Source: Scatophagus argus
Taxonomy: Eukaryota > Chordata > Actinopteri > Scatophagidae
Direction: 5' to 3'
Assembly: GCF_020382885.2 (NCBI RefSeq)
Contig: NC_058511.1
Location: forward strand, 2,263,501 to 2,327,500
Length of the DNA stretch: 64,000 nucleotides
In this document: positions 1 to 64,000 of the stretch, in pieces
Numbering within the stretch: the stretch's first letter is position 1
How the letters are laid out: each line of letters opens with the position of its first letter
Program-made: the position numbers and the translations under genes
The notes under the pieces: generated by a model
Database searches by the model: none
Told to the model about the DNA's origin: nothing
What the model saw: only the letters and a program-made list of their open reading frames with translations

Positions 1-77
1 TATAGTTTTCATCCTATCATATTATCTTAATATGATCACAGTGATGGAGTTAAGTTAAGCTGTTGTCTCTGTCACAG

Positions 78-1638
78 TATCTCTGCCAGGCCGCGAATTT
101 GAGGACAAGGACACGGTGACGGTGTCCTGCTCTGTGCTGACATACGCCTGGTGTACACAGAGACTGAAGTGGCTGTTTAAGGGTGAAGATGTGGACGGCA
201 GAGACGTGAAGACATCACAGTCTTACTGCTCGGCCAACGTGACCTTTAGGACTTCTCATGAGATTCGAACGTCATTGTACGAATCTCTCGCGTGTCAAGC
301 GACTGATATCTTCACTGGAGACGTGAAGCAGTTTGCTTTCAGGCTTCAGCCCTCAGGTGAGAATCTGATGAGCTGTTGTAGATCCACATTTGTTGAGTTT
401 GGAGTTTTGTGTTATTCTTTCTCATTTAGTTACTGCAAACGGCAGACACGAAGACTTTTTTTTTCAGGTGAGGATGCAACAACGAAAGAAAATACAAACA
501 CATCATCTGCAAACAATGGCACCGCAGAAACACAAGGTACTGAGCATTTAGCACATCTCTGCCCTTTAGGAGTCGAATGTGGACTGTGATGTGTGTGATG
601 TGTTAGGGGCCGAGCAGCGAAGACGAGGGGACGCAAAGGTAACTCTATTCAACCAAAAAGACATTCAATCAAGGGGAAAATGCAAAGTTGCAAAACACAC
701 ATCGACAAAAAACCCCCAAGAAATGTCGACATGCTGCTGTTTCGAGTCTCATGGTGGCACCTTCCTCTTCCTGATTTTCAGTGTAAGAGGCTGTAAAAAG
801 CTGCTCGTTGGCTCACATGTGTGCATGTGGAGAAACTAAGAAAAACAACATTTTATCATATTAACATCCATGCTACTCTGATAAACCCAGGACCTCTGAA
901 TGTTAAACAAAATACAGGAAACATTCAGTCAAAATGTCATCCAGAATAATAAAAATGTCTGAACAAAAACTGTATTTGGGGATTATTTACTTGAATTAAT
1001 TCAATTCGGTTTATTTATATAGCACCAATTCACAACAAAAGTTATCTCATGACACTTTTCAATTAGAGCAGGTCTAGACCAAACTCTTTAATTAAACTAT
1101 TTTTTACTGAATTACTGAACTGAATTACTGAAATGCAAAAAAAAGAATAAATGCTAACGCTGTACGGTCATCACATGACACGTTAAGAACGGACGTAGTT
1201 TCATTGATGTTTCAGAGCGTTTTGACACATGACACAGAACAGGAAGTAGCTAACGTGTTGTTGATGGTTCCATTATTTTTCCAGGTTGGTGGAGACTGAT
1301 CATCGTGTCTGTGGGTTTAACGTCACTCATAATAACTGTTTTGACGGTTAACATGTGGACGAGAGCTAAAGGTGACAACATCTGACTTTTGATGAACCCA
1401 GATTTTGGAAGTTAACTTTGTCCTTTCAGGGAACAAAACACACTTGAACAGTTGATTTTGTGAGTTTTTAAATAAGAGATGATGTTCTCATCTGCGCTAA
1501 TCCTCAAAACTGAAATTCCTGTGAGCAAAGCACTAAAATCCCCACTATTTTGCACAGGTGCACAATGATGAAGCTGATGGTACAGTGAGCGATGAAAACG
1601 TGGGAGACCTCCATAACTCCATCAGACTCCACAGATAA
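78..1638 (+). CDS. 3' part of an Ig-superfamily receptor-like gene (left-truncated, tail degenerate)
   Basis: Only the 3' half lies in the window. Exon 78-356 encodes a second Ig domain with the same cysteine pattern as the paralogues downstream (SCSV...TYAWC, then SYCSA, then LACQA). Exon 468-536 is a short Thr/Asn-rich stalk. Exon 1285-1371 is the membrane segment (GWWRLIIVSVGL... then VNMWTRAK). All three follow phase-1 introns. The next tail exon should start at 1430, but it reads GNKTHLNS and then a stop (1453-1455), without the GTGAGT donor seen at that point in the paralogues. A remnant last exon at 1558-1638 still reads in phase 0 and matches the last exon of the gene at 3355-5294, with the tyrosine replaced (SDENVGD versus KYENFGE). 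The product is probably a type I membrane protein with a nearly absent tail; a decaying gene is the alternative. The leader and first Ig exon must lie left of the window. Confidence 0.72.
995..1095. repeat. dispersed fish repeat fragment in an intron
   Basis: The stretch reads like the common teleost repeat containing 'tttatttatatagc', 'cacaac' and 'gagcaggtctagacc'. It lies in the intron before the membrane exon of the left Ig gene. The family name cannot be settled by eye. Confidence 0.5.
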
Positions 1639-2035
1639 AAACAGACCTCATTCATATTGGACTTGTGTTCAGACTTGGTTTAAAGGAACTGCTTTCGTCG
1701 GACTGCAGGCGAGATTCACTTTGGCACGTTTGTCTGTCAATTTGTCGCAGAATTAACATTAAAGAACAGCAGCCGATATGAACTGAAACTTGTCATTTCT
1801 ATGTTGCCAAAGCCACAGGCAGCTAATAACAAGAAACTGCTACCTGAATGTTTCACAGCCTGCTTTTATAATACATGACAGCGACCCTCCGTCAACACCA
1901 CCTGTTATGTTCCAAATGTGTTTGGCTTCAGTGAGACTGGATGTTATTCAACTTTATTCAACTAATAATCTCTAAGCCCTAATGCAGTCAGTATGAGTCT
2001 TCTCTTTATTCTAATGAAAAGAAACTTCATCTGCA

Positions 2036-2041
2036 AATAAA
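2036..2041 (+). other. polyadenylation signal of the left Ig gene
   Basis: AATAAA sits in the context CTGCAAATAAAG, which recurs at 5902 after the paralogue at 3355-5294. This supports a shared 3' UTR end. Confidence 0.6.
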
Positions 2042-3234
2042 GTAAAGTTCACAACACATTTGTTTCATTTTCTACAACAGCAGTACAAAGATTTTCACAA
2101 TGGAAGGTGGACATTCAGGTACATACTCACACACTTTTATGTATGTATAGCACAGTGAGAAAAGTCAGCATTCATACAGTGGGCGAGATTTGTCATCGAA
2201 CCTCTGATGCGATTCGATCGACGGGTCATATCTGCCAATGAGCTGCAATGAGGAAGAAACACGCCTGAGTCCTCCCACCACAGTGAAGTCACCTTTACCC
2301 AAGTCAGCTTTAACTGAACCACAGAAGGCATCAGAGGCGTAATGTGACACCTACGTAAGTGAGAGGATGCTGCAGTGTTTTCCACCAGTGCATACAATGG
2401 ATGCAAATAGCATCTAGCCGGGGGCTGGGGGGTGGTGGGTGGGGGGGCTTGATGTTTTCTTAAAGATCATGGTTCAGATTTGATACGAACTGCCCTGTGT
2501 TTATGAGCCTTCATCTTAAAAACACAGGAAACAATGTGGAAATAATGTTTGCAGTCCTTCCTGTTTGCAGTCTTTCTCTGTTACAGCTGAACAGACTGCC
2601 CTGAAATCTGTTTCTGAAAACATTTTAGACCATAAAATAGGCAGTGCAGTAATCGATTCATATCAGATCAGCACTGCAAAGTTTATGGTTTGACCTGATT
2701 TTGGTGAGGCGTACCTGTCTTGAGCCAACATTTGTGAATTAGTTTGCTGGACTTGATTCAGTAATGTGACCTGAAAGGCCACAGGTTAACCCAATGAAAT
2801 CGAACCCCCGGCATTGAGTGATTTAGCTCATTTAGAGAGTTAAAGTGGTACATTGTCTGAAAACACATCAGTGGCTCATGTCCACACAGAGCCACAGCTT
2901 CCTCCCCTGCTGCCATATTTTTAGAAATATTAGAAACACTTACATGAGTCAATGACTTCCTACTAACTTTCTAAAGAAGAACAGTAAGGTCTTCAGAAGA
3001 AAAGAAACTTGTGAGCCAGTATTAATCATAAGTAAACTGAAACCGTTTCAATAGGTTATCAATATGTTCCAGTTAATTTGTTGCTCGGGCCCTCAAAAAC
3101 CGTGAAACTAGTTCAGTAACTGTTTAATGTGACATAAATCCACGTGGATGAGATTCTGAACTAAACAGCTGAAAAGTTTAAAGTCTGAGTGCCTGCCAGC
3201 ATGAGTTCAGAAACATGCAAAAGATAGTCATGAT
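2042..3234. other. intergenic spacer between two Ig receptor genes
   Basis: No coding exon, RNA gene or clear mobile element was recognised. Short open frames on the minus strand near 2137-2406 resemble no known family. Confidence 0.5.
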
Positions 3235-3265
3235 GAGGAAGTGACACAATTCTCATCACAGGAAG
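3235..3265 (+). promoter_or_regulatory. paired ETS/PU.1-like sites in the promoter of Ig gene A
   Basis: GAGGAAGTGACA at 3235-3246 and ACAGGAAG at 3258-3265 lie 120 bp upstream of the start codon. The same two elements recur upstream of the paralogue at 11087, with identical 23-bp spacing between their starts. GAGGAAGT is the core of PU.1-type ETS sites used by myeloid genes. Function is inferred. Confidence 0.45.
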
Positions 3266-3354
3266 CAGATTCTTCAGTTCATCATACAACTACGCAACAT
3301 TTCAGAGACAGTCAGGAGTTCAGAGGAGACAGGCTAAACAACAAGAGAGACACG

Positions 3355-5294
3355 ATGGATGATTTCAAATGGATTAAAATGTCTTTATTACTGTTGCTTG
3401 AGTTTACAGGTAGGCATGAAAAAACAATATACAGGAACAGCCAGATTCATATTTCATCTTATTTTCCTCTCTCATCTTATCGACAGCAGTGACTGGACAG
3501 CGTAGCCCCCACTTTGTTGTCAGAGATGGAGAAGAAGTGACTTTGCCTTGTGACAACAGGAGAGATGATCTGCACAGATGTGATGAGATTGACTGGCTCT
3601 TCGCTGATCCTGAAAACAGACCAGCAGTTTTGCTGGTTAAACTTGGACAGATTGGTGAACAGGCCAGAACCAAATCAGACAGACTGAGTGTCACAAACAG
3701 CTGTTCTCTGGATATAAAGAAGGTCTCAGCTGAGGATGTTGGTCGTTACATCTGCAGACAGTCAGGACATCAAGATGTTAATGTTGATCTGTCTGTGGTC
3801 ACCAGTGAGTATTTACATCATAAAGTTTTCAGCTCAGACTGTGAAACATTACAATAATTCTGATTACTGTGATGAAGTTCATTTTGCTCTTGTTGTCTTT
3901 CTCTCACAATGTCTCCATCTTCACCAGTGACTGAACGTGAGGACGCTGATGAGGTGACATTAAGCTGCTCTGTGAGGACATATGGACCATGTGGACACAC
4001 AGTGAAGTGGCTGAATGAGGGTGAAGAAGTGAATGAAGGTGAAGATGACATGAAGACATCAGGGTCTGACTGCTCAGTGACTGTGACACTTCGTTCCTCT
4101 TTTGTCAAGCAAAAGTCAAAGTATCGCGAGCAGTTCAAGTGTGAAGTGACTGATCGTGTGACTCAAACAGTGCAGCAGTTCACCTTTAGGCATCAGTCCT
4201 CAGGTGAGAAACCAGGTGAGGAGCTGTTTGAAATCACTTCATCCTGATTCAACAGGTCTCAAGTGTTTGAAGTTTTAACATGACATCATTCTGTGTTTGT
4301 ATGAACACGAGGGATTTTCTCAGTGAGCATCATGTGGGTTTTTGTCTTTTAATTTGTCAGGTGAGGAAGTAACAACAACAATAGCAACAACAACAACAAC
4401 AGCAGCAGCAGCAGCAGCAACAACAACAACAACACAAGGCGGTGAGAATCAAAGACGTTTTCTTGTGTGTTCAACATGAAACAAATGCTGTGGATTTGTG
4501 TGGAGGACGACCGACTGACTTTGTCATCCCTGCAGTCGCTAACACGACTAAACACACGTGTTGTGCTTCTGATTTCTGAGCCCAACTTTCTCGTCTGACG
4601 TTATTGTTGTGTTCCACAGCTCGTACAGATCGTTCTGTTCTGGACTACATGATGTTGGTTCTGCGTGTGGCTGAACTCCTCCTCATTACTCTGATTGCTG
4701 TTCTTCTCATCAGAGCTGCAGGTGAGAACATTCAGACCAACATTTGTTCAGACTGACCAACACAAACTGGAAGTTTGGAGCTGAAATGTTCCTCTGTGCT
4801 TTATTTTCCAGGGAAGCAGAGACCACCTGATGACAACACTGTGAGTTGAACAGAAACACTGAAGTGAAGCCGTGTGTAAAATTCAAAATGTGTATCAATG
4901 ATCAGGGACTGTGAGTCAGTGTAGATGATGAGAAGCTGCTGCTGCTAACTGTTCATGTTACTGTAATGCAGGACTGTGAACGTCTCACCGTTTGTGTCTG
5001 TGCAGGTTTCACACTCAGTCAGAAGGCGGACGGCGAGGCGTTCAGGTGCAGCAGCCGGTCAGGTAAAGGTCAGCTCAGACAGGAGGTGGTGGTGCGTTCA
5101 GGTGCTGTCAGATTATTTCTTGTGTCCTGGTGTTTAATGTGGCTCAGTGGTGTGAAAGTGGTCAGTTAAAGTGTGTCAGAGTGAGAGTTTGTTTGTGTTG
5201 TGTTTCACAGGTGAATAATGATGAAGATGAAGATGAAGGTGTGGTGAAATATGAAAACTTTGGAGAAACTTCTGCCTCTGTCAGCCTCCACTGA
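3355..5294 (+). CDS. Ig-superfamily innate immune receptor-like protein A (two Ig domains, charged membrane segment)
   Basis: Predicted exons are 3355-3409 (signal peptide, MDDFKWIKMSLLLLLEFT), 3487-3804 (V-like domain D1), 3928-4203 (D2), 4361-4441 (Thr/Ala stalk), 4620-4721 (membrane), 4812-4840, 5006-5062 and 5211-5294. They sum to 1002 nt, or 333 residues, with every junction in phase. Each Ig domain has four cysteines. In D1 these are LPC, HRC, NSCSL and the YIC of a DxGRYxC motif; in D2 they are SCS, GPCGH, SDCS and KCEV. The membrane stretch contains Arg and Glu (MLVLRVAELLL), the usual feature of receptors that pair with ITAM adaptors. The tail ends with an acidic run and VKYENF (5244-5261), a YxN SH2-binding type motif but not a canonical ITIM. 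The two penultimate tail exons are the least certain. The protein is probably a cell-surface receptor on leukocytes; the ligand is unknown. It is related in style to fish DICP/CD300/NITR-type receptors, but the exact family name is not assigned. Confidence 0.8.
4361..4441 (+). repeat. triplet-repeat exon encoding a Thr/Ala stalk
   Basis: The exon is mainly ACA and GCA codons (in-frame triplet microsatellite), giving runs of Thr and Ala between D2 and the membrane. The homologous exon at 14117-14302 is also ACA-rich but more than twice as long. Such stalks are usually O-glycosylated. Confidence 0.8.
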
Positions 5295-5710
5295 TCAACA
5301 ACTTCCACATCGACATGAAGTCATGAGAAAAAAGACTCCACTGCAGTTAAATAACATCACATTTACACGAGCAGTCGAAGCTTTTAGACAACAAAAACCT
5401 GATGAGATCATTTTCAGTTTGGGACGACTGCTTGTTTTTATTTCATTCATCAATGTGAGAAATGTTTGTGCGTTTTGTGTGCTGAGACATTTTAGTGTGA
5501 CTTTGGACAACAGCACTGATTTCATCTCATATCTGGAAGTCCACTGTGAGTTTTCTAAAACGTCTTCTCCTCCATCAGCTGTGAAAATCTTTATTTTCTG
5601 CAGTCACTTTAGAACTCAGCAGGTGGATTTCAGCTTCCTGGAACAGAAAAGATCATTTAACTCTTGTTGTTTTAGGATTTCCTGGTTGCTGCTGAAGCTT
5701 GAGCTCAGTT

Positions 5711-5712
<2 letters not shown>

Positions 5713-5758
<46 letters not shown>
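5713..5758 (+). repeat. (GT)n microsatellite in the 3' UTR of Ig gene A
   Basis: About 22 uninterrupted GT units lie between the stop codon (5294) and the polyadenylation signal (5902). Confidence 0.9.
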
Positions 5759-5760
<2 letters not shown>

Positions 5761-5901
5761 ATGTTCATTTGAATTCACTTTGACTCAGCGTTGTTGCTAA
5801 CATATTTGTTGTGATGTGTGTGTGTTTGGCTTGAATGTGTTTTCAGTCTTCATGGAGTCAGTAACAGTCTTCTTCATCATATCCTCACAATATAATCTGC
5901 A

Positions 5902-5907
5902 AATAAA
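5902..5907 (+). other. polyadenylation signal of Ig gene A
   Basis: AATAAA follows CTGC, the same context as at 2036. It lies about 600 bp after the stop codon. Confidence 0.6.
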
Positions 5908-6029
5908 GAAATGCTGACCACTTCATTCTACACTGTGTGTTGTGATGCCTTCATGTTCTCACGGTGTCATAAAGGAAAATGAATGTTTTGTTGTCACAGC
6001 CGTGTGCTCCTTTGGACTGTGTGTCCCTC

Positions 6030-6156
6030 CTGTCCTCCTGTCTTCTATACCAGGTGTTCCACGTTGTAATTACTTAATGAGGTCCACCTGGCCTGGGAGG
6101 GAAGTGTTTATAAATGCACCTTCGCCAGCGTCTGAAGGAGAGGCTTCTGGGGTCCA
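6030..6156 (+). repeat. unclassified dispersed repeat, copy 1 (cut by a Harbinger element)
   Basis: This stretch (CCAGGTGTTCCAC... CACCTGGCCTGGGAG... GTTTATAAATG... GAGGCTTCTGG) is shared with 31587-31800, where the corresponding text continues as one block. Here the similarity stops at about 6156, exactly where the Harbinger terminal repeat begins. Confidence 0.5.
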
Positions 6157-6370
6157 TCATGAAGCAGGTTCAACAACCTCTGAGTATGAATGTTAACTCT
6201 GAGTTGACAAACCCTGGGATGAAAATCTGTGAGTTTCCTGTTTCAACACAGCTGATTAGCATTAGTTCTGTCGACTCTGAGTATGTTGACTCAAGCGCGT
6301 GCACCACGACTATAAAAAAGCCCTCATCAATGGAGCCCCGATTCCCTGATTCACCACGGAGGCCAGAGGG

Positions 6371-7560
6371 GAAAGAAAGCGCTCAACATATTTTTCACCT
6401 CTGGAGCTGGAAATCTTGATGGAGGCTTACGGTGAATATGAGCATTTATTCCGGAAAAAAAGTAACACGACAGCAGCGGCAAAAGAAAGAGAAAGTGCAC
6501 GAGGGAAAAAATCACTGCTCGAGTCAATGTGTAAGTTCTGTGTTTAATCACTCATAAAATATTGTATGTAAAAAATGGTGTTGACCCTCTGCTCATGTAG
6601 GTGCAACCCAGGGGGTGAAAACAGACTTGGAGGCAGTCGAAAATGAAATATAAAACTCTAATTCAGTCAGGTGAGGCGGAAACATAACATGCCTGGTTGT
6701 ATCTCACTTTGCTAACGTTTGACATGTCAAACTATTTAAATGTAATTAAATGATTTAATACTGGACAACTCTTTCATCCCTGCATGATGAAAACGGGTGG
6801 AGGACCTGCACCACCACCTCTAACAGAGACAGAGGAGATGGCCCTGAGCCAAACTGCTGGAAGGCCAGTGGCTGAGGGAATCCCAGGGGGCAGCTCATCT
6901 GAGCCAGTCACCCCCCAGGACACAAGTGTCTTCATAACATGTAAGAAGTCCACACCTCTATAACGTTTTTTATGAAGCCTCTTTTAGAGACAGGATGTTT
7001 GTTCTTGAATCCAGTAGACTCTGAGGGACGTCTCCACCTGTTGGAGCCTCATGTAGCCCAACTCCAGCCTGTTGTATGGAACTCAACACACCAAAACTCA
7101 TAACCAGTAGTGGTATAAAGTTCACAGAATAAAATGGTTGTCTTCAAAGGATAATGAAGATGAAGACACTGTGTCTGCTGTCACAGAAAGGCCTACAGAG
7201 GTATCATATTAGATCAGCTTTACATGTACATGTGACATTCTTGTATGGATTTATATTGACATGGAAGCTGACATTGTTATTCTTTTTTAACAGAGCGTAA
7301 CTGGACAGCATGAAGAGGGTCCATCAAACTGCAGCACCAATGAACACAGTGAGAGTTTCAGTAAACAACACAGTTTAATTCTGTACAATTGTACATGTAG
7401 AACAATATGACTTAATGTCATTCTTATGGATTTCCAGTTACCAGTTATACAGAATCCATCTCCTTAAACTGATTGAAAAAACAGATCAGGAAATGGTGCA
7501 CTTGGACCACCAGATCCAAAAGGCTGATCTGGAAATCGAGATACTTAAATACAAGTTAGA
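6371..7560 (+). pseudogene. Harbinger Myb/SANT-like DNA-binding protein, decayed
   Basis: Pieces read in order. At 6371-6532 there is a Myb/SANT-like segment with KRSTYFSPLELEILMEAYGE. At about 6612-6671 there is WRQSKMKYKTLIQ followed by a GTGAGG donor. At about 6787-6942 there is TGGGPAPPPLTETEEMALSQ and the typical GRPVAEGIPGG, followed by GTAAG. At 7434-7560 there is a C-terminal coiled coil, LEKxx-like, with IQKADLEIEILKYKLE. This order is that of the accessory protein of fish Harbinger elements, which brings the transposase to DNA. Frames shift between pieces, so the gene is probably not functional. Confidence 0.65.
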
Positions 7561-7609
7561 GGTGGGTGTGCAGTCACAGGTAAATTTAATTTGTCATTGG
7601 AACAAGATA

Positions 7610-7690
7610 AGATTACATGAACTTTATTTATTGATCCCGCAGTGGGGAAATTCACTAGCTGTGGCAGCTCTATAAAAACCATCCTGGCTT
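7610..7690 (-). repeat. LINE-tail-like fragment
   Basis: The plus strand reads ACTTTATTTATTGATCCC then GCAGTGGGGAAATTCAC, a tail sequence frequent in fish retroposons. It replaces the normal end of the transposase frame. Confidence 0.4.
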
Positions 7691-8261
7691 CTGGGAGGTG
7701 GATGGGGTCCTCCTCGTGGTCTTCTGTTTGTAGGGCAGGGTGTTGCTCTCCTCTAATAATTGCAATATTATGGAGAACAACACAAGCCACAATTATGTCA
7801 CAGGCTCCCTCAGGAGTTACTGAGATGATGTAAGCACTGGGAACAGGCTTTCAGCAGGCCTACAGTCACCTCTAGCCTGGCTCTGGTCCAGCAGTGTGCC
7901 ACATTGAAGTGCTGCTGGGGGCCTGGTTGAGGGTCTGGGTAAGGGGTTATGAGTGTGGGTTGGCAGGGGTAACTCCTGTCACCCAGAAGGAAGCCTTCAA
8001 TCTCTCCTGCAAGTAAAGTCACATTTATTTAGTACAGATATTTTTCACAGACTAACTAGACAAAGATCTTCACAGTGACAAACAGCCACCAGTGCCATGT
8101 TTCAGACCACTTACCACAGTCCAGTCTGTTGCTCAGAGTAGACCCTCGATATATGCAGGAGTCCTGCTCAGACCCAGGCCACTTGGCTTCCACTTTTGTG
8201 ATGATGTGAGCTGCATCACAAATGATCTAACAGTACAGAAAATGAGACAGGTTAGTTGAAA

Positions 8262-9605
8262 TCAAAGTCAAAGTGTACTTTATTGTCAAAAATCTATGTA
8301 ACAGGGGTTAGCACAGAAAATTGAAATTTCGTTTGACCAGTCTCCAATGTGCAGTTAAAAACTAAACATGTAGGTAAGACAGTGACAATAATTACACACA
8401 CACACACACACACCCATACACATACAGTGTGCAGTAAAAGGACAACATACTGATACAAACATGTGCAATAAATACACACACACACACAGTCACAGCAGCA
8501 GAAGTACAGTCAATGGACATACAGGTATGTGCAGTAGTGTAGATGCAGTATGTAAGGTGCAAAGAGTAAAGTGCGAGTGACATGTCATGAAATGTTCATG
8601 AAGTGTTCATCAGTGTGTTGATGAGTCTGATGGCTTGTGGAAAGAAGCTGTTTCTCAGTCTGCTTGTGCGGCACCGCATGTTGCGGTAGCGCCTCCCTGA
8701 TGGTCGTAGGGAGAACAGTTTATGTGCTGGGTGAGTGGGGTCTTTGATGATGGTCATTGCTCTTCTGGAACAGTGTGAGGTGTAGAGGTCCTGAATGGCT
8801 GGTAGTGGTGATCTGATGATCTTTTCTGCAGTCCTCACCACCCTCTGTAGTGCCTTCTTGTCTGCAGCTAGACAGCTGCCTGCCAGACAGAGAGGCTGCT
8901 GGTCAGGATGCTCTCGATGGCACCCCTGTAGAAGATGGTGAGTGCAGATGTGGGGAGGTCAGCTCTTCTCATCCTCCGCAGGACATGGAGTCGTGCCTGT
9001 GCTTTTTTGACCAGGGAGGTGGTGTTTGTGGTCCATGTGAGGTCTTCTGTGATGTGCACTCCAAGGAACTTTGTGCTTTTCACAGACTCCACAGCACTGC
9101 CATTGATGAAGAGTGGGATGTGTGTTGGTTGTTTTTTTCCTGAAGTCCACAGTTATCTCTTTTGTTTTGTTGACGTTGAGTGACAGGTTGTTCCTCTCAC
9201 ACCAGTTGATGAGTTGGTGTACCTCCTCCCTGTATGCTGAGTCGTCGTCGTCACTGATGAGTCCCACCACTGTTGTGTCATCAGCAAAGTTGATGATGTG
9301 ATTTGTTGCAGATCTGGCACAGCAATCATGGGTCATCAGTGTGAACAGCAGAGGAGAAAGCACACATCCTTGTGGCACCCCGGTGTTTATGATGGTGGTC
9401 GCTGAGGAGTTGTTTCCGACTCTGACTGTCTGCGGTCTGTTTGTGAGGAAGTCCAGCAGCCAGTTGCACAGTGGAGTGTTGATGCCTATTTCACTCAGCT
9501 TGTTCACCAGATGTTGGGGGATGACAGTGTTGAACGCGGAGCTGAAGTCGATGAACAGCATCCGTGCGTTACTGTTTTTGTTTTCCAATGTTTGTGAAAT
9601 GTTTG
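8262..9605 (-). mobile_element. 5'-truncated L2-type (CR1/Jockey group) LINE
   Basis: The minus strand encodes a reverse transcriptase fragment. It has [18 protein letters not shown], then [15 protein letters not shown], then the catalytic box [11 protein letters not shown], then [17 protein letters not shown]. After frameshifts, [12 protein letters not shown] (9092-8868) and the C-terminal part with PSGRRYRNMRCRTSRLRNSF (8841-8596) follow. The 3' end carries a tail with ACTTTATTGTC on + (8277-8289) and two short CA tracts. The 5' half, including any endonuclease, is missing, as is usual for target-primed insertion. It sits inside the Harbinger transposase gene. Confidence 0.8.
8394..8488. 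repeat. two short (CA)n tracts in the LINE 3' UTR
   Basis: CA runs are visible at about 8394-8414 and 8472-8488. Confidence 0.8.
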
Positions 9606-10399
9606 TGCTCTGACATTTAAAGGTAATAGTCAATGTGTGTACCTGCGCATTAATGCTGTATTATATACACGTGTGTATTATTGATGGCTCTGACAAGCTT
9701 GTGGCCAGAAAAAACAACAAAAACTGAGAGAAACATCACAGGCAAACAGGTGCTTTACTTATGTGCTCTGCATCTCCAGTGTTGTATAAAACTCTCCCGT
9801 TTGCAAAAACGTAGAGCAACGCAAAGTATCTGTTCAGTGGTGAGTTCACGGCCACGGTGGGTGATGTGAGTGATGACAGGACGGATGAGGCTGTGAATGA
9901 ATTGCAGTGACTGTAACGAAAAACGATCAGGCTCATATAAAAAGTTGGGACAGGATGAAAGATTATCCAGACGTGCTCGGAAAATCCTCGCCCGACGCAA
10001 TCACATTTCTGTGTGAATCAGTAGCTTCTTCGTCCACAGGCTCCTCCAGAAACGGACCTGCCATTTTCATGTGAAGTTTACAGACTGGACGGAGACTCAG
10101 TGAATAAGGAAACGGTTCAGGCTTATGTTCCGTAAAGGGGAGGAGTCAGAGACAAACTCGGGGTTTCCGGAATAAAACCCGCTCCCGACCAGGTTATGTT
10201 CACAGACTAAGATATCGCGGTAACAGACTCTGAGTATGAGTTAACTCGCTTTATGAAACGGGCTTAACTTACTCCTTAACTTCCCCCGATCTCGGGGTTA
10301 ACTTACCTCCCTTATTGAAAGGGTTAACTCAGGGTGTCGCTGATTTCAGGCTCAACATGTGCAGGGTTTCCACATAACCTGCTTCATGAAACAGGAGCC

Positions 10400-10958
10400 T
10401 GGTGTGGAAGCCTCTCAGCCTGGGATTTGTTACTGTTGATGTGTTTGAATGTAGTGTCTTCATTGGTGTTAATTTAGTGCCATTACTAAACATTAATGTT
10501 CCACAGTAACATTAATAAATCCCATGGAGTTGGCTGTTTTAAAGGTGTCTTTACTGTGGCTGGTCTGGGTCAGTGTAAAGCCGTACAACCTCCCTCCTCT
10601 GGTCCACTTCCAGCAGTAAACCTTCTCTCTGTTGGCTTGAACAGCTCTGTTCTCACTGGACACTAAAACATGTCTGAACGCACAACAAAATGCACCCAAA
10701 GCGACTCTTCACTGTCTGTTCACGTGTCAAACATCACCGTGAATCCTGTCTGTGTTCTAATCAACGCTGAAGAAAACAAGGTGCATTACAGCCAACATTG
10801 ATCTTAACGAACAAACTGCACACGTTCAACTTCCTCTTTTTCTCCTTCTTCTTCTTCTCAGGTTGTGAAACACGTCATCATCACAAATACACTGTGGGAC
10901 TTGACGAAGTGTGAAGTTGAGGTTCAGCTTGAACATTAATAAAGCTGAAAGTCACAAT
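10400..10958. other. intergenic spacer
   Basis: Sequence between the Harbinger right end and the promoter of Ig unit B. No coding or RNA feature was recognised. Confidence 0.5.
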
Positions 10959-10989
10959 GAGGAAGTGACATCTCGCTGTCCACAGGAAG
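10959..10989 (+). promoter_or_regulatory. paired ETS/PU.1-like sites in the promoter of Ig unit B
   Basis: GAGGAAGTGACA (10959-10970) and ACAGGAAG (10982-10989) have the same order and 23-bp spacing as at 3235-3265. They lie 128 bp upstream of the start codon at 11087. Confidence 0.45.
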
Positions 10990-11009
10990 TAGGTGCAGCA
11001 TCTTTCTAC

Positions 11010-11054
11010 TTTCGAGACTCAGACTTTAGAGACTCAGACTTTCGAGACTCAGAC
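11010..11054 (+). repeat. three tandem 15-bp units in the 5' UTR or promoter of Ig unit B
   Basis: TTTCGAGACTCAGAC is repeated three times, with one substitution pair in the middle unit (TTTAGAGACTCAGAC). It is not seen upstream of the other Ig genes. Confidence 0.9.
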
Positions 11055-11086
11055 AGTAACCAGAACAAGACAGACTGAGAATCACG

Positions 11087-11687
11087 ATGGACGAGTTCAA
11101 ATGGATTCAAATGTCTTCATTTGTTCTCCTGACGCTTCAGTTTACAGGTAAGATTCCACACATCACATCTACAAAACAATAACTTCATCTAAACTATTAA
11201 AGATACTTTATGATCGACTTTTCATTTCACTAAGACAACCAAAATGTGTTGTTTGTCTCCAACATGTTGACTTTAGTGAACTCTTGGAAACGAGGACAAA
11301 GAAAACAACCATCACACTAACTCTGATAAACATTTTCATCATTTTCTCTCATCTTCTTCACAGCAGCAGCTGATCAACACTTCACTGTGAGAGATGGAGT
11401 TCAGGTCAGTTTGCCTTGTGACAACAGGAGAGATGATCTGCACGGATGTGATGAGGTTTACTGGTACTTCACTGATCATGGAAACAGAGCAGCAGGATGG
11501 CTGGTTGAGCGAGGACAGATTGGTGAACAGGCCAGAACCAAATCAGACAGACTGAGTGTCACAAACAGCTGTTCTCTGGTTATAAAGAAGGTCTCAGCTG
11601 AGGATGTTGGTCGTTACCTCTGTGTGCAGTACAAATCAGGACAACTACAAGGTCCAGACTCTCAGGTTGATCTGTCTGTGGTCACCA
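11087..11687 (+). CDS. Ig receptor unit B: signal peptide plus V-like domain
   Basis: Exon 11087-11147 encodes a signal peptide (MDEFKWIQMSSFVLLTLQFT) and ends in phase 1 at GTAAGA. Exon 11364-11687 encodes one V-like domain with the family hallmarks FTVRDGVQVSLPC, DLHGCDEVYW, GQIGEQARTKSDRLSVTNSC and VSAEDVGRYLCVQ, ending VVT and GTGAGT. No second Ig, stalk or membrane exon follows before the next unit. The first about 55 bp of the next intron match the paralogues almost exactly, and then the sequence turns into unrelated DNA. B is therefore either the remains of a duplicated gene or the 5' end of a longer gene that splices into the exons at 13229-15753. All junction phases allow this: leader + V + V + D2 + stalk + membrane + tail sums to 512 residues. 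Confidence 0.7.
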
Positions 11688-11744
11688 GTGAGTATTTACA
11701 TCATAAAGTTTTCAGCTCAGACTGTGAAACATTACAATAATTCT

Positions 11745-12480
11745 GCGTTTCCTTAACAAGTAAAAGTACTCATGTTGCAGTAAAATGTTCCCTGTCAGTG
11801 TGTTCCTGTTCTACCTGCTGTATTTGGATTAATATTCCTGCTGCTTTTCACTGCTGTAGATGTTTGGGCTCATCTGAACTGCTTTCTGTGCTGTTGGCAG
11901 CTTTAATCTCCAGCAGTGCATCAGATTCAATCAGATCATCATGTGTTTGGAGCCTGACTGTCCTGTGAGAACCACAGACCTCTGAACAGTTTCCTCACCT
12001 CACAAAGTCAGCCTGTTTTCAGCTCTGTGAAGATGCAGCTTCCACCTCAACCAGGAGGCTTTTTCCAGTTTATTCAGCTGAAGATGGAGGAGAAATCATC
12101 CTTTAATCCTTCACTGTTGGTTGCAGTTAAAGATGTTTTCGTTTCTCCTGGCGTTTCTGTCTCAGCTGTTGTTGTTTGATATGCCGTCATTTTAAGATGT
12201 GTGCGTCTGTTCAGCTTGTTTCTAATGTTGTGCTGTGAGAGTAATTAAAATAAACCAGGAGGAGGAGGGACAGTGTTCATCCTGACTGAGTCACTTGTGA
12301 GAGTTAAACAGCTGATTGAGAGGACCCTGTGGAAACCCCAAAGGCTTCACTTTTCACTGCTGTTGATACTTCAGCTCAGTGCGACCTTCACAGCAGCTCA
12401 TGTCAGCCATAAGTGAAGGAGGAAGCTGAGAGCTGATGTGCTCTGCCTTCATTAAAGCAACAGTTGTGAGTGAAAAGAAG
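11745..12480. other. spacer with probable repeat fragment
   Basis: The paralogous intron identity ends at about 11743. The following AGTAAAAGTACTCATGTTGCAG-type text resembles a dispersed fish repeat. No D2 exon equivalent is found. Confidence 0.35.
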
Positions 12481-12495
12481 GATGACAGTCACTGT

Positions 12496-12525
12496 GAGGA
12501 GGTCACTCTTTATTATGACAGGAAG
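12496..12525 (+). promoter_or_regulatory. promoter motif pair of Ig unit C, first site altered
   Basis: GAGGAGGTCACT (12496-12507) and GACAGGAAG (ACAGGAAG at 12518-12525) align with the two conserved promoter motifs of the paralogues. The first GGAA core is changed to GGAG and the spacing is one base shorter. This fits a decayed promoter for unit C. Confidence 0.4.
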
Positions 12526-12601
12526 TTGACGCAACATTTTTCTGTAAGAAGCTTGAGTGTAGAGACTCACAAGTCGAGGAAGCAGAGAGAAAAGAGACAC
12601 G

Positions 12602-12622
12602 ATGGCTGGATTCAGATGGGGT
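12602..12622 (+). pseudogene. interrupted leader exon of Ig unit C
   Basis: The text GAGACACGATGGCTGGATTCAG aligns with the start-codon context and first codons of the leaders at 3355 and 11087 (MDDFKW, MDEFKW, here MAGFRW). The similarity stops after about 20 coding bases, where a transposon-like sequence starts. The rest of the leader is not recognisable beyond the insertion. Confidence 0.65.
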
Positions 12623-13123
12623 TGTCACGTCCTGGTTTTCTGCCTGTTGATTTTTGGTCCATGTGTCATGTTTCATGTGTGTTTTCGTGTGTTATGTTCA
12701 AGGTTTTTGTCATGTCCTGTTTTATTTTGAAAGCGTCACTTCCCCCTGTGTGTCTCTGTTTTCTGTAGCTTTGCTTTTGTTTAACCTGATTGCTTTCTCC
12801 TCCGTCGATGTGTCTCACCTGATGTGTCTTGTTATCTCGTCTATTTAGTCCTCGTCTTCCCCGTCGCTGGTGTCAGTGCGTTATATTGTCTTTTGTCCCA
12901 TGCCAGGATTTGTATCGTCTCCATGCTTTTGATGCCAGAAAACTCTTGACTCGTCTTGTTGTACTTTTTGTTGATCCTTGCCCCAGTAAGCGTGTGCCTG
13001 TTTTTTTGAGTTTCTTTGTTAGAAAATAAAGAAAATAGTTTTGGATCTCGGCCTGCCTGCCCTTTCTTGACTCTGCATCGGGGTTCAATCCTCTGCGTCA
13101 GCGACGCCGCTTCCTTTGTGACA
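12623..13123 (+). mobile_element. about 500-bp transposon-like insertion in an Ig leader exon
   Basis: The segment starts TGTCACGTCC and ends TTTGTGACA, giving short inverted ends TGTCAC/GTGACA. It is flanked on both sides by GGGGT(T), a possible target duplication. Its interior (…CCCTGTGTGTCTCTG…, AAATAAAGAAAATAG near 13024) resembles a dispersed non-autonomous fish repeat. The class is not assigned. Confidence 0.55.
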
Positions 13124-13228
13124 GGGGTTAACTCTAACCCTTTGGGTTATGCAAACTTTCATCCTCACGCTGACATTAATAGTCTTTTTTATTTCTCTTG
13201 ATTCTTTCTTTCTCTCTCATCCTCACAG

Positions 13229-15753
13229 CAGCAGCGACCCGACAGCTTGTCCTCCACTTCACTGTCAGAGATGGAGATCAAGTCAGTTTGCCGTGTAATA
13301 ATATGATCGACGGTCAGCAGGAATGTGACAGCACAACATGGATCTTCAGTGGTTTAAGACGAGACACAGGAACAGTAGAGCTGATTACCCTCGGACAGAT
13401 TGGTGAACAGGCCAAAACCAAATCAGACAGACTGAGTGTCACAAAGAACTGTTCTCTGGTTATAAAGAAGGTCTCAGCTGAGGATGTTGGTCGTTACACC
13501 TGCAGACAGTTTGACAAATCAGGACAACAAGGTCCAGACTCTCTGGTTGATCTGTCTGTGGTCACCAGTGAGTATTTACATCATAAAGTTTTCAGCTCAG
13601 ACTGTGAAACATTACAATAATTCTGATTACTGTGATGAAGTTCATTTTGCTCTTGTTGTCTTTCTCTCACAATGTCTCCATCTTCACCAGTGACTGAACG
13701 TGAGGACGCTGGTGAGGTGACATTAAGCTGCTCTGTGTTGACATATGAGCGATGTGGACACACAGTGAAGTGGCTGTTTAATAGAACTGATGTGGATAAA
13801 GAAAACCACCAAGTGAAGACATCACAGTCTTCCTGCTCTGCCTCTCTGAAGGTTCCGACTTCTCATTTCATTTATGACTCGAGGTTTGACTTGAAGTGTG
13901 AAGTGACTGATGGGGACAAAGTTCAGTTTCTCTTCAGTCCTCGGCCCTCAGGTGAGAAACCAGGTGAGAACATGTTGAGCTGTTTAAAGTCACTTCAAAA
14001 GTGACATGAAGATTTACCTCAAATATTTGTTTCATTTATGGATTTGAAGTTTCAATATCACATCACAACACACGTTTTGCACTGAGCAGTTTGTTGAGTT
14101 GTGTTCATCTGTTCAGGTGAGGACACAACAAGAACAACAAAGCCAACAACAAAGCCAACAACAACAACAAAGCCAACAACAAAGCCAACAACTAAGCCAA
14201 CAACAACAACAAAGCCAACAACAACTACAACGTCATCATCAACAACAACAACAGCAACAATGACAACAACCAATGATATTACAGCAGGACCACCAAACAG
14301 CAGTGAGTCAGCATTTTTCTCTTTGTGTTTGTACTAAACTCACAGTTAGCAAAGACATGCAGGCAGAAGAACTTTTAGATCCTGACAGACACTTTGTGTG
14401 TCTGTGTTTCCTGCTTTGTGTTGTCTCATCAGTAAATGGTTGAATGTTTCGGCTGTAGACAAATCAGTATTTTAAAATGTTCCTGACATTCGCGCAGACC
14501 CAATGACAGAAGCAAACAAACCCACAGCCGACCAATCAAAGCCGTCAAATGCAAATCACATGTAACTCTCTTCTGTTTTAGCTCAGTGGTTTTGATCAGA
14601 ACAGGAAGCTGCAGCCAAAACACTTCCAGTATTTTCTTAATCTTTCCAGGCTGGTGGTTGTACGTCCTTGTGGCTGTGGCTTTGCTCGCACTTTTAATAA
14701 TTGTAGTGAAAGTCATCAGATGGAGGAGAAGTAAAGGTGAGAGCACAGAGCAAACTTTTCTACACAAGAAGTTTTAACCAAAGTGGGTTTTCTCTCTGGA
14801 AGCTAAAATCAACTCTTTTTGTCTTTTCAGGGAGCCAAACTGGGATGAAGGACGATGTTGTGAGTTTAAAAACTGTTCTTCACTTTAAGTTTTGATTCTC
14901 CAGCTGAGAGAGGATCAGATTAGATCAACAGCACTGACTGTGTTGCATTAAAACTCAGTAAAACTCATGTAAGCACACTGTGTTTGTCCAGGGACTGACC
15001 TCAAACCCTGCAGGGACTCAGTCTGCTCCAGAACCCAGTCAGGACACAGTGAGTTCACACCCCAAGCCCAGTACAGAGTGACACTCTGAGGCTGCGCTTT
15101 ACGTCATGTGGTCTCTGGAGACCAAAATGTGAAAATAAAAAGAGAAGTCAGATGATGAAACTGGACCACAGCAGAAATCACCACCAGTGGGTAGTAAAAG
15201 CAGAGGTCAGAGGTCAAGCTGCCGTGTAACATGTAGAGTCACAACGCGACCTCCTGGGCAGAATTTCAAATAATGTTAAAGCAGAATGGAGTGAAGTTCG
15301 AGGTGTGAGTCAGTATGAATCCACACGTCACTGAGCAGCCATGTTGTCTTCTCTGTGCAGGCTGATCCTGAAGACGGAGTTTCTTACGCCTCCATCAGCT
15401 ACACCAAGAAGACCAACAGGAAAGGCCGGGTAAGCTGTCTGTTTGGTTCTGCTGCTGATGGCAGTCAATGAAAACACTTCTCATCCCAGCTCGTCCGATC
15501 CCGACGCGTTTTCACGGGCCTCTTGTCTCTTGTCCAGCCTCACCAGACACCCTTTAAGGGCCAGTTGTGTTTCTTTGGTCTTGTGTATTCCATTTGTTGT
15601 GCTTTTTGTTTGTTTTTTATTTTCAAGGTTCTGCGTGAAGATGAACATGACGACGCAGTGACTTACAGCACTGTGATAGCTGCTTCTTCTTCTTCTTCTG
15701 CCTCTGCTGATCCCAGCAGCTTCTACGCCACCATCAACAAACGGAAGCAATAA
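13229..15753 (+). CDS. Ig-superfamily inhibitory receptor-like protein C (V, D2, Thr-rich stalk, membrane, three ITIM-like motifs)
   Basis: Predicted exons are 13229-13567 (V-like D1), 13691-13951 (D2), 14117-14302 (Thr/Pro stalk), 14650-14736 (membrane, WWLYVLVAVALLALLIIVV then RWRRSK), 14831-14859, 14992-15048, 15361-15429 and 15628-15753. D1 keeps VRDGDQVSLPC, GQIGEQAKTKSDRLSV, NCSL and DVGRYTCRQ. D2 keeps CSVLTYERCGHTVKWLF and LKCEVTD. The tail has VSYASI (15379-15396), VTYSTV (15658-15675) and SFYATI (15718-15735). All three fit the (I/V/L/S)xYxx(I/V/L) pattern that recruits SH2 phosphatases when phosphorylated. The unit lacks an intact leader of its own (see 12602-12622) and may use the leader and V exon at 11087-11687. 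Neighbouring intron 13568-13690 is nearly identical to intron 3805-3927 of gene A. Probably an inhibitory leukocyte receptor; ligand unknown. Confidence 0.8.
14117..14302 (+). repeat. ACA-rich exon encoding a Thr/Pro stalk
   Basis: The exon reads as repeated TTKP and TTTTKP units followed by Thr/Ser runs. It is an in-frame triplet expansion of a mucin-like stalk, more than twice the length of the homologous 81-bp exon at 4361. Confidence 0.85.
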
Positions 15754-15884
15754 GAGAGAACAGGACAGTCACAGCTCACATCAGTACAGTTATTTCACAG
15801 TGATGACTGATGCTGAGAAATGTTTCACTGCTCTTTTATCGGACCATCATTTTTAGGGTTTATTGCTGTAAAAAGTCTTATTGT

Positions 15885-15897
15885 CCAGCAGGGGGCG
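15885..15897 (+). promoter_or_regulatory. CTCF-like site between Ig cluster and fabp7
   Basis: CCAGCAGGGGGCG matches the core consensus CCASYAGRKGGCR. It is placed 130 bp after the last Ig stop codon, at the boundary with the conserved fabp7 block. Binding is inferred. Confidence 0.45.
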
Positions 15898-16059
15898 TAG
15901 TAGGTTAACTAGTGACTCATCATGTGGCTGTTTGAAGTGTGACTGATTGTATGTGGTCCATTTTTACTTGATGAACGTTTGGTCAGAGGCTTTAATGTGC
16001 TCGTGTTGGCTTGTAGCTAAAAGTTTTATTGCAGCAAGTTTAAGATCTTTTATCTGTTC

Positions 16060-16065
16060 AATAAA
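16060..16065 (+). other. polyadenylation signal of Ig unit C
   Basis: AATAAA lies about 300 bp after the stop codon at 15753. Confidence 0.55.
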
Positions 16066-17394
16066 TCGTTAAATTGAAAAACAATTTAAAATCTGCATCA
16101 TACCTTTTTATTTTGTGGGAGTGATCACAAAAACTGCATGTGTCTGCATGAACACTTACCAACTTGAGTGATATTAACATAAATATCATAGAAGTCACAG
16201 TATTTTTAATTTAAATCCAACTGAACACATCAAATCAAGATGGCACAAATCTCACCCCGTTGCTGGGCAACAAACCAGTCGTCAGTGTTTCATTTTAATC
16301 AAATGGAATTTAATCAAAAGGGGAGAAAATTAAGGAGTGAGGAGAAATATCTTTAATATTCATGTCAGTACTTAGTTATATTTTAGCAGTTTTCCATAGA
16401 TGAACTGCCAGTACACCATGCAGTGTATCTCAGAACTGAAGCTACTGCATTAACTACTACAGTAAAAGTACCAAGTGGTGTGTTTGAGTGAAGTCCGTTT
16501 CCACCAATGCCTGTCCTTATCAGAATGAGAGCTATGAATAGAAATAGAGAAGATACGGCTTTGAGGGAGAAAGTACGGTGGCCCTGAGCCACACACTGCA
16601 ACACATGCAAAAAGACAGCAACACAGCCACAAACAGAGAAACACTGCGAGTCACAGGGGACAGTAAAACCTGATGAACGCCACAGCAGCAACAAGCGTGT
16701 CCCAGCCGTGTTCTTCCTGTTGTGTTAATGATCACAGTCTGTATGAATGAAGACTGTGTTGACGTGTCGGTTATACTTTGCATTAGAAGTTTGGCTCTTT
16801 TACGTCAAAGAGAAACACAAAACTTGAAGCAGATCTGACACGTACATTTACTTTGTGTGAGAGAGCAGGACCTAAACACACACACACACAGACGGTTATA
16901 TAGACGGTAATTAGTGTGTGTGTTGAGCATGAAGAAATTGCAGTTGGTTTTGTGTGTAAATGCAGTTCAGGACAAAGGCCTGTCAAACAAAGTGATTCTG
17001 GTTCAGTGACGCGCCCCTACAGGACACATTCCAGACACAAGACGGTTTGCAGCTCAGGCCTAATGGGGGCTTAAGATGAGGAAATTCATTAAATCATAAA
17101 TACGAGGGAGGAAGCTTCCTCGTCATTTCCCGACTCTCTGAGCTCCATTTTCACACAGTTTCTGACAGATTCAGACAGTCTCAGGGGGAACTCTGCTGTC
17201 GAATGTTTTACCTGTGAAGTTTTAATTTGGTGAAGTGCAACCCCCCCCCATCTTTGTCTTCTCTGTGGGTTTCACTGGGCTGAGATATGGTGCCTCACCA
17301 AACCCAACTGACAGCCATGAATGAGAGTAATTACATCATTAGGCATACAAATGGGCTAATTTACCTTTTTTTCCTCTTGTCCAAGGGTCTGTAA
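16066..17394. other. intergenic spacer upstream of fabp7
   Basis: No exon is recognised. The part at 17300-17370 is rich in TAATTA/CATTAG-like homeodomain-type motifs and may be regulatory for fabp7. That is only inferred. Confidence 0.4.
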
Positions 17395-17500
17395 GACCAT
17401 GACCCAATTTAAATGTCCAATAAAAACACAGAAAAAATCTCCTGAGCCAATGGGATGCATGACACCACCCACCTAAATGCATAATAATAAGGAGCAGAAT
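17395..17500 (+). promoter_or_regulatory. fabp7 proximal promoter
   Basis: A CCAAT box (17447-17451) is followed by an octamer-like ATGCATAATAAT (17477-17488) and an AT-rich TATA-like stretch (ATAATAATAAGG). It ends about 85 bp upstream of the fabp7 start codon. POU factor control of the brain FABP promoter is known in mammals. The octamer-like site fits that, but binding is not shown here. Confidence 0.45.
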
Positions 17501-17585
17501 AATAACACAAGGGGGGAAACTTGCAAAAGCTGCAGCTTGCTCAGTGTGCTTTGGAGATTACTTTGCCTCTGTGAAATCCTTCACC

Positions 17586-19113
17586 ATGGTCGACGCCTTC
17601 TGTGCCACTTGGAAGCTGGTTGACAGTGAGAACTTTGATGAGTACATGAAAGCACTTGGTGAGTACGAAGTCTCGTGCTTTACATTTTCTATTCTGTTTT
17701 GTTTCACTCGCAACTGCAAGAAAATCAAATCCTTCAAATCACTGTGTCAAAAAACAAGTGAAATGTTCAGAGGTCGTCGTAAAACGCGCCGTTAACAGTC
17801 GTGCTTCTGTCCCGGGCTCAGGCGTGGGCTTTGCCACCAGGCAGGTTGGTAATGTGACCAAGCCGACCGTAATCATCAGCCAGGAGGGTGACAAGGTGGT
17901 GGTTCGCACCCAGAGCACCTTCAAAAACACAGAGATCTCCTTCAAGCTGGGAGAGGAGTTTGACGAAACCACCGCTGACGACAGGAACTGCAAAGTAAGT
18001 TGGCGCCGAAACTTGTCAAAAATTCTTGTCTGCAATCTGGTTCATTCATAAAAAAACATTTTTCCTGCTGAGCAAACAAATCAAACAATTCTAATCATGC
18101 CAAGATCTCATTTAGTCCGAGATTTCATTTTCACCACGTTTATCTGCCCACATAGAGCAGATTGCAAGTTTGAAAGATTTTGTTTCCAGATGAAGTTCTG
18201 ATCAGACTTTCTGTTCCTTTCTTTCTATTTTGCACATCGGTGAGATGAATTGACCCTTTAATAAACTGACCTACACTTGGTAGCATCTTAATGCATTCGT
18301 TAAGAACATTCCTGTCTTTTGTCCTTCAGTCCACAGTGGCTTTGGAGGGAGACAAGTTGGTCCATGTCCAGAAGTGGGACGGCAAAGAGACCAAGTTTGT
18401 CAGAGAAATCAAGGATGGCAAGCTGGTCATGGTAAGACGAAGCGAACCACTCAGACTTCTTGTTCCTGTCCTGTCTGACTCAATCAACACACACAAAGAA
18501 AGCAAAGGACACTCAAACCATGAACCTTCTGTTACGGCCACAATGGACAGCTGGGTTGAAGTGGTTGAATAATAAAAGATCGTCTGGGAAATTTGTTGTG
18601 CATTTTAGACAGTAAAATCAATTCTCAGATCGATTTTCTGTCACTGGAAGCTTCTTTTGCCCACCAGCATCCAAATTCAGACCCGCCAGGCACTCGTCTA
18701 TTCTCTCAAATAAAAAGAGAAACTTGGGTCAAAATCCAGGCCCCGTTAGTGCTGCCTTCATGCTGAGAGGAACACAGCAGCTTGTCAGACATTATGGGAA
18801 TCATTTGAGTGCAAAACCTCAGCAGGAAGTCTGTTTGGGCTCCTCACAAAAATAAAACAATAAAGCAAACAAGTGAGAAAAAGTCGTGTCAGACAGTTTT
18901 ATGGTGAAGCTCCATAAATGCAGCCTAAATGAATGTGTTTGTGACAGATGAGTGTGTGATTGTTTTATGTATTCATCGTCAACGGCAGCGGCCTGTTTAA
19001 AAAACATTTCTGGTTCTTAAAGATTTATTCGGTTTCCTGTCACTGTGTTCTCTCGCCCGCAGAACTTGACCTTTGAAGATGTGCATGCGGTGCGTACCTA
19101 CGAGAAGGCATGA
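17586..19113 (+). CDS. fabp7: brain-type fatty acid-binding protein
   Basis: Four exons, 17586-17658, 17822-17994, 18330-18431 and 19063-19113, encode 73+173+102+51 nt. This is the canonical FABP exon pattern and gives 132 residues, the usual length. The start [11 protein letters not shown] and blocks such as [37 protein letters not shown] and [16 protein letters not shown] match vertebrate FABP7 more closely than FABP3. The fatty acid carboxylate ligands Arg107, Arg127 and Tyr129 (counting Met1) are all present. The protein is a cytosolic ten-strand beta-barrel that carries long-chain polyunsaturated fatty acids, chiefly in radial glia. Adjacent smpdl3a and clvs2 downstream repeat the human 6q22 order. 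Which teleost duplicate (a or b) this is cannot be told. Confidence 0.95.
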
Positions 19114-19313
19114 GTGCTCCGACCGACAGCATCCAGCCAAGAAGTGTTGATTTTCTAATTATTATTGACTGTATGCTTCTCTTTGCACTTCATCCTCCTC
19201 CGCATGTACAAGGCCTGCAGGCTGCACATGTTTTGTAAAGAAATCTTTTTTTTATATGAAAACATTTCTGTGGTGATGGATGGATCATCTTTGCAGCCCT
19301 GTGTGGAACATGA

Positions 19314-19319
19314 AATAAA
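19314..19319 (+). other. fabp7 polyadenylation signal
   Basis: AATAAA lies 200 bp after the fabp7 stop codon. Confidence 0.7.
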
Positions 19320-19945
19320 AAACACGTATTGATGTACTGACACTGTGTTCCTCCATCATTCAGTGTGACTGTCTCGGACATAAGAACTGAGTTTAACCCT
19401 CAGACAGCCTGCACCAAACGCACCAAACAGATAAAAGCTTGAACTTTGTGAGGTTAGCGTCACATGCATTATGGCTGAAACATCTTATTATCGAGTTTCA
19501 GTCTCTGATTGCAGCAGACGGCGTATTTCACTGAAAATCCAATAGAACTTCCCCCACAAAAAGCCTGTTGTTATAATTAGACTGCTGGACGGGACACGGT
19601 GGGAGCATTTGCATCGTTATCCCCTCACAGTGAGCAGTTCATCCCTAATTACTCCCCTGGCGTGACTTTATCTGATATCGAGGCCTCTCCGAGCCAATCC
19701 TCAGACGGACAGCTTGTGTCAAAGTGCTGTAATTAAAGGGTCAGTCCACTCAAAAGGACACTTGTATCAGGCCACGCAAACAGCTTGGGTTTAGCCGGTC
19801 AGCTCTTAAGACATTCAGCTGCAGTCCGTCTTTAATGCACACAGGCCACAGATCTTACTGCATCAATTATCCACCACTGAAATGAAAACCAAAAATGTGT
19901 GTCTTTATTTTGAGTGAACTAACGCTTTCAGTCTTTAACTCTTTA
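19320..19945. other. fabp7-smpdl3a spacer
   Basis: Nothing coding is recognised in this stretch. Confidence 0.5.
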
Positions 19946-19949
19946 AGAA

Positions 19950-20285
19950 GAAGAATCAGCTTTATTGACAGTATATATATTTTTACCTACACACACTGAA
20001 TTCGTCTTCTGCATTTATCCCATCCTTAGTTGAACACACACATGCAACACCCGTCAAATTACAAGCAGTGAAACACACACAGGAGCAGTGGGCAGCATCA
20101 GGCGCCCGGGGAGCATATTGGGGGGTTAAGTGTCTTGCTCAAGGGCACATCAGCCGGCTAATGGAGGGGGGGGCATTTATCGCATTAATCACTCCACCAC
20201 ACCCAAATTTTTCCTGCCCGTCCGGTGGGGGAATCGAACCGGTGACCCTCCGATCACAAGCTGCTTCTCCAACCTCTAGGCCATT
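19950..20285 (-). mobile_element. tRNA-derived SINE
   Basis: On the minus strand the head reads TGGCCTAGAGGTTGGAGAAGC (A-box-like), then GGTTCGATTCC (B box), as in a pol III tRNA promoter. A central part with CCCTTGAGCAAGACACTTAAC follows. The tail is a GTGTGT/ATGCAGA region ending in CAATAAAGCTGATTCTTCTT. Head, body and tail are in the order of a full-length fish SINE. It lies about 340 bp upstream of the smpdl3a start codon. Confidence 0.75.
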
Positions 20286-20365
20286 TTCTGTTTACTTCAC
20301 TGTACATAATATCAATTTACTCTTGGCAGGGCTGGCTCCAAACAATGAGCCTCTCTTCCTGTCAC

Positions 20366-20409
20366 ACACACACACACACACACGCACACACACACACGCA
20401 CGCACACAC
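20366..20409 (+). repeat. (CA)n microsatellite upstream of smpdl3a
   Basis: CA repeats interrupted by CG pairs, about 220 bp before the smpdl3a start codon. Confidence 0.9.
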
Positions 20410-20627
20410 GTTCAGGCTTTGTTACAGACGTGAGTGTAAATGGAGTGAGGAAGACGACTGACGACTTCCTGTTCCTAAGTCCCTCCCTCAGAGCTCCGAA
20501 ACACAGGTTGTCACATGACCAACTTTCGGCTGTACTTCCTGTTTATTTCAGGAGCGACCTACTCTGGTTAGTTGCTTTAGTTTATATATTAGTGAGACAC
20601 CGTACTGTCGGTTTTAACACAGCAAAC

Positions 20628-23600
20628 ATGCGATGTCTGTGGTGTTTGCTGCTGCTGGCGTGCGGCGCGGTTCCGCTTGTGGCGGCTCCAACTGGTAGCA
20701 GTTACCTGCCGGGGACAGGTGAGTGGAAACTCCCGCGGGACCTGTAGTTAAGGGGAGCTCATGTGAACATCTGGCAGCTTATTACTGCACTGTGTCTCTG
20801 TCTTCAGATATGCACAAGCTAAAACATACAGCGGGAATTAATACTTTGGTTTCTCCGCTGGACTGAGCGGACTGAACCTTATCGAAGCTGTTTTGAGATT
20901 CAGCTCTAAAAGTGGATATTCTATAACATGTATCGCTGCTAGATGGATTCGTTCTTGCCGAATTTACCCGTAGACAAATGAGATTTGTTTTATATGTTCA
21001 ATTTTACTGCAAGAGGTATATTTTCTTTGTAAATGATCAAAAAGTTAATAATTAACAGATTTTTAAACGGAGTTTAGGCAGAAACGTCTCTCCAGAGGAC
21101 CGCACACTCCCACGTCCTTTTCATGGGACGTGTCTTATGTATACGTTTGTTAGAAATGAAATGGCCATAACAATTTCTCCAGCCACATTTGCACATATAC
21201 ATTCAGTCTCTTTCTTCCTTCTCTCTAAACTTATCCTCTTCCTAATCATCCCGTCCAGGCAGGTTCTGGCACATCACAGACCTCCATCTGGACCCCACCT
21301 ACCACCTGTCCCCAGATCCCACCAAGGTTTGCTTCTCCTCCAAAGGAGTGCCGACCACCAATGCTGGCCTGTACGGGGACTTCCTGTGTGACTCTCCCTA
21401 CCGCCTCATCCAGTCGGCGTTCATTCACATGGCACCGCTCGCTCAGCCACAGGACTTCATCATATGGACCGGGTCAGTGCACTCTGAGTGCTCATGATGG
21501 ACTTCTCAGTGAATTTGACTTTAAATGCTTTGGCCTGCTGCCATCATGGGAAAACTGGAGCCGAACACTCAATAACTTGAAGTTCCTTACATGAAAAATG
21601 ACTCTGATCATAGAAACAATATCTGCGGCTTTAAAACAGTTTCATATCCACTTTTCACAGCCGTCATGTACTTAATATACTTCATACAGCTGAACCACTT
21701 TGAGGTTTTCAGGTTGAGGAATGAGGAAGTCCCCACTTCCTCGTGGTTATAGCCGCACTGAAAACAGATACACAGGGTGGTTCAGACGTGCATACTCCTC
21801 GCAGGATGGATTGTAATAACCTTAATGAACGTCTGCCTTGTTAGCATGCTAACACAACAAACCAACACTGTGTACTTAGCAAATACTCTGCCTGCTAAAC
21901 ATCAGCATGTCCGTGTTTATTCACCAAAAAGAGACCATGTAAATTAGTGTATAAGCTTCAGCTAAGAATCTTTGTGCTTTTCTTAGCTTAGAATGAGCCT
22001 CTTGTGTCTGTTGCTCTGCAGTGTTGCTACAGTAGCCTAGAGGGGACAAACCAAAGTTTTTTAGAGGAGGGTGAGATGAGGGGCGTTCATTTGGTTTCAG
22101 TGTGCGGCCACACCACTAGATGTCACTACACCCGATGCTCTGGACCTTTGACTAAGGTCAGGGTTTAGCTGTGAGACGTGCTGTACTGTTCTATTATTCC
22201 GTCACTTCTCTGCAGGTTTACTCGGAGGTGGACAGGGTGCGAGGCCTATGGCGAATAAAGTCCCGAGGCCTTGTAAGATGAGCGCGAGCTTTCCACTCGC
22301 AGTGAAAGAGAGGAAAAAACTATAAGAGTAGTTGTAAGCACCTCCATACAGCTTTCTATTAATCAGCAGCTAATCAGCCAAGGCAGGAATTCATGGGCTT
22401 ATGAAACATGCTTAAGAGAACGCCCTGCCACCTAATCCCAACCCCCCAGGGAGTCTTTTCAAGTTGTACGTTTCTGTGCAAGCAGATTTTTTTTTTTTTT
22501 TGCTTTATTCTATTGTTAATGCGCTTTGTATCATGAGTTTGCCTTTGAGGGGAAATCCATTGTACAGAGGATTTCACATTATGTCTGAAATGTTGCGTGG
22601 TTTAGCACAGCTCTGCTGAGTCAACCATGTTTGGAAATACCAGTCAACAACTGTGATGTGATGGACGGGAACTCGGCCGTGCTGACAAACGAGGGTTTTT
22701 CTTGCTTTCTACTGGTACTGCTGACTGGTAACTCATTGCTTACTGCAGTTACTTCACATTTAAAGTTTGCTTGAAGGCTTCTGCTGTAAAAAGCAGCTAC
22801 AGGACATGTTGAGTTTGCAGTGTTTGTTTTTACAGTGCAAAAGCTTTTTTCGCAGTCGTTTTGACACCAATTTAAAGGCGTCAGTCTTTGAAAATCCATC
22901 CTACAAAAATCTCTGAACGGGAAAAGAAAGTTGAGCAGTCAGACAGGCTGGAGCAGTTTCCCTGGACTATCTCGACATTGTTATTTGAAGATAAGGTGTG
23001 AGGATTTGAACATCTGAAACGTTGTTCGACTGCTGCCCTGTCACACAGTTGATCTGTCACCACAGATTTCATTATGACAAAAACACAACAATACGACTTA
23101 AATTGTTATAAGCTCATACTCTCTTGATGATTCTGGGTTTTGTGTTCCCTCTCCACCAGTGACAGTCCACCTCATGTCCCTGCAGACGAGCTGTCCACAG
23201 ACATAGTGATCCAGGTGATCAGTAACATGACCCAGACCATCAGACAGCACTTCCCCAACCTGACGGTCTATCCTGCCCTGGGAAACCATGACTACTGGCC
23301 TCAGGTAACGAGGTAACGAGGATGATGGTTACAGGGTAAATGATTGACTCATTTTGGTAGCTGCGTGACATTTTGTTCCTGTATTAATGAATATACGGGA
23401 ATTTGAGCATTTTTAAGGCGAGCTTTTAGGACTGACGTTTTTGTTCAAGTAGAAAACCCTCTAAAGACAGCAGTTCAAGTACAAGCTGACATTTTATTTT
23501 CATGCAGTCTGATATCTGGTACTAAGTAGAATAATTTAGAAATGATGAGTTCAGGGAAGTATTTTTATTGTGAGACTGCATCATGTGTTTGAATGGCTCT

Positions 23601-26107
23601 TCTCAGGACCAGATGCCCTCCCACACGAACGCCATCTATAAAGCTGCGGCCCAGCTGTGGAAACCGTGGCTGCAGCCTGAAGCTCTGCTCACACTCTCAC
23701 AAGGTGACGTGTTAGCACATCTGCTACTTTGGAGGCCTTTCTCTCCAAGTGTTGGCAGACTGTGCTCTAAATACATCAGATCCACCATGCAGTTTAGCCA
23801 TAATGCAAATTCATTTGTTTTATTACACTGCCAGCCCTTTGATATCGCTCCCTCAGGCATTTGGAGTAAGAAATGAGAGTTTTCATTAACATCTGTGTTT
23901 ACAGTTTGTTTATTGTAATACAAGATTTGTGCCGTCTGACTTCTCTCACATTCTGAAATCAAGTAAAGACAAAATTTCTGCAGACTGGGCAGTTCCTGCA
24001 CTGAGATGAGGAAGCTGCAGTCATGTGTGTCTGCTGTAGGGATGTTCCAGACGTTTAAACAGGAAGTTTAGCACATGTTTATATCTAATGCAGTGCATAA
24101 TGCGAGCGGGTTGCATGTTTGGTATGTAAGGTTTCATTTTGTGCTCCATTTCCCTCCTGCAGGTGGTTTCTACTCCCAGCTGGTAAAGCCCGGTTTGCGA
24201 GTGGTTAGTCTCAACACTATCCTCTACTACGGTCCAAATGAAGTCACCAGTAACATGACAGACCCTGCGGGACAGTTTGAGTGGCTGGAGAAAACCCTGC
24301 AGAAAGCTGCTCAGAGCCTGGAGAAGGTCTGAAATGTTTTGTTAAACCACCTCACCTTTCAGTGCTACATGTTGATTATTTTAATTCAGTATGTTGTCGT
24401 CAGATTAAGAACCATCCCTTCTCGCTTCAGGTGTACATCATAGCTCATGTACCGATCGGCTATCTGCCATTTGTCAGAAACACCACTGCTATAAGGAAGA
24501 GCCAAAATGAGCGGCTGGTCGCCATCTGCAGGAAGTACAGCCAAGTCATCGCTGGACATTTCTATGGCCACACCCACCGTGACAGCATCATGGTGCTGCT
24601 GGACCAACAAGGTAAACAAAACACAAGCAATGCAAAATACACAGGCAGAAGTGTTTGCTTTGAGCTGCTGTGAGCCCCAGTGCACAAAGCAAAGCTCCAT
24701 AAAGACATGGTTGGATGAGTTTGGTGTGGAAGAACTTGACTGGCCCACACAGAGTCCTGACCTCAACCCCATCCAACACCTTTGGGATGAACTGGAACGG
24801 AGATTGTGAGCCAGGCCTTTTGGTCCAACATCAGTGTGTGACCTCACAAATGCTCTACTGCATGAATGGGCACAAATTCCCACAGAAACACTCCAACATG
24901 TTGTGGAAAGCCTTCACAGAAGAGTGGAAGCTGTTAGAGCTGCAAAGCTGTCTGTGTGTTTACAATGAGACGTCATTAAAGTCCCTGTTGGTGTGAAGGT
25001 CAGGTGGCCCAATACTTTTGTCCATATATTGTAGCTCAGAGAAACTGTAGGAAGCATCCAGTCTAAGAGAAGCTGTGAGCTACGATGAAATGACGAAACG
25101 TTTACAACCTGAACGTACTCGCCGTTTCTTTCACACTCATTTCTGTTTGCTTCTTTGTTCTGCAGGTAAACCAGTGAACTCACTGTTTGTGTCGCCGGCT
25201 GTTACACCAATCAAAAACGTTATGGAGCCCTACTCTAACAACCCAGCTTTCCGCATGTACTTGTACAACACTAAGGACTTCGCTCTGCTGGTAAGAAGCT
25301 CGGTGCTGCACAGTCAGCTCTGCTCACTTTGACGGTTAGATTTTCCTGCCAGTGTGATCCCGTGAGTCATTAAAAATGTCATAATGATTCATTTACTTAG
25401 AGATGATGTTTTTTCATCGCATTAGTGGAAATGGGCAGACAGTAGGTCAGGAATGCATCTCTCAAATGACAGATGTGGAGCTTTATCACTGATGTGGAGC
25501 TCCTCTTCGGTGACGCCTCGAGTGAGGTCCACCATTTTTAGTTCACGATGAAAATGTTTTTAGGAAGTCTGAAGCAAAGAGGGACGCAGTGCTGCAGCAG
25601 TTTCAGCGCACTACTAAAAATGTTGTGCGCTGAAATACCCACTCAGACTTCTTATCTCCCAGAAGAAACAAGTCCCTCTTGATGATTAATCACAGTGTCA
25701 ATCAGCACACAAAAAACTGTTTCTGCCTTTCAAAAAGACTAAAAGACTTTCTCTTTCTCCCCTCCCTCCCTCTCTTTCGGCGCTTTTCTCCCTCTCTGAA
25801 GGATATCTGGCAGTACTTTTTGAATCTGACGGAAGCCAACGAGAAACAAAGGTCTGACTGGAGGCTTGAATATATCATGACTGAGGCTTTTGGACTGACT
25901 GACCTGCAGCCACAAAGCCTCCTGCAGCTGGGCCTGAGCTTCAGGCTGCCGCAGGCCAAAGCCTTCGACAAGTACTTCACTCACTTCATGGTCAGCTACA
26001 ACAGCAGCATCACCTGTGAGGGGCGCTGCAAGGTCAGCCAGGTGTGTGCTGTGCTTTACCTGGACCAGCCGTCCTACTCCAAGTGTGTGGCGAGGGGAGG
26101 ATGGTAA
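20628..26107 (+). CDS. smpdl3a: acid sphingomyelinase-like phosphodiesterase 3A
   Basis: Eight exons: 20628-20718, 21259-21472, 23160-23304, 23607-23703, 24163-24326, 24431-24611, 25166-25290 and 25802-26107. They sum to 1323 nt, or 440 residues, with all junctions in phase; the human protein is 453. A signal peptide (MRCLWCLLLLACGAVPLVAA) is followed by the calcineurin-like metallophosphatase fold. Its dinuclear-metal motifs are all intact: TDLHLD (Asp38, His40), WTGDSP (Asp103), GNHDYWP (Asn144, His145), AHVPIGYLP (His243) and GHTHRD (His284, His286). The Cys-containing C-terminal module (TCEGRCKVSQVCAV) is present. The family is secreted or lysosomal and hydrolyses nucleotide phosphodiester/phosphate bonds rather than sphingomyelin. 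Intron 6 carries a Tc1-like fragment. Identification also rests on position between fabp7 and clvs2. Confidence 0.95.
24673..25035 (+). mobile_element. Tc1-like transposon fragment in smpdl3a intron 6
   Basis: It encodes the C-terminal transposase signature on +, [20 protein letters not shown] (third catalytic region of Tc1/mariner). It ends with CAATACTTTTGTCCATATATTG, a diverged terminal repeat. The left half, up to GCCCCAGTGCAC, is missing. A 93-codon stretch (24715-24996) translates identically to the copy at 31978-32259 on -. Confidence 0.8.
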
Positions 26108-26339
26108 CGAGGGTCCAACATGAAGGCTTCTGGGAGGATTTGTCTCAGGGATCTCATTCAGTTTTTGATCAAAAGTGATCATCTTATTTTTTTACTCTGC
26201 TGGAATCATGAAAAGGGGAATGTTTCGCACCGGCTCTGCTGCTGCATGATAGTGATCCAACTGTTGCATGTGTTTTTATACGTAAGATCTTCACTCAAGA
26301 TTTTTCTTTCTGGCATCAAAAGTACAAATTGCACAATTT

Positions 26340-26345
26340 AATAAA
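26340..26345 (+). other. smpdl3a polyadenylation signal
   Basis: AATAAA lies about 230 bp after the stop codon. Confidence 0.5.
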
Positions 26346-26349
26346 TATT

Positions 26350-28832
26350 TTGAAAAAGACTAAATGCACTGATAAAATGTGAGAAAATACTTCTTGATTA
26401 TACTGAACTGCAGCCCTCAAAGTCTTGAAAGTCCTTCTTTCTGAGCGAAGATTGAAGGATTCGTGAGGGATTTCTCAGCGTTTTTGACTTTAAAATGATT
26501 TATTTTTAAGTGAATTATTTTGTTACCAAATAATTGCATCAGGGAGAGGTTTATCCAACTGGCTCACTTTATTCTGAGCTGGTTCCTCATCAGGTGACAT
26601 TTGTTTGAAGATGTTGTCTACTGCAGTCCAGAATACACGAAGAACAAGTCCAAGATGAGTCAGAATTTGAATAAAGTAAAAATATAAAGCACTGATGCAG
26701 TGTTTAAAAAGTGTTAAAGCTGTCATGCTTGTTGCAGGAAAGTTTTTTGGGAAGAACGAATAAAGAGTCAACGGACAATCAAAAGTTTATAGAAGGATTT
26801 GTTTTGATACATAAATATATAGATAACTCGCTGAAAATGGAGAAAGTCCGCCGATACAAGGCACGTCTGTGTTGCAGCTGACCTGCTGTCTCGTAGCATA
26901 TGAGAAGTTTTTCACCTGAAATGTGTTCCACGGGATGCGTTGAAGCTCCTCCCTCCTCATCACACACCTTTATTCCCTGTATGCCTTCTTGCTCTGATGG
27001 ATTACACCTCATCACTGGACGGATCTGATTGCTGCCAGATGTCGAGCATCTCTCGAGCTGGTGGCTTTGAGTAATCATGAATACTGAACGTGTTTAAGTC
27101 GGCGCAAAAAGGCAGCTCGCGCGACTTTCTCTGATGTTGCTATTCAATGTGTTTCTGATTGCAGCAGGTCGCCCAACGTCACATTTAATTAGATACAAAG
27201 AGTTCATGATGAATGACCAAAAATACTTTATTTTTTGTCAGAAGGATAAAAACATATTTTGATGTGTAAATACTGAAAAGTAGATTTTATCCAATGATAA
27301 CCAGCATGAGGTAATCGCTGGGTCTGAGTCTCCAATAGCCTTAGAGCTCCTGACAAATGCTGTTCATGTCCACATCACTGAAACACCTTTGTATATTTGA
27401 TATGTATACATTGATGTGATGATATGAGCAGTGAAATTAGAGCCAAGAACAAAATGATGTTTGCTTATTTTTCTACTGAATAAAATCTGTCTAAATAAAA
27501 TCACAGCAAGCGGCGTGCTTTTTGTGTTACAGATGAAACAAAAGAAAAGGAAAACTTAAATTCAGAGTTGATAACTTGAAGTAAGAAACTTGTGCAGGCC
27601 GGTTTGTCCCTGCGGGGGAGGCGAAGGAACAACGACTAACCTGATCTGACCCTCTCGCTGCAGTTTCACCCCCTCCCACCATCAGCCCCCTGATCTTATT
27701 CAACTCCTCCTGTTCAAACTTTCCAGAAACTCCTCTCGTTTCTCGGCCACCACCTCAAGCATCCACCCCTCCAACCTCCCGGCTCTTTTGTCCCTCTGCC
27801 CCCCTCCCCAAATGTTGATCGCGCCTCGCTTAAAGCTCCACTGGCAGCTCTTTGATGTCAAAATGTGCCGAACCAAATCCACCAAAAGTCGGGTTTCAAC
27901 AGAAGCGAGCCAAATGTCGGCCTTGCCGTAGTTTTGCTCGGTTCCCAAACTGGAGTGCTCACCCAAAAGGGTCGCAGGACAGATTTTAGAGGATGCCAGA
28001 AGGGTACAAGGTTTTAAAACAGTTCAGCTTCACCGTGTTGTGAATTTTATCTCTTCAGAACTCTAAATAGTCTCCAAAGGAAGCATAACCCTGCTTTTAC
28101 AAGCCGAATAGGTTTGGGTGGTGGAACAAAACTGGATTCCCAAAAGTGTAATTACAGTTTAGATGAACTAACAGTTAAAAAGACTGAGTCCCCGTTAGTC
28201 TCGAGCAGTAAATCTGCACTTTTCTTGTGTGTGTTTGTCAAAGTCTCCCCCCCTTGTGTGTCTCCCCCCACCCAATTGCCATTATTATTCCCAGCTAGCC
28301 TCCCCCCACTCGGTGCCTAACATAACGTAACTGTGGAGACAGAGTTGGTGGTGAGCGTGGCGATGGCGAGGACTCCATTGCCGGGGCAACGACTGCAGAG
28401 CTCATCTGAATCCACCTCTGAGGTCACCGTTAGCTGCTGCCACTCAGAGAGAGCAAATAAAGGCCTGTGTGTTAGTGTGAGAGGCACATCTCTGCTGGGG
28501 TTACGCTGTTATTTAAAATGCTTTTTACGGAATACTTTATGTACTAATTGTACTGTGTATTTATAGAGAATGTCGTCATATTTCACTGTAGTAAGGACCC
28601 TTTCTGCCTCTAAACGGCCTGAAGTTTAACAAACTTTGTTGGTTTGTCAGGATCTGGAATAAGATGAACTCATTTATCGTGAAACCATTTCAAGTAACAA
28701 GTTACAATATGGACGTAATATCAGCGGCAACATTTCCCATTAAAACAGAGTTTTAAAGCAAGGAATCGTCTGCCAAAGGGACTCAAAACCTTTTACATGA
28801 TCATAGGCTGGCTGGCGGGACGGTAGTTGTCT
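26350..28832. other. intergenic region downstream of smpdl3a
   Basis: Only short open frames without recognisable domains occur; no RNA gene or clear mobile element was seen. Confidence 0.5.
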
Positions 28833-28867
28833 CTCTGACTGTCTGTCTGTTTGTCTGTCTGCCTGTC
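28833..28867 (+). repeat. (TCTG)n-like tract
   Basis: Imperfect CTGT repeats: TGTCTGTCTGTTTGTCTGTC and onward. Confidence 0.85.
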
Positions 28868-28960
28868 TGAGTGGTGGAGCCCCACAACCAGTTAATCTGA
28901 GGATTACTGTCAGGACAGTATAGCCATCCAACTGCCCTCTCCCGGGGTGCTGGAATCTGT

Positions 28961-28961
<1 letters not shown>

Positions 28962-28997
<36 letters not shown>
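28962..28997 (+). repeat. (GT)n microsatellite
   Basis: About 18 GT units. Confidence 0.9.
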
Positions 28998-28999
<2 letters not shown>

Positions 29000-29000
<1 letters not shown>

Positions 29001-30214
29001 CCTTCAGGCTTCCAGCTCACCTAATCCCTTTTAACATCTTCAAGTTTTAACCTCTGTCCATCCTCTGAGTTTTGATAAGCAGTGGTCTCTGGTTTAATTT
29101 GTTCGATTGCTGCAGGTTTGAAATTACACTTCAGCTCCTAACTGCTGATGGTGTCCAGTGACTTGACCTCACTGAGGAGGAAAAAGGGAAATAGATATTA
29201 TATTCACGAACTGTCCTTTTGTCCGCCCATGAACACAGTCCCCTGTAAGGACAGAGACATTTATTACATTTCTAAATGTAATGGCACCTTATCCTCAGCC
29301 CTGGCGTCCAGCCTCCTGAAGCCTTGACTCGGGTTTCCCTGCAGTTTGGACTCCTGTGGGCTCAAGGCAGACGCGAGGCGTTTTGGGCGTCTCCTGACCT
29401 CACATGCAGAGTCAGCAGTGGCCTGTGACCGCAGGTGACCTCCTACTTCTGGTACCCGGGATAATCCCTCTGAGTGAACCCGCCCGTGTTTGTTTGGTCT
29501 GGATTGGACTGAACAGTGATCAGTGCTGGTTGTCATCGAGTCGCTGTTGTACCTGCAGGTACAGCATCACGCGACACTCGCCGTCACTGTCAGTGTCGAT
29601 CGGACTCGGAGAGCACACTGAGACATTTTGCTGATCTTTGAATCTTTCACGTTCACCTGTCGCCTCGTTGCAGGCTCATCATGTGTGAGCATAGCTTGCT
29701 AATCAGCGTGCAGCTGATCTCCTTAAAAGATCCCATAAAGCAAAGAAAAAGCTTTAATCTGTGCTCGTTGTAAAGACAGGTGCAGAAGTCCCGAGACTGA
29801 AGAATTAGGTCAGTGTTTTCAAATGTTTTAGCTTCATTTCTTTGTGTTTAATTTCACCCTGATCCATATAGTTAGCCAGTTTTATTTCCTCTTGTGAAGC
29901 TCTTGATGAAGTTAAATAATTATTATTTCTGAGTGAAACTGCAGTGTGACTTTATTGCATTTTATTTATGTGAGAAAAACTTGATTTCTATTGTTCTGCT
30001 GGTCAGAGCAGCACAACATAAAGCTCCTTTCATAACTCGGGTCTCTTGTGTGATATTCTCTCACACCCAAGTCTCACACAGCCCATAATGGAGACAGAGA
30101 CACAGAGACGGGGGGTGGGGGGTCTCTTTAGTCTCATGCTTCAGTAGTAATTTGTCAGCGGGCATGAATGGACTCCTTCATCAGCGAGTGGAGACAGCAA
30201 CAAGCAATCTGAGT

Positions 30215-30215
<1 letters not shown>
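29000..30215. other. intergenic, nothing recognised
   Basis: No gene, RNA or mobile element could be supported. Confidence 0.45.

Positions 30216-30216
<1 letters not shown>

Positions 30217-30264
<48 letters not shown>
30217..30264 (+). repeat. (GT)n microsatellite
   Basis: More than 20 GT units, ending with GCGTGTGC variants. Confidence 0.9.
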
Positions 30265-30268
<4 letters not shown>

Positions 30269-31045
30269 GCATGTGTGCGCACACTAGTGGGGGTCCGGTC
30301 TCAGATTGGAGTTTGCTCTAAGCCTCTCGTAGCCCAGATCGCTCCTGTATGGGCCCACCATAGGCAGTTCCCCAACAGCCAATCAGACTCCACAAAGCCC
30401 ATTACTTCACCCTCTGATGGCAGCTGCTGTCGACTTGGACCAGCATCCACCCAATAAGTGCTAATCTGAAGACGGCAGGAAAGCAAGACAACAAGACGAA
30501 GAGTGAAAAAGAAATCAAATGCTGAAGAAAACAGCTGACTGATTGATTAGGTGATCAAATGAATATTAAGAGTATTAAAGTAATAACCAAACAAATTTAC
30601 AAACCGATGCAGCAAATCAATGGCCTTTGGGATGAGTCTGTCAACCAATCAGTTAAGTTACTCATTAAAAATAATACACAAACATGACGGCTGAATTTCT
30701 GGTTTTGGTGAGGATGTTGAGTGTCGTCTCTGCGGAGCAAATAACAAATTAATGAAGCCATTTCTGTGAAGTTTGCTGAGGACATTCAGGGTCCCCAAAA
30801 TCCTGGTTTGGTTGGCTTTGTGTTTGTGTTTCCTCCATCAGACCAAACTACTCATGTGAAATGGACAGGAAATTCACTGAGCACATTCATGCTCCCCACA
30901 AGACGAAGCACTTCAGCTGGCAGACATGAAACATTCAACTTGCTTTAAGTTTTATTCAAACCAAAGCAACATTAAGAAAAATCCACGACAGCCTGTTGTG
31001 GAGGGCTGCTGTCTAGGAAGGACAAAGTGGGTGGATTTCTGTCTG

Positions 31046-31082
31046 AGTGTGTGTGTGTGTGTGTGCGTGTGTGTGTGTGTGC
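31046..31082 (+). repeat. (GT)n microsatellite, interrupted
   Basis: GT units with one GC interruption. Confidence 0.85.
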
Positions 31083-31586
31083 ATGCCTTCAGTATGAATG
31101 AGCTGGAAGCAGGCCAGGTACTGACATCCCGGCTTCACGGCTGAGTCTCCACTTCCAATTAAAATCTCACCCAGAAACGGGAGTTGTACGTTTCCCACTG
31201 GAGTAACACTATTGTGTAAGAGCACAAAGCTCTGATTATTGAGGTGGTGATGAGTTTATGAATGGGCACAAAAGATGGCAGCCATGGAAAAATGCCTCAT
31301 TATGCTCCCGTGTTATGGAATTGGTCTTTGCGTGTGTGACGAGATGTTGTGAAACTTTGTCGTAGAGGTGACACATAAAAGCATCTGCTGGAAAAACTGG
31401 TTTTCCCATTTTGTTCAATGATTAAATTAATTACATCTTCTAAGGAAAGAGTGACGGAAATGTTCCGGTGATAAGATACTCCGTACTCTGCTTTAAGAGG
31501 TCATGCTGGAGATCCTCAGCCTGGACCTCTGGCTCATCCACCAAACTGTCTAAATGTGTGTTATGGTGTATGTGTGTGTCCCTTCC

Positions 31587-31800
31587 CCCCTCCTGTCTTC
31601 TCCAGCTCTGCCCAGGTGTTCTACATCTGAATCGCTCATTGAGGTGCACCTGACCTGGGAGGAAGTGCTTATAAAAGAGGCTTCTGGAGTGTGGACTGTT
31701 GGTGATGAAGTCACTCAGCCTGTTTTGTGTCTCAGCATTAGTTTAGTGTCACTTCTGTTTGTCTGTGTTGGTGCTTGTTCACCCCACAGGGGGCCATAAC
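31587..31800 (+). repeat. unclassified dispersed repeat, copy 2
   Basis: It shares CCTCCTGTCTTCT, CCAGGTGTTC, CACCTG-CCTGGGAGGAAGTG and TATAAA-GAGGCTTCTGG, in order, with 6030-6156. This copy continues without the Harbinger interruption. The TATAAAA box inside suggests a mobile-element promoter or UTR segment. Confidence 0.5.
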
Positions 31801-31942
31801 AACTGAGTTAATTATCTGGCAAAGACAAATGTCATCTCAATCGCAAGAAGTTTTGTTAATTGATCAGCAATAGCAAATATGTTGACAAGGGAGACATAAC
31901 ATTAACTCTATTAACACAAGAGGAAATGTGATGATTAAGCTA

Positions 31943-32473
31943 CACTATATAGACAAAAGTATCAGGACACCTGTCCATCACACCAACAGGGACTTTAATG
32001 ACGTCTCATTGTAAACACACAGACAGCTTTGCAGCTCTAACAGCTTCCACTCTTCTGTGAAGGCTTTCCACAACATGTTGGAGTGTTTCTGTGGGAATTT
32101 GTGCCCATTCATGCAGTAGAGCATTTGTGAGGTCACACACTGATGTTGGACCAAAAGGCCTGGCTCACAATCTCCGTTCCAGTTCATCCCAAAGGTGTTG
32201 GATGGGGTTGAGGTCAGGACTCTGTGTGGGCCAGTCAAGTTCTTCCACACCAAACTCATCCAACCATGTCTTTATGGAGCTTTGCTTTGTGCACTGGGGC
32301 ACAGTCATGCTGGAATAGAAAAGGGCCTTCAACAAACTGTTGCCACAAAGTTGGAAGCATAGCATTGTCCAAAATGTCTTGGTATGCTGAAGCATTAAGA
32401 TTTCCCTTCACTGGAAGTCAGGGCAGAGCCCAAACCCTGACATTCCCATCCCAATACTTTTGTCTATATAGTG
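31943..32473 (-). mobile_element. non-autonomous Tc1-like transposon with both ends
   Basis: Terminal inverted repeats CACTATATAGACAAAAGTAT (31943 onward) and the complement ending GTG at 32473 match over about 20 bp. The left end is preceded by TA, the target of this superfamily. The minus strand carries the transposase C-terminal region (32165-32395), with [20 protein letters not shown]. At about 530 bp, most of the roughly 1.6-kb parent is deleted, including the DNA-binding and first catalytic regions. Confidence 0.85.
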
Positions 32474-32974
32474 AAGGCAGCAAGTCACACAACTGTTGAT
32501 ACAGAAAACCAGCAACTGATTTCATATGTTCAGTCAGTTTCCTCTGACTGCAATCCAGACAGTGTTTACCCTCATAAATGTATTTGCAGCTGCAGATTAG
32601 TTGCATAAAACACAAGGTTGTTCTCCATCTGAAAACCAACAAGCTCTGAGAGTACTGCCTGTTTGGCTTTCTTGCTTTAGAGCTGTGGCGAACATCAATT
32701 CACCACAGCAAGTAGTCGCAGAAAATCACACTAGAAAAAGCCAAACTGTCACCAAACTATCTGAGCCTCCACAAATCTTTTCCTTTGTCCCTTCATTTCT
32801 TCTCTTCCCTGAACAGACTGGCCACACTGCAAAGACGTTCAGCAAGCAATAATTCTCTGACAGGAATCCAGGAGGTTAAGCTGACTGTTAATGCTTAATC
32901 TCTCTGTTCTTTGCTCAATCCATCCCCCCGTCCAGGCTTCGCTCTGTCCAAGACCCACACAGGATCTCCCAGCC

Positions 32975-33040
32975 CCTCCCTCCACCCCTCTGCCCCTCCG
33001 CCCCTCCGCCCCTCCGCCCCTCCACCCCTCCACCCCTGCC
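32975..33040 (+). repeat. C-rich minisatellite
   Basis: CCCCTCCGC/CCCCTCCAC 9-bp units occur about six times. Confidence 0.85.
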
Positions 33041-34258
33041 TGCTCATGGTTGCAGGGTCAGTGAGTTTGCCCTCGGAGACGTTTGCACAGGAAGAGAGGG
33101 GTAGAGGGGTGTGGCCTGCAGACCAGCGTCTTTGATCGCTATGGGGGTCACAGTCCTCTTTATTCCACCTGATCAACACTGGACTGACCTTGTGGTCCGA
33201 CCCACAGTGGAGAAACGACCTCATCTGGGGCTCAGTGAAGGTGCACAAGGAAAACAGAAACTTTCTGTCTTTGCCATCTTTTTCTTCTGCACGTCTTCTT
33301 CTCACTCAAACACCAGGCTGAGATTGTTTTCCCGCGCTGTAAAATGTTTCCTGATTGTGAACACCCAGTTAAAATAAACGTTTGAGAAACCAGACGACAG
33401 CATTAACAAAATCATTTCAAATGACTTTTCAGGGATGTTTGATTGTTATTGTGTTTGTGCTGTGACTGTGTGAGAGATAAAATAGAAAAGAAACATTCAA
33501 AATGTTTTTTAATAAAGATTAGAACTTCCATTTTATATCCTATCCTGTTGTTTTGTTTTGTTTCAGTGAGATTTAACAGAAAGCTCCTGTCAGTTATTCC
33601 TCCTGTTTCTCCCACTTCTTTACATGAAAACATTTCAGTGTATTTATGCAGAAGGGTGAGAAAATGTGTTCAAAGCAGCATATTGTGGTTTGTAATAATG
33701 ATTTAATCTCTGTGTCACTGCTGTGTCGTCTGAGTGAAATCAGTTTTTACAAGCTGGTTTGTTAACTGCGTCAGTGCTGCCATCTGCTGTTCCTCTCAGG
33801 AATTTCATTTAAAGTAAAATAACAGTATGTGCTCTTTGCAGCTCTTTGTAGTTGCTAATTTGCTGTGATTGCTGCATCAGTGGCAAAGTAGCTGATAAAA
33901 GTTATTTTATTAGCAATTGGAAAAAATAAACAAAAAACAAACAGAAACCGTGATCTTGACAGTCAGAAAAATTCTGAACGCACAGAAATGTAAATATGGT
34001 CACTTAAACTTTACGTTAACATTCACAAACAAGAAATGTTCAACCTGTTTGAATGAAAGTCAAATAAATTTCCTAGCATGAGGTGATGATTTTCTTTGTA
34101 TTAAAACTCTGATGCTAATGCTGTCCTCTCATTACTGAGTCAGTCGTTAACGATGGGTCAGATTAACACTTTACATCACAGTTCACATGTAACTCTTTGA
34201 CATGCAAACACACAAACCACCTGATCTTCCTCTCTAAAACTGCATCGCTGCTCCAGTG
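33041..34258. other. intergenic, nothing recognised
   Basis: AT-rich, short open frames only. A weak CTCF-like GCCATCTGCTG lies near 33778. Confidence 0.45.
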
Positions 34259-34259
34259 A

Positions 34260-34274
34260 CCAGCAGAGGGCGCC
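34260..34274 (+). promoter_or_regulatory. CTCF-like site between smpdl3a and clvs2
   Basis: CCAGCAGAGGGCGCC fully matches CCASYAGRKGGCRS and has the same orientation as the site at 15885. Binding is inferred. Confidence 0.45.
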
Positions 34275-34279
34275 ATGCG

Positions 34280-36900
34280 GCCTGCGTGGTGGCTTCTGGA
34301 CCCTGTCAGACAGAAGGTTCGGTTTTTAGGTCCGTGATGTGTCTGCATGTTCCGGCTGGTCTCTGGGTCTCCTTCACAGTCAAGTGAATTGGAATTGAAT
34401 CTAAATGAGTGAAAGGTCGTCGGCTACATTCAGCTTTTTAATTGTTTTATTGTTATATTGTAAATACTGAGAAAACGACACCAACTGGATCAAACATTGC
34501 TGAAACAGCTTCAACAAAAACTCATGACTCACATGATAACCTTTACGATGCTTATTGCAGGACTGTTTTGCTGGACTGCATTACTTTTAGCTGTACACAT
34601 TAAACTGGGTGTGACTAATCTAAATGAATAATTGAACGAGGAAGCGGTGCAGGTGGAACAGGCCAGGAAGAAGAAGCAGACAGTAACTAGCATTTTGGGG
34701 AGTAAACTGGGACTGTTTGTGTTCAGGTGCAGAGTCAACAGAGCCTCAGACCCCCTGATTCCACTGGACGTCCCCGTGGCAGCTTTTTAAGTCCAGTTGT
34801 CGTTTTTTAATCAGCCATTCAGCCCTCAGAGACGCACTCCAGAAACTGGCAGCTGCGCCACTGGAAACCAGAGGTCATTTCCAATGCAGCTCCGCTTTTC
34901 ACTTAATTCACAGCAACACCGGCCCATCAGAGCTGATGGCAATTATTGTGACCCCCCGGGATGCTGGTACTTTCTCTCCACCCCACCCCTCCGTTCAGGA
35001 TGTGCACTTTCCCCCACCCCCACTGGGCCTGGCAGGATATATCCAGACTCTGAGGGTGCACGGGCTGCAGTGTAGTGCATGTGTGATCATTTATTAACAG
35101 ATAAAGTGACATCTGAGTAACTTCCTGCAGCACTGAACAGCTTAGATCTGTGGGGAGCGACAGAAGAAAATGTGAGGAAAATATTAGGTAATTATATAAT
35201 ATAGGTCCTGCATCATTTCTGCATTTGGTAGAAAAATGTTCATCCTTTAATTAATTAAAAAGTGATGTTTTTAGAGTCGTCCTGGGTTTCTTTATTTTGA
35301 ATTTTACACGTATCAGCTGATTAACTTTTGTTCTTTTATTTTTCATGTTTACCTTTAGACACATTTAGTTTTTGTCTTCTCCACCTTCTTATGATGATGG
35401 TTTTATGAGTGAAATAATTTATCATACTGGCATGTATACTGTTTGTCTTGTAATTTTGAGTTTGGTTTTTATTGCATAGCACCAACTTTTCTACTTTCTC
35501 CTATTTATAGGTACTTAATTCTGTCCTTGAGCTGCTGCAAAACCCGAATTTTCACCCCTGATGAAGGTTTATCTTATCCTATCTTATCTTTTCTCACGTT
35601 GTCATCTCATTGCACTGATTTGGCGGAGAGCAGTGAAGGCAACCGAGCTGCATGCAGAGCTCGCCACTCGGCCACGCTGTGCGCATTGACACCATGAGAG
35701 AGCCCAGCAGGCAGATACAATAGGAATTAATTCAGCATGTTTAAGTGCAGCTGTCCGGTCACCAGTGAGAGCAGGTGCCACTCCTCCACCCCTCCTCTCT
35801 CCATCCATCTATTCATCCATTTCAGCTGTTCAGTCTCCACACTCGGCCTGATTAGCTGTAATAAATCCTCGTAGCAGCTCTGTCCTGTTTCACTGTGTGA
35901 GTTATGATCAGAGTGAATCCAGGTTTGTTGACGGAAAGTGTCCTTCCCTGACTGTCCGTCTTTCCATTTACAACCAACATTCGTCCCTCCTGCTTCACTG
36001 GATTCCTCCTGCAACTCTTTTGTCCATGAGTCCTTTAGTTTTTATTTGCACCTGCAAGAGACAATTTGAGGAGGATCAACGGGCCTGATGATGGTTGAAA
36101 TTCTTCCAAAAATTCTGCAACGAAAAATCAACACACTTAATATGTCAAGTCAAGTCAAGTCAACTATGTGAGAAGAAAGAGAAAAGCAGCTGGTTCTCCT
36201 GCTGAAGAACAGCCTGCCGTTAGCACTGACGCAACTCTTTTCTCCCTCGTGAGAGTGACACTGAACTCAACATCGTTCCTCGTCCTTCTTCTTCAGAAGT
36301 GCATTTGTGAGGGGCGTTCAGTGTTTGACCTTCAGTCTCTCAGTGTTTCTACCTACAAAACGTCAAATCACTTCTCAGAGGATGAATCTTTGCATCTCTA
36401 GCAGTTAGTTAAAGGCAGCGAACTTTGCCTGTTTACGTTTCTAACAGTTTTGAGTCCTGTGCCTTCATTGTGATGCTTAAATCCAGTTTGCTGAATAAAT
36501 ACAGGCAGAAAATCAGAAACTACAGCATGCAATTGAAAATGTAGAAACAGAAATGATTCAGGAGCGAAGAACCTGCGAACATGTGGCCCCTCAAGGACAA
36601 ATAAGAAAAACTGATGATGTTGAGGCCCCTAATTTTGCCTCAGGCCTCCAAACCCAGAGTCCACCCCCCGTATTCATCCGTGCAGCCCTTCAGGTTTTTC
36701 CCTTCACCTCGTAGCCCTCCTCCCCTCTCTCCTCTCCTCCCCTCAGCCTCCCTTCTCCATCCCTCCATCCATTCTCCACGTTCATTTTTTATCCTCTACA
36801 GCTATTCTCCATCTTTCTGCCACCTTGCCCCCTCTCCCTGCGTCTCTTTTTATATCAGCTGCCTTTTCATCTGACACTCCACCCCCTCCTCGCTGCCACC
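34280..36900. other. intergenic region upstream of clvs2
   Basis: No exon is recognised. The stretch around 34680-35060 is GC-richer than its surroundings and could be a conserved regulatory element, but nothing in it is diagnostic. A short tandem AAGTC run lies at about 36145-36162. Confidence 0.4.
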
Positions 36901-36929
36901 CTCCCACCACTTCCCTCCCTCCCTCTCCT

Positions 36930-37600
36930 CCCCCCCGTCGCCGGTGGCGTCCATACAGCGACCGGAGCACAGACTCCCTTGTTGTCAGTCACTTTCCCAG
37001 CGAACAGACGGCAGCAGCAGCAGCAGCAGGAGGAGCGGAGACGGTAATCCCCCCCACCTCCCAGCCCACCCCACCCCTTTCGAAACCCACAAACCGGTGG
37101 CAGGAGGGGAACAAAACCTCGCGGGACACCTGTGCTGCTGGACGCCACCTTTTAGGCTTTGTGAAACATGATTTAAGATTCACACTCAGATTCTGGATGA
37201 TGAGGAGGAGCAGCGATGACTGAGACGGGGATGTAGAGGCGGAAACAAGCGGCCAAATCTGCCTCGACTGACGGTGACGGAGCGGTCGGCGGCGCCACCA
37301 GCAGCAGCACCAGCAGCATCAGTCGGTCGGCGGATGGAGATGCGATGTGAAGGCGGAGGGATGATGTGATGATGATGATGATGGTGATATAGCAGGTGCT
37401 GCAGGGGTCGTGCCGCATTGCCTGGCCGCCGCGAGCGACGCCGGGGAGACGGTGATGCTGTCGTCGTCATTGTGCCACAGAAAGAGAGAGAAAGAGAGGA
37501 GAGGCTTTGACATGGAGGCAAGCGGCTGTCTGAGCTCAGGCCGCCCGTATCAGCAGGTCGGCTGTACCGCCTGAAGCCTGGAGGACCTGAGTCATGATAT
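36930..37600 (+). promoter_or_regulatory. CpG- and GC-rich region, probable clvs2 promoter and 5' UTR
   Basis: CpG dinucleotides are clearly denser here than elsewhere (CGCCGGTGGCG, GGTCGGCGGCGCC, GCCGCCGCGAGCGACGCC). The region lies 300-950 bp upstream of the clvs2 start codon. It includes CAG and GATGAT triplet runs. The exact start site and any 5' UTR intron cannot be fixed. Confidence 0.5.
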
Positions 37601-37889
37601 ACATGGTGGAGAAATAACAATAAAGTTCAATTCTTGAGGGTTGGATTGGAATGTTTCTGTGCGTAAAAGTGAATGGCCCATATGATGATAATGCATCACA
37701 GGAGCATCATAGCAGCAGCATCTGTGCCAGTTCAGGGTGGATTACGTCTACAGAGCAGCAGGCCTCCATCTGAAGTCAGCCTCTGATCAGGACACCATTT
37801 AAAATACTTCATCCTGTTGCTGGAGGTAATTTATTCTGTTTCACTGGAAGCTGGTGTGGTCTCCCGCGGAGGTCCAGCTGTTGCGAAAC

Positions 37890-40800
37890 ATGACTCACTT
37901 ACAGGCTGGCCTGTCTCCAGAGACTCTGGAGAAGGCCAAGGTGGAGCTCAAAGAAAACCCTGAGACTTTACACCAGGACATCCAGGAGGTCCGGGACATG
38001 ATCATCACCCGGCCGGACATTGGTTTCCTCAGGACAGACGATGCGTTCATCCTCAGATTCCTCCGGGCGAGGAAATTCAACCACTTCGAGGCTTTCCGGC
38101 TGCTGGCACAGTATTTTGAGTACCGACAGCAGAACCTGGACATGTTCAAGAACCTGAAAGCCACGGACCCGGGAATCAAGCAGGCTCTGAAGGACGGTTT
38201 CCCCGGCGTGCTCTCCAATCTGGACAGATATGGCAGGAAAATACTGGTCCTGTTTGCAGCCAACTGGGACCAGAGCAGGTAATAAAGAGGCAGGGGGTTT
38301 GGGCTGGTGGTTGGGAGGCTGTAAAGTCTGTCTTTGGTTTATCTGAACAGTCGTACAAAGAGGAACAGGACACACAAGAACAGAGGAGGGTCAGTGTTTT
38401 AAAATCCATTATAATTAAGTGTGGTTCAATGGAACTGTCCGTTCAGCACCACAAAATCATTGAAAACCAGGAGAAACCATCTTTGTTGTGGTTCAGGTCT
38501 GCTTCACCATCAGTGTCCCAGTTCATCATAAAGGTGTTGGACTGGGCTGAGGTCAGAGTTCAGTGCAGGACAGTCAAGTTCATTTGTACAATATGAACAA
38601 CATATGACACCCGCTGTCCTTATATTCTCCATTCACACAAAGAAAATCTCCCAAAAATTACAACTTAGAAGGAAAACAAGGGGGGGGGACATTGGGAAGA
38701 GTCAAAGAAGAGGAGTCCCTCTTCCAGGACAGACACATGTGATAGATGCTGTATGTACAAAGTAGACACAAAGAACAAGGTCTTTGAGAAATCAGGTATT
38801 GTGCTGAAACTAGAAAAAGTCTTCGTCAAAGTGTTGCCACAAAGCTGGGAGCACACGGTCATCTAAAATATCACTGAATGGTGCAGCATTTCAGTGTTTC
38901 TCTTCATTAGAGCAAGGAGTCCAAACAGTGTGGACTGTGGACAACATGTCCACATACTTTTGACCATCCATTTTGAAAAAAAGTAAACTAGTTTTAGCAC
39001 TAACCAATGTTTTTACCCCATAACTCATTAAAATGAAGCACCGTCCACCTGCCACATGCTGCATACCACTGATTTAAACTTAAAAACTGTTCCTCATCAC
39101 ACTGAGGGCTAATCTCTAATTCTGCAAAGTACCTGGTAATCACAGCTGTCACATAATAACACACAGGTGACTAAAAGGTCCAGTATGTCCTGCTAAACGA
39201 AAATGGAGCCAACGCTCCCAGTCACGCCGTAATATGAGGGGATTAGTTACCTCCATATTACTGCAAGACATGAGTGTTTGTCATTTCACCAAAGGTTTTC
39301 TAAGCTGATCATATCAAGGACAAATGTGCAGACTTCCTTTTGGTTTGACTGGAGTTAAAAAATGGACCACTGGGTCAGGTAGTCCAGTGCTGATGCTTTC
39401 CTCTCTCATAAGTGACCTCACAGTCTGCAGCGACTGACTCAGGCTTGAAGGCTAAACGGAGAAAAAGGGTTTGGCTTTAACAAGGAACGAGGCCTGGTTA
39501 GTTTTATCACCGCACAGTGTTAGGCCTGATTAGAGTTCTGAAGCACCGTCATGGAGCCACCCAGCTCTGCCATGATTCTTCTCAATAAAAACAGAGGAGA
39601 CTCCACTCTGTGCAACAAACAAACAGTCATTATGTAACAGGAAACTATGTGCCTGTGTTAAATCCAGCCTGTCACAAGATCACACGTATTTAGTGATTCA
39701 TTTCTCCCCCATGAAAATTATTTTGGTTGTTTCATGTCGAGCCATTCGACTGTAACGTAGATACTGAGCATCGCGATATTATGTGATGTATGATCGATTT
39801 TTAATTAGTAGTTTACTGTTGGGTAGCAGGTGATAAAGCTTGTGTTGTGTTTAAACCCCCCTTACCTCTAGGTGGCAGTGTTATGATCTATCTCCAGTCA
39901 TTTAAATCCCGACATAACAATGTCAACTGAGACAGGAAGAATTCAGGACATATCACGAGCACAAACACGAAGAACGCGAGCCTGTGAGACAAAATATCTG
40001 CTGACATAACAAAAGCCAGCAAAATAATTTTGATGAGTTTTGTTTAAATGCCTTCATATTCTGTCCAGTTAGCCGATAAATAAAAACGCTGTGACATTGT
40101 CCACAGATACACATTTGTGGACATACTGAGGGCCATCCTGCTGTCGCTGGAATCCATGATAGAAGATCCGGAGCTGCAGGTCAACGGCTTCATCCTCATC
40201 ATCGACTGGAGTAACTTCACCTTCAAGCAGGCGTCCAAGCTGACTCCCAGCATGCTGCGGCTGGCCATCGAGGGCCTTCAGGTAAGACGCTGGGCTGTCA
40301 CAAGGCGTCGATGATGCTGTTATGGTTGGCTGCTACTTGGTTGGACTTTGACACTGGAGACAGCGGTTTACGCCCCAGAAGAAGTGTGATCTTGTCTGGC
40401 CCGAATATGTCACAGTCTATTTAATCTCAATCATGTTTCCAGCTCTAACTCACCTTGTGGTTCTCGCAACACAAAAAGGCCAAACTGCAAAGGCATGGAG
40501 TCGGCTAAATATTTAACGATTTGTTCACGTAGCAGATGTGCCTGTCAGTGAGGTTAGGTGGAGTTAGGAAGAGGACGTTAAAGGCCACAATCGCCACGAT
40601 TTTCTTGAAAGGCAAATCACCTTCGAGATCGCAGTCTAAAATCGTCAGCTCGACCTCCCCCTGCTGTATGCTGTATTCATCAGCTGTTTCCAGAACCAAA
40701 TCATTTGATCAGATTAAATGTAAAACATTGGCGGAAGACGTCACCTTGGCCTTTGGGAACTTCTTCCAATTTTTCACAACTTTCTGACATTTTCATGCCT

Positions 40801-43800
40801 GAAGAATTCCTCAGTTAATTGAAAATACAATGGAACACATTCACTGATACTGAAAATAAATGTTGCAGCTCTCTGCTATAAACCTTCCTAGAATTAGCAT
40901 ATGGAAAAAGTCTAGAGAAGCAAAAGCTGATGGACTATTATTCATTTCCTGACAGAACGAACCTCCAGCTCCCTTCCCATCAGCCGCTCTGCACTGGAAA
41001 TGTTCCACTTAAGAACGAGTCAAGCACCGTGTCAAAGCCTGTGAGCTTGTTTTAAAGAGCAGTGGATGGAATTATGACGTTTCCATTGTGATCACACACT
41101 GCTGGGTGGTTTTTGTAAGGCTCACATGGCAGGTAGATGGTGCAAAGGAAAGTGATTTTTATTGGCTGTCTGATTGGTTTTCTGTCCTGCACAGAAATGA
41201 AACCAGTGTGGCAGCACTCATGAGATTTGCGTGTGCGTGTTGAGGATTTTTCATGACACGAACACGCATTAGTGCTCTCGGTCATCGGGACACCTTTAAC
41301 GTCATTACTGAAATGAGTTAGAGGAAAACAGGCTCACAGGCAGTGTGTGTGTGTGTGTTATTGCTTTCTCAACATCCTTGTGAATCATCTGCCAATTTGT
41401 GTTGTGCTCCATTAGTCAAAGTGAAATCTAAGGGGAAGTGTTTCCAGAGGGAAGTGTTGAGTAAGACGCAGCCTGGTCTAAAGGATTATCTGACGTGCTT
41501 GTGATGGATGCCAAACTGTCAAAGTTGCTTTCCTTGAATCTTACACTTTACAATTTATGTCCTACATTTGTGTTTTAAAGGTGAGAAAAATTGTTCCCCT
41601 GTTGGCTAAAGAAAGTAATCAGAAATCAGAAGCTTTTTGGGGGTTATTTTTTTTTAACTTTCTATTAGCAAACACAAATTGTTTAAGATTGTCAAGAAGG
41701 TTTAACAGTAAAGCTGGATATCAGATTTTATTACGTATTCAGTAGCAAATGAAATGTTAAGCATAGCTTACACTGAGGACGCTGAGTTCTTTATTTTAGT
41801 GAATTTGGAGGTTTTCTCAACCTTTAAGAATGTGTTTTTGAACAAAAACTGTCACACACACCATTTTGTGAGATGTATCAAGCCTGGGACATTAAATTAA
41901 ACGTGAGGTTCTGGTTTTAAAATACTCCACATCGTGTGCAGCTTATATCAGCAGTCCTCTTCTTCCTTCTTGCTTCCTCTGCTTAAACCCCTGCAGGATT
42001 TAAATAAATTTGATGTTTCTACAGAGCAGGTCGCTTTGGAGCTTTCTGTAAACATTAGCTTTCTGCAGGGTCAGCACGGAGTCGAGGTGGTAACCTTCCT
42101 CCTTTGTCAGACTGAGGGAACAAGTGCAGACGCAGGCCGGTGCATCACTGTGACGAGGCCATATAGAACACATTTCTGACGGCTCTCCAGACACAGATTA
42201 GAGCCTGAATTATTGATGGCAGCTATTAGCTGAGCCCTGAGTCATCCCCAACTGCGCAAGCGCTCACACAAACGGCTGCTCGTCGTTTTGTGCAGGAAAC
42301 AAAAGAAGTAAGTGAAATGGGGTGATTTGATTTGATCTGACTTGACAAACAAAGTGCAGAAAACACTTTGCCAAAATCAACAATGTGCCTCTGAGGTCAA
42401 ACTTATTTTCCTTTCAATGGTAAGAAGGAAAAACAAATTTAAGGGTGGCAATCATCTTTATTTTCCTTCTTGTCAACAAATCCCATGAAGCAAACAAAAC
42501 CAACAATTCACTGATTCAACTAACAAGTGTTATCTGCATCCAAAGCTGGTGCATCTTCATCTTCTGAGCCACAGAGCTCCACTGCTGTTTGAATAACGCT
42601 TGTTAAAAATGATGAATAGCAGCTAGCAGCTTTTTTTATTTTTGGACATCTCTGTAGGACTGTATGACCTCGAGAAGGTAGACTTTCCTTTAAAAGAGGA
42701 CTTCTTTGTCTCAAGTTTGAAGCACAAATGTGTGAAAATCCATGTTAGTGCGCACAATCCATCCACCTGACAGGTGCGGCACATCAACATGCTGATTAAA
42801 CAGCCTGATTACCACACAGGTGTGCTGTGGGCTGCTCACAGTAAAAGGCCACTCGGAAAGGTGCAGTTTCATCATATAGCGTGATGTCACACATGTCTGA
42901 AGTTTGAGGGAGCATCCATACTTAGAGTGTAACCTTCCTCATTTACCCACTGGGATAATAACTCAGGCTGGGAATCCAGTCCAGGCCGTGTGCTCTCCAT
43001 TCACAGTGGACCACATACATGTTTTAGGAAAAAATAACATCCAAATTAGTCAAAAACAACCAAGTTGGAGTGTTTCCGCTGCACCTGGCCTTTCCTCAGA
43101 CCTCTGACTGGAATTATGTTCATCACCATGTAGCTCTGGCAGCTCAGAGGACCTGAAGACACTTCACCTGACAGGAAACAGTGAGCAGCTCTTCATTTTC
43201 CAGTTTATCTCCGTGACAACATACAAATCTCCTGGTTTCCTACAGAGCACATGTAGGTTATTTAAAAGACAGAATCAAGGTAGTTGTGACATGATGTGCT
43301 GAGGGAGGCCCTTGCACATGAACATATCAGTAATTTCACTGCGTTTAGCATCACTTTCCTCAGAGCTTTTCTCTATTTAATGCCCAGATCTTTTCCCTTT
43401 TTCTCCGCCTCACTCTGCACTGACTGAACGTTGTGTTGATGAGTATGTGCAGAGGCTTCATACTGAGCTGAACTCTGATTAAATGTACTCACCAAATGGC
43501 AGGAATTAGAAATAATATAAGCCTGCTTCTAATAAAGGCCTGTTGCTGGCCTGTTGCTGGTGAGGCTCCGGTCATATCTGAGGAAATACGGCAAATCAAA
43601 CACTTTCAGCGTTTATGTTTCCTCCTCTGTACAGCATGTGGGAATAGTATGAGCTGAGTCATTACCACACACAAACACACGATCTGAGATTTAAATATTT
43701 TACATCAGTCACAGTGAGTCACTTCAGTCTGAGCAGGTCTGGATAAGACTTTGAAAACCAGGAAGTGTTTAAGAACGGCTGAGTCAGATTCATCTGCAGG

Positions 43801-46800
43801 GCAGTCGGAAGGTTTGACGGCTGATTTGTTTTTTGGCGGCTTTGTATCTTTCTATCCGCCACTGTTGCTGTTTGTCTTTGCTTCCACAGATTTCGTCTTG
43901 GTGCTCAGTGCTGGATTATCTGAGATCTGAATGCACCGACGGCAGTATGACAAATAATGAGCAATTACACTGCAGACGTGCAAAATATTCGTTTTGCTGT
44001 GACCAACATTCACTTTTCTTATCAGCTGAAAGAGCGACTGAAACTGACAAATCAAGATGAGTCACCTCAAAATAAGTTTAATGATCCAATTCAAATTGTT
44101 CATTTTTGATAAAGGAAAGTCAGACTTAAACGTCTTCAAATGAGATAAAATCACATCCTTGAATTGCCTGTTGAGTGTAAGGAATCAAAATCCTTTGATT
44201 TTTCTATTCATCATCTCCCAGGCTTGTCAGTCATCTTGCTGCCTCTCTTTTGTCTCGTCCTCCATGTTAGTGCTGCTCAAACTGTGATTTACTGTTTGTC
44301 ATGGCAACCCTGAAATGTGAGTTTTTAGTGAATAGAAATAGCATGTAGGCCACATGTCTTGGGATCCAAACTGGTGGCACAGCATGCTGTGCAGATTGCA
44401 GCAGAAGGAAGAGTGGATCCCTGCTGGCAGCCCCTAGAGGCCTCAATGATTATTACACCCCCACTCCCTTTATGTTTGTTTTGTTTTTATTTGGATTATT
44501 TTGGGGTCTTTTTTGCCTTCATGACACACAGATGGGAATAACATGCAACAGAGGTCCTGACTGGATGTTGCATGTTAAGAATCTCGGCTGTGTTCAACAG
44601 TTAAAGTGAATAAACAACATGCTGACAGTTTAGCTCTCGGAGCCTCAACAGTAATGATGCCAAATGTCCTGAATGTTGCTCACTGAGTTCATCAGCACGA
44701 TAGCATGACACTGCGTCCATTAGAGTAAGAGATGTTTTGTGCATTAATGTGAGTGTGGTGCTGGATGACAGCGCTTGGAAAATGGGGTGGAGGGGGTTCA
44801 GCCTCTGGGGCAAGTCGATGTTCTTGACAAACGTCCTGGTCATCAGTTTGATTAATCCAGATTTTGTCTTGATTGTGGAGCTAAAGGAAAAGCACAGGAA
44901 GTCAGCAGAAATAAAGTCAAAGCATCGGGATTCCTCCTTCAGCTGCAGATGGCCGGACGAGGCAGACTGTGTGTTCTGCACTGAAGTTCAGTCTTCTGTC
45001 ACAGCAGACTCAAGACTTTTAAACACAAAATGGAAAATACTACGACAATACAATTAAAACAAGCTCACTGCAGTTTGTAACTGATCTTCGGACAAAAGCC
45101 AGGAGTGAAATCAGATCGTGGAGCAGCCGACCAAAACGTCTAACATGTCAGAAATCCAACAGATCGTTCGAAAGCCAGACGGATGATCGATCAGCTGATT
45201 ATTCAGCCGTCAAACTGCTCGTCAAACGATGGCTGTCTTGGCAGAAATTCATCCCGGTTCTGAATTCAGACAGAGGGCGACCAAGTCGGGGTCAAAATCA
45301 GGCCCAATCTGTAAAGTGTCTGTGTGGCTTCAGGAATAATTCTGCTGGGATTCTGAATGTCTTTTTTCATTTTCTTACGGTCCAGTGGATCGGGATCTTT
45401 TTGCTCCACCACAAGGAGGGTTTCCTGTAGTTTTCAAATCCAGAACTGAGAGCTTGATGTCCTCACGTCGAGCCTCTCGGTGGATTTGCTCTTAACGTGC
45501 CTCCCGATTGGATCGTCTGCGCTTTGTGTGCTCGTTCTTAGACACAGTCAGCGCGATGAAGCACATGCTCCACTCCTCAACTTAACGTTTCTTTATGCTT
45601 TTATAAAAGAGATTATGTTAAGGAGGTGAGACAGGGTGCAGGACGGGATACAAACCCATCCAGTCGTAATCCTCCAGGATTACAATGTTCCAGAGGAATT
45701 AAAGTTTCAAGTCTGCAAAAAAACACCCTTTGAGCTGTTCTTTTCAAAACAAGTTTGAAAAATGTTTGAAAAAGGACTCAGCCATGTACAAGAAAATTTT
45801 TAATTATCTATTTGCTACCATTTTTAATATTGCAGCTTTTTCTATCATGTGAGTGTGCATGCTGAGCAGGTTTGACGTCAGATGTTCACCCATTTTACAA
45901 CCAATAAATTCTCAACACGAACGGCAAAATGTTTTGTTATTCAAACAATGAAAGCTTCTCTCAGAGTCCGATCAGGCCTTCATTGTTTACAACAACGTGA
46001 ATTCTTAAATCACAGTCAACAACTTTTACTGAGCAGCTCCGGAACAAAAGCAGACGCAGTACGACTTAAACAATTCGTCTTCTCTTTCAGACCTTTGAGA
46101 CAAATTTGGCCTAAATTAAAAACAACAGCCACTTATGTGCTCACACCAGAACAGTTTAAGGTTTTGTCGAGCTGTTTCACGGAAGATTAACTCTGTTAGA
46201 TCATCAGAATTTGTTAAGTACAACAGAAAAAAAAGGCTCTGACTTCCTCAGCAGCTCACATGAGAAACTCCACCGTCCTGAATTGAGAAATGAGTCCTAA
46301 AGACCTTTGACTTTTTCTTTGCAGATTTCTTGTTTTCGTGCTTTTTCCTCGCCCTACTGCGTTATATTGTACAGGTCAGGACCTCACAGCTGACTTTACA
46401 TTTTTGTGATCTTTCCAGTACTCGTGGTCTTTTCTGGCTGTGAACATGCAGGCTGTGTGAACTGATGAGCTGCCCTGATCTGTCGCAATGATGTCTCGAG
46501 GTCTTGAGGTCCGAGGTGTGAATCACGTCGTTGATCTGTCACAGCCTCACGTCATCTGACCTCAGATCAGCTACCTGTCACTCAGTAACGAATGAGCCGT
46601 CCTGAATCTCTACCTGAATGCATGTAACACCTGCTGCAGTCTCGAATGTCTCAGTAATGAGGGGAACTAACATGCTTAAATCTGTCTGTGAGTCAGATCA
46701 ACCTTGACTCAGGTCAGAGGAATCAACTGATTCTGGTTTGGTGGTGGATCCAGGATTTTGACCGTTAGTTAAAATGTTGCATTAACATGCTCATGGGAAA

Positions 46801-49800
46801 GACCAGAATTTGGGACTTGAACTGAGCTGATCAAAGGAGTTGTATTCCTGTGCTTTTTGCAAACAGGATAATATTGAGGTTCAGAATGTGTTACGTAATT
46901 AAAACCAAGTGAAGTCAACAAAGCTGATGGTGACACAGTTACATAAATGCATTATGGGACCTGAGTCCAGACGAGTCAGAATGACAATAAATCTAATGGG
47001 GTCTGGTACAGATGGCGGGTTTGTGTGTCAAGATATTTAAGTGAGTCGTCAGCTCTGGTGCATCATGAAAACTAAGTTTTGGAGGCAGACAGGAAGTGCA
47101 GGAAATCTTTTCTGACTGTTTGTTAACTGTTGGAACGTCGTGGTGATTCCCGCCTCTTTGGGTCTGTTTGCTCTCTGTTGAGGTCAGCCACATTTTGGAC
47201 CAGGTGTGTCACAGGTTTGTCTAAAGCAGGCGTACGAGCAACCCCCGAGTGGCCCAGTGCACATAAATCTTCTTGTTCCAGTCGGTGTGACTAGAAGGAA
47301 GTGACCAAAGTGATCTGTTTCAATGTAAAACCTTTTCAGCTCTTTTCTTAAAGCTCAATGCCACCCAAACGTTCAAAAAGAACTTAAAGAAAGGAGCCGA
47401 ACTCATCGACTTAGCCAGTCTGTCGACCTCCTTTTGAAGGTTGAAATGACTCAGTGCAGTCCCTTCCACCCCTCGTACTTTTGTTTTCTTTACCCTCCCC
47501 CGCCTTCTCTCTTCAACATCATCATCCTCCCCCACTCTCCTCCCCCTCCTCTCTCGCTCAGTTCAGTCGCTCCATCATTGTTCACAGTTTGCAGTTCATG
47601 TGATGTCACTTTGCTTGTGATTAATCTTCACACAGAATCACCAGCCGTCAGTCATTTGGACAGAAACATCACGCAATCCAAAATGAAAAGAAAACTCTGA
47701 ATATTCTTCCTGCTGTTGCTTGATACAATCCACTCAGTTGTAGTCCCCCTCCTCCTCCTCTTCTTCAGTCTTCCTCCACCCTCCCGAGCCTCCCTCCTGC
47801 CACATCCCACCCTCGCTGCGTTGCCGTGGCAACGTGTCGGACTGCCGCTCTATCTGCTCTGCCCTCCTCTCCTCCAGATGGGCTCCCTTTTGTTGTGTGT
47901 CTGCCTGAAACACATTTCTTCATCTCGCTCTCTTCATCTTCTCCTTCTTCCTCTGCCTCTAAGACGCTCACAGCGGCTGCTGCTCGGCCAGTCAGCGAAT
48001 GCACCACAAAGCACCTTAGATGACTGCACTGCTGCATAGAATAAATACACAAACAAGTGAGGAAATGGCTCCTTTACATTTTTAGTCCTTAGTGCGACTT
48101 CATCTCGTGGTTGTTTGTGATGTTGGGTTTGTTCAGCATCCACACGAGGTTGGTGTTCATGTTTTTGAAGTAAATCTTTGCTTTGACAGCTTTTGGATGG
48201 ACTGTGCAGGCGTTCACGCTCCCCTCAGGATGAATTTTTATGACCTTGGTGCTCATCCATCTTTCATCAACTATTGTACTGATATTCACAGCACCCAGAG
48301 GACGAATCCAGCTGACTTTGGGGGTCCTTCGACTTCTCTGCGAAATTAGCATGCTAACACGCTAAAACAAACCTTGGCTAACCTCACAGAACCAATCACA
48401 GTGTTTGTTTACAAAACCCTCCAGGGAGAAAGAAACCTGAGGGTCACGTGACCTTCGTGCGATTTCCTTTTTCATGGTGTTGTTTCAGAGCGCACGTCTC
48501 ATCTGAAGTGCAGGTCTGATATGCTTTCCGATAAGAAAACCAAAAGCGGCACATTACATTGTGTCGTTCGCTTGACGTTTCTTTCAGCTCTTAATACGGT
48601 GTGTTTACAGCTTGTTCCGTTGCTCCCAAGTGGCACAAAAGATCAATTGATGCAGACGAAAAAAGTTTTTTACTTTGTTTTGGATAATTATGTAGTTTAG
48701 TTTGCACTTCCCCTCAAAGTTTTCTATTAACCTAAAGTGTTACATCATAGCTGATTTTCCGGTTACATTTTGTATTATTTAACTGAATCTGCAAAGTAAG
48801 TTAAATTGTTAAATAAATGTAGTGGAGCAAAAAACGATATTTGTCTCTGAATTGTAGTTGGAGTGGATGACGAAGCAGAAAATGAAAGTAGTAAAGTAAA
48901 AATACTTCAAAATGACATTTAAGTGCAGTAGTTGCTTTTCTCTGCTGTGCATCATTTTTCTGTTGGACAGACAAACAAACAGAACGTCGTCTCGGTTTGT
49001 TTTCTCAGTTTTCTGACATTTTATACACTAAATGATTCATCGTTCATTTAGCAGATTAGTCAGTACTGAACAACAAATCACTACTTGTGTCTGTAGTGAA
49101 ATCAGTTCATTATTTTTACTGCCAACGTTACTCTTTTAGCTTTGTCCTTTTGACAGAATGACATCTCTGATTTACCTGCATTCGTTTCTTACGTTTACCT
49201 TCCAGCCTGAGTGGATTTGTTCCTTCACAGAGCCTGAACATCTGCAGGTATTCAGACCACGCTGGCACACGTGCAGCAGCACAGATCCACTCGGCGAGCT
49301 CACTGTGGATTTCCTCTGCATTAGCATCGTTATGTAACGCGCAGACACCTCCAGAATAAGTGGGACTCCTGAGAAAACTGTGCCAAGACGTGTGCAAAAG
49401 TAGATTCTGACCTACTGTATGCTCTCAGGCGGCAGGTTTTTAATTCTTCAGAGGTAATCACTTTGGAAATTATCTCATCGCTTCTAAAAGGGAGCCGTCT
49501 GATATTCAAATCCACTGAATTATAATTCCCCTCCTTCTCGTCATTATCATGTATAACAAAGTATAAAAGGTTTCTAAGCACCCTATAATTTGGCTTTCTT
49601 TTTCATCTCCAGCAGTATAATTAAGATATCAAAGTCATTATAAGCTTTAAAATGAGGAAATCAGGAACAGGAATTGGTTTTAAGTGTTCATTACTTCCCC
49701 CTCCATTTCCTCCAAGTTTACTGCTGATAATATTCTGTAAACAGGAAGTGGAGCTGGTTTGTTGTGAATAAACAGACTGTTGACCAGTTCTGCCTTCACA

Positions 49801-52800
49801 AACACAGCAGTATTGATTTAAACTGTTTCCTTTCTTCCACCTTTTATCTCCCAGCTGCAGCTGGAAGAAGGCAGCAGCCGCCTCTTTCCCACTTCAGTAA
49901 AATAGATTACACGAGGTTTGACTGATAGGAGGTTTTGAACCTGGTTTAAGAAGAAGCTGCCAGCGCCTGATACTCTCTGCCAACATTCACGATCTGCTGA
50001 AAGTGTGTCCACCAGAAAACGACAGCATCAGTCGTTTGTTCGAGCACTGAAACAGACCTCCTCCAGTATTCACAAACTTATTTTATTTCACATCTAGATG
50101 AGGAGGGTATTTTGTTTTCCTGCTCAGAAACTGCAGGAATCATGACGCAGTGATGAAAACAAGCCAAATCAGTCGTCTGTCGCTGCGTATCCCTCCGCCT
50201 CTCTCGCCTCCCCTCTGTGTGTCTGGCAGGACGACAAGATCTGTCGAGCCTCAGCCCACAATCTGGACTCTCAGGTCAGCTGCACCAAACACACACAGGA
50301 TGAAGACAGCAGACGAGGGGCAGCAACACGGCAAAGCTGAACGCTTTAACAAATGAAGGAAGAAAAAGGTTATTTCATTTGTGAGGTCACACACTGATGT
50401 TGGACCAAAAGGCCTGGCTCACAATCTCCGTTCCAGTTCATCCCAAAGGTGTTGGATGGGGTTGAGGTCAGGACTCTGTGTGGGCCAGTCAAGTTCTTCC
50501 ACACCAAACTCATCCAACCATGTCTTTATGGAGCTTTGCTTTGTGCACTGGGGCACAGTCATGCTGGAATAGAAAAGGGCCTTCAACAAACACAGAGCTG
50601 GAAGCATAGCATTGTGAGCACAAACCCTGAGAAACGGCCCCATAAAGAGGTCTGTCTGGATACTTTTGTCTATATAGTGTACCATAAAGGACACGTTTGG
50701 CATCTTGGTAGGAGAAAATGGTCATTTTTCTGCTTCCTTCCCTCTCAGAGCTCCTGAGTGGACTTTGGCCAGCGTTTTAATGGGCTGCAGTTTAATTGGT
50801 GCGACCTTCACTCTGTGTGAAACTCTAGCAGGAATGAAACTGGGAAGTTACTGTCAATAACTCAGACTAAAATCCTGCTGTTTCCTGATGGAGTCAGGAA
50901 AAGAGCTTCAGAACGACCCTCGAGATAACTCCTCATTTCACTTTAACTGCGTAAGAAAACAGTACATTCTGGCGTATGCTGCTGCTCCTTGAGTCTACAT
51001 GCTGACTCATGCTGACTTGTGATCTGCTCTGTGCTCTGATTTGTTATAATTATCTACACCTGGCACTACTTACCTGTTTAAACGAGGCTGGACTGGTGTT
51101 TGCTGAGTCTTCAGGTGAAACATTTGTGCTTGTTGCTCCTCAGAGAGAAAAAAGATTTGGCAGGTGTGAACTTCAGAAGATCGTTTTTCACTCTGAGCAG
51201 TTGTGGAGGTTACATTTATGTTGATGAAGGAGACTTTAGAAGGTGGGGGACTGGATGGCTGTGACACTTCAGCCTGAGGTGCTTGTCTTGCAGGACAAGA
51301 GAGAGAAAAGTCCGAGTCCGAGGCAGATGGGGAGGTCAGAGCGGGTCAAAGGACCTTCGAGGGTTCAGGTTGTTGTTTTGTTGATGACAGTCATGCTGCA
51401 CAGTGAAGCCAAAGTTATATCAGAAATGTAAAAGGTATAATTTGAGCAATGTGGAAGCCCCAGGAACGAATGATTTGAGCATGACGAGAGAGAAAAAAGG
51501 CAAAACTCTGATGGGCTTAAAAGGTTTGGGAGTGCAGGCAGACGTGGATGCTGAGTAACAGCAGGAGGAAGAGGAGTGTTGAGTAATGGACGAAGAGTTG
51601 AACTCGTCTCCTTTTGTTTGCTTTTGCCTTTTTAAAGCCGGTCTGACATCTTTAGTGGATTTTAGGACCAGAAATGAAACCCGATTGAACAGCAGCTCTG
51701 CTCTCTGCTTCCTGCCTCCGTCTCTTCCACTGCTGGCCAGCCAGATGTGAGCTCATAAAGGTGCTTTTTGTAAAGAACAAGCCGGCAGCTAAACAGTGTC
51801 GTCACTCCAGGCTACACTTAAGAATATCCTGCAAAGAAAAGCACTCGGATGGATGCCGTGGTCGTTCTCTCTGCCCCCCCAGAGGACACGTTTGCTCATC
51901 CTTCTGTGGATGTGAAGTGACAGGAACAGAGCAGAGTGGAGCAACCTCATCAACCTGATGTGCTGCAGAAAGACTGAAAAAGCATGACGGAGAGCGAAGC
52001 TGCGTGACCGCAATGGACGCGAACAGAGCGGGAGACGATGAACGTCAGGCTTTGTAACGTCAGCTGCTTGCTGATGGACTCGCACTCGGCCGCACTGAAG
52101 TTGGGCGTTTTTCTGGTTTTTTAGGGTTTGTTTTTAATCAGAAACTGGGATTCAGTTTGGAGTGACTGAGGTTTTCCTTCACACATCAGGAGAAACAAGA
52201 AACAAGGCTGGGATTGACGTCAAATATCTTCTTTTTGTCTTATTGACAATTAATATTTTGATCAATAAACTGGCGGGGAAAGAAAACATCTGTGACAGTT
52301 TTGCCAGACCTTCATATATGATACTTTATTTCTGTCCAATAAAATGGAGAAAGGCAGCAAATATTCACATCCAAACCTGATTATTTTTTAATTAATTTGC
52401 AAATCACATCAACCCTAATTCGAACACACACACTTTTCAGACAGCTGCGTAGGAGAATAAAGACGTGTGAAGAAGAAGCTCACTCCCACACTGTTGGCAA
52501 AATATTTATTAAAAGTGGTGAGATTTCAGTCATGTGAGAAGTGAAGATGATCTTCTTCATCTGGATGGAGATTCGATCAAAATATTGTTTCATTAAAGTC
52601 ATCAAACCAGTTCGGCATCTCACAGATTGTTCAGACGCAGCACAGTGGGGAAAGTGGGACATTTTGTAATCTTGTTGGTGCAAATTAAACGGATATTCTT
52701 AAGGAGACGTTGGAAGAGTTTCCAGTTTTTTCCAGATTTGCATTTGGTTCACGAATCGGTTAGTCATTACCGTCTGCACCAGTGAATGACACAAAATGCA

Positions 52801-55800
52801 TTTGATTGAAAGCTCCTTCACTCAACAGCTCTTTACATTAACAATGGATTAAACGAGTGCATGTGCAATGTGAAGGAGGTTACACACAGCAATGAGCTCC
52901 CATCAGCCGTTTTCAGATGCAGGAGAGTGAACGAACGATGAGGAGATCGAGAGTTTGTCGACTTGTTTGTTTCCTCTCAGATTAATGCAGTTTGAACAGA
53001 CTTTGCCCAGGACTTCATCTGTGTTTGAGGTGCACTTCGTGTTCTTCTGACTAGCAGACTGACCGGACCAGAAATAGAAACTGAAATGAAATCATTTCAG
53101 GCTGTCAGCTGATGTATTCCTGCCGCTAATGTAAGAGTCAGATTCACAGATGTTTTCGATGGTTTCTCCTGCTGGTCTCGCCCTCTGTGGGCGGATGATG
53201 AGGAGCTGCTGATGTGGACCTGGTTCCCGTCATCTGCCTCCGTCCTGCCTCGCGCTGCTGTCACAGCTCCCATTTGATGAGCTGAATAATAAATGAGCAG
53301 CTGATGACTCACAGGTTGAATCTGTGTTCGACCCGATGCTGCAGCTTCAGCGGGTTCGGCCATAACACACACACTTCACACACCGCCGATCAGCCTCGTC
53401 AAAGTCGTCAACGCTGACAGACCGACCTCTTCTTCTTCTTCTTCTTCTGCTTCTTCCATCCTGCTGCTGCAGTATTTCAAGATTTCAGGGTCTAACAGAT
53501 TTATTCTTTATGTTGCAAGAAAATGTGCCTGATTGGCTTCGCAGCATTTATTGTTTATTCTGTATGAATCATTATGAGGGCTGTTTCCTGTGTGTGTGGA
53601 GAAGATGTGGGCACCAGATGCTGACTCACCTCACTTTAATGAGCTGTTTGAGTCTCAGGTCCTTCCCCAGATTCAGTTTATATCCACGGTTTGTGGGGCC
53701 CGACTGACACTGGATTTTTAAGGTCTGTTCAGATATATACAAGTGGCTACTATTCATTTCTAACGTAAACACATGACCTCGACTTTTTGTGAAGGATCCC
53801 TCAGTTGTGACAAAGATGAAAAGTTGAAAAACAAATGCTTCATTTTTGCATATAAATGACCTAAGGTTCGTTGTAGGGATTTTTTTAGATATTCCAACTG
53901 ATGTGTGATTCTGGTCCATTTGTTAGGATTAATTAATTAAAGTTAATGTGAGTCATGTTGCCTGTTTTGGAGGCCCAAAGTCCAGGAGTTTGTGTCCAGT
54001 GTGTAACCAAAGTCAAACGTGACTTGTTTTTAACTTACATTATGCTTTGCTGTGAAGCAGTCAAGGTCCCACACTCCCAGACGTCTTTGTCTTATTCACA
54101 TGATCATTTTACTGTTCAGATTCAGAGAGACAAAACATAAGCCTGTTCACTCTGACACAGTCCCCTGCTTTTAGTGAGAAAGGATTCATTTTGAGTCATT
54201 ACCGTAATTACTGTAGAAGATAAAAAAGACCATCACCAACAAGATTGGCAGCTCCTTCGTTGCATTTTACCCGCCGTGGCTCCAGGTCAGATTTAGAGGA
54301 AAAGCTGCTGGATTGCTTTGTGTCAAAAAGCAGGAGGTGGGCGCAGTTTTTCTACAGCAAACCAAGCTGTGGAGAGAAAATCATTTCTAATGTGTTTATC
54401 CTGTTCAGTGAAGCCACAGGCTCCCAGGAGGGGGAGGTGAGAGATGAGCCCGCAGAAGCCTGCAGAGAAACCTCCCAAATGTATAAAGTGATTTTTAAAA
54501 TGAGTCCTCATGGTGTCCTGCTGGTGTCGACAGACTTTTCTCCTGTCGCCTTTAATTCTCTTCAACCTTTTCGCTGTAACCGAACACGCTCAGCACTGAC
54601 CTGCAGCCACAGTCCAAAAATAAATCCCCACAGTCGCTCATTTGTTTAGAGTCGACATTTTCCCCGCAGTAGCCTGACATCAAAGAAAACGTGGCTCTGA
54701 GCGGCTGGTTTCTGGAACTGGCAGCTGATGAATATTTGAGCTGCTTTACTTATCAACTCGACCCCCAGCATTTATTTTCAACCCCGTCAGAAGCACAGCT
54801 ATCAAAACTACACTCTGGCAAAAAGACTGCACTTCTCTCAACATGATCTCGATTATCGTTTTTAACCTGCAACTTTTGTGGTTTGCATGTTTCTCTCATC
54901 ATGTCCTGGCCAACACAGACAAATCAGAATTAAATTTCATCCTAAAAATAACCTTTAATGCTCCATTGGACGACCAAAATCAGTCTAAATCCATGAAAAG
55001 AAATCTAAAACAATAACTTAACGAGACTAACAACCTTCAGCAGCCTGAAGAGGTAACACAGTGTCTACTTCACTGAGATAAGCCAAATTTACGCCCTAAT
55101 TAGCAGTCAGTTAATCAGTTAATTTAGCTTTAATCATTTCGGTCATGTTTGTTTTTCTGATCCATATCTGACGGCTAAATGAAAGTCTTTCAGGAGGATT
55201 TGTCTGCTTCGACTGGTGGAAACCTTGACTTTAATAAAACAACAAAACAATCTTGTGCAAAGATAAATTTAGTTTGAATAAGCTTTCATCCTCCTTCCAC
55301 CTTTCCTGCTCCTGGACATGTTTCATCCCCTCTCGGATTTCCTTCACTTCTCGTCTTATTGTCCTTCAGACATCACAGATCAAACCTCCTGCTTCTCCTT
55401 CTCCTTCTCCTCCTTCTGACCCTCCAGGACAGCAGAGGCCCTGCAACTCATATCCCACGTCCAGTCTTTCATGTATAATGCAGCAGCAGGTCCCTTCATC
55501 AAAGTGAAAAGCCTGTCGGAGCAGAGGGCAGGCCAGAGGGATCGGACAGCTGAGGTGGGGGGAAGGGCCTGCCTGACTGCTGCTTTATCTCTCCATAAAG
55601 AAGATAAAATGAACAGTAAACTGTGAGATCATGTTGAAATATTACTGAATATTGTAGGAGTGTGTTCAAGGCTTTCCTCTGGTTTTGTTTTGTCACTTTT
55701 TACACCCTATTCTGTAGCGTGTGTTAGCGAGACAGAAAAACATCAGAAACACATCGTGCATAGCCAGAAGGTGTTATTTTTCATTATTTTGTTTGGACGG

Positions 55801-56261
55801 TGGTGCTGCAGAGGAAAGATCAGGGGACCAGGAGGGGACCGGGAACATGAGCAGAAAATGTCCCTGAAACACAATCGTGCTGTCATGGTCCAAAGTGTGT
55901 GTCAAATTACATGCAAGTTCATGGGGTCCCTAAAAACATGTTGGCATCATGAATATCCACATCAGATTTCATGTGAATGTGGACGTAAATGTCCAGACAC
56001 AGTAACTCACCCTGAACCAAAGCGTTGGACAGTCTTGGCCGTGAATTCCTTTGTGTTTCGTATCTGTCAGACCCTAATTCACAAACCTGGCCTGACCTCG
56101 GAGACTCTCACTGTCTCGGTCTCTCCCACACACTGCCAACAGCTTTTATATAAACGTCTGCCCCGAGCCGTTTTCAACAGCCAACTCTGTTATGTCACAA
56201 TATAATTTCACCATACGTCTGGACCACAGCCAAGTTATGACTCACGCACGCACACACGCAC

Positions 56262-56293
<32 letters not shown>

Positions 56294-58586
56294 TCAGTGC
56301 GGTGTGATTATCATAATTGTGTCCTGGGTTCTAGAAAACACCGTGTCAGGCCCAGACTCCACACACTAACCTGTATGAACAAAGGACTCATTTCCCTCAG
56401 GCTTTGTGCCGTGGTGACTCCAAAATAGACCAGACCATTTCCTATTGACTATGAGATTAGAGGCCATTTGCAAAACTAATCTAATGAAAAGGGACAGGAA
56501 ACTCACAGAGGTAATTTTTCATTTGCTGGAACTCGAAGAAGACTCGTCTGGATCGAGTCTGACTCCTCGTTATCTGTGATGAAACTCAGAGAGATTATGA
56601 ATCTTGGTTTTCATGAGCCATAATGATTCACCTGTCATTAAGTCTCAAATGCATCATATACTGTCGTCCATAATGAGTTTTCATCTATTTTTAAGACAGT
56701 GACCTTCCCAAAACAACCCTCGTGTTGTCTGTTAGATGCTGAGGATGTGCAACACATCAGCAAATACTGCAGACTACAGCAAATTACAGCTGCAGTCAGC
56801 AACATGTATGAACATATGAAATGCAAAACCTTCTTCTCGCCTTCTGTGTGCCTTTGCCTTCTGAACGTTGGCATCATTCACACACGTGTTTACTACCACA
56901 TGTTGTTGCTGTCATTGGATTGGTGGGCGGTTTGCTCATCGCTGCTGGTTTGCTGTGTTTGCTAAGCTCCTCCTGAAGCCTTGCTGCAGATGCTGAGGTT
57001 GACTGGGAGCTTGCAGGGGGGAGGAGGCTGACTGACACCACGTTAAGAGACTCTTCCTGGTTCTGATTGTCTGTTTTTGTTCAGGTGCTTTGGATTCTTG
57101 CAACTGCAGCTGGAGGAGCCAGAGGAACCAGATCATTTTCACAGATTTTGTGTCTCATGCACTACTATAACAGTTATCTACTGAGCCTTTAGAAAATGGA
57201 ACATTTTTTGGGACCTTTCAAACATGGGAGAATGTAGTCTTTGTATCTTTGTTTGTATTTACCCAAATCGTTTCTTTTTTCCAACAGGACAGCTTTCCTG
57301 CCCGATTCGGGGGAATCCACTTTGTGAACCAGCCCTGGTACATCCACGCCCTCTACACGGTGATACGACCCTTCCTCAAAGACAAGACCAGGAAGAGGGT
57401 AAGACAGGAACCTTTAATGATATTCAGGTCTCAGGTGGACAAACCCATGACCCCTCTGGTTGTGTCCTTTCCCTTTGCAGATCTTCATGCACGGCAACAA
57501 CCTGAACAGCCTCCACCAGCTGATCCATCCCGAGATCTTGCCGTCGGAGCTCGGGGGGATGATGCCGCCCTATGACATGGGGACGTGGGCACGAACGCTG
57601 CTGGACCACGCCTACGACGAGGAGACTGACTACTGTCCTGAGTCCTACACCCTGTCTGTACAAGACCTGGAGAGAGACCTGGAGAAAAACCTGTCCCCAA
57701 AAACCATGAAGAGGTCAGCCCTTCGCTTTTAGCTCCTAAACAGCTGCAGAATTTACTGCTTTTATTTTATTTTTACTTTGCACTGCTTCTCCCTGTCCAA
57801 AATACTCCGAGCTGCTGCAAGGATTTGAACCAAAAGTAAATCCGTAAATCTAATGTTGTCTGACTGTCTGACAAACAGTTTTTATAAATGATGTGTATAT
57901 TTTTATCTCGTAAACACAAAGTTGGGCTTCATGTTCACGTCTCTTTGCTTAGACTTGAGCATCTTTGTTACGTCCAGTGCATCTCCGGCCTCGCACTGCA
58001 CCGAGCGTGTTTGACATTTGACGGAGTATCGTTTCCCCCCCCATAGGCCAACACGCAGTGTGATTCACTGTGACAGTAAATCATCTGACCACAGTGCGAC
58101 ACCAACAAACTCATTCACTCAGAAACATTTGCACAGTGGAAGACAAACAGCAGTATGAGCTCAGGCAGCAGACCGCTGACACAACCCTGCTGATGATCAA
58201 TAAATCATCCATAAATATTCTGACAGAACCTAAAAACCAAACTAAAACTGATTATTCAGTTGCATGTGCTGTATTTGTAAACATTGACATCACATGGTAC
58301 AGTACAAGCAATAAGCAAAAAATACAAATACAGGACCTGTGACGCAGTAGGCTTGTTTCTGCAGAGGTATCACTACTGCAAAACTCTGAATACTTCTTCC
58401 AAAACTGTATACAGATTTTAAAGCAACTGAATCTGTGTCTCAAGATGTTTGAGCCCTCATAGTTAGACCTGATTCAACGTGTTTCCATGCAGGTCCCAGT
58501 CGGTGGTGGAGCCGGGCGTCCTGAAGCGACCGGACAAAGTCAAGAGTGAAGAGGACAACATGCAGCCGCTGCTCTCACTGGACTAA
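37890..58586 (+). CDS. clvs2: clavesin-2 (CRAL-TRIO domain phosphoinositide-binding protein)
   Basis: Five coding exons: 37890-38278, 40107-40281, 57288-57398, 57481-57713 and 58493-58586. They total 333 residues in phase; the human protein is 327. The start at 37890 ([16 protein letters not shown]) is chosen because it matches the known N-terminus; an in-frame ATG at 37854 is upstream. Residues about 30-90 form the CRAL-TRIO N-terminal helices ([20 protein letters not shown]). Residues about 100-250 form the lipid-binding fold ([39 protein letters not shown]). The C-terminus ends [10 protein letters not shown]. The family is brain-enriched, sits on clathrin-coated vesicles and late endosomes, and binds PtdIns(3,5)P2. 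The residues around RKILVLF distinguish clvs2 only weakly from clvs1, but synteny with smpdl3a and fabp7 supports clvs2. Intron 2 spans 17 kb. Confidence 0.95.
38485..38975 (-). mobile_element. old, degenerate Tc1-like copy in clvs2 intron 1
   Basis: Text such as AAGGTGTTGGACTGGGCTGA, AGTGTTGCCACAAAGCTGGG and ACATACTTTTGACCATCC follows the order of the element at 31943-32473, with many substitutions and an unrelated stretch in the middle. Same superfamily, much older. Confidence 0.6.
39000..40106. other. remaining clvs2 intron 1
   Basis: Nothing recognised between the Tc1-like remnant and exon 2. Confidence 0.5.
48815..48935. repeat. dispersed fish repeat fragment
   Basis: Text GTAGTGGAGCAAAAAACG ... 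CTCTGAATTGTAGTTGGAGT ... AAAATACTTCAAAATGACAT ... TTAAGTGCAGTA follows a common teleost non-autonomous repeat. The class is not assigned. Confidence 0.45.
50376..50681 (-). mobile_element. Tc1-like copy, one end missing, in clvs2 intron 2
   Basis: It starts abruptly at the position equivalent to 32122 of the full copy and ends with a terminal repeat (TACTTTTGTCTATATAGTG) followed by TA. The shared 200 bp (50376-50592) is nearly identical to 32122-32338. The part towards the terminal repeat then carries a different internal deletion. Confidence 0.8.
53430..53456 (+). repeat. (TTC)n tract
   Basis: About eight TTC units. Confidence 0.85.
56244..56293 (+). repeat. (CA)n microsatellite
   Basis: CA units with early CG interruptions. 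Confidence 0.9.
57714..58492. other. clvs2 intron 4
   Basis: Nothing recognised besides splice sites: GTCAGC at the start and a CATGCAG acceptor at the end. Confidence 0.5.
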
Positions 58587-59900
58587 ACCACACGGTCAGC
58601 CAGCAGCTCTGAGGCAGATCAATATTTACACACTCTTAAAAAAAACAACAAAACACTTACCTGTGCACCTGCTCGTAAGCGACGCGCGCGCTCTGAAAAC
58701 ACGTTCCTCCGGAAAACGCTGCTGCAGCTGCTGGATTCTTGTTTCCCTTGAACTCGAGGAAATCAGAACGACACAAGAAGACGAGAAGGACGTTTTGTCA
58801 GCCAGAGAGGCTTCCCAAGAGCTACTGATCTTGTTCTGTATATTTATTTATTTAGTTATTTGTCAAGTGCCAATTCCAGTAACTGTAAATTAACGGCTTT
58901 GAACAGCTCAGCCCTTCAGTATGGAGCAGGGAGAGGAGAACAAACACTAAGAGCCTGACGACAGTGTGTCCTTCCTACAGATGTACAGTGTATGGCCGAT
59001 GGGTTTGAAAAATCAGACGTCACAGAGGGCTTGGGGTCGCGGTTCCCGAACTGCACTTATTTCTTTGTACAGTAATTTGAAGACAATGTCGTCGTCCCCC
59101 CGTATGAGGCAAGAAGCGCGGCTCAGGAAGTGATAATAACGAGCTTGTTCAACCTCCTGGACACAAAACTGGCAGACAGACAGGAATTGGGTTTACTGGG
59201 AATTTACTGGGGGGTTAATGGGAGTCTTTCCTGTGAAAATAATATGAGCTATCAGTCACGCTCCAGTTACGTCCTGGACAAAAAGCAAACCTCCTTTGCA
59301 ATGAAAGTTGGCTCTATGAATTATCTCTTTTTTTTCCTCCCATTTTCTCTCTTTTTTCTGACCCAGCATTTCGTCTGCCATCAGGAAAACACAAAAACAA
59401 CTCACGTCATCAACTATTTGTTTGGCTGAAGATGCATAAGATGCATTTAAAGAAGCCAACAGAAAGGATGTCTCGAGCAGACAAATTAACAATCCGGATT
59501 TAAGTTGTTAACGCGTCGCCTTCTCCTGTGACTTTGCGACACATTTGCTACATTTTTGGCAATAACAATCAAAACTTTACCACAGTGACAACATCTGTTT
59601 CTAAACATGTCAGTGCTATAAGATTTAAAGAACTACACTTTGCTATTTCTTTGCATGTTTTAGACAATTTAATTAAAAATAACACTTTTTTATTGTGTTA
59701 TTTCAGTACATCATCGGTGCTTCAGAGTACAGCTAAAACTTTAATCTGTTAATCAGTGTTAGTGTAATCTTAACTCAAGATCCACTTATTAACTTTCTCC
59801 TTAGCTGTCAGCCACATCATCTCACAATTAATTTACTGAAGAGTTTGGGTACTCATGTGATTAGATTAGATTACTTTAGTATCACTGCTAGGCAAACTAA
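58587..59900 (+). other. probable clvs2 3' UTR
   Basis: Sequence directly after the stop codon. An AU-rich element with overlapping ATTTA units lies at 58840-58861. No AATAAA was found close by; ATTAAA near 59666 is a possible end. Mammalian clvs2 has a long 3' UTR, so the end is uncertain. Confidence 0.45.
58840..58861 (+). promoter_or_regulatory. AU-rich element
   Basis: TATATTTATTTATTTAGTTA contains overlapping ATTTA pentamers, the type bound by mRNA-stability factors. Confidence 0.4.
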
Positions 59901-61110
59901 TTTCCAAAGTTTTTTCATTGCAGGAAGAAAACTCAAAGCTTTCTTAGAGGTGGCCCTGCAGGTCGAGTGTCAGAGCTTCCTGACACGACTTGAACGCATC
60001 GGACCTGCAGGTTAGACCAGGTTAACTGAAAGGGTTCATGTACAGCAGACACACAGTGGTGAATTATCCTTCTCAGGCAGTATTCAGGTTGGCAGCAGGT
60101 GTGCTTCTGTGCAGAGGTGTTTTGTCTGAAGTGTATTTTCCATATTCAGATCACAGTATTTTATTATAATGAGGGATTTTCCTTTAAGCTCTGCAGGTAG
60201 ACAAGTCACTGCAGCAGTGTAGACAGGATATTTGTTCATTTTAGCTTGCTACACTCACTGTTTTTTATGCTTCACTGCCTTCCCAAAAAAGGCTTCTTTG
60301 AACTGAATTGGCACCAGCTGACGGTGTCTGACGCGCTCTTCCGAATCAACGACTCACTGCAGGTTTACGGCGTGAGGCGCAAAAGGTATGACAGCCGAAT
60401 GTTAGGGAGGCAGACAGGCCATCAGGCAGGAAAACTGCGACAGAGCGGCAGAGGAAAAAGCCAGTCGGGCTGGCAAGCGTGCAGCCGAGCAGATCACAGA
60501 AAGGCCGGCGGGCAGGAAGTGTGAGGTGGCCGGCTGCAACGAGAGCAGACAGCTGGAATGTTAAACTATCACACCAGCGTACATGACATGTCAACCCCAC
60601 TTACAACAGCTCAGAGGCTCGACCCTGCACAGTCACACTGTGGCTTCGCCGGTTGCTTCTTTAGGCTCACTGCGATCTGCCTGGTCCCACCGCTGTTCAA
60701 ACCAGAGCGAGACAACAGTCAGCCAGAGGTGCTGGAGACATTTTCCTTTTATCTAATGTGTAATCAGATCCTGTTATGGTTGTTTAATCGTTACTCATTA
60801 CAGGATAAGTCCAGTGTAATTTCATTTTGAATTACTCACTGACCCTTCACTAAAGCCTGATCCTTGAACGCCTGTCGAGTTTTCTCTTCTCACGCGGATG
60901 AGCTTTAAAGTGGCAGCAGTAGCAGATGGTTTGCTGTGATTTTTGAAACGGTGACTCCAACATTTCACACAGAAGTAAACAAAAGCATCTGATTTCCAAA
61001 GAGCGACCATCAGCTTTGTCTGATGAAATGACAACTGGCTGATGCTAACTTTGTCAACTTTGAAATGGTTCCAGCTGAGTCACGTTGAGAGTTGGACCCT
61101 GGGAACAGAC
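59901..61110. other. downstream of clvs2, nothing firm
   Basis: One open stretch near 60290-60380 looks weakly coding-like but matches no family recognised here. Confidence 0.4.
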
Positions 61111-61111
61111 T

Positions 61112-61175
61112 AGAACAGAACAGAATAAACTTTATTGTCCAGCCGAGTCAGGACAATTCTGAACTCAATGAATTT
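61112..61175. repeat. retroposon tail-like fragment
   Basis: AGAATAAACTTTATTGTCC resembles the tail motif of the LINE at 8262 and the SINE at 19950. Confidence 0.35.
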
Positions 61176-61837
61176 GCCACAGTTATCAACATCTCCGTTC
61201 TGCCTCAGCTTCAGCTGAAGTTGCTGCCTCCCATTTGGTACTCAGTTATCTTGTCTTTATCTACTGAGGCAAAAATACAGCCTTCAGTAAATACGATGAT
61301 GATGACGCTGATGCTGATGCAGGTCGTTAGGGCAAAGTGAAAGACACTGAGCCCAGTCGCGTTCACGTTCAAACGTCTCTCGATACGCTCCGGTGATTGC
61401 AGCATTAAAAAGTCATTTGAATGCTGCGATGGTCAAAGCGACACTTTTTCTTTGTAAGAGATTTTTTTTTTTTTTTTTGACTCAAAGTGATACGGTGACT
61501 TTGAAAAGCTTTTCACTGTAGTCAAAAGCTAATGGCGACGGAAGTTATGGGGAAATTACACTGGTGTTTATCTGTGAACCTCAACAGGGTGCCCAGAAGA
61601 TATCATCCTCCTCTGGATTTTAACAGTGAAAAGGTGTCTGAGTTTTCAAAATTATTATTTTGGAGATAATATGTCTTTCCAAAAAAAAAAAAAAGTTGGA
61701 ATTGAAGGGTAGGAGTCATACTTGAAGATTATTGGGTACTTTTCACATCCATTTGTGCCATGTCTTGCCTTCTGAAAACATCTTTAAGATTACACTGGAT
61801 TTGTCAACCACTGTAGGCATCTTCTCCTGCTTCTTTA

Positions 61838-62069
61838 GCACAGCTGGGTATCAGTACTCAATACCTTCATGGTGTTGACCAAAATAACCAAGTACCAAGT
61901 AGTATCAGAACTTCTCCAGAACTTCTCCTCAGACATTTGATTGGCCCACCACCGCAGCAGCTGTTACACACACAGTCTGTGGTGTGGCGAAGTCGAACGC
62001 GGTGTATTTGTACTGGTATCACTTTAAGGGTACTGGTGTCATCATTTTTTAAACGATGCCCAGCCCTTA
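61838..62069. mobile_element. MITE-like element, hAT-type ends
   Basis: The left end CAGCTGGGTATC and the right end GATGCCCAGCCC form an inverted pair (GCTGGGTATC versus GCTGGGCATC). The interior has AGTACCAAGTA/GGTATC-type motifs typical of short fish hAT derivatives. No coding capacity. Confidence 0.5.
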
Positions 62070-64000
62070 TCAAACTGCCAGTTAGCTGCACATTAGAGAG
62101 ACTGCAATAAACTGTGGGTCCATGTTCATCAAGCGTTGTAGAAAGGTTTCCATGCGTCGGTGGATATCTGAGATGTATTTTTCACAGTTAAAACAGCGAG
62201 GAGCAGTGACAGCCTGTGAAATCAGCTCATGCAGCGTCAGTCCAAGTCATTCGGAAGGAAACGTGAAGGAAAACACCAGATTTGTACCATAAACAGGAAC
62301 TGTCTCTCACACACAGCCACTGTAGATGCTTCCAGTTGTTAGGATACAAAGTTTACATTGAACAAACATGTATACTGCTTGAATATAGCAAACTGAATCT
62401 CACACAGATCGTGCGTCATTTTTAAGGCTACAGTATTAAGAAGTCCAGAGACGGTTTTCGTTTGGTTGTAAAACTTAGAGGAACACTGTAACACACAAGT
62501 AAAGATCTTAATTTTATTACAAATATACTTTATCAGGTGATGCTTTGTGCTTTACCACACATTTAAGATTTTGTTTTTGTCAGTATTTTATTAAAATTAC
62601 TATCTACCTTACTGCAGGTGACAGATTGGTATACAGTATATGTTGTATGAACTATTAACAGAATTATGAAATCCAGCATTGTGAATGTTCTCTCTGTGTT
62701 GCTGTTATGTCTTTCCTGCTGTCACTGGATCACAGTATTGATTTCAGGAACTGGATTTCAAACCAGTATTGATGGTTTTATTTTTTAAGAGCCACCCAGG
62801 AAGCCATCCTGGAAGGCCTCGTGATTTTATTTCTCAAAATTTTAATTCAACCATCTCAACAAAAGTGAACACAAATTATTCATCTCTCTGTTGGTTTTGA
62901 CAGCAAACTCGGGTTTGTCTTCGAGTGTCGGTTTCTAGTGACCTGATGTGGTGTTTATTGAGCAGCCAACGCCATCTTATTGAAAACACATTGATTTTTC
63001 ACACCGGCTTACGCGAAAGGAAACGTACAGCCCACACACTGTTGTTCTCCCATGCAAAATGCGATACCACATGACGTGTAGTTTAGAGAAACATGAATGA
63101 AGCGTGAAGCCGACAGAGATCTGCAACATGAGCTCATTTTCTCTTCCGTTAATTCTGACCCGCCAAGTTTGCGAGCCCTGAATTGACGTACCTGAAACAT
63201 GACGCTCTCAGCATTTTCAGTTCAAACTACTTTTGGGACACAGGTCCCAGTGTCATCAGTTTGGAGCCAGAAAACTCATAGTTCTTATGGTGAGCAAACA
63301 TCACGATGGCTTCAGTGGCATTATGTGGCAGTATGTAATGTTATTTTTGTCTAAAAGTATTGCCATCAAGTAAAATATAACATGTGAACTTTATTTTTAA
63401 GATTTTATTGTGGGGAGAAATATATATTTTGAGAGAGAATGTGAGTCTTCCTGTTTCATGGTTTCCTTCAGAGTAAAAGCAGCACAGGAAATGGAATCTG
63501 CAGACCAACATACCAGTTTACATCACACACAGACAGAAGTAATACTAATATCCACAAGCAGCAGAGGTCCCTTACGACATGCCTCAGGCAGGCAAGTAAA
63601 GTTTCTGTGATGTTTCAGTGTTGTTTTTCAGATTTCCACTCAGGTTTCTTTTCTTTTTTTTTCTTTCTTTTGCCCAAATGTGCATAAAAACAGGTGGTTG
63701 GAAACACACTTGTTGACTTGCCTTTAGACTGAAGTTGTGAACATCACATCCTGTTGATGGGACTGAATCACTTTGTGTGGGAGAAAAACAGTGACTTTAC
63801 GTTTTGTCATGGACCTGTGATTTGTTTTTGAATGTGCATGCTCTTAAACACATGAGGAAAACAAAGTATTTAAAAATGTTTAGTTTTTTATTTTTAAGCA
63901 TGACCACACTGTTCATGTCCACTTTGTTTCAGTATGTTTAGGTATTACTTTTAACAATTACAGTAATTCTCCAGAAGACCTCCACGATTCTGCCAATCAG
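62070..64000. other. gene-free right end of the window
   Basis: AT-rich sequence without recognisable exons, RNA genes or complete mobile elements. Confidence 0.45.

Follow-up and report, generated by a model that had tools for sequence, protein, structure and literature searches.

Introduction

The diverse Ig-domain proteins (DICPs) of teleosts follow the plan D1-D2-TM-ITIM, and in zebrafish they are linked to MHC class I. In style, the V sequences studied here presumably resemble those of DICPs; none of the 55 PF00129 matches of this genome lies on C19, the chromosome of the present receptor cluster. DICPs are also treated in PMC8662705 and PMC6540555. Teleost NITRs are described in PMC2442602 as clustered V-type receptors with ITIMs that undergo birth-and-death evolution. 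In primates, tandem Ig/ITIM receptor genes have merged through deletion and recombination into KIR fusion genes, which reshuffle binding and signalling parts and have transposable elements at their breakpoints (PMC7516082).

Here we analyse 64,000 nucleotides of Scatophagus argus (NC_058511.1, positions 2,263,501 to 2,327,500 of the forward strand), hereafter the window. The locus shares with NITRs a cluster of fish V-type receptors bearing ITIMs. The NITR J-like motif FGxGTxLxV is absent from the 512-residue joined protein described below, and all 15 aligned V sequences end in LSVVT; the NITR I domain has six conserved cysteines, and seven D2 sequences of this family hold four invariant ones. 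With KIR fusions the likeness is one of arrangement: tandem Ig/ITIM genes appear joined after a deletion, with a transposable element at the break. Unlike in KIR fusions, the joined part would be chiefly a leader exon, given to a gene whose leader was destroyed, and the hybrid would itself have been copied to four places.

We propose, with a probability of about 0.6, that two neighbouring units of the window, B and C, are now one hybrid receptor gene.

Results

Anatomy of the two units and their joined frame

We compared the window with its relatives in the same genome, within the receptor cluster of chromosome C19. Unit B comprises just a leader and a V exon. In unit C the exons for V, D2, stalk, membrane and a three-ITIM tail are all present, and the leader is broken off after codon 6-7.

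10900..11086, + strand: B-type upstream and 5' UTR region, homologous to the regions before other B-type leaders
11087..11147, + strand: B leader exon, MDEFKWIQMSSFVLLTLQFT, donor CAG/GTAAGA
11364..11687, + strand: B V-set exon, open (Pfam V-set, E=3.8e-10)
11688..11745, + strand: remnant of B intron 2 (58-base match)
11752..12439, + strand: intergenic sequence of the kind found after a unit's last exon (match near copy D)
12440..12601, + strand: C-type upstream and 5' UTR region, retained (~99% identity to upstream of E1, E2 and H)
12602..12619, + strand: C leader remnant, codons 1-6 (MAGFRW), with no difference from the leaders of E1, E2 and H as far as TGG
12618..12622, + strand: left target-site duplication GGGGT
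12623..13123, + strand: probable solo LTR, TG...CA, 501 bp, ends TGTCAC/GTGACA, AATAAA at 13025
13124..13150, + strand: right duplication (13124-13128) and filler (sequence comparison among copies)
13229..13567, + strand: C V-set exon, acceptor intact (Pfam V-set, E=9.3e-9)
13691..13951, + strand: C D2 Ig exon, paralogous to the D2 of unit A (Pfam Ig matches sub-threshold only)
14117..14302, + strand: Thr-rich stalk exon (exon joining and translation)
14650..14736, + strand: transmembrane exon (exon joining and translation)
14831..14859, 14992..15048, 15361..15429 and 15628..15753, + strand: tail exons with three ITIMs (VSYASI, VTYSTV, SFYATI)

The D2 of unit A exceeds the Pfam C1-set cut-off. 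A structure model of the V domain (pLDDT 83.7) is similar to many V-set domains and picks out no single family; sequence searches against solved structures likewise gave many V-set matches, with no one family favoured. The D2 model is weak (pLDDT 63.5) and was left out of our reasoning. At gathering scores, Rfam gave zero matches over the window.

An earlier note on this DNA held that B lacks downstream exons, that the Ig introns are phase 1 and that B and C share an open combined frame, and all three points were borne out. Translation of the joined exons puts the leader/V, V/D2, D2/stalk, stalk/TM and TM/tail junctions in phase 1 and the later tail introns in phase 0. B leader, B V and C V through the tail make 1539 nt, or 512 residues and a stop, in the order V-V-D2-stalk-membrane-three ITIMs; with the B leader joined straight to C V, the product has 404 residues. 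In the 102-residue tail there are 3 ITIM-type motifs, against a shuffled mean of 0.125 (20,000 shuffles; P(3 or more)=0.0001). The parts of an ITIM-bearing Ig receptor are present: a leader (solely via B), a V-set domain, a TM segment and a tail with [SIVL]xYxx[IVL].

No D2 relic was found in the stretch separating the B V exon from the C V exon: a loose tblastn there with seven queries (V, D2 and membrane) reached E=0.11 at best, and identical queries recovered C's own D2 at 2e-59 in a control stretch. The remnant of B intron 2 is matched identically at 7 places and with 1 mismatch at 1 other in the stretches searched. A deletion joint follows it somewhere in 11745-11752, and 11752-12310 is a 98.9% match to 2226632-2227192, ~0.3 kb past copy D's last exon. 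At C19:2.867-2.872 Mb, a B-type gene in which every exon type is present is followed by a C-type unit with an intact leader; because this pair persists, we read B in the window as having lost its exons from D2 to the tail.

Four units with a broken leader

The broken-leader units number four: C in the window, D (2232k), F (2647k) and G (2655k). The hybrid gene is favoured because an intact B-type leader and donor lie upstream of 4/4 of them; the leader is open, with an identical donor, in all four, as it is in the B-type unit that lies at 2.867 Mb (the B leader donor scores 7.0 bits on an approximate matrix). The C V acceptor is also intact in 4/4. It is favoured again because the sister units E1, E2 and H, which lack the element, retain their whole own leader, and no orphan B leader precedes them in the stretches searched; the B-type unit preceding H has, by homology, all exon types. 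Since all four copies go back to a single event by duplication, 4/4 does not amount to four independent trials.

Copy D has lost half of the B V exon, and F and G lack it altogether. Two distinct deletions removed it, one in D and one common to F and G, and both spared the leader and its donor, which favours the hybrid gene as well. With B V incomplete or absent, C V is the next known acceptor for the B leader in D, F and G. Joined to that leader, the frames of C, D and G are open to their stop codons and that of F through its second tail exon; the last tail exon of F was not found in the sequence examined, which counts against the hybrid gene.

As for other V-V pairs, one close pair (2027531/2029422) is separated by a D2, and further V matches lie at 1.99, 2.034 and 2.046 Mb.

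Variation among the copies

Among the four LTR copies, 40/594 gap-free sites vary in V+D2 versus 24/1352 in flanking noncoding sequence (Fisher p=1e-7). The V+D2 changes comprise 38 nonsynonymous and 4 synonymous ones, where random expectation is 74% nonsynonymous (p=0.008). V and D2 hold zero stops across the copies and differ in length only by multiples of 3, whereas indels of 1 and 2 bp occur in the noncoding stretch that was aligned. Open frames and this excess of change favour the hybrid gene.

The same data bear on the alternative that survives best, although we consider it unlikely: B and C would be two pseudogene halves without a useful product, their frames open through youth or refreshed by gene conversion. 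The low noncoding variation fits this, as does the 18% chance that 40 random changes leave no stop. One other cluster unit seems to be without a membrane exon, and the last tail exon was not found in E1, as in F. Gene conversion from intact relatives could have brought in both the open frames and the surplus of amino-acid changes; the alleles are all present in LTR-less units at 10/31 variable V columns and 2/22 D2 columns (gap columns included). Against pseudogene halves stand the nonsynonymous excess, the restriction of V and D2 indels to multiples of three and the fact that leader, donor and acceptor were spared repeatedly. For the hybrid gene itself there is an adverse point: B V compared with the B-type V at 2.867 Mb gives dN and dS values (0.058 and 0.056) that are about equal, with no hint that B V itself is constrained.

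Unit B on its own

It is improbable that B is a soluble single-V decoy, ending in its intron or at 12249, with C silent. An AATAAA does stand at 12249, and read-through into the B intron would add a short tail and then a stop, but an intron start and stop like B's also occur in family members including A and C, and an identical ATTAAAATAAA is found upstream of E1, so that neither feature is special to B. Moreover, D, F and G lack a complete B V for secretion, and the C body remains open. Polyadenylation signals do weigh against the hybrid gene, since transcripts could end early in the B-to-C intron at AATAAA (12249, and 13025 in the LTR) or ATTAAA (12244, 12451).

The element and the lost leader

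The element has the length, ends and flanking GGGGT repeats that the earlier note described, and is consistent with a solo LTR that is flanked by a 5-bp target duplication and set within short filler. Both flanks read GGGGT in the window copy and in copies D and G; in F the right one is GGAGT. The first 24 bases of 13124..13150 are matched in the four LTR copies only; the match with E2 and H starts at base 25.

We likewise give little chance to the idea that transposon insertion into a whole leader caused the fusion. The element does sit at the break with its 5-bp duplication, and the break after codon 6-7 beside it stands. However, homology of C (ATG at 12602) to intact leaders stops after codon 6 (12602-12619), and 208-210 bp are missing relative to H and E2, namely the leader remainder, the leader splice donor and part of intron 1. 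A clean insertion should leave the second half of the leader alongside; in C that half is absent, not displaced, and the leader is not divided in two by the element. Joined without the element, the flanks read MAGFRWG and then a stop at codon 8. The LTR is probably a passenger in the lesion, not its cause, contrary to the insertion event first proposed.

Like solo LTRs, which are recognised by TG...CA ends and a 4-6 bp target duplication, the element has TG..CA ends, ~500 bp, an AATAAA and 5-bp duplications in most copies checked. Among ten copies outside the receptor cluster, a script found an exact 5-bp duplication in five (L038, L039, L040, L042, L043); L008 shows ACAAG by eye, L006 has a duplication only if its 5' end is shifted, L007 matches at 4/5 bases, and L005 and L041 have none. 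The flanks of L005-L008, the four loci inspected (1.5 kb per side), hold no clear LTR-linked gene: an ORF beside L005 matches Pfam DUF5641 (E=8.8e-6), and a zinc-knuckle-like ORF in L008 has no significant Pfam match. Beyond the four, the nearest scored copies are only 82% alike, so dating by LTR divergence would yield a loose upper bound. Independent insertions were rejected: the three other 99% copies occupy the same site in duplicated receptor genes. As a probable solo LTR the element is otherwise ordinary, of interest for its location alone.

That the LTR gives an independent C a new signal peptide is scarcely credible: the C ATG frame enters it as MAGFRWGCHVLVFCLLIFG..., stays open for 42 codons in the window copy, with one base change (in D) and zero indels in the alignment of that stretch, and has a hydrophobic core (10-residue mean 3.2, above three real leaders compared), but it lacks a usable phase-1 donor: the best phase-1 GT before the stop reaches -2.4 bits, where the B leader donor scores 7.0 and the other donors examined 1.9-6.9.

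Discussion

We now propose a course of events for the hybrid gene. Two tandem genes, as in the pair surviving at 2.867-2.872 Mb, would be the ancestral state. The upstream gene would have lost D2 to tail together with its gene end, and the downstream one its leader remainder and leader splice donor; the LTR would then have inserted into the existing lesion and been copied along. Transcription would begin at the B promoter and use the B leader, from which splicing would pass over both the LTR and the defunct C promoter and join the C V exon. The product would be an ITIM receptor that owes its signal peptide to B, and it might signal as such.

The proposed fusion into a three-Ig receptor holds in part. 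The units do join in frame, and the hybrid is the best reading genome-wide; the form common to all four copies would be two-Ig, with the B leader spliced onto C V. A three-Ig form may arise in the window copy only, because D retains just half of B V and F and G retain none. In the window copy, optional inclusion of B V would give V-V-D2-stalk-TM-3 ITIM.

A bolder reading, which we offer tentatively and with some doubt, is that of a receptor lineage without its own leader. It would permanently use the promoter and signal-peptide exon of a deleted neighbour and would have multiplied to four copies in this state; in the window, B V would be the third, outermost Ig, and exon skipping would toggle between two- and three-Ig forms.

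On one chromosome the earlier state, a pair of adjacent genes, is preserved together with the lesion and four copies of the later state. Two steps may thus be readable, from two broken neighbours to one working gene and from a receptor to one that gains an Ig domain. Altogether, receptor clusters evolve through loss too, not through gain alone.

Units B and C can be joined into one open reading frame

Two adjacent receptor units can be read through as one. As the earlier note had claimed, the leader and V exon of unit B join in phase with all exons of unit C (V, D2, stalk, membrane and ITIM tail) over 512 codons; the B leader joined to the C exons without the B V exon gives 404 codons, also in phase. 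The three ITIM motifs described in the tail are present; shuffled tails reach three in 0.01% of trials. Loose searches found no D2 or membrane exon between B and C, in agreement with the view that B lacks downstream exons. The deletion joint of B lies within 11745-11752, and the sequence past it matches DNA about 0.3 kb beyond the last exon of unit D, a related copy; B thus probably lost its gene end as well.

Unit C lost part of its leader, and not simply to an insertion

The element beside the broken leader of C is real (501 bp, 12623-13123, GGGGT on both sides). The proposal that it simply cut a good leader is not supported: with its flanks joined, the sequence reads ATG GCT GGA TTC AGA TGG GGT TAA and terminates at codon 8, and about 208 bp are gone. 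Three sister units, E1 (2224 kb, minus strand), E2 (2643 kb, minus) and H (2871 kb, plus), have a C-type upstream region free of the element, and all three keep the full leader MAGFRWIKMSLFLMLLLQFT with a GTAAGG donor. Compared with H and E2 (E1 was left out, its intron 1 being shorter), C matches through codon 6 and then again from GCAAAC in intron 1; the segment that it lacks measures 208 bp in H and 210 bp in E2. C has instead GGT, the element and 27 bases containing the second GGGGT. In a search that can miss matches, the first 24 of the 27 bases had matches nowhere but in the four copies that carry the element. Most parsimoniously, a break would have been repaired with the loss of some 208 bp and the gain of filler, into which the LTR would have inserted afterwards.

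With TG...CA ends, a length of about 500 bp, one AATAAA and frequent 5-bp duplications, the element fits a solo LTR. A genome search in which 40 of 1052 first-look candidates were scored returned at least 44 matches. Among ten copies outside the cluster, the 5-bp duplication was exact in five by script and in one more by eye; one showed it only with a shifted end, one had four of five bases and two had none.

Four copies share the arrangement

The other three element copies at 99% identity sit at the same leader position in receptor units D (2232 kb), F (2647 kb) and G (2655 kb). In the four-copy alignment, which covers everything from the region upstream of B up to where D2 begins, the B-type leader is open with the GTAAGATT donor in all four. 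Only the window copy retains a whole B V exon: in D, a deletion from intron 1 into this exon removes its acceptor, and in F and G a different deletion removes it entirely. With the B V acceptor or exon deleted, the C V exon becomes the next family exon with an acceptor after the B leader in D, F and G.

Units E1 and E2 sit behind the tail of another unit, with no orphan B leader in the upstream sequence examined. H is preceded by a B-type unit for which homology identified every exon kind: leader, B-like V, D2, stalk, membrane and tail, the last tail exon at 71% identity. The frame check covered the V exon alone (324 nt), which is open. The B+C arrangement can be derived from such a pair by two losses.

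Read from the B leader, C and D are open through the last ITIM exon, G through an A-type tail (that of unit A) to its stop (394 residues), and F through the second tail exon; the last tail exon of F was not found in the sequence examined. Seven units (C, D, F, G, E1, E2, H) have an open V, and the first six of these also an open D2. An insertion in the final tail intron of D separates its last two tail exons by about 2.5 kb, compared with some 0.2 kb for the window copy; the last exon of D is intact.

Across the four copies, 40 of 594 gap-free aligned V+D2 sites vary, versus 24 of 1352 in flanking noncoding DNA (p = 1e-7). The V+D2 changes comprise 38 nonsynonymous and 4 synonymous (74% nonsynonymous expected; p = 0.008), and V and D2 length changes are multiples of three. 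The stalks measure 186, 354, 246 and 252 nt; here lengths divisible by three are favoured by the repeat unit as such. The Thr-rich stalk (14117-14302 in the window) spans 93-354 nt across the window copy, D, F, G and E1, a multiple of three in all five. Judged by sequence, the V+D2 variation is the behaviour of diversifying receptor domains. For the hybrids it falls short of proof: gene conversion from intact relatives can import such changes, and 40 random changes would leave no stop with probability 0.18. Comparing the B V exon with the B-type V at 2.867 Mb (dN 0.058, dS 0.056) reveals no constraint on B V.

Cluster and family

Within the 570.7 Mb genome (48 contigs), a protein search with the C V exon gave 22 matches, 21 of them at 1.99-2.87 Mb on C19, the contig on which the window occupies 2263501-2327500, and one on C5; the two at 1.99 Mb are only 38-40% identical. 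The V exons of A, B and C pass the Pfam V-set cut-off. All Pfam Ig hits of the C D2 are sub-threshold; it is a paralogue of the A D2, which passes C1-set. The absence of the J motif and of the six-cysteine I domain rules out an NITR identity. DICP is probably the best fit, by domain plan and sequence style. No linkage of the cluster to MHC class I was found in this genome. The window further contains:

1-390: receptor unit cut by the left edge, D2 at 77-355
3354-5300: unit A, with leader, V, D2, stalk and charged membrane segment
8959-9660 (minus): presumably LINE-like reverse transcriptase
~17.5-18.5 kb (described stretch from 17463): exons taken to be FABP-type
~20.7-25.9 kb: presumably SMPDL3-type exons
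~24.7, ~32.0 and ~50.5 kb: what we take to be Tc1-like transposase pieces
~37.8 and ~57.2 kb (described stretch 17463-63000): presumably CRAL-TRIO, clavesin-type

Units at C19:2.22-2.66 Mb show one V/D2 type and two membrane/tail types: an ITIM tail in C, D and E1 (the last tail exon of E1 was not found), and, in F, G and E2, an A-type tail whose membrane segment bears charged residues. At C19:2026801-2030600 two A-like units stand in tandem; no membrane exon was found between the V/D2 of the first and that of the next, so the first, too, may be truncated at its 3' end and might be subject to read-through.

Proposed expression of the hybrid

Transcription would start at the B promoter, and the B leader would be spliced onward from its donor CAG|GTAAGA (7.0 bits on the donor matrix used). 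In the window copy, B V may be included, yielding V-V-D2, or skipped, yielding V-D2. From the ATG of the dead C leader, the frame enters the LTR and runs 42 codons, hydrophobic at first; this leader has no donor, its best phase-1 GT scoring -2.4 bits. Two AATAAA motifs (12249, and 13025 within the LTR) and two ATTAAA motifs (12244 and 12451) lie in the B-to-C intron and could shorten transcripts. Since F and G carry an A-type membrane exon and tail in place of the ITIM tail of C, the borrowed leader would be used with either type of tail.

Deletion-driven fusion within tandem Ig receptor clusters is already known from KIR (PMC7516082). Leader borrowing would be a variant of this kind of event, and the novelty is therefore modest. 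The case is unusually well documented, as one chromosome holds both the before and the after states.
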